Below are positions 1-23,208 of a stretch of DNA of 23,208 nt, piece after piece. The notes under the pieces are model-generated. The model saw only the letters and a program-made list of their open reading frames with translations. It was not told where the DNA came from and did no database searches. Both the position numbers and the translations under genes were made by a program. Location of the stretch: positions 1 through 23,208 of the IMG/VR virus record IMGVR_UViG_3300021181_000041. One strand, 5' to 3'. This stretch comes from a virus. Within the stretch, counting starts at the first letter, position 1. Each line of letters begins with the position of its first letter.

Positions 1-239
1 TGCCGCTCGACACCTGCCTCTTCATACAGATCAGCGATCGATGCTCCGAACAACACGGCAATCTTGGTGAGTTGGAAGGCAGAGACTGCATTCATGCCGT
101 GTTCCGCTTTTTGGACCTGCTGGTAGCTGACGCCGATCACGGCTCCGATATCGCTCTGTTTAAGGCCGAGCGATAGCCGGTGCCTTTTAATGACGGCGCC
201 CATGGCACGGTTGAAGTCTTTGGGGGATGTATGGGGCAT
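1..239 (-). CDS. XRE-family HTH regulator, partial (3' end outside window)
   Basis: The reading frame from the ATG at 239 runs off the left edge, giving 79 residues. Residues about 14-67 form a classic helix-turn-helix: MGAVIKRHRLSLGLKQSDIG, then GVSYQQVQKAEHG, then a helix leading into LAxLFGASIADLYEEAG. This is the Xre/Cro fold, which binds DNA as a dimer. It starts 5 bases after the stop of the upstream gene on the same strand, so it is in the leftward operon. It may be a secondary phage regulator, separate from the main S24 repressor. The family call is firm; the target is unknown and the C-terminus is not seen. Confidence 0.85.
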   Translation of the reverse strand, partial: MPHTSPKDFNRAMGAVIKRHRLSLGLKQSDIGAVIGVSYQQVQKAEHGMNAVSAFQLTKIAVLFGASIADLYEEAGVER

Positions 240-243
240 TGGA

Positions 244-555
244 TTACTCGCCTATAGAGTCTGGTTGACGGGGTTCGCATTGCTCCCTTGTGGCGATGGA
301 GCCCTTCACCTTGCATATGGTGAATACCTTGCCGGTCTTCTTTGCGAGGCGGCTACCTTCACGGATTGCCGCCTGAACATTCGGATGGCGGTGGTAGCTG
401 AATTTGTGCTCACAGATGACGATGTACTCGCGCTCCTCAGCGGCCTCGAATGCGGCCAGCTGCTCGCGGAGACGATCTATCTCCTGCGCAGCCTCCGTAT
501 AAAGGGCCTGCCAGTCTGACCGGACCGGGACTGTTGTTTTGAGTGCGCGCTTCAT
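244..555 (-). CDS. Small coiled-coil phage protein
   Basis: 103 residues from the ATG at 555. That start was chosen over a longer frame because a GGAGG sits 5 bases upstream (561-565) and the ATG overlaps the previous gene's stop as ATGA. Residues about 17-47 (QALYTEAAQEIDRLREQLAAFE...) form a heptad-like charged helix. A basic segment rich in His, Arg and Lys follows. No family is recognised. Overlap with the membrane gene upstream suggests translational coupling in the leftward operon. Confidence 0.75.
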   Translation of the reverse strand: MKRALKTTVPVRSDWQALYTEAAQEIDRLREQLAAFEAAEEREYIVICEHKFSYHRHPNVQAAIREGSRLAKKTGKVFTICKVKGSIATREQCEPRQPDSIGE

Positions 556-743
556 CCCCACCTCCGTACTGCGGCGCGTTGCATGCGCCAGAAGGCGAAT
601 CCGCATCCCCCGAGAGTCATGAAAAGCGCAAACCATGGATTGATGTGCAAATACAGGCAGATCATCACCAGCTCATAGAAGATGCCGAAGGTGACGGCGA
701 GGGAGCCGTTAATCAAGATAATGGTTTTGAGGAGTCCGCTCAC
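552..743 (-). CDS. Small two-helix inner-membrane protein
   Basis: 63 residues. Two hydrophobic stretches are visible: about residues 5-29 (LLKTIILINGSLAVTFGIFY onward) and about 36-52 (PWFALFMTLGGCGFAFW). A basic tail follows (RMQRAAVRRWG), which suggests a cytoplasmic C-terminus. Its start overlaps the stop of the upstream gene and its stop overlaps the next start (ATGA at both ends), so it is embedded in the leftward operon. Function unknown. A holin-like role is conceivable from size and topology, but no endolysin is seen nearby. Confidence 0.7.
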   Translation of the reverse strand: MSGLLKTIILINGSLAVTFGIFYELVMICLYLHINPWFALFMTLGGCGFAFWRMQRAAVRRWG

Positions 744-997
744 TGGCCGCCCTCCCTCAATTTCAAATCCGCCGCCATCACAGTGACAGCATCGGCCTCA
801 TGGGACAGGCTCTCGTATTTGGCATGCCAGAAGTCTCGCGCGGCTACGGCCTGGTCCACGATATGCTCGCGCTCTATGCCTTCCCGAAGGTCCTCATCCA
901 CCCGGCCTTCGATGTAGCCGATGGTGTTGACGGACAGCACCGCAGTGACGGCAGCGCCAAAGAGGTAGAAGCGAGTCTCTGTTTTGCGCGAGATCAT
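740..997 (-). CDS. Small single-pass membrane protein with periplasmic helix
   Basis: 85 residues. A basic N-terminus (MISRKTETR) precedes one membrane segment at about residues 10-28 (FYLFGAAVTAVLSVNTIGYI). An acidic, helix-prone domain of about 55 residues follows (DEDLREGIEREHIVDQAVAARDF...). An N-in, C-out topology is likely. This resembles in outline the i-spanin type of phage protein, but no outer-membrane partner is seen, so the role stays open. It overlaps both neighbours by 4 bases. Confidence 0.7.
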   Translation of the reverse strand: MISRKTETRFYLFGAAVTAVLSVNTIGYIEGRVDEDLREGIEREHIVDQAVAARDFWHAKYESLSHEADAVTVMAADLKLREGGQ

Positions 998-1686
998 TGG
1001 GCAGTCCTCCAGCCTTGGCGGTTTATGAAATAGAGAGGTTGATAGTCCGCCATGGCAGACGCAGGCCTGACGTCGTTGTGCAGGTTGTCCAGTAGGTATG
1101 CGCGGCTGGCGTGCTTTACCTCCAAAACAGCGTGGAACTCTCCCTTATGCTTACCGCGAAGGATGCGGACGGCCACGAACTGCATGTCAGCGTCTGCAAC
1201 GCCGAGCGTGTAGAGGGCCTGGTATTTGGCTACTGCATAGTCACGGCATTCACCGCCGACTTGCGCGAATTGCAATGGAGTCTGCCACACGTTCTCTTCG
1301 CGGTAGGTGCTGGCGTCCTGTACATAAGGTATGGCGTTAATCTCCCGGTTTACTGCATCAAGCTTTTGCGCAAAGTCGGGAATTGTCCGGCTCTTTACCG
1401 TAACGGGATACGGATCTAATAGCTGGATGGCATATTTCCAGCCCGTAAGCTGCACCTGCATGTCGTAAGCGCAGGAGGTGCAGGGCAGGAAAATGAGCAT
1501 GCAAAGGCAGAGCATGGCAGCCAGATACGGCATTACCGGTGCATCGCCTTCTTCGATGTCCAGGTCACGGGCGGTGAAGCAATACGGGCAAACGCAACTT
1601 CCATCGTGGTCCTTCACATACAGGGACTCTGGGAATTCATCGCAGTCCACGAGCGCAGGGCAATAGCAGCACTTCATCATGCTCAT
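994..1686 (-). CDS. Membrane-anchored LapG-like (BTLCP) cysteine protease with N-terminal Cys-rich head
   Basis: 230 residues from the ATG at 1686. A GTG three bases earlier is possible, but GGGAG lies 6 bases before the ATG. Residues 6-36 hold a zinc-ribbon-like set of cysteines (C6, C7, C9, C31, C33, C36). Residues about 53-72 form a membrane segment. Residues 100-205 match the bacterial transglutaminase-like cysteine proteinase family (Peptidase_C93, LapG): the Cys147 motif GGECRDYAVAKYQ, His185 in EFHAVLEV and Asp200 in LLDNLHND form the catalytic triad. LapG cleaves the N-terminus of giant adhesins in the periplasm and releases biofilm cells. The protease should therefore face the periplasm and the Cys-rich head the cytoplasm. 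It lies in the repressor-controlled leftward operon, so expression on induction is likely. The Cys-rich head is unusual for the family. A shorter start at 1533 would leave a plain signal-anchored protease, but it has a poor ribosome site. Confidence 0.88.
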   Translation of the reverse strand: MSMMKCCYCPALVDCDEFPESLYVKDHDGSCVCPYCFTARDLDIEEGDAPVMPYLAAMLCLCMLIFLPCTSCAYDMQVQLTGWKYAIQLLDPYPVTVKSRTIPDFAQKLDAVNREINAIPYVQDASTYREENVWQTPLQFAQVGGECRDYAVAKYQALYTLGVADADMQFVAVRILRGKHKGEFHAVLEVKHASRAYLLDNLHNDVRPASAMADYQPLYFINRQGWRTAQ

Positions 1687-1925
1687 CACGGTCTCCCGGT
1701 GTCTGGGGTGAAACAGGAAAACTCGCGATGACCTGTCAGTTCGTCCAGCTCGGCGCAGAACTTCCTGTGCTCGGCTAGGCGCTGCTGAGCGTTTACTCGG
1801 GCCTCAATGGCTGCGGCGATGTCCGCTTCCATGGCGCGGGATGCGCGCATATTCTCGACGATGACCGCGCCATCTTGTTGGGTGGTGAGGATGCTTTGCT
1901 GAAGAAGGGCGAGGAGTTGGTCCAT
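1686..1925 (-). CDS. Small helical phage protein
   Basis: 79 residues, almost wholly helical and Ala/Glu/Gln-rich (ENMRASRAMEADIAAAIEARVNAQQRLAEHRKFCAELDEL), probably a coiled coil. It starts 2 bases after the end of the upstream gene, and its TGA overlaps the start of the LapG-like gene. No family recognised. Confidence 0.65.
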   Translation of the reverse strand: MDQLLALLQQSILTTQQDGAVIVENMRASRAMEADIAAAIEARVNAQQRLAEHRKFCAELDELTGHREFSCFTPDTGRP

Positions 1926-1927
1926 GG

Positions 1928-2191
1928 CTATGCCCTTTCTTCTTTGCGAGCATCGATCCGGGCATCCATGCGCTCGTCATAAGCACGCATGGCCTGATAA
2001 GCCTCGGAGAACTCATCGCGCAGGTCGATCTGGCCTGTGTCGGTCAGGGTGTAGGCGTACCGGTCAGCCCATTCCTCGGCATCCCTTACGGCATCTGCGC
2101 GTGAAGTGAGGACATCGGTCTCGGCATACTGGCGTCCGCCGAAAGAGTGGACGTTTATGAATACGGTGGGCTGGATGGTGCGGGAAGGCAT
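1928..2191 (-). CDS. First gene of the leftward operon, unknown
   Basis: 87 residues. The N-terminal half looks like a short beta sheet (TIQPTVFINVHSFGG); the C-terminal half is acidic and helical (EFSEAYQAMRAYDERMDARIDARKEERA). It is the gene nearest the leftward promoter (2223-2250). The ribosome site is weak: only GTGAG is seen, about 11 bases before the ATG. In lambda this position holds N, but there is no arginine-rich N-terminal peptide here, so an antiterminator role has no support. Confidence 0.65.
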   Translation of the reverse strand: MPSRTIQPTVFINVHSFGGRQYAETDVLTSRADAVRDAEEWADRYAYTLTDTGQIDLRDEFSEAYQAMRAYDERMDARIDARKEERA

Positions 2192-2222
2192 GGGTGGAAC
2201 TCACGTTGATTAAGTTCCGTGG

Positions 2223-2250
2223 AGCATAGCTGGAATATTCCATCAGTCAA
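2223..2250 (-). promoter_or_regulatory. Leftward early promoter (pL-like)
   Basis: On the minus strand a -35 TTGACT (2250-2245) and a -10 TATGCT (2228-2223) are separated by 16 bases. The spacer contains the perfect palindrome TGGAATATTCCA (2231-2242), so a bound repressor would block RNA polymerase. It drives the genes from 2191 leftward. Confidence 0.7.
2231..2242. promoter_or_regulatory. Repressor operator OL1 (perfect palindrome)
   Basis: TGGAATATTCCA is a perfect 12-bp palindrome. It is one of four sites of the form TGGA(A/G)(T/A)NNTCCA in the window, all located at the two early promoters. This copy lies between the -35 and -10 of the leftward promoter. Confidence 0.75.
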
Positions 2251-2259
2251 GAGGAAAAA

Positions 2260-2271
2260 TGGAGAATTCCA
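2260..2271. promoter_or_regulatory. Repressor operator OL2
   Basis: TGGAGAATTCCA matches the palindrome consensus with both TGG/CCA ends kept. It starts 29 bases from OL1 and lies just upstream of the -35, the usual place for a second cooperative repressor site. Confidence 0.65.
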
Positions 2272-2350
2272 ACACCTCAAGAATTTAACAAACACAACAC
2301 CAAGCGAAAATGCCGGTCTGTCGAAAGGGATTTGGAGCTAATTTGCGTTG

Positions 2351-2430
2351 GGGTTACTAAATAATTGATAACTTGATGTAAAAAGCTCCCCTAGGGGTTA
2401 TAGAAGTGACTGATATATCAAGCGTAACCC
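2351..2430. repeat. Cluster of palindromes in the cargo-gene leader
   Basis: The roughly 300-base stretch 2192-2491 has no gene. Besides the operators it holds GGGTTAC (2351-2357) inverted as GTAACCC (2424-2430), the perfect palindrome CCCCTAGGGG (2388-2397), and the perfect palindrome TGATATATCA (2411-2420). All lie just upstream of the rightward cargo promoter. They look like binding sites for another regulator, or a folded leader. Confidence 0.5.
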
Positions 2431-2432
2431 TA

Positions 2433-2461
2433 TTGACTTGGAAATAGGTCGGACGCAGAAT
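2433..2461 (+). promoter_or_regulatory. Promoter of the two-gene cargo locus
   Basis: TTGACT (2433-2438), 17 bases, then CAGAAT (2456-2461, 4 of 6 to consensus). Transcription would begin near 2468, just before the GAGG ribosome site at 2482. No repressor palindrome overlaps it, which fits expression in the lysogen. Confidence 0.5.
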
Positions 2462-2491
2462 TGCGTATTCAAAAATCCGACGAGGTCCCAC

Positions 2492-3790
2492 ATGACACTT
2501 GAAAAGCGGATATTTCAACTGCTCCTGGCGCTACTCTTTACCCCGTATCTGACAGGTCAGACCGTTGTTGTAGATTGGGTTGGAAAAACTCTCGTGTCCA
2601 GTCCAGCCAAAATTAACCAAAAGACAAGCGCACAGATCGAAGTTCAAAACGTGAATGACGTTTTATATAAATATTCCGTCCAGGTGGCTGCCACTCCACG
2701 CGTCGATGACGACTTTAGTACGATTGCTCAGGCATTCGTTCCAGGAAAAGCCGCCGGTGAAGGCGCGCCGGACCCATGCACTGATCTGGTCAAAGCGGTG
2801 CAAAATGCGGCAACTGCGCTAGGGACTGCTGTCACCGCTTTTTATCAAACTCCGGTCACCGGGGCGAAATGCTCAAAATCTGCACCGTGTAGCATTGACA
2901 TCGCCGATACAAGAACAGCATGGACAAGTGGGATAACCCCCCAATCTACAAGTGCGACAAACGCACTAACCGCGCTGCAGGCTGTACCGATCTGCAAAAA
3001 GACGTACAGCAACGAAATTACCAGTCTCCAAACAGCGCTCACAGATGTAAATGATAAGCATGATTATCTGTTCGCAGACAATCATTCTGTCCTCTCTCAA
3101 ACAACTTTGGATCCGGACACCGACTACACGATAAATGTGAAAGAGATGTATCTGGGGGCTGGGTCAAGCACCGGCACCCAAACAACGGCCCCTACCCTTT
3201 CAATAAAGTTTTCGCCCGCAACGGATCGATTGACATTGTCCGCCGGAGTGCTGCTGAGTGAAATTCAAAACCGCGGTTACTCTAGTCAGGCAGAACCGAA
3301 TTCCACCAATAGCGGGACACAGAATGTCCTAGTCGTTTCAGGCATAAGTACATTCTCCCCCCTCGCCTTGGGCCTACTGAATTACGAAATCCCATCGTTT
3401 AAGAAGTTGTCGTTTGGAAACGATAATATCGGCCTCGCGGTGTCAACTGGGCCGGTTTTAAGAATCGGAACAAAGTCAGATTCTGCCTCATTCGGATATT
3501 TTGCTGGGGTGAGCGTTCACATGTACCACCGCTTCTACATTAGCCCTGGAGTGCATTTCGGCCAATTCGCTGATTTCCCCCCTGGCTTTACGAAAGCGGG
3601 ACAACTTATACCAACCGGGTTGGGCACGCCGACGGCTGTGAATAGATACACAGCTAGGTTTTCATTCGGTATTACTTACAAGACGAAGGACTTTTCTGGT
3701 CTTGGGCTAACGGCTAGTGCAAAGGCGACCCCCTCGACCACTGCTTCGCCTACGAAACCGGCCACACCCACTCCGAAACCAGTAAATTAA
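2492..3790 (+). CDS. Secreted protein, possible outer-membrane beta-barrel (cargo gene)
   Basis: 432 residues from the ATG at 2492. The frame is open from 2438, but GAGG at 2482-2485 and a signal peptide (EKRIFQLLLALLFTPYLTGQ) fix this start. Residues about 25-75 look like a beta domain. A middle region (about 75-230) is Ala/Thr-rich and helical with several Cys. Residues about 240-410 show alternating hydrophobic strands typical of an outer-membrane barrel (IGLAVSTGPVLRIG, FGYFAGVSVHMYHRFYISPG, TARFSFGITYKT). A Pro/Thr-rich tail ends the protein. It is followed 56 bases later by the secreted protease, and the two probably form one operon. Both are AT-richer by eye than the phage genes around them, suggesting separate acquisition. 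I do not recognise the family; the barrel is an inference from pattern. Confidence 0.8.
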   Translation: MTLEKRIFQLLLALLFTPYLTGQTVVVDWVGKTLVSSPAKINQKTSAQIEVQNVNDVLYKYSVQVAATPRVDDDFSTIAQAFVPGKAAGEGAPDPCTDLVKAVQNAATALGTAVTAFYQTPVTGAKCSKSAPCSIDIADTRTAWTSGITPQSTSATNALTALQAVPICKKTYSNEITSLQTALTDVNDKHDYLFADNHSVLSQTTLDPDTDYTINVKEMYLGAGSSTGTQTTAPTLSIKFSPATDRLTLSAGVLLSEIQNRGYSSQAEPNSTNSGTQNVLVVSGISTFSPLALGLLNYEIPSFKKLSFGNDNIGLAVSTGPVLRIGTKSDSASFGYFAGVSVHMYHRFYISPGVHFGQFADFPPGFTKAGQLIPTGLGTPTAVNRYTARFSFGITYKTKDFSGLGLTASAKATPSTTASPTKPATPTPKPVN

Positions 3791-3846
3791 CACTCAATCA
3801 AATCTGTGATCGTCTTTAGGGTCGGTTTCCCAAGGGAAGGTGCGTG

Positions 3847-5046
3847 ATGAGAAGACTATTTGGCCTTGCATGGGTCTTGGTTTCAATGGCATCGATCCTG
3901 GCGCGATGCTGGGGGCAAGAAGCAGTGGATACAAGAGCAGCCTCTCAAGACGCGGTGACCAAGAGAATTGAAAGCCGCCAGGAGGCTTTAAGCGCTCTCC
4001 CTGCTGATAAAAAGCAGGCCCTCACAGGCGACATTCAAAAGGAGAGTCGAGAGCATTTCGGTTTTGATGCCTTTAAAAACGTAAATGACCTAATTGCCGT
4101 TGATCCTACGAAGCTTTCACTTGCACTTAAAGGCAATTTGGATATGACAGTTAACCACGTTGTCGTGCGGAATTTGTTTCCCCTCCTGGTCGAACCCACT
4201 GCGATCGCATCTACGGGAGATCAGGTATACCCCGATCTTCAAGCGGCGCTAAACGCCGAGAATACTAACCAGATACTGCAATTAGCAAATAGGGTTGGGA
4301 GGATCCGATATTGGGTGAAAACAGACCAACCTGAAGCGTCGGTCCCTGACTCAGCCGCCTATCTTGCAGGAACGGGTTTTGTGGTAGGTCCGGGGCTCAT
4401 AGCAACTGCCTGCCACGTGCTAGATTACATTACCGATGACAGCTCGGGTAGCAGCATGAGCTCTACCGTCTGGGTAAAGTTCGATCTGAGCGCCGATCCG
4501 AACACCCATCAAGCGTATGCGATATCAAACGTAGTAGGCAAAGGTTCACTCGAAGGAGAAGATTATGCCGTTCTTTCCGTCTCTGCGGTCAGCGAAGACG
4601 GCGCCTCACACCTACCGACAGCAGTTCCACTTGGAGATGACGCGAAGACGACGTTTGTAGGCGTAATTGGCTATCCGGATATCGATGGAGCCACGAAGGA
4701 GTGCGCACCAGGGGGAACGGGTTGTGACGAGACGGCCCAATGGTTCACCAATTTTGGCCAGAAAAATCCGGGTACGATAAAGATAATCTCACCGGGCAGG
4801 AAGACAGGCGGTTTCAGTCCAAACGGATTTCCAATTCTGACGTATGACGCACCTACTCTTGGTGGGCAATCGGGATCCCCTGTCATTGACCTCCAATCGG
4901 GATTGGTCGTGGGGCTTCATTATTGCTGCACTGGATATCAACCAAGTGGAAACGAGCCGTCTTGTGCAAAGCTACATCCCATTTCGTTGGGAGATGATTC
5001 TGAGAATGAAGGATTGGTTATTAAGGACGTTGTGATCCCTAATTGA
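3847..5046 (+). CDS. Secreted trypsin-like serine protease (cargo gene)
   Basis: 399 residues from the ATG at 3847; GGGAAGG at 3834-3840 lies 6 bases before it. A signal peptide covers about residues 1-24 (LFGLAWVLVSMASILARCWGQ). Residues 25-165 are a helical N-terminal domain of unknown type. Residues 170-390 are a chymotrypsin-fold protease: His190 in LIATACHVLD, Asp239 in GEDYAVL, Ser342 in GGQSGSPV. The triad is complete. Cysteines at 286 and 293 and the CC pair in LHYCCTGY may form disulfides, fitting an extracytoplasmic site. The gene follows the putative outer-membrane protein and lies between the two repressor-controlled promoters. Its substrate is unknown. Host-envelope modification, superinfection exclusion or defence are possible, none shown by sequence. 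Confidence 0.88.
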   Translation: MRRLFGLAWVLVSMASILARCWGQEAVDTRAASQDAVTKRIESRQEALSALPADKKQALTGDIQKESREHFGFDAFKNVNDLIAVDPTKLSLALKGNLDMTVNHVVVRNLFPLLVEPTAIASTGDQVYPDLQAALNAENTNQILQLANRVGRIRYWVKTDQPEASVPDSAAYLAGTGFVVGPGLIATACHVLDYITDDSSGSSMSSTVWVKFDLSADPNTHQAYAISNVVGKGSLEGEDYAVLSVSAVSEDGASHLPTAVPLGDDAKTTFVGVIGYPDIDGATKECAPGGTGCDETAQWFTNFGQKNPGTIKIISPGRKTGGFSPNGFPILTYDAPTLGGQSGSPVIDLQSGLVVGLHYCCTGYQPSGNEPSCAKLHPISLGDDSENEGLVIKDVVIPN

Positions 5047-5051
5047 GTGCC

Positions 5052-5108
5052 CGAGCAATTTGTTGTCTAGCCTCGTGGTCATAGCCTTCTGGCTAACCAG
5101 ATTGCTCG
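5052..5108. terminator. Nested inverted repeats between convergent genes
   Basis: CGAGCAAT (5052-5059) pairs with ATTGCTCG (5101-5108). Inside it TAGCC-TTCT-GGCTA (5082-5095) forms a second hairpin. It lies where the rightward protease gene and the leftward repressor gene converge, overlapping the repressor stop. There is no T-run, so a bidirectional terminator is only plausible. Confidence 0.35.
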
Positions 5109-5732
5109 CCCGAATACACGCAATTCATCTGGAATGATATCGTCAACGGGGTCGTACGCGGGATTGTCGCTAATGAGGCGAACAATTCGCCTCACCGGGT
5201 CAAAACGGAGTCTTTTCACCCTTAGAAGGCCATCGTAATCGATGACGTATATACCATCCTCGCGCGTGGCGGGGCCTTGGCTCATGTCTATCAGCATCGT
5301 GTCTCCGTCTGAGAGCGTTGGCTCCATGCTGTCCCCTACTGCTGATATGGCTGCGAGCTGTGAGGATGGAGAGCTAGTGATTCGTTGTAGCCAATCTTTG
5401 CGAAACCCTATGTGATATAGGATTACCGCGCCCTCCGAAACGCTTCCGGCTCCCATCGACGCACGCACGTCGTAGACGGGAATCATTACAACTTGTTCAG
5501 GTGGACTATCGGACTTGCTAGCGATTAGCGAATACGTAGCGCTGGGACCGTTGAGTGCAACCAGGACACGTTGTAAGCGATCGCCTCTGAGAATCTGGGT
5601 TTTGCCGCGTCTCAGATCGGCGATGTTGTGTGGCTTGAGCCCTGCCTCCTTCGCCAGCTGACTGTCTGACCAGCCACGTTGACTCAATCCCTCATCGATC
5701 AGGGCCAACAAGCTGTCTCGATTGAAATCCAT
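5079..5732 (-). CDS. Phage repressor, CI/LexA-like (HTH + S24 peptidase)
   Basis: 217 residues from the ATG at 5732. The frame is open further upstream, but that part has no fold and would cover the promoter. Residues about 6-60 are a helix-turn-helix (LALIDEGLSQRGWSDSQLAK, then AGLKPHNIADLRRGK). Residues about 85-215 are a peptidase S24 self-cleavage domain: cleavage site Ala95-Gly96 in ASMGAGSV, nucleophile Ser135 in AVGDSMEPTLSDGD, general base Lys173 in LRVKRL. RecA-stimulated self-cleavage at SOS induction is the known behaviour of this family. Operators at 5770 and 5812 lie just upstream, with further copies at the leftward promoter. The ribosome site is weak, as is common for repressors. 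TGGGAATATCCA at 5735-5746 may be a fifth, degenerate operator over its leader. Confidence 0.93.
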   Translation of the reverse strand: MDFNRDSLLALIDEGLSQRGWSDSQLAKEAGLKPHNIADLRRGKTQILRGDRLQRVLVALNGPSATYSLIASKSDSPPEQVVMIPVYDVRASMGAGSVSEGAVILYHIGFRKDWLQRITSSPSSQLAAISAVGDSMEPTLSDGDTMLIDMSQGPATREDGIYVIDYDGLLRVKRLRFDPVRRIVRLISDNPAYDPVDDIIPDELRVFGRAIWLARRL

Positions 5733-5769
5733 GATGGGAATATCCAACAACGATTGCGCCTTGTCATTC

Positions 5770-5781
5770 TGGAATGTTCCA
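5770..5781. promoter_or_regulatory. Repressor operator at the repressor gene
   Basis: TGGAATGTTCCA differs from the perfect palindrome TGGAATATTCCA at one base. It lies 38 bases before the repressor start and next to a possible weak leftward promoter (TTGCCG 5811-5806, CAGAAT 5786-5781, spacing 19), suggesting autoregulation. Confidence 0.7.
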
Positions 5782-5801
5782 TTCTGTTTTCCACTTTGCT
5801 C

Positions 5802-5830
5802 TTGACGGCAATGGAATAGTCCATCATGAT
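5802..5830 (+). promoter_or_regulatory. Rightward early promoter (pR-like)
   Basis: TTGACG (5802-5807), 17 bases, then CATGAT (5825-5830). The spacer holds the operator TGGAATAGTCCA, the same arrangement as at the leftward promoter. Transcription would start near 5837 and reach the Cro-like gene. Confidence 0.7.
5812..5823. promoter_or_regulatory. Repressor operator inside the rightward promoter
   Basis: TGGAATAGTCCA keeps the TGGA...TCCA ends of the palindrome and lies between the -35 and -10 of the rightward promoter, so occupancy would silence it. Confidence 0.7.
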
Positions 5831-5861
5831 GCGACGCGACAACTCGCGAAGGAGATCGCAT

Positions 5862-6089
5862 TTGGAAGGCCCTCAACAGAATTACAGGAAGGAATTACTC
5901 GATCAGGCGCAGCTATGGTGCAAGCACACTGGTAATAGGCTGTCCCATTTGGGCAGGCTCGTCATGAACGACAGTGCGTTCTTTATTCGCCTTGCAAAAA
6001 AGAAGCGGGGCGGATGTCGGATCGAGACGTATTTCAAAGTCAACGATTGGTTTCATAAAAACATGCCGGAAGTTGAAGGTAATGGTTAA
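5862..6089 (+). CDS. Cro-like small regulator (TTG start)
   Basis: 75 residues from a TTG at 5862. AAGGAG lies 7 bases upstream of the TTG, while the ATGs at 5826/5829 have no ribosome site and fall on the promoter -10 itself. The segment LSHLGRLVMNDSAFFIRLAKKKRGGCRIETYFKVNDWF reads as a compact helical DNA-binding domain of a kind seen in small phage or alphaproteobacterial regulators. It is divergent from the repressor and first under the rightward promoter, the Cro position. The fold is inferred from pattern and place. Confidence 0.75.
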   Translation: MEGPQQNYRKELLDQAQLWCKHTGNRLSHLGRLVMNDSAFFIRLAKKKRGGCRIETYFKVNDWFHKNMPEVEGNG

Positions 6090-6115
6090 TGCAATGAGGT
6101 TGGTCTTAACCATTA
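6080..6115. other. 10-bp stem-loop at the end of the Cro-like gene
   Basis: TAATGGTTAA (6080-6089) pairs perfectly with TTAACCATTA (6106-6115) around a 16-base loop. The stop codon of the Cro-like gene is in the left arm. No T-run follows, so it is either a factor-dependent pause or terminator like lambda tR1, or a protein-binding site. Confidence 0.5.
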
Positions 6116-6167
6116 ATTGAGAACTTGCAAGAAAAACTTTTGTGACAGTTGAGAAGGATTCTAAGCA

Positions 6168-6272
6168 ATGACCGCAACACTGGCTGATAGAGAAGAAGCT
6201 GCCCCCCGCCGTGTTTCCAACAGTGTCGCCGCTGACCAGCTGCGCTCTATCGTGCATACCAGAAATCTTTAA
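6168..6272 (+). CDS. 34-residue peptide resembling a GapR (DUF2312) N-terminus
   Basis: ATG at 6168 with GAGAAGG 10 bases upstream; ends TAA at 6272. Residues 15-29 (RRVSNSVAADQLRSIV) strongly recall the start of GapR/DUF2312 proteins, in which SVAADQLR is followed by a long coiled coil. Here the coiled coil is missing and the peptide ends HTRNL. GapR is a nucleoid protein of Alphaproteobacteria and occurs in their phages. This is either a broken remnant or a short dominant-negative form. Judged from memory of the motif, not from a search. Confidence 0.5.
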   Translation: MTATLADREEAAPRRVSNSVAADQLRSIVHTRNL

Positions 6273-6293
6273 TCACCAACAGAGGAGAAAGCC

Positions 6294-6632
6294 ATGAGTG
6301 CATTTAATGAGTTTGTTGAGAGCTTTAAAGGTGGTCATCTTAATGCTCAGATGACGGCGAAGATGTGTGAGCTTGTCGATTCTGTGGGCAAATTTCAGCA
6401 AAAAGGCAAGCTTACGCTTGATATCGAGCTTACGCCGAAGGCTGACGGCGAAATGCTTACCAAGGTGAAATACACGCTGAAGGCTCCGCGGCGCGATACG
6501 ATCGAATCGATTATGTTCACCACTCCGGAAAACAGCCTAGTGGATAGCAACCCGAAGCAGCCGGAGTTGTTTGAAGCTCCGGTGAGAGCACCGAAAGATA
6601 CCCATAGGGTCGTCAAACAGCTTTCCGCATAA
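6294..6632 (+). CDS. Small phage early protein, unknown
   Basis: 112 residues with an excellent ribosome site (GAGGAGAAA). Residues about 35-65 read as a beta hairpin (GKLTLDIELTPKADGEMLTKVKYTLKA). The rest is helical or disordered with an acidic centre. It is followed 11 bases later by the DUF2303 gene and is probably its partner. No family is recognised. Confidence 0.8.
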   Translation: MSAFNEFVESFKGGHLNAQMTAKMCELVDSVGKFQQKGKLTLDIELTPKADGEMLTKVKYTLKAPRRDTIESIMFTTPENSLVDSNPKQPELFEAPVRAPKDTHRVVKQLSA

Positions 6633-6643
6633 GGAATAAGCCG

Positions 6644-7468
6644 ATGTCTGAAAACAATGTCATCGAAACTTTTCTGCAAAACGGCGGTGCCGCCCTTCAG
6701 AAAGTTTCCGATGTTGCTGCGCCCGCCATCGTCATCGGTGCGAGCCAGAAAGTCGAGAATCTTGAGAAGCTCCTCGCCGCACCGTTGCGTATCAATGAAA
6801 CGCGTCGGTTTGATGATCTGCGCGGGTTTGTCGAGTACGCAAACACCTATAAGCAGGATGGAAGTTCTGCCTTCGCCAGCCGTGAGCGCATTCAGGTGGT
6901 CTTTGACTACCATGGGCCTGCTTCGCCGCACTGGTGTTCCCATGCGATTGAGTTTTTCTACAAACGCAGCACCCGCTGGCAGCTTTGGGAAAAGCACAAC
7001 AATGTGTGGATGTCTCAAGAAGACTTCGCGGACTTCCTAGATTCTGGTTTGGAGGAAATCACTTACCCGGTGCAGGCTGACGTATTGGAACTGGTGAAAA
7101 ATTTCCGCTCCACTGTGAATGCAGAGGCGCACAGCCAGATCGGTCCGGACGGCACGCACTTTTCCTATCAACAGACTGTGCGGGGAAGCGCGAAGAAAAC
7201 GGATATCACGATACCGGAATTTCTCACTATCCGCGTGTCTCCGTTCAATGGCCTTGAAGTGCTTAACGCCCTTCTCAAGGACGAGATGGAGAAAATCCCC
7301 ACGTATGCCTTCCGGGCAAAATTCAGTTTCCGTATGCAGAAGGACGAAGCGAAACCTGATTTCAAGCTGCAGCTTCTGAATTTCGATCAGGCTATTGACG
7401 AAACGTTGGAGTCGGTACGGACGGCTATTAAGGCGCTTACCGGTATCCAGACCTACATCGGCGGCTAG
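6644..7468 (+). CDS. DUF2303 (YfdQ-like) phage protein
   Basis: 274 residues, near the usual length of the family. It begins with a helical segment (NVIETFLQNGGAALQ). A beta-rich body follows, with WCSHAIEFFYKRSTRWQLWEKHNNVWMSQEDFADFLDSGL, the region I associate with DUF2303 (E. coli prophage YfdQ). The C-terminal half (ITIPEFLTIRVSPFNGL ... AFRAKFSFRMQKD) is beta-rich too. It occurs in early or recombination regions of many phages; the biochemical role is unknown. It is cotranscribed with the 112-residue protein upstream. Confidence 0.8.
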   Translation: MSENNVIETFLQNGGAALQKVSDVAAPAIVIGASQKVENLEKLLAAPLRINETRRFDDLRGFVEYANTYKQDGSSAFASRERIQVVFDYHGPASPHWCSHAIEFFYKRSTRWQLWEKHNNVWMSQEDFADFLDSGLEEITYPVQADVLELVKNFRSTVNAEAHSQIGPDGTHFSYQQTVRGSAKKTDITIPEFLTIRVSPFNGLEVLNALLKDEMEKIPTYAFRAKFSFRMQKDEAKPDFKLQLLNFDQAIDETLESVRTAIKALTGIQTYIGG

Positions 7469-7498
7469 ATAGTCTGACCATGCCGTGACTTTCTCCAA

Positions 7499-7513
7499 CA
7501 TGGAGTGTCCATG
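7499..7513. repeat. Short perfect inverted repeat before the next start
   Basis: CATGGA-GTG-TCCATG (7499-7513). The core resembles a shortened copy of the repressor palindrome and lies 36 bases before the probable start at 7550. It may be chance or a weak hairpin. Confidence 0.3.
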
Positions 7514-7549
7514 AGGCGTTCAAAATACAACAAATTAATGAGGTTCCTT

Positions 7550-7813
7550 ATGAGTTTAGAAGCAAAAGTTAATTTACTGCTTTCCGGTCAGGCCGCCCTG
7601 GCTACCAGCATCGGTGCCGTATTGACTGCCGTGCAGAATGCGCCCGGCGTGAATACAGCCGCCATCACGACGGCGCTTGCGCAGCTTGAGACGCAGGTCG
7701 CTGCGATCCAGACGACTATCGGTTCCGACAGCTCCGCCAGCGGAAGTTCGGCCGCAGGTGCATCGAGTGCGCCTGCCGGTACTGCTGCTGCGACTACCGC
7801 GCAGGGGGCTTGA
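7550..7813 (+). CDS. Small Ala/Ser/Thr-rich helical protein
   Basis: 87 residues from the ATG at 7550 (GAGG 6 bases upstream). Earlier in-frame starts at 7505 and 7511 are possible but sit on a hairpin. Residues 1-60 form one amphipathic helix with heptad leucine/valine/alanine spacing (AKVNLLLSGQAALATSIGAV, ALAQLETQVAAIQTTIG), probably a coiled-coil oligomer. The last 30 residues are a low-complexity Ser/Ala/Gly tail. No family is recognised. It is followed 13 bases later by a tRNA gene. Confidence 0.7.
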   Translation: MSLEAKVNLLLSGQAALATSIGAVLTAVQNAPGVNTAAITTALAQLETQVAAIQTTIGSDSSASGSSAAGASSAPAGTAAATTAQGA

Positions 7814-7826
7814 GGAGTGCCGATAC

Positions 7827-7916
7827 GGAGGGGTGGCCGAGTGGCTGAAGGCGGCAGTCCTGAAAACTGATGTGGGTGCAAGCTCACCGTGGGTTCGAAT
7901 CCTACCCCCTCCGCCA
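7827..7916 (+). tRNA. tRNA-Ser (anticodon UGA), C33 variant
   Basis: 90 bases with encoded CCA (7914-7916). The acceptor stem GGAGGGG (7827-7833) pairs perfectly with CCCCTCC (7906-7912). The T arm is GTGGG-TTCGAAT-CCTAC (7889-7905), and a long variable arm of the serine class is present. The anticodon stem GCAGT/ACTGA flanks the loop CCTGAAA (7859-7865), giving anticodon TGA at 7861-7863, which reads UCA/UCN serine codons. Position 33 (base 7860) is C instead of the near-universal U, and the outer pair 27-43 is G-A. It lies inside a phage operon, so it is phage-borne rather than an integration target. Confidence 0.9.
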
Positions 7917-8038
7917 AACGTGCCTACACAAGGCCCATCAGAGGCCGATTCGCCAGACAAGAACAAGAGCCGTGATGACGGCATAGGGAAAACAGGCGGC
8001 CTTGCCAGAGGCCGTCAAGACAGGGGAGTGCCGGGGGA

Positions 8039-8401
8039 GTGTCATCGCCGCTTGGATATGGGCGTTCTCGCATAAAGCTTCCGAAAGCCTTGAGTAAGGG
8101 GGAGGAGACCTTCGCCTTGCATATGAAGGCCCGCGGCCTGAATCCTGTGCGCGAGTTCATGTTCGCACCTAGCCGAAAATATCGTGCGGATTTCGCATTC
8201 CCGGAGAAAAAGATCCTCATTGAAATTGAGGGCGGCACGCATATGCGCGGACGACACAATCGCGCGTCGGGCTACGAGGAAGACTGCATCAAACAAAATC
8301 TCGCGGCGGAGTTAGGCTACTTCGTTTTGCGCTTCACAACAGCGATGGTCATGTCCGGCATCGCAGAGCGGCAGGTGGCCGTAGTTCTGGGGGTGGCATG
8401 A
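8039..8401 (+). CDS. DUF559/Vsr-like PD-(D/E)xK nuclease
   Basis: 120 residues if the GTG at 8039 is used. The conserved part begins near SKGEETFALHMKARGL, so a TTG at 8090 would also keep the domain. The core reads EFMFAPSRKYRADFAFPEKKILIEIEGGTHMRGRHNRASGYEEDCIKQNLAAELGYFVLRFT: Asp in RADF and Glu in IEIEGG are the metal-binding pair of this restriction-endonuclease fold. A final helix carries the pattern that ends in FVLRFT. Such proteins are common next to phage replication genes and may resolve or nick DNA. The start is uncertain, with no clean ribosome site for the GTG. Confidence 0.85.
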   Translation: MSSPLGYGRSRIKLPKALSKGEETFALHMKARGLNPVREFMFAPSRKYRADFAFPEKKILIEIEGGTHMRGRHNRASGYEEDCIKQNLAAELGYFVLRFTTAMVMSGIAERQVAVVLGVA

Positions 8402-8628
8402 TGCTGGTTCTCTTCCTCCTCCTCCTTTTGCCTTCTTTGCTTCTGGGCGCGTTTTTCTGCCTTGTATACCACTCTGTCGAACGCAAGCAGGAAGAATCAG
8501 TGTCGGAGATTGCGACTCGCTTTTATGTGCGTGGCTACATCGCTGCCATAAACGAACTTGGCGAAGGTGATGACGCGGCTCGCAAGCTCGAAATCCTCGG
8601 TGGGACTGACACTGAGAGGGCTTCATGA
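8398..8628 (+). CDS. Small single-pass membrane protein
   Basis: 76 residues. Residues 2-24 are a very hydrophobic helix (MLVLFLLLLLPSLLLGAFFC). An acidic, helical, probably cytoplasmic or periplasmic tail follows. ATGA overlap with the nuclease upstream and the next gene downstream. No family recognised. Confidence 0.7.
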   Translation: MMLVLFLLLLLPSLLLGAFFCLVYHSVERKQEESVSEIATRFYVRGYIAAINELGEGDDAARKLEILGGTDTERAS

Positions 8629-8837
8629 CCATGCAAACCCACTACTCTTGCGGACGGTGTGGAAGCTCAAGTGGTTGCATGTGTCACACTCTATCGCCCT
8701 TGCCTTTGGGACAACCAGTACAAGGCTGGCAGTGTCCGTTATGCAGGACAATCTACAGCCCCAGCATAATCTCCTGTCCTACATGCAGGCCCCTTTTCGG
8801 CGGTGCTCTCGCGAAGGCAGAAAGCGGGGGATCATGA
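8625..8837 (+). CDS. Eight-cysteine zinc-ribbon protein
   Basis: 70 residues with cysteines at 9, 12, 18, 20, 37, 40, 51 and 54. The pairs CGRC, CMC, CPLC and CPTC are enough for two zinc sites. The GWQCPLCRTIYSPSIISCPTC end is a treble-clef-like pattern seen in small phage proteins of unknown role. It overlaps both neighbours by 4 bases. Confidence 0.75.
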   Translation: MTMQTHYSCGRCGSSSGCMCHTLSPLPLGQPVQGWQCPLCRTIYSPSIISCPTCRPLFGGALAKAESGGS

Positions 8838-9061
8838 TGCAGCTTGTCTCACAGCGTAAAGAGATCGAACGTCCCTCTGACTTCGCGCTTGCGTGTCGGC
8901 TGCTGAGGGATGTTCTCCGCCAGGACAGAGACTGCAACTACCTCTGGACCAATGGGCGGTGGCAGCCTGCATCACTCGACGACATCATGAGGCGGGCCAA
9001 TAGCCACCTGAAGAGCGTCGGCCGTGAACAATTCAAGGGGAAGGCAGCATGGATAGTCTGA
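8834..9061 (+). CDS. Small phage protein, unknown
   Basis: 75 residues from the ATG at 8834, which overlaps the previous stop as ATGA and has GGGGGA upstream. The same frame is open further upstream but only shadows the zinc-ribbon gene. Mixed helical sequence (ALACRLLRDVLRQDRDCNYLW ... SLDDIMRRANSHLKSVG); no family recognised. Confidence 0.65.
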   Translation: MMQLVSQRKEIERPSDFALACRLLRDVLRQDRDCNYLWTNGRWQPASLDDIMRRANSHLKSVGREQFKGKAAWIV

Positions 9062-9270
9062 CCGAAGATGGCACCACAGGCGTGCTCTCTCGCCAGTTCG
9101 TGAAGGTACTTCGGGAGCTGCTCCTGCCTGTCAGGAAACGGCTATCAAACCATGAAGAGCATATCAAGTATCTTCTGGCGCGCGACAAGGAACTGAAGCG
9201 CGAACGGGAGGCGGACAAGGCCGAGATCAAGCGACTGAGCCAAGTTCTTCAGAAGGAGGATGCGGAATGA
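9049..9270 (+). CDS. Small coiled-coil protein
   Basis: 73 residues, overlapping the previous gene by 13 bases, with GGGGAAGG before the ATG. Residues 17-70 form a charged continuous helix (KVLRELLLPVRKRLSNHEEHIKYL ... REREADKAEIKRLSQVLQKE), a clear coiled coil. It may bridge partners in the replication region; no family recognised. Confidence 0.7.
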   Translation: MDSLTEDGTTGVLSRQFVKVLRELLLPVRKRLSNHEEHIKYLLARDKELKREREADKAEIKRLSQVLQKEDAE

Positions 9271-9545
9271 AGCGTCCTCGTTTCGCAGCGCGCGGCCATT
9301 TGACGGTATTTCCTGAGTTTGCCGGCACTCGGGAAGAGGCTATCGCGCAAGGCCGCACCTATTACAAGCGCCATCAGAGGTGCGAGCACTGCGGAACGAG
9401 CCTGGTCTGGGTGACGACGGACAACTGCATGGGCTGCACGAACTTTGCCGGGGCGCCTTACCCAAGGAGAGACAGGAACAACGAATTCGTGCCTCCGCCT
9501 ACGCCCAAAACGATGCATTTCGAGGATATGGAGGTAGCGGACTGA
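9267..9545 (+). CDS. Zinc-ribbon phage protein
   Basis: 92 residues. C39/C42 (RCEHCG) and C54/C57 (NCMGC) form a four-cysteine zinc site. The N-terminal half (TREEAIAQGRTYYKRHQ) is helical, and the tail is Pro-rich then acidic. ATGA overlap with the coiled-coil gene. Such proteins are widespread in phage early operons with no assigned role. Confidence 0.75.
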   Translation: MKRPRFAARGHLTVFPEFAGTREEAIAQGRTYYKRHQRCEHCGTSLVWVTTDNCMGCTNFAGAPYPRRDRNNEFVPPPTPKTMHFEDMEVAD

Positions 9546-9832
9546 TGAGCTGGGACTTGCGTTCATCAACGGGACAATGTCTGCAGCCTTGGTATCGGGC
9601 TCATCTGTTTGTGAAGCAGGGTGCACCCGGCGTCATTGCGGCGGAGCGCGCGCGGATAAGGACGCTGGACTGGAAACCTCCGGCGAAGATCGGGCTGACG
9701 GCCTGCATGCTGTGCGTGACGCGCCCAATTGAGCGGGTTGGGAATCAGGCGATGCTGCGGAATCTGGGTCTTGCCACCCTTGCGGACATGGCGAATCACA
9801 AACTGGCTCAGCAGTTGGAGGCCATCCCATGA
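9545..9832 (+). CDS. Small phage protein with a CxxC
   Basis: 95 residues from the ATG at 9545, which shares one base with the previous stop (TGATG). One CMLC pair (C54, C57) lies mid-protein and the C-terminus is helical. The frame is open upstream only as a shadow. No family recognised. Confidence 0.65.
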   Translation: MSWDLRSSTGQCLQPWYRAHLFVKQGAPGVIAAERARIRTLDWKPPAKIGLTACMLCVTRPIERVGNQAMLRNLGLATLADMANHKLAQQLEAIP

Positions 9833-10131
9833 GCTATCTCACGATTGATCCAAAGTACCTCGCGCTGACGCTGGCTTCGTTGATGTTCTTCGGGGCATGG
9901 GTGTTCTTCTGGCTCGGGTGTGTAGAGACGCGGATGAGTTACGAGAGAGGGGAGCGTGTCGGCAAGGAGTCTGGTGCCGCCAAAGGCCGGACCATCGGCG
10001 ATATGCAGGAGTATGCCCGCGGCTGCCGGTACGGCCTGGAAACCGGGCGCAGGGAAGGATACGAGCAAGGCAAGCGGGATGCGCTCCCCTTCAGGGCAAG
10101 CAACGGCCAATTCATCGGGAGAGCCGGATGA
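9829..10131 (+). CDS. Single-pass membrane protein
   Basis: 100 residues. A membrane helix at about 10-31 (LALTLASLMFFGAWVFFWLG) is followed by a Gly/Arg/Tyr-rich tail with loose repeats of the type YERGERVGKESG and YGLETGRREGYEQGKRDA. ATGA overlap at both ends. Unknown role. Confidence 0.7.
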   Translation: MSYLTIDPKYLALTLASLMFFGAWVFFWLGCVETRMSYERGERVGKESGAAKGRTIGDMQEYARGCRYGLETGRREGYEQGKRDALPFRASNGQFIGRAG

Positions 10132-10361
10132 GGGCACAGCTAATTTCCATAAGCGCCGTGTCCCGCGACGCTCACCGCGAATGGTCAGCGGAGCTAATCC
10201 AGCAGGGTTTCGATATGGCGCTGGCGGTAGTGCATAACCTCAACGCCTCAAGCGTGGCGGAATCGAAGGTTGCGATAGAGAACTGGACGGCGAGTGAAAG
10301 GCTGACTCCGGCGATGCGCGTGTCGCTCTATCAATTTTACGGATGGGAGCAGTCGAAATGA
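10128..10361 (+). CDS. Small helical phage protein
   Basis: 77 residues from the ATG at 10128, overlapping the previous stop as ATGA. Mostly helical (DAHREWSAELIQQGFDMALAV ... VAIENWTASERLTPAMRVSLYQF). No family recognised. Confidence 0.65.
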   Translation: MRAQLISISAVSRDAHREWSAELIQQGFDMALAVVHNLNASSVAESKVAIENWTASERLTPAMRVSLYQFYGWEQSK

Positions 10362-10492
10362 AGAAAGCACGAAAGAACGAATTTACGGAAGGTCATGGCG
10401 GCGGTAGCTCCGTTTGCATGCTTTGTACTCCCTGCGAAGCGTGCGCCATGGCCGATATCAATCAAGCGGGGATACAGGGAAGATTTCAATGA
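10358..10492 (+). CDS. 44-residue CxxCxxCxxC mini-protein
   Basis: ATG at 10358 overlaps the previous stop (ATGA), and its own TGA overlaps the next start (ATGA at 10489). Residues 20-29 read CMLCTPCEAC: four cysteines at exact three-residue spacing, as in ferredoxin-like iron-sulfur loops or a tight zinc knot. A basic N-terminus (MKKARK) and a Gly/Ser linker come first. It is too short for most gene callers. The double overlap in an unbroken chain argues that it is real. It sits directly before the replication initiator. Confidence 0.65.
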   Translation: MKKARKNEFTEGHGGGSSVCMLCTPCEACAMADINQAGIQGRFQ

Positions 10493-11337
10493 GCAACGAT
10501 TGGCTTCGGCTATGGCATGACATGCCAAACGACCCAAAATGGCGCACCATTGCGCGTGTTTCTGGAAAACCAATACCGGCAGTTATGGCTGTGTACCTCC
10601 ATATGCTGGTCTGCGGATCGAACGCGCGCGAACGCGGACGAACTCATGGTTGGTGTGATGAAGACGTAGCGACCGCACTAGACCTCAGCACAGACGATGT
10701 GATCGCAATACGCGATGCGATGCAGGGCAGAGTGCTCGAAAGTGACTATTTGAAGGGATGGGATAAGCGGCAGCCCAAGCGTGAGGATGGCGGAGCAGAG
10801 AGAGCTAAGGCGTGGAGAGATAAGAAAAAAGATGATGAAGAGCGCAAGCGAACGCAAGTGAACGCAGAAAAACGCCCAGATACAGATACAGAAGAAGATA
10901 CAGAGAAGAAAGATCCTGTTGTTGATGCTGCACGCGTCACAACCATTTTTGGATGGCTCGAAAAGTATTTCAACTCACCCTCGCCGCTGTTTACGGCGCC
11001 TGTGGCCGCTTGGCTTTCGTGGGGAGCAGACTTTGAACTCGATATCAAGTCTGTAGCGGAGCGATGGCGCAAGGCGAACCCGAAGAAAGTGATTCGCTCC
11101 CTTGAATGGCTCGATGACGATGTTGCTGCCTCAATTCGCAAGCGCACAAAACCCATGCCTGAGCAGGAAACCACACCGAAAGGAGATTCGTATGGAAATC
11201 GAGATCAGAAATCCAAGCCAAACAGCGTCGATAAGCGGCTTGCCGCCCTCTATCGAGCGGGAACTGGACCTGGCGGCGAGCAGCCAGTGGAACCTGAACC
11301 AGGCAGTGGAGCGCTTCTCCTGCAATCAGCAGGCTAG
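10489..11337 (+). CDS. Phage replication initiator-like protein
   Basis: 282 residues from the ATG at 10489 (ATGA overlap). Residues 1-80 (NDWLRLWHDMPNDPKWRTIARVSGKPIPAVMAVYLHML ... WCDEDVATALDLSTDDVIAIRDAM) read as a winged-helix domain of the type opening phage replication proteins. A charged, Lys/Glu/Asp-rich linker (about 95-140) follows. The C-terminal domain (about 150-230, TIFGWLEKYFNSPSPLF ... KVIRSLEWLDDD) is helical. Lambda O and DnaT-like initiators share this two-domain plan. Its last 48 residues overlap the start of the next gene in another frame and look disordered. A replication origin may lie within the gene, as in lambda O, but I saw no clear iterons. Confidence 0.75.
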   Translation: MSNDWLRLWHDMPNDPKWRTIARVSGKPIPAVMAVYLHMLVCGSNARERGRTHGWCDEDVATALDLSTDDVIAIRDAMQGRVLESDYLKGWDKRQPKREDGGAERAKAWRDKKKDDEERKRTQVNAEKRPDTDTEEDTEKKDPVVDAARVTTIFGWLEKYFNSPSPLFTAPVAAWLSWGADFELDIKSVAERWRKANPKKVIRSLEWLDDDVAASIRKRTKPMPEQETTPKGDSYGNRDQKSKPNSVDKRLAALYRAGTGPGGEQPVEPEPGSGALLLQSAG

Positions 11338-11851
11338 GGAAGCACTCAGCGCGGAGGCGGCGCGTTGCGCTGATCTCCTGAAGCCCTCTCGGAGGGACGA
11401 GGTCATGGCTTTGCTCGGCAAGCTGATACTCCACTTCCCCCAGACGAACATGGGGGACAACCAGCTCCTGGTTCTGTTCGAGGATTATCTCAACGATCTG
11501 AAAGAATTTCCGGCCTTCGCAATAGCTGAAGCTTGCAAGGAATATCGGCTCAGTCCCGAAAACCGGTTTTTCCCTTCGGTCGGCTGGCTCGTGTCGCGGT
11601 CGAAGGATGCCACCTACCCGCTCAGGCACAAGCTGGGAACCATACAGAAAATCTTGAGAGCTGAGCCACCGAAGATCAAAAAGTCGGTCACGGCTGAGCA
11701 GTGGGCTGAGCTTCGCCAAAACCTTGGCGCATCATTAAGCGGTGAAATCAAGGAGCGGAAGCTGGAGGCCACTGTCGAAGCAATGCGAGAGTCCGGCGCT
11801 CCCCAAGGGAATATTGAAGCGTTCCTCAAGGCTGAAGGAGTGGCAGAATGA
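11192..11851 (+). CDS. Helicase-loader-like phage replication protein
   Basis: 219 residues from the ATG at 11192, with AAAGGAGA 6 bases upstream. This site lies inside the previous gene, so the two overlap by 146 bases. The core NMGDNQLLVLFEDYLNDLKEFPAFAIAEACKEYRLSPENRFFPSVGWLVSRSKD has the pattern of phage P-like or loader proteins that sit after the initiator and recruit the host replicative helicase. A helical C-terminal tail follows. The assignment rests on pattern and position; a late ATG start would remove the long overlap but has no comparable ribosome site. Confidence 0.65.
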   Translation: MEIEIRNPSQTASISGLPPSIERELDLAASSQWNLNQAVERFSCNQQAREALSAEAARCADLLKPSRRDEVMALLGKLILHFPQTNMGDNQLLVLFEDYLNDLKEFPAFAIAEACKEYRLSPENRFFPSVGWLVSRSKDATYPLRHKLGTIQKILRAEPPKIKKSVTAEQWAELRQNLGASLSGEIKERKLEATVEAMRESGAPQGNIEAFLKAEGVAE

Positions 11852-12015
11852 AAGCCCCACTCACACTCCTGCTCCTCCTTCTGGCCACTCCAGCTCTCGC
11901 CGATGACGGTGGAATAGTGGGCGCAATCGTAGGTGCCCTGGCTTACGGAATGTCGAACAACAATCAGGGTGACCCTGGTTACAGCGGCGCAAGCAACGAT
12001 GACAACGATGACTGA
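11848..12015 (+). CDS. 55-residue secreted peptide
   Basis: ATG at 11848 overlaps the previous stop (ATGA). A near-ideal signal peptide (MKAPLTLLLLLLATPALA) is followed by a mature part of about 37 residues: a Gly-rich hydrophobic stretch (GGIVGAIVGALAYGMS) and an Asn/Asp/Gly tail. The glycine-zipper look suggests membrane insertion after export. No family recognised. Confidence 0.6.
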   Translation: MKAPLTLLLLLLATPALADDGGIVGAIVGALAYGMSNNNQGDPGYSGASNDDNDD

Positions 12016-12127
12016 AGCCCAGCCCGCAGGTGGCGTTGAAATAACGGCGGGCGGCGCCGGCGGCAGGCGTTTTGTGTATTTTCCCCCTGCCGTGACGGCG
12101 CATTCGTGGAGGGCGAATGGCCGATAA
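11999..12127 (+). CDS. Possible 42-residue peptide
   Basis: ATG at 11999 (or 12008) overlaps the previous gene and ends at 12127, overlapping the next start by 11 bases. Gly/Ala-rich with an aromatic RRFVYFPP segment. It would fill a gap in the chain of overlapped genes, but no ribosome site is visible, so coding is uncertain. Confidence 0.35.
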   Translation: MTTMTEAQPAGGVEITAGGAGGRRFVYFPPAVTAHSWRANGR

Positions 12128-12509
12128 GGAATACCGCGCCTGGGTTCAGACGTTGCCAAGCTGCCTGTCCGGGAAGTTCTCTGAGTGGCTGTCCGACCTG
12201 GGTGAGTGGCGGAATCCCGCATGCCATGTCCGGCGCGCTGCGACCTTCGGTACTGGATTCAGGGATGTGCCGTTCACGTCCATACCCCTCACACATGAAG
12301 AGCACGCCTACCAACATCAGTATGGCGAGCTGGCCTGCCTCGCAAAATACACCCACGACCCACAGCTGAAATGCACACTCCTGAATGCCTCTCCCGTAGA
12401 GGCCGAGCGTATAGCCAAAGAGTGGTTCGATTCGCAGGTCATCAAATACCGCGAAATGTGGCGCAAACGGGCAGGAAATGAGGAAGCGCTTGAGCATGGT
12501 AAGCCATAG
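12117..12509 (+). CDS. Degenerate HNH / DUF968 (Ref-like) phage protein, tentative
   Basis: 130 residues with GGAGG just upstream. The segment NPACHVRRAATFGTG ... PLTHEEHAYQHQYGE has the layout of the HNH-type region of DUF968/Ref-like recombination nucleases (Cys-His-x-Arg, Gly-rich turn, then PL and spaced His). The usual second Cys pair is not evident. The C-terminus is helical (ERIAKEWFDSQVIKYREMWRKRAG). In other phages such proteins follow the replication genes, as here. Nuclease activity cannot be claimed. Confidence 0.5.
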   Translation: MADKEYRAWVQTLPSCLSGKFSEWLSDLGEWRNPACHVRRAATFGTGFRDVPFTSIPLTHEEHAYQHQYGELACLAKYTHDPQLKCTLLNASPVEAERIAKEWFDSQVIKYREMWRKRAGNEEALEHGKP

Positions 12510-12521
12510 TTAAAGCAATGG

Positions 12522-13127
12522 ATGAAGGAACCACACAAGGCAACAGGGTCATCAATGAACAACAAAACGGGGGATAAGGGCATGCAGACAGAGGCGGTCA
12601 CGGAAAATATCACGGATATGTCGGCGGTTCTGAGTCTCAAGCAGGTCCACAACTACACTGACCAGTTGGTGGAGCGTGGGCATGCCGAGTACAACAATCA
12701 GCGCATTCTCGTGCGTAGCAAACATCCGCTGGACCAGTGCTTACGCCGCGGCATCATCGAAGATGCCCACTATGACACCGGAAAGGCCTTCGTCACTCTG
12801 CGTGACTGTGCATTTTCAAGGACGCATGGCCGCATTTACAACGATACGGGCGAGGGTGACGGCTCAGTAGACGCCGCAACCTTGTACACAAATACGTGGA
12901 GAAAATTGACGAAAAAGCAATGGGCCCTTATCAGCTTGGTGTGCTTCGCCCAGCAAAAGCCGACCGGTGATTACTTCTCAGAAGCGGATTACGCATACCT
13001 TTATGGCATCGGCCCGAACATTCAAAGCGCATTCGAGGCATTAGGCAAAGCGATTGTCGATTCGAGGAAAGAAATAAAGGCCCGGATAGAAGACGCCGAG
13101 CGAAATAATCTTGATGGCCACGGTTGA
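12522..13127 (+). CDS. Possible phage regulator (DUF6456-like pattern)
   Basis: 201 residues if the first ATG is used. ATGs at 12555 (AGGG upstream) and 12582 (GGGGGAT upstream) have better ribosome sites, and the first 20 residues look disordered. The centre VRSKHPLDQCLRRGIIEDAHYDTGKAF and the later TKKQWALISLVCF ... SEADYAYLYGIGPNIQSAFEALGKAI recall the DUF6456 plan, a helical domain of alphaproteobacterial and phage regulators. Its place at the end of the early operon, upstream of the head genes, would suit a late-gene activator. This is tentative. Confidence 0.6.
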   Translation: MKEPHKATGSSMNNKTGDKGMQTEAVTENITDMSAVLSLKQVHNYTDQLVERGHAEYNNQRILVRSKHPLDQCLRRGIIEDAHYDTGKAFVTLRDCAFSRTHGRIYNDTGEGDGSVDAATLYTNTWRKLTKKQWALISLVCFAQQKPTGDYFSEADYAYLYGIGPNIQSAFEALGKAIVDSRKEIKARIEDAERNNLDGHG

Positions 13128-13159
13128 GCAGGGGGTGATAATGTTCCGTTGGCTTCCTA

Positions 13160-13867
13160 ATGCCATTCCGACTGGTTGTGATACTTGCCTGCGTTTCTGC
13201 GATTCTTCTGGCTGCTTCGGTCGGCGGAATTTATGCGCTTGCACTTCTGATTAAGGGAGTAGCAACGCCAACAGCGGTTAGTCCGCTCTCCGTTCGAATC
13301 GCCCTCAGCTGCGTATTTCTGGCCCTAGCTATCGTTCTTTACGTGGTGAAAACGTCTCGTTACCAGTTTGCGTACGGTTTTGTGGAGGTCGCAGTTGGGC
13401 TGGTGGTCAACTGGCAATCGCTTGATAGCTGGTTTCATCCTGCGCCAGGTGGGGGTGCGATCCACCTCATTTGGGCGCGGATAGCCGTCCTCGTCGGCGG
13501 AACCTACCTGATATCCAGAGGCGTCTCCAATGCGATCGAGGGATTTCTGAAGTTCTTTCCAGCGACGATGTGGGAACAGATAACAATTCCGAAGTTCAGA
13601 AGGATATTTGCGGACGGAATGACGAGGGCGTACTACCGTCCAAACGAGGTAGTGCCCACCAAGCACCTGAGGGCAAGGATATCGATCATGCAAGACGATA
13701 TCGCCCGGTTGGAAGAACAACTCGCTGTCGAATCCAAGGCTGGTAAGGATAGTGGGCCAATCACTGAAACGTTAGCTCTCCTGCGCCCACAATTACAGGC
13801 GTTGATTGCGCGTTATGAGAAAGAGGTAACTGGCCGGGAGAAGGTCGTTGAAAAACCCGCTTCGTAA
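13160..13867 (+). CDS. Multi-pass membrane protein with C-terminal coiled coil
   Basis: 235 residues. Hydrophobic segments at about 4-33, 45-63 and 102-120, with a weaker one near 68-85, give three or four membrane helices. Residues about 165-228 form a cytoplasmic coiled coil (ISIMQDDIARLEEQLAVES ... LRPQLQALIARYEKEVTG). A stop codon lies just upstream in frame, so the ATG at 13160 is the first possible start, but it lacks a ribosome site. The best local site (AGGGGGTGAT) serves an out-of-frame ATG at 13141. It is the last gene before the terminator at 13956, a common position for cargo. No family recognised. Confidence 0.7.
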   Translation: MPFRLVVILACVSAILLAASVGGIYALALLIKGVATPTAVSPLSVRIALSCVFLALAIVLYVVKTSRYQFAYGFVEVAVGLVVNWQSLDSWFHPAPGGGAIHLIWARIAVLVGGTYLISRGVSNAIEGFLKFFPATMWEQITIPKFRRIFADGMTRAYYRPNEVVPTKHLRARISIMQDDIARLEEQLAVESKAGKDSGPITETLALLRPQLQALIARYEKEVTGREKVVEKPAS

Positions 13868-13955
13868 ACCTCATTGCCATCACTTTTCGCTTGCAAGAAT
13901 ATAAAAAGTGTATAAAGTCTCTTTATTGACACGCCACAACTGTCACTAAAGCATG

Positions 13956-13978
13956 GCCGCCTCAGGCGGCTTTTTATT
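13956..13978 (+). terminator. Intrinsic terminator of the early operon
   Basis: GCCGCC-TCA-GGCGGC (13956-13970), followed by TTTTTATT. A perfect TTGACA lies at 13926-13931 with only a weak -10 (AAGCAT) 17 bases on. If real, this would be a promoter firing straight into a terminator, the lambda late-promoter arrangement. Confidence 0.85.
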
Positions 13979-14010
13979 GCCTACACACTCAGCTCCGATA
14001 ATCTCCCGTG

Positions 14011-14217
14011 ATGGCATTCAAGAAGAGCACCGTATCCCCGCCTTGCATCGTCGAGCCCGGCTCCTGCCAAGCAGTTCGCATTGAAGCTGCGCTGTCGCTG
14101 CCGGTTGAGCGCGTCCCTGTGACGCCGGAATGGATCGAGCAGAACCAGCTCAAGCAGCTACGCTATGAGCGCGATCGCGCCGCATGGCGCAAACTCGTCG
14201 GGACCGTTGGTGAATGA
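14011..14217 (+). CDS. Small protein before the head module
   Basis: 68 residues from the ATG at 14011 (a GTG lies just before it). The C-terminal half is a charged helix (TPEWIEQNQLKQLRYERDRAAWRKLVG). No strong ribosome site is visible. It is convergent with the antisense cargo gene, 21 bases apart. Unknown function. Confidence 0.5.
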   Translation: MAFKKSTVSPPCIVEPGSCQAVRIEAALSLPVERVPVTPEWIEQNQLKQLRYERDRAAWRKLVGTVGE

Positions 14218-14238
14218 ATACAGGTCAGCGTCATCGCT

Positions 14239-14682
14239 TCACTTGTTATCGCAGTGAGGATTTGCCTTGTAATGCGGATGGTTCTTTCGCTTTGCGACGA
14301 TGTGAACGGGCGCCTTGCTGTCTTTGGTCAGGTCCTTGAGAAGCGCTTCGATTTCGGGCTGCGATTGCTTGATGTCAGGCCCCTCAAAGGCGATGCGTTT
14401 CGTCTCCCCGCCTTGTCGAACCGAGATCTCTATCTTGGTTGGCTCTTTCTTTAAATATGTCTCTATGGAAGTCGATAGAACGGTCGAGGACAGTACCGCG
14501 ACGATGACGGCACGCACGTTATTGCCAATGGATGGAGCGGCCACAGCCGGCTTGCCAGTCTTCAGATCAAAAATGCTGATACTGAAGTTCGGCAGTTGCT
14601 GATAGAAATCAATATCGTCTTCGTTGTATTGGTGAGCAATGTCTATATAGGAGGCATTGACTTCGATGACGGCTGAATCCAT
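14239..14682 (-). CDS. Antisense cargo gene, unknown (EACC1-like pattern?)
   Basis: 147 residues on the strand opposite to all its neighbours; GAGGTG lies 6 bases before the ATG. The N-terminal part is acidic and beta/helix mixed (DIAHQYNEDDIDFYQQLPNFSISIFDL). The middle is a hydrophobic helix (RAVIVAVLSSTVLSTSIETYL), then a beta pair (TKIEISVRQGGETKRIAFEG) and a helix (QPEIEALLKDLTKDSKA). The order (short hydrophobic helix, then beta pair with an R/K-rich linker) resembles the small effector-associated component EACC1 of predicted conflict systems; this is a guess from layout. Isolated, opposite-strand genes inside phage operons are usually cargo expressed in the lysogen. Confidence 0.7.
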   Translation of the reverse strand: MDSAVIEVNASYIDIAHQYNEDDIDFYQQLPNFSISIFDLKTGKPAVAAPSIGNNVRAVIVAVLSSTVLSTSIETYLKKEPTKIEISVRQGGETKRIAFEGPDIKQSQPEIEALLKDLTKDSKAPVHIVAKRKNHPHYKANPHCDNK

Positions 14683-14740
14683 TTGAGCACCTCGCGGTCA
14701 GCTGACACGCGCAGGAAGATTAACCGACCAGCGCTCCCCC

Positions 14741-15070
14741 ATGCAACACTTCACCTTCAACAGCGTCGATAGGGACTTCGACGCGATGGAGTATGCTCAC
14801 GCGTCGTCTGCCAATGATGACGCTCCTGGCATTCCCGAGATAGCGCTGTGGTGTGCAGTCATAGAGCAGGCGTTCGTGGATATAGGCATCATCGTTCCAA
14901 AGAATGCCTCCGTACAGAAACGTGCTGAAGGCCGATACTACGACGAAGCCCTCAGGTTCCTGCTGAGGGACAACAAAAACTTCCTTATAGTGTGCGGCCT
15001 TGCAGGTGTGAAGCCTGAGGTGGTGCGCATGGGTGCAAGGCGGGCGGAAAGCCAGGAAGAATTCAGATGA
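14741..15070 (+). CDS. Conserved phage protein upstream of terminase
   Basis: 109 residues. The segment ALWCAVIEQAFVDIGI ... EGRYYDEALRFLLRDNKNFLIVCGLAGVKPEVVRMGAR matches a small protein often found just before phage terminase genes, probably a DNA-binding helical protein. It overlaps the ParB-like gene by 4 bases. The start has no strong ribosome site. Divergent from the antisense cargo gene. Confidence 0.7.
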   Translation: MQHFTFNSVDRDFDAMEYAHASSANDDAPGIPEIALWCAVIEQAFVDIGIIVPKNASVQKRAEGRYYDEALRFLLRDNKNFLIVCGLAGVKPEVVRMGARRAESQEEFR

Positions 15071-15573
15071 TTAAGTGGACCGAGAAAACCGTCAAGGTCT
15101 CGGCCCTGAAACCGTTCGAGCGTAATCCGCGGCGCATCAGCGAAGAAGCCTTCAGCCGCCTTAAGAGAAGCCTTGAGGAATCCGGGTATCACCAAAGAAT
15201 CATCGCTACCAAAGACCTGCGGATCATCGGCGGGCACCAACGCAAGCGTGCCCTACATGAGTTGGGCATCAAGCAGATTGCCGTGCTGGTTCCCGACCAG
15301 GACCTGACAGACGAACAGTTCAGGCGATTGCTAATCCAAGACAACCTGCCATTTGGTGAGTGGGACTTTGAGCTGTTGAGCGCTGATTTCTCCATCGAGG
15401 AACTGACCGATTTCGGGATGCCGGAGAAGTGGCTTGGGCTCGGTGAAGAAGAGCAGCCGGGCGCGGATGGCTCGGGGACAGAGGCCGATGAGGACGACGC
15501 GCGCATTGTGCATTGTCCAAAATGCCAACATGAGTTCAGCATCCTGACCGAGAAAAAGCCGAAGAAGCGCTGA
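15067..15573 (+). CDS. ParB/Srx-like nuclease-domain phage protein
   Basis: 168 residues with AGGAAG before the ATG. Residues 7-110 are a ParB N-terminal domain: the opening VSALKPFERNPRRISEEAFSRLKRSLEESGY, the GGHQRKRAL box, then the QDNLPFGEWDFELL helix. In phages this domain sits beside terminase and often with methyltransferases, and is thought to act on DNA. The C-terminus is acidic with one CPKC pair, so any zinc site is incomplete. No methyltransferase follows here. Confidence 0.85.
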   Translation: MIKWTEKTVKVSALKPFERNPRRISEEAFSRLKRSLEESGYHQRIIATKDLRIIGGHQRKRALHELGIKQIAVLVPDQDLTDEQFRRLLIQDNLPFGEWDFELLSADFSIEELTDFGMPEKWLGLGEEEQPGADGSGTEADEDDARIVHCPKCQHEFSILTEKKPKKR

Positions 15574-15638
15574 ACGGTCGTATTACCAATAAATAGGAAC
15601 AATCAGAAGGATGCCGTTTAAGAACGGCGGTTTGAAAC

Positions 15639-16010
15639 ATGCCGAGAGGAAAGAATCTCAGGCCGGAAGCCGGTGAGAAGACCCGCTTTGGCCAGCCGGG
15701 CGGTCCAGACCCGCGCAAGGCCACGAAGAGTGGTTGCCCCAAGTGGTCAATTCGTCAGTCGGTCAAATATCTGGCCAACAGGACGGTGGCGGAGTTGAAG
15801 GAAATACGGGCGCAGGAACCCACCGTAGCGCAGCTCATTGCGCTTGTTGCGTTGCAGAAAGCGTCAAATGGCGACATGCAGGCGGTCAATTACGCCACTG
15901 AAAATATCGACGGCAAGCTGCCGCAAGAAACCCAACTGACGGGAAAAGACGGTGATGCCTTGCAGGCACCAGTGATCTATCTGCCTGCGAATGGCCGCAG
16001 CACAGATTAG
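15639..16010 (+). CDS. Terminase small subunit-like
   Basis: 123 residues. A basic N-terminus rich in Gly, Pro, Arg and Lys (GKNLRPEAGEKTRFGQPGGPDPRKATKSG) is followed by a helical body (RQSVKYLANRTVAELKEI, PTVAQLIALVALQKA). This is the common plan of phage small terminases that bind the packaging site. It overlaps TerL by 20 bases. A 21-codon frame at 15611-15676 with a good ribosome site (GAAGG) starts before it and could be a leader. Confidence 0.7.
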   Translation: MPRGKNLRPEAGEKTRFGQPGGPDPRKATKSGCPKWSIRQSVKYLANRTVAELKEIRAQEPTVAQLIALVALQKASNGDMQAVNYATENIDGKLPQETQLTGKDGDALQAPVIYLPANGRSTD

Positions 16011-17406
16011 GCCTCAGCTTGGCCCACAAGAAAGATTCCTCGCGACACCTGCGGACATAGCCATATATGGCGGCGCTGCCGGCGGCGGCAAGTCCTACGG
16101 ACTGCTGCTTGAGCCTCTCCGCCACATAGCGAATAAGAAGTTCGGCGCCGTCATCTTCCGTCGCCAGATGACCGACGTGCTGAAAGAAGGCGGCCTCTGG
16201 GACGTATCTGGTGAGTTGTACGGCTCCCTTGGGGCAAAGTCGAATCAGCAGCAGCACAATTACACTTTCGGTTCGGGTGCGCGCATCGGCTTTGGTCACC
16301 TTGAGCACGAAAAGACGAAATATGACTGGCAGGGCGGACAAATAGCCCTCCTTCTTTTCGATGAGCTGACGCACTTTACGAAGACGCAGTTCTTCTACAT
16401 GCTGTCTCGCAACCGCTCTACGAGCGGTGTGAAACCGTATGTGCGTGCGACGACAAACCCTGACGCTGATAGCTGGGTAGCTGAGTTCATCTCATGGTGG
16501 ATTGACCCGGATACTGGACTCCCGATACCGGAGCGGGATGGCGTCCTGCGTTATTTCGTCCGGCGGGGTGAGACGTTCATTTGGGGGGACACGGCGCAAG
16601 AGCTGGTAGATAGCCATCCCGACGTGAAGCTCAACGAGGTGAAGTCGGTTACGTTCATTGCCTCGAATATTCATGACAATAAAATCCTGCTTGAAAAAGA
16701 CCCCGGCTACCTGGGGAATCTCAAAGCGCAGAACCTCGTCGATCGCGAGCGCCTTCTTGGCGGCAATTGGAAAATCCGTCCAAGCGCCGGTTTGTATTTC
16801 AAGCGCAGCTATTTTGAAGTCATCGAAGCAGCGCCTGCCGGTCTGCTAGCAGTGCGCAGCTGGGATCTCGCCGCAACGGAAAAGAAAGAGGGAACCGACC
16901 CTGACTGGACGGTTGGACTTAAGCTCTCACGAGATTCGAAGGGTACGTTCTATGTGGAGCATGTCGAGCGCCTTCAGGGCAGTCCTCGAGCGGTAGAAAC
17001 CGCGATATGCAATATCGCGGCCTCAGACGGCAAGACGGTTCGCATCCGATTACCACAAGATCCTGGGCAGGCTGGCAAATCGCAATCAGCGTACTTAGTG
17101 AGCTTGCTGGCAGGCTATATCGTGACGACGGAGCGCGAGACTGGCGACAAAGTTACGCGGGCCGGAGCGGCATCATCGCAGGCGGAGGTTGGCAATATCA
17201 AGGTTGTCCGCGGGGTATGGAATGAAGTCTTCTTCAGCGAACTGGAGAACTTCCCGCCGACAAAGGGGCATGACGATCAGGTCGATGCACTCTCAGGCGC
17301 GGTGAATACGATTCTCCAGCCCGTGCCCGGCGCAGGTTGGATGGGCTTCATTGAATCACAGGCCGCGCAAGCACAGAAATCCACTGAAAAGACGAATCAA
17401 CCTTAA
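15991..17406 (+). CDS. terL: Terminase large subunit
   Basis: 471 residues. ATPase domain: Walker A GGAAGGGKS (27-35, Lys34), Walker B LLLFDELT (Asp124, Glu125), and the coupling motif ATTNPD. Nuclease domain: Asp292 in SWDLA, Asp357 in PQDPGQ, and GHDDQVDA (Asp428, Asp429, Asp432). This is the packaging motor that cuts concatemers and pumps DNA through the portal. It overlaps the small subunit by 20 bases and lacks a strong ribosome site, suggesting translational coupling. Confidence 0.97.
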   Translation: MAAAQIRPQLGPQERFLATPADIAIYGGAAGGGKSYGLLLEPLRHIANKKFGAVIFRRQMTDVLKEGGLWDVSGELYGSLGAKSNQQQHNYTFGSGARIGFGHLEHEKTKYDWQGGQIALLLFDELTHFTKTQFFYMLSRNRSTSGVKPYVRATTNPDADSWVAEFISWWIDPDTGLPIPERDGVLRYFVRRGETFIWGDTAQELVDSHPDVKLNEVKSVTFIASNIHDNKILLEKDPGYLGNLKAQNLVDRERLLGGNWKIRPSAGLYFKRSYFEVIEAAPAGLLAVRSWDLAATEKKEGTDPDWTVGLKLSRDSKGTFYVEHVERLQGSPRAVETAICNIAASDGKTVRIRLPQDPGQAGKSQSAYLVSLLAGYIVTTERETGDKVTRAGAASSQAEVGNIKVVRGVWNEVFFSELENFPPTKGHDDQVDALSGAVNTILQPVPGAGWMGFIESQAAQAQKSTEKTNQP

Positions 17407-17421
17407 TCACAAGGAGTTTTT

Positions 17422-18126
17422 ATGACCTATACCGTTAACATGCTCGCGCCTGCAGCTAAGGCGGGCTATACGCAGCAAGCAGCCTCCGGGAATACCTATA
17501 CTGCCGATGCTTACGGATTCATCACGGGCATCGCGCTGGCCGACGTTGGTGATCTTTATAAGGGCGGCTGCATCCCGCTTGGCCAGTCGGGTGTCAGGAG
17601 CACGTTCAGCCAGACTGTCGACCCTGGTGTCAGCAATGACAATACGCAGGACTTCGGCGTCGGTTCGGAGTGGTTCAATAGCACAACTGGCCTCCTATGG
17701 CGCTGCCAGTCAGCTGCCACCGGCGCGGCAGTATGGATGCCGCAGGTGTCCTCTGGCGTGCTGATCGGCCGCCTCATCGGTGCTAATTTTAATGTCACCA
17801 CCGACCAGGCCATCAACATGACGGGTTGGAGTGCGCTCAATAAGTTCCGCCTGACCAAAGTGACAGTCAAGAACGCGAGCGTATCGCTTACGACCGCAGC
17901 GGGTGGTATCTATACCGCTGCGTCAAAAGGCGGCACCGCGTATGTGGCATCGAGCCAGGCCTATAGTTCCCTGACCGCTTCTACGCTTGCACTGGACCTT
18001 ACCATTGCGACGACGCCAGGCGTGACGCCGCTTGCTGCAGCCAGCCAGCTCTATCTATCTCTGAGCACAGCACAGGGCGCTGCGGCAACGGCCGACGTGG
18101 AAGTGTACGGCGACGCCTACGTTTAA
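17422..18126 (+). CDS. Head decoration / fibre-like structural protein
   Basis: 234 residues with a strong AAGGAG ribosome site. The repeatable phage motif VGSEWFNSTTGLLWRCQSAATGAAVW (start of a small beta domain found in tail or head fibres) lies at about 79-104. A Ser/Thr/Ala-rich beta-strand region follows (RLTKVTVKNASVSLTTAAGG ... ALDLTIATTPGV). The strong site and its place between terminase and portal suggest an abundant virion protein. I cannot name the family. Confidence 0.65.
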   Translation: MTYTVNMLAPAAKAGYTQQAASGNTYTADAYGFITGIALADVGDLYKGGCIPLGQSGVRSTFSQTVDPGVSNDNTQDFGVGSEWFNSTTGLLWRCQSAATGAAVWMPQVSSGVLIGRLIGANFNVTTDQAINMTGWSALNKFRLTKVTVKNASVSLTTAAGGIYTAASKGGTAYVASSQAYSSLTASTLALDLTIATTPGVTPLAAASQLYLSLSTAQGAAATADVEVYGDAYV

Positions 18127-18147
18127 ACCTGAACGAGAGACACGAAG

Positions 18148-19908
18148 ATGCCGGAGGGTGGAAAGGTCACGCCTATCCCCTCCGGCGTCATCGCGCGAGT
18201 GTCGCAAGCCGTCCGTTATGTGATCAGCGGCGTGGGTCCGGAGACCTGGTTCGGGCCCATGCAGCCGCTCAAGCCCATGGCGCCGCCCGAGGTTAAGGGA
18301 CGTGCCTGGGACTATCCGGTCGGAGCCAATCTTAACTACACTCCGCGTGTTAACGAGGGGGTGTCCTTTGAGGACATGCGAGCCCTCGCGGATAATTGTG
18401 ACATACTGCGTGCCGTCATCGAGACGCGTAAGGACCAGATTGAAGCCCTTGATTATTCCGTTAAGGTGAGGCCAGTTGAGGGGGACAACAAGCGTGTCAC
18501 GGCGACGGCAGAGCAGCAGCAGCGCATCGACAAGATCACTGCGTTCATGCAGAGCCCGGACAAAGAGCATGGCTTCGACCAGTGGATGCGGATGCTGCTT
18601 GATGACATGTTCGTCATCGATGCGGCGAGTGTATACCGCTGGCCTGATCGCAAAGGCGATCTTTACGCGCTCCGTATTATCGATGGGGCAAGGATAAAAC
18701 CGCTTATCAACGATTATGGATTTCGTCCGGCACCGCCTGATCCCGCGTATCAGGAAATCCTCAAGGGCGTTCCTGCGGCGGACTACACTTCAGACGAATT
18801 GCTGTACCTCGTGCGCAACCCGCGCAGTCACAAACTGCACGGGTATAGCCACGTCGAGCAGATCATTATCACGGTTAACACCGCGATACGCCGCGCGCTT
18901 TCCCAGCTGGAATACTATCGGGAGGGAAGTCAGCCGGATGCATTCGTAGGCCTTCCGAAGGACTGGACGCAGGAACAGATAACCACCTTCCAGAAATGGT
19001 GGGACGGGCTGATGGCCGGGAATCTCGGCCAGCGGCGCCACCTGAAGTTCCTCCCCGGCGAGTTCAAGTACCAGGCCACCAAAGAGCCGGTCCTGAAGGA
19101 CGAATACGACGACTACCTGACGCGGGTGATCTGTTTCGTCTTCTCCATTGCGCCCACGGCCCTGATAAAAGCCAATAACCGCGCGACCGCTGACAACCAG
19201 CATGACCAGGCCCGCGAAGAAGGGCTCGCTCCGCTTCAGAAGTTCATACGCAACTTCTGGAACAAGATCATCGTTGAGGATTTCGAGTCCCCGGATTTGA
19301 TGTTCGACTATCTCGACGACCGGGAAATGGACCCGCAGGCAGCTGCCACGATTCGCCAAGGTGATGTTAAGGCCGGAATCATTTCCATTGATGAGGCGCG
19401 CGACGGCATGGGACAGGATGCACTCGGAGGAGCCTTTGCGACTCCCATGGCGCTCACCACTATAGGATACGTGGCCATCAAGTCTCAGGAGGAGCAAGAT
19501 GCCGCCGCTCAAGCGCAACAGCAAGCGGCGTCCGATGCTGCCTCTGCGCGCGCTGGACACAACAACGGTTCCGGTATACAGCAGGATGCACACGATGGGG
19601 GCGATGATGACACCAATGACAGCGGAGCAAGTGGCTCGGGCAAGTCAGGTGCTAAAGGAACATCTGGCAAAGCCGATAGATCAGCGCCTTCGGGAGTATC
19701 GGGAAGGCCTGCCAAAGGCGAGAAACTGGCAGGAGTTCATAAACACGACACCGACTCTGGTGCCAACTGTGATGCCCCTAAGCGTGCCCAGGCCACATGC
19801 GGAGACAGCCGAGAACTGGCGTCAGGTAGCAGGGGTGGCTTAAAAAAAAAGCCCAATCCGTATCTCCTCACGACCGCGCTCAGGCACGAAAGTCACGCAA
19901 GGACATAA
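18148..19908 (+). CDS. Phage portal protein (HK97-like); C-terminus enters a frameshift site
   Basis: 586 residues. The first about 450 have portal features: ILRAVIETRKDQIEALDYSV at the start, the LLDDMFVIDAASVY wing, a stem and crown region (AIRRALSQLEYYREG, RHLKFLPGEFKYQ), and FVFSIAPTALIKANNRATADNQHDQ. The portal forms the dodecameric DNA channel of the capsid. After about residue 450 the sequence becomes Gln/Ala-rich, then Gly/Ser/Lys-rich and disordered. Here a second gene (19499-19843) overlaps in another frame, and third-position GC is low in the portal frame. At residues 565-568 the codons TTA AAA AAA AAG form a slippery run. Zero-frame reading adds only 18 residues more. A -1 slip would fuse the portal to the MuF protein. 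Confidence 0.9.
   Translation: MPEGGKVTPIPSGVIARVSQAVRYVISGVGPETWFGPMQPLKPMAPPEVKGRAWDYPVGANLNYTPRVNEGVSFEDMRALADNCDILRAVIETRKDQIEALDYSVKVRPVEGDNKRVTATAEQQQRIDKITAFMQSPDKEHGFDQWMRMLLDDMFVIDAASVYRWPDRKGDLYALRIIDGARIKPLINDYGFRPAPPDPAYQEILKGVPAADYTSDELLYLVRNPRSHKLHGYSHVEQIIITVNTAIRRALSQLEYYREGSQPDAFVGLPKDWTQEQITTFQKWWDGLMAGNLGQRRHLKFLPGEFKYQATKEPVLKDEYDDYLTRVICFVFSIAPTALIKANNRATADNQHDQAREEGLAPLQKFIRNFWNKIIVEDFESPDLMFDYLDDREMDPQAAATIRQGDVKAGIISIDEARDGMGQDALGGAFATPMALTTIGYVAIKSQEEQDAAAQAQQQAASDAASARAGHNNGSGIQQDAHDGGDDDTNDSGASGSGKSGAKGTSGKADRSAPSGVSGRPAKGEKLAGVHKHDTDSGANCDAPKRAQATCGDSRELASGSRGGLKKKPNPYLLTTALRHESHART
19499..19843 (+). CDS. Small gene nested in the portal 3' end
   Basis: 114 residues in a different frame from the portal, with AGGAGG just upstream (19487-19492). 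The C-terminal part (MTAEQVARASQVLKEHLAKPIDQRLREYREGLPKARNWQEFINTTP ... ETAENWRQVAG) reads as a folded helical protein. Counting by eye, GC is lowest at the second codon position in this frame, as expected for real coding, and not in the portal frame. The TAA at 19841-19843 abuts the A9 run. If one base (T19841) were absent, this frame would continue directly into the MuF protein. It is therefore either an independent nested gene or the split N-terminus of MuF. Confidence 0.6.
   Translation: MPPLKRNSKRRPMLPLRALDTTTVPVYSRMHTMGAMMTPMTAEQVARASQVLKEHLAKPIDQRLREYREGLPKARNWQEFINTTPTLVPTVMPLSVPRPHAETAENWRQVAGVA
19831..19851 (+). other. Probable -1 frameshift signal (portal to MuF)
   Basis: In the portal frame the codons AAA AAA AAG end a run of nine A (19842-19850), giving the heptamer A AAA AAG at 19845-19851, the slippery site of E. 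coli dnaX. AGGGG at 19831-19835 is Shine-Dalgarno-like at 9 bases upstream, the spacing that stimulates dnaX frameshifting. A -1 slip enters the MuF frame, which is open from 19830 to 20624. No clear downstream stem-loop was found. Confidence 0.6.
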
Positions 19909-20066
19909 AGAAGCTCGCCGAGAAGGTTTTAGATAAGGCGGGTAGGGAAGTAGCCAAACAGCTTCATACATCGCTAGGTAAGCTCGCCAAGGGCTCTGAT
20001 GACGATTCTTCGGATAGAGAGGCTGATGGGATAGTCAACAGCCTCGACCTGAGTTCATTCGGCGCA

Positions 20067-20624
20067 TTGTCGGGTGTCGAGTGGATGCTTTCCGATGTCG
20101 CTAGTGACCGGGCGCAGGATGAGCTGCTCAGTTTGGGCATATCGCAAAAGTCGGACTTCTTTGATCACGCGAATCAGCGTGCTGCCTCTTATGCAGAGGA
20201 ACGAGCCGCGGATCTGGTGACGCTGATTGATGATTCCACCCGGAACATGCTGCGGCAAAAGATTGCCAGCGGCCTATCCTCAGGTGCGATGCGCGAAGAC
20301 ATCATCGACGACATCATGGACTCTGAAATCTTCTCCGAGGCGCGGGCCACGCTGATTGCCGATACGGAAGTGGCAATGGCAAACGGGCAGGGCGCATTAG
20401 CTGGATACAAGGAAGCCAAAGCTGCAGGCGTGAGGCTGAAGAAGATTTGGGTTTGCGATTCTGATCCCTGTCCTATCTGCGAAGAAAATCAAGACGCAGG
20501 CGAGATCGAAGTTGAGGATGATTTTCCAAGTGGGGATGATGCAGAGGTGGCACATCCGGGTTGCTTATGTCATACCGAATCCGTAGTTGAGGACGAAGAC
20601 AAAGACGGAGAGGATGATGAATAA
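20067..20624 (+). CDS. MuF-like minor head protein (true N-terminus lies upstream)
   Basis: 185 residues if the TTG at 20067 is used, but the frame is clearly coding back to about 19842 (AEKVLDKAGREVAKQLHTSLGKLAKG and SDREADGIVNSLDLSSFGAL) with no ATG, GTG or TTG in between. The C-terminus holds the MuF signature: an ARATLIADTEVAMANGQGAL helix, then VCDSDPCPICEENQDAGEIEVEDDFPSGDDAEVAHPGCLC. MuF proteins follow the portal and aid head assembly or DNA ejection. The missing start and the adjacent A9 run suggest that it is made by frameshifting from the portal, or that the gene is split by a frameshift mutation. Confidence 0.85.
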   Translation: MSGVEWMLSDVASDRAQDELLSLGISQKSDFFDHANQRAASYAEERAADLVTLIDDSTRNMLRQKIASGLSSGAMREDIIDDIMDSEIFSEARATLIADTEVAMANGQGALAGYKEAKAAGVRLKKIWVCDSDPCPICEENQDAGEIEVEDDFPSGDDAEVAHPGCLCHTESVVEDEDKDGEDDE

Positions 20625-20796
20625 CACCATCCAGAACGTCATCAATGTCCTGAATTCGAATAACCCTAATATTCTTGCACTTCAAAAGTTCATGCTGCTG
20701 GCGCGCATACAGCGTGCGGCAAAACTGGGCGATGCCGATGCGCAGCGTTTCGTGGCGCTGTGCGAGTTAAATGTAAACACCACCACCAAGCACTGA
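20617..20796 (+). CDS. Small helical protein after MuF
   Basis: 59 residues from the ATG at 20617 (GGAGAGG upstream), overlapping the MuF stop by 8 bases. Two helices (NNTIQNVINVLNSNNPNILALQKFMLLARIQRAAKLGD), the second rich in Ala. No family recognised. It is the last gene before a terminator. Confidence 0.65.
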   Translation: MNNTIQNVINVLNSNNPNILALQKFMLLARIQRAAKLGDADAQRFVALCELNVNTTTKH

Positions 20797-20817
20797 TTCT
20801 CCTCCGTTTGGTTCCTT

Positions 20818-20850
20818 AAGGCCGCTCTGACTGGGCGGCCTTTTTCTTTT
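20818..20850 (+). terminator. Intrinsic terminator inside the head module
   Basis: AAGGCCGC (20818-20825) pairs with GCGGCCTT (20835-20842) around a 9-base loop, followed by a T-rich tract (20841-20850). It lies between the MuF operon and the protease gene, so the latter needs read-through or its own promoter. Confidence 0.8.
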
Positions 20851-20873
20851 AACCCATTCATGAGCAGTAACCG

Positions 20874-23165
20874 ATGTCGCGGCTGAATGTCTTCGTCCCG
20901 ATCACCAAGATCGACGAAGAGAAGCGCATCGTGTATAGCGTCCTTACTGAGGAATGCCCGGACAAGTCGGGTGAGATTTTTGATTATGCGAGCGGCAAGC
21001 CCGCAGTGCAGGCGTGGTCGGATGAAATTAAGGCCGCATCAGGCGGAAAGTCACTCGGCAACCTTCGCGCGATGCATGACAACATCGCTGCTGGCAAGTT
21101 CACAGACATTGTTTTCGATGATGCCCACCGGCGCATCGAGGGCGCAGCCAAGATCATCGATGACGATGAGTGGCAGAAAGTCAAAGAGGGCGTTTATACC
21201 GGCCTGTCCATCGGCGGCTCGTACACCAAGCGCTGGCAAGATAAGGATGACCCTAGTAAGTGGCGCTTCACTCCGAAGCTGACAGAAGTATCCCTCGTCG
21301 ATAACCCCTGCGTTCCCACGGCGACCTTTGAGTACATCAAGGCCGACGGCACGCGTGAGATGCGCAAATTCACCCCCCTACACAAAGAGGATTCTATGGA
21401 CCCCAAGGCACTCGCTGCCGCGAAAGAGGCGCTTGTAAAGGGCATTGCGACAGACGAGCAGAAGGCCCTTATCAAATTCGAAGCCGATGCGCTTCTGAAA
21501 GCAGCACAGGATGCGGACGCAGCTGGCTCCGCTACCGAGGAGCAGAAGGCGCTCATCAAAGCAGCAGCCGCTGCCACGGTAAAGGACGGCAAGCCGGTGA
21601 AGCCCAGCTCCGCTCCGGTCCAGAAGTGGCTCGCCACGGACGGAACTCCGTTCGACAGCAAGCGTGAGGCTGAGATTCATAACCTTCATCTCGAAAAGCA
21701 GGCGCAACTCGCGCCTGGCCTTGACGCCATGAACGCTCTCTTAAAAGGTGCGAAGAAGCCCGCTGAAGAAGAGGACGACGAGGATAAGGACGGCGACGAC
21801 GAGGATACGAAGAAAGCTAAGAAAGCGCGTCGTGAGGAGAAAGCCGCCAAGTCCAAAGAGAAGGCCGATAAAGACGATGCGGAGATGGCGGCTAAGGCCA
21901 AAGAGAAAAAGGAGAAGGAAGACGCTGAGAAGACTGCCGCCGCCGCCCTCCAGAAGAAGGATTACTCCGACAAAGAGCGCAAGGAGATGGCGGACAAAGG
22001 CGAGGCCATGCCCGGCGGTGAATTTCCAATCAAGACAAAGAAAGACGTTGAGGATGCTGTCGATGATTGGGGCCGTGCAGGTTCCAAGCCTGACGTAAAG
22101 GCACATATCATCTCGCGCGCCAAAGCCATTGGTGCGGAAGATGCATTACCTGATGGCTGGGTCGGCAAGAAGAAAGAGAAAAAGGAAAAAGCTGTTCCCA
22201 AGGGCAAACTTGCAAAGGGCTTGCATCAGGTCGGCTGGCTGGCGCATATGCTCGATGAGCTGACGCGCTTTCAGGACAGCGTTGAAATCGAACAATATTT
22301 CGAGGATGACAAGGACAGCGAGCTTCCGGCAAAGCTTAAATCCATAGTCTCTGAATTCTGTGAGCTGCTCATCACGCTGGTAGAAGAGGAAACCAGCGAA
22401 CTCTCAGAGGGCGAAGATACGGATGTCGAAGTCTTAGAAATGGCCGCCGGTCTGCCCAAGGGTCATCCGGAAGCAATCGCCAAGTTCGCCCGCGTCAAAG
22501 CCGGACCTCTTGCAAAGTCTGACAGCAAGAAAGAGTCAGAGACAGCTGCACGGCTCATCAAATTTGCAGAGACGATGGAGAAAGCGGGTGCTCGCCATAG
22601 CAAAGCCGACGCTGATCGCGTTCAGGCGCTCCACGACCACGCCGCCGATGTCCATAAGTGCATGGGCGACATGGTCGAGAAATGCGCGGGAATGCTCAAG
22701 GCTGCGGGTGAAGCCAAGAACACGGCCATTGATCTTGGTGCCAGGGGTGACAAGGTCGATGATGAAGACGACATGGAGCCCGCGAGCAAGGCCGCGGTCA
22801 AAATGAGCAAGCTCTACGAACAGCTCAATGCCAAAACAGATGAAGTGCTTGCCGTATCTAAGGTCGCGGCGGCCTCAAACGAAACACTGCTTAAGGCCAT
22901 TCCCCTGATCGAGAACCTGCAGAAGCAGGTGGGAACCCTCGAGCAGGAGAAATCGGAGCTCGCCAAGAGAATGGAACACCTGGAAAAGCAGCCGGCTGCT
23001 CCCAAGGGCCATGTGAGGGCGATTTCCAAAGCTCAGGACACGGGCGCCACCGGTGAAACCGATGCTGAGTTTAAGACGAGGCTGGCAAAGATGCCCCCGG
23101 GAGAGAGGTCACGCGAGCTGATGAAGCTTGCGATGTCCAATCCCATGGATATGCCAAGCCTCTAG
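20874..23165 (+). CDS. XkdF-like capsid maturation protease fused to a long scaffold
   Basis: 763 residues, far longer than a protease alone. Residues 1-165 are an XkdF/HK97-type prohead protease: His68 in RAMHDN and Ser112 in YTGLSIGGSY, followed by TEVSLVDNPC. Residues about 170-360 are Ala/Lys/Glu-rich with a very charged stretch (EEEDDEDKDGDDEDTKKAKKARREEK). Residues about 361-430 (YSDKERKEMADKGEAMPGGE ... HIISRAKAIGAEDALPDGW) match the small DUF6582-like domain also found in other phage proteases. A helical part and a coiled coil (about 640-710) follow. It probably cleaves itself and the capsid protein after acting as scaffold. The major capsid gene is expected just beyond the window. 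The ribosome site is weak. Confidence 0.9.
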   Translation: MSRLNVFVPITKIDEEKRIVYSVLTEECPDKSGEIFDYASGKPAVQAWSDEIKAASGGKSLGNLRAMHDNIAAGKFTDIVFDDAHRRIEGAAKIIDDDEWQKVKEGVYTGLSIGGSYTKRWQDKDDPSKWRFTPKLTEVSLVDNPCVPTATFEYIKADGTREMRKFTPLHKEDSMDPKALAAAKEALVKGIATDEQKALIKFEADALLKAAQDADAAGSATEEQKALIKAAAAATVKDGKPVKPSSAPVQKWLATDGTPFDSKREAEIHNLHLEKQAQLAPGLDAMNALLKGAKKPAEEEDDEDKDGDDEDTKKAKKARREEKAAKSKEKADKDDAEMAAKAKEKKEKEDAEKTAAAALQKKDYSDKERKEMADKGEAMPGGEFPIKTKKDVEDAVDDWGRAGSKPDVKAHIISRAKAIGAEDALPDGWVGKKKEKKEKAVPKGKLAKGLHQVGWLAHMLDELTRFQDSVEIEQYFEDDKDSELPAKLKSIVSEFCELLITLVEEETSELSEGEDTDVEVLEMAAGLPKGHPEAIAKFARVKAGPLAKSDSKKESETAARLIKFAETMEKAGARHSKADADRVQALHDHAADVHKCMGDMVEKCAGMLKAAGEAKNTAIDLGARGDKVDDEDDMEPASKAAVKMSKLYEQLNAKTDEVLAVSKVAAASNETLLKAIPLIENLQKQVGTLEQEKSELAKRMEHLEKQPAAPKGHVRAISKAQDTGATGETDAEFKTRLAKMPPGERSRELMKLAMSNPMDMPSL

Positions 23166-23208
23166 ATTCCCAACTCATTCAAGCTTTTAACCCATTAACT
23201 ATTGAGGC

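Follow-up and report, generated by a model that had tools for sequence, protein, structure and literature searches.

The portal gene of a virus (IMG/VR record IMGVR_UViG_3300021181_000041) passes through nine consecutive adenines (A9), and a MuF minor capsid domain that lacks a start codon continues from this run in the -1 frame. Slippage at the run, whether by the RNA polymerase or by the ribosome, very probably yields a portal-MuF fusion protein. We lean toward slippage that is mainly transcriptional and carried out by the RNA polymerase, of the type found in Thermus dnaX and TssM. Our confidence is evenly balanced on the widest reading, in which A9-A10 runs at the portal-MuF junction are a recurrent RNA-polymerase slippage device. 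Such a device, seen across several bacterial phyla in both phages and prophages, would have been gained or lost repeatedly, would be kept in either frame state, and would set the MuF number per capsid through a mixed portal ring of two subunit lengths.

Portals are depicted as rings of twelve identical subunits. To our knowledge, the mechanism by which MuF sits on portals at few copies per capsid is not settled. Poly-A slippage that gives two protein lengths is known from Thermus dnaX, Shigella spa13, and TssM, and the known phage cases of programmed slippage involve tail genes and major capsid proteins. Portal-MuF fusions are already known (PMC7302621). No published report of slippage at the portal-MuF junction was found in the main texts of the open-access literature, and portals are not mentioned in the main text of the GeneTack study (PMC3711429). 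What appears to be new is the joining of poly-A slippage to portal-MuF, each of which was known separately.

Organization of the portal-MuF locus

The window is the whole stretch of DNA that was analysed, positions 1 to 23,208 of the record (23,208 bases). The features that bear on the portal-MuF junction are the following.

15991-17406: terminase (PF03237 and PF17289)
17422-18126: uncharacterised open reading frame between the terminase and the portal frame
18148..19908, + strand: portal, zero-frame product of 586 aa (PF04860, E=5.9e-14; phrog_2662)
19499..19843, + strand: nested third-frame open reading frame of 114 aa, behind AGGAGGAG; probably no gene
19830..20624, + strand: MuF open frame, -1 relative to the portal; SPP1 gp7-like minor capsid domain (PF04233)
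19831..19835, + strand: AGGGG, Shine-Dalgarno-like, private to the window and outside the conserved device
19842..19850, + strand: A9, the putative slippage run, TTA AAA AAA AAG in the portal frame
19845..19851, + strand: A_AAA_AAG heptamer in portal phase, a possible ribosomal -1 site within the longer run
19852..19908, + strand: dual-coded stretch from the slip site to the portal stop, with both frames open in all near relatives
20874-23165: large open reading frame 3' of MuF with weak matches to prohead proteases

A preliminary description of this DNA had placed the portal frame, the A9 run, the heptamer, AGGGG, the MuF frame, and the nested frame, and all of these coordinates were correct on re-check. 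The zero-frame product is composed of a portal core, a C-terminal low-complexity linker, and a tail of ~22 residues past the A run. The MuF frame, when entered at the A run, encodes 260 aa counted from KKK. It is open from 19830 and has no ATG, GTG, or TTG before the TTG at 20067.

The window MuF scores above the gathering cut-off of PF04233 (E=3.6e-7, 31.3 bits, cut-off 29.6) and below that of TIGR01641, phageSPP1_gp7 (E=1.3e-5, 25.5 bits, cut-off 39.65), which a relative with split frames, L106, matches with 48.7 bits. In the phrog_2662 profile, which is annotated as "portal" and is 717 positions long, the window portal corresponds to 32-455 and the window MuF to 535-712. Because the first two thirds of the profile match the portal and the last third matches MuF, fusion is the norm in this family. 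Isolated phages with a single-frame portal-MuF fusion include the Brevundimonas phages Polewnik and Strzyga, the Thermoanaerobacterium phage THSA-485A, and the Arthrobacter phage Sonali.

The A9 run is the only homopolymer of at least 8 bases in the whole 23-kb window. Since, in addition, the run, its phase, and the -1 geometry recur in relatives, the A9 junction is more than chance.

Elsewhere in the window, the product of positions 3844-5046 (400 aa) contains a trypsin-like peptidase domain (PF13365, E=4e-16) and is an unusual phage cargo. This frame lies near a LexA/CI-like repressor-type open reading frame on the opposite strand.

Conservation of the split in near relatives

The near clade is composed of L002, L007 (to which L008 is near-identical), L009, L010, L014, and L015, and has seven distinct members with the window included. 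The portals are 56-84% identical and the MuF domains 72-76%. In all seven members the portal frame reads NTA AAA AAA AAG and then reaches a stop 12-26 codons past the run, and the -1 frame encodes MuF but offers it no start codon. Throughout the clade (n=7 distinct), the run has exactly nine adenines, with T on its 5' side and GC on its 3' side. The portal-MuF fusion by a -1 change at the A run that the preliminary description had put forward is supported by this alignment of homologues: in the six distinct near relatives neither the run nor the frame relation has changed and MuF likewise lacks a start, and fused relatives encode the same protein in one frame.

Both frames carry the mark of protein-coding sequence. 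Differences at first, second, and third codon positions number 2030/1597/5018 over the whole portal, a third-position excess in the portal frame, and 1119/884/2678 in the MuF frame after the run, again a third-position excess. The excess is weaker directly 3' of the run, at 19852..19908 where both frames are read, than deeper in MuF. The switch of this excess from the portal frame to the MuF frame at the run indicates that both frames are translated and that the change occurs at the run. No frame lesion other than the A-run split was found in either the portal or the MuF frame.

MuF was not detected in some close portal homologues, namely L003-L006 and many loci from the portal-based scans. 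In L003 and L005, a prohead protease follows the portal.

The nested frame at 19499-19843 had been described as a gene and is probably not one. No homologue was found in near relatives, viral contigs, or phages at E<=1, and no Pfam family matched above cut-off. Most relatives lack its ATG, and in L010 the ATG leads to 10 codons only. Between 19590 and 19840, position-wise GC favours coding in this frame but codon likelihood does not. The frame overlaps the portal linker, which is ~50-67 residues longer in the window than in near relatives.

A9/A10 runs in portal-MuF loci

Portal-based scans and an independent MuF-based scan yielded 124 loci with both domains, and 105 non-redundant loci were left once MuF proteins at least 85% identical were removed. 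The two domains are fused in one frame in 72 of these and split (-1) at an A run in 18, and most of the remaining loci encode MuF as an independent gene that has a start codon. A scan of viral contigs for the DNA pattern re-found the near relatives among 115 matching stretches, a minority of which were inspected. Class- and order-level genome searches returned mostly other portal types and few usable loci, and a search with a narrow MuF alignment found no MuF relatives in genome contigs.

Runs of at least nine adenines occur in 32 of the 105 loci, each at the portal/MuF junction, and are divided between 18 split (-1) and 14 fused loci. Cultured lysogens with such a run include Limnobacter litoralis (L112) and Trinickia mobilis (L126). 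The lengths of the junction A runs are bimodal over the 105 loci (length 5, 24 loci; 6, 16; 7, 6; 8, 1; 9, 20; 10, 12). The longest A runs elsewhere in the same portal/MuF genes, 248 kb in all, are of 8, and on the same strand the remaining 681 kb of the loci contain one T run of at least nine bases and no A run that long. When synonymous codons were shuffled within genes, 8.1 such runs were expected (sd 2.4, maximum 17 in 500 shuffles) and 32 were observed; for the first 66 genes, the figures were 1.1 expected and 20 observed.

Eight fused run-bearing genes were inspected singly, and in each both alternative frames (-1 and +1) reach a stop within 3-25 codons of the run, an arrangement like that of Thermus dnaX (PMC5009743) and Yersinia TssM3 (PMC4256274). 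One of these belongs to THSA-485A, which has an A9 within its fused gene; it was missed by the MuF profile and is not among the 105. The presence of A9/A10 in both split and fused genes means that slippage would give portal and portal-MuF in either arrangement. At the same time, 58 of the 105 loci are fused without an A9/A10 run, so not every phage needs the mixed product.

On a quickly built portal tree, in which many forks are unresolved and some branches are long, the split state needs ~11 changes, at least 4 of them on well-supported branches. These ~11 changes indicate that the split state was gained or lost several times. As far as can be read from the sequences, MuF is also gained or lost as a unit within the portal lineage of the window.

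Several single loci depart from this pattern. In L099 (6342-7142), which has no recognisable MuF, an A9 in the portal C-terminus precedes 266 codons whose only match, to DUF4258, is below threshold, and L169 (6273-6527), also without a recognisable MuF, has an A10 in the portal C-terminus. From these two portals, the device may attach other C-terminal domains. L116 (6404-6662) is a split-frame prophage with A10 in which a TGA interrupts the MuF frame ~92 codons past the run; this TGA is decay, an error, or a further recoding site. In L049 (4779-4812), portal and MuF are split (-1) with no A run and no MuF start, and an in-phase C_CCT_TTC in the overlap is possibly an independent ribosomal -1 site.

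Proposed mechanism of slippage

In the proposed mechanism, the A9 at 19842-19850 is a programmed slippage site in the portal gene. We infer that slippage occurs at a level at which most of the product would be the 586-aa portal, stopping at 19908. In a fraction of the mRNA, the RNA polymerase would re-align on the A9/T9 hybrid and one A would be gained; less often, the ribosome would shift -1 at A_AAA_AAG. The shifted fraction would read the MuF frame and give an 825-aa portal-MuF protein (565 portal codons and 260 from the MuF frame). The calculated product of ribosomal or transcriptional slippage is this same 825-aa protein. A few fusion subunits mixed into the portal ring would then fix the number and place of the gp7-like MuF domains in the capsid.

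The main alternative, which is possible but clearly less probable than transcriptional slippage, is a dnaX-type ribosomal -1 frameshift at A_AAA_AAG alone, in which tandem tRNA-Lys slippage makes the same fusion. The preliminary description had proposed slippage of this type. The in-phase A_AAA_AAG on which that proposal was built is present, and over the survey 21 of the 32 A9/A10 loci, the window included, have an in-phase heptamer with AAG or AAC as its last three bases, and the others have A_AAA_AAA. Runs in phases 1 and 2 mostly end in AAG, which keeps A_AAA_AAG and is a counterpoint to the transcriptional form. The ribosomal mechanism itself is doubtful for two reasons: the run length is conserved across phases, and no stimulatory structure is conserved.

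The runs are found in all three codon phases (NTA AAA AAA AAG; GAA AAA AAA AAG; AAA AAA AAA GCC), but their length is always 9 or 10 over the 32 loci. Most runs are followed by G, those of L104 and L354 by C, and that of L384 by T. In phase 0 (AAA AAA AAA G), the run contains no AAG heptamer. The runs are also longer than the heptamer, and the additional adenines are kept at synonymous sites. In 15/15 split loci of phase 1 or 2, A occupies the synonymously free position 5' of the run (naive product 10^-15.8, inflated by relatedness), and the TTA before the run is apparently the only A-ending Leu codon in the window portal frame. Finally, the run is retained in fourteen fused genes, which also speaks against a ribosomal shift alone. 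A homopolymer-length rule explains the constant length over phases, judging from these runs, and a heptamer rule does not.

Stimulators of ribosomal frameshifting were not shared among the loci. The AGGGG that lies 9 nt upstream in the window, and that had been described as a Shine-Dalgarno-like stimulator, would fit ribosomal shifting but is absent at that place in the six distinct relatives. Over the 32 loci, weak matches to an upstream Shine-Dalgarno-like element number 15 against 11.5 expected, with AGGGG in the window only. Downstream folding in the window does not surpass that of shuffled sequence (z = +1.17) and is mixed in the near clade; over 18 split loci the mean z is -0.02, and no stimulator structure is shared among these pseudoknot-free folds. 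Yields reported for E. coli are in line with transcriptional slippage: heptamers without stimulators reach at most ~10x a 0.055% background (PMC4066793), and a 9-A cassette gives about 40% frame change (PMC3711429).

The split loci at A9/A10 are exclusively -1 (18, and none +1), and in the GeneTack work -1 splits without +1 splits were taken as a sign of ribosomal shifting (PMC3711429). Insertion-biased polymerase slippage, as in Thermus dnaX (PMC5009743), also yields -1 splits. RNA-polymerase slippage is favoured because the length is kept despite the varying phase and 3' base, the run is longer than the dnaX heptamer, and no stimulator is conserved.

Other explanations for the A run

An improbable explanation is contingency at the DNA level, in which slipped-strand mispairing toggles genomes between fused and split with no programmed slippage in expression. 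Fused and split loci do share the same kind of run, and 6 frame-state changes are placed among the A9/A10 loci on the portal tree, which is a quick one with many open forks. However, all distinct near relatives are split with exactly A9 and keep an open zero-frame tail past the run. Under neutral phase variation the lengths would also be scattered and +1 splits would arise, whereas only 9 or 10 and zero +1 were seen.

Still less probable is internal initiation 3' of the run, which would make MuF a protein by itself and the run incidental. The TTG at 20067 opens a 185-aa frame that spans PF04233, and in a few loci (for example L120, L135, L413, and L426) MuF is an independent gene that has a start codon. 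Conserved MuF residues are nevertheless found upstream of this TTG, the same N-terminal part is present in fused homologues, no Shine-Dalgarno sequence was seen before TTG 20067, and the split A9/A10 loci have no early starts in the MuF frame.

The chance is negligible that the window is a pseudogene or that, as also suggested in the preliminary description, a T inserted at 19841 has broken a MuF gene with the nested frame as its N-terminus: the start of that frame looks good and parts of it are protein-like, but the same T, A9, -1 split, and missing start occur in six distinct relatives from different contigs and samples, none of which has the nested frame, and neither frame is otherwise damaged, which excludes sequencing error and the extra T. 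On the sequence evidence, the A-run split is genuine, neither a lesion nor a sequencing error.

Implications for MuF copy number

If it is real, the conserved slippage site would provide a simple way of counting MuF, in which a fixed fraction of portal subunits carries the domain. It would also place a programmed-slippage gene within the phage head module. SPP1 gp7 binds the portal and is present at 1-2 copies per capsid (PMC5576092). By analogy, a mixed ring with few fusion subunits would reproduce this copy count without a separate gene. The 58 fused loci that have no run weaken the case for this counting role: unless the fusion is cleaved, MuF should be present on all of their portal subunits. 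There is also a consequence for annotation: because the MuF half has no start codon, gene callers truncate MuF or label it as a pseudogene.

Comparison with known systems

Portal-MuF single-gene fusions (phrog_2662, the Arthrobacter phage Sonali, and Microbacterium clusters EA/EB) have the same domain order as the window, and the phrog_2662 fusions belong to the same family. Unlike the window, they are one unbroken frame, usually without an A9/A10 run. SPP1 gp7 (PF04233, TIGR01641) is the same domain adjoining the portal, but it is encoded by a separate gene, whereas the window MuF would be a covalent extension of some of the portal subunits.

Among phage assembly genes, lambda gpG/gpGT and the HK97-type tail chaperones also make two products by a frame change. 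These are different genes whose shift is ribosomal and dependent on stimulators, whereas the site described here is in the head/portal module and is homopolymer-based. E. coli dnaX shares A_AAA_AAG in the right phase, and its upstream element has a counterpart, AGGGG, in the window only. The portal-MuF loci differ from it in having no conserved Shine-Dalgarno element or hairpin, in keeping a longer run, and in leading to a long C-terminal domain rather than to an early stop.

Poly-A slippage is found in tssM1 of Citrobacter rodentium and tssM3 of Yersinia pseudotuberculosis (PMC4256274), where the long form is made by slippage in one gene and the short form in its relative, so that both frame states exist, as for portal-MuF. 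TssM is a type VI secretion membrane protein, with A11 in tssM1, while portal-MuF is a virion protein of many phages with A9/A10. In Thermus thermophilus dnaX, transcriptional slippage on A9 gives two products (PMC5009743). A nine-A run yields a short and a long product from one gene, as proposed for portal-MuF, and the single frame with nearby stops in the other frames is like the fused portal-MuF loci. The window differs from Thermus dnaX in being a phage portal with split frames, where slippage, as predicted here from sequence, would lead to the longer product.
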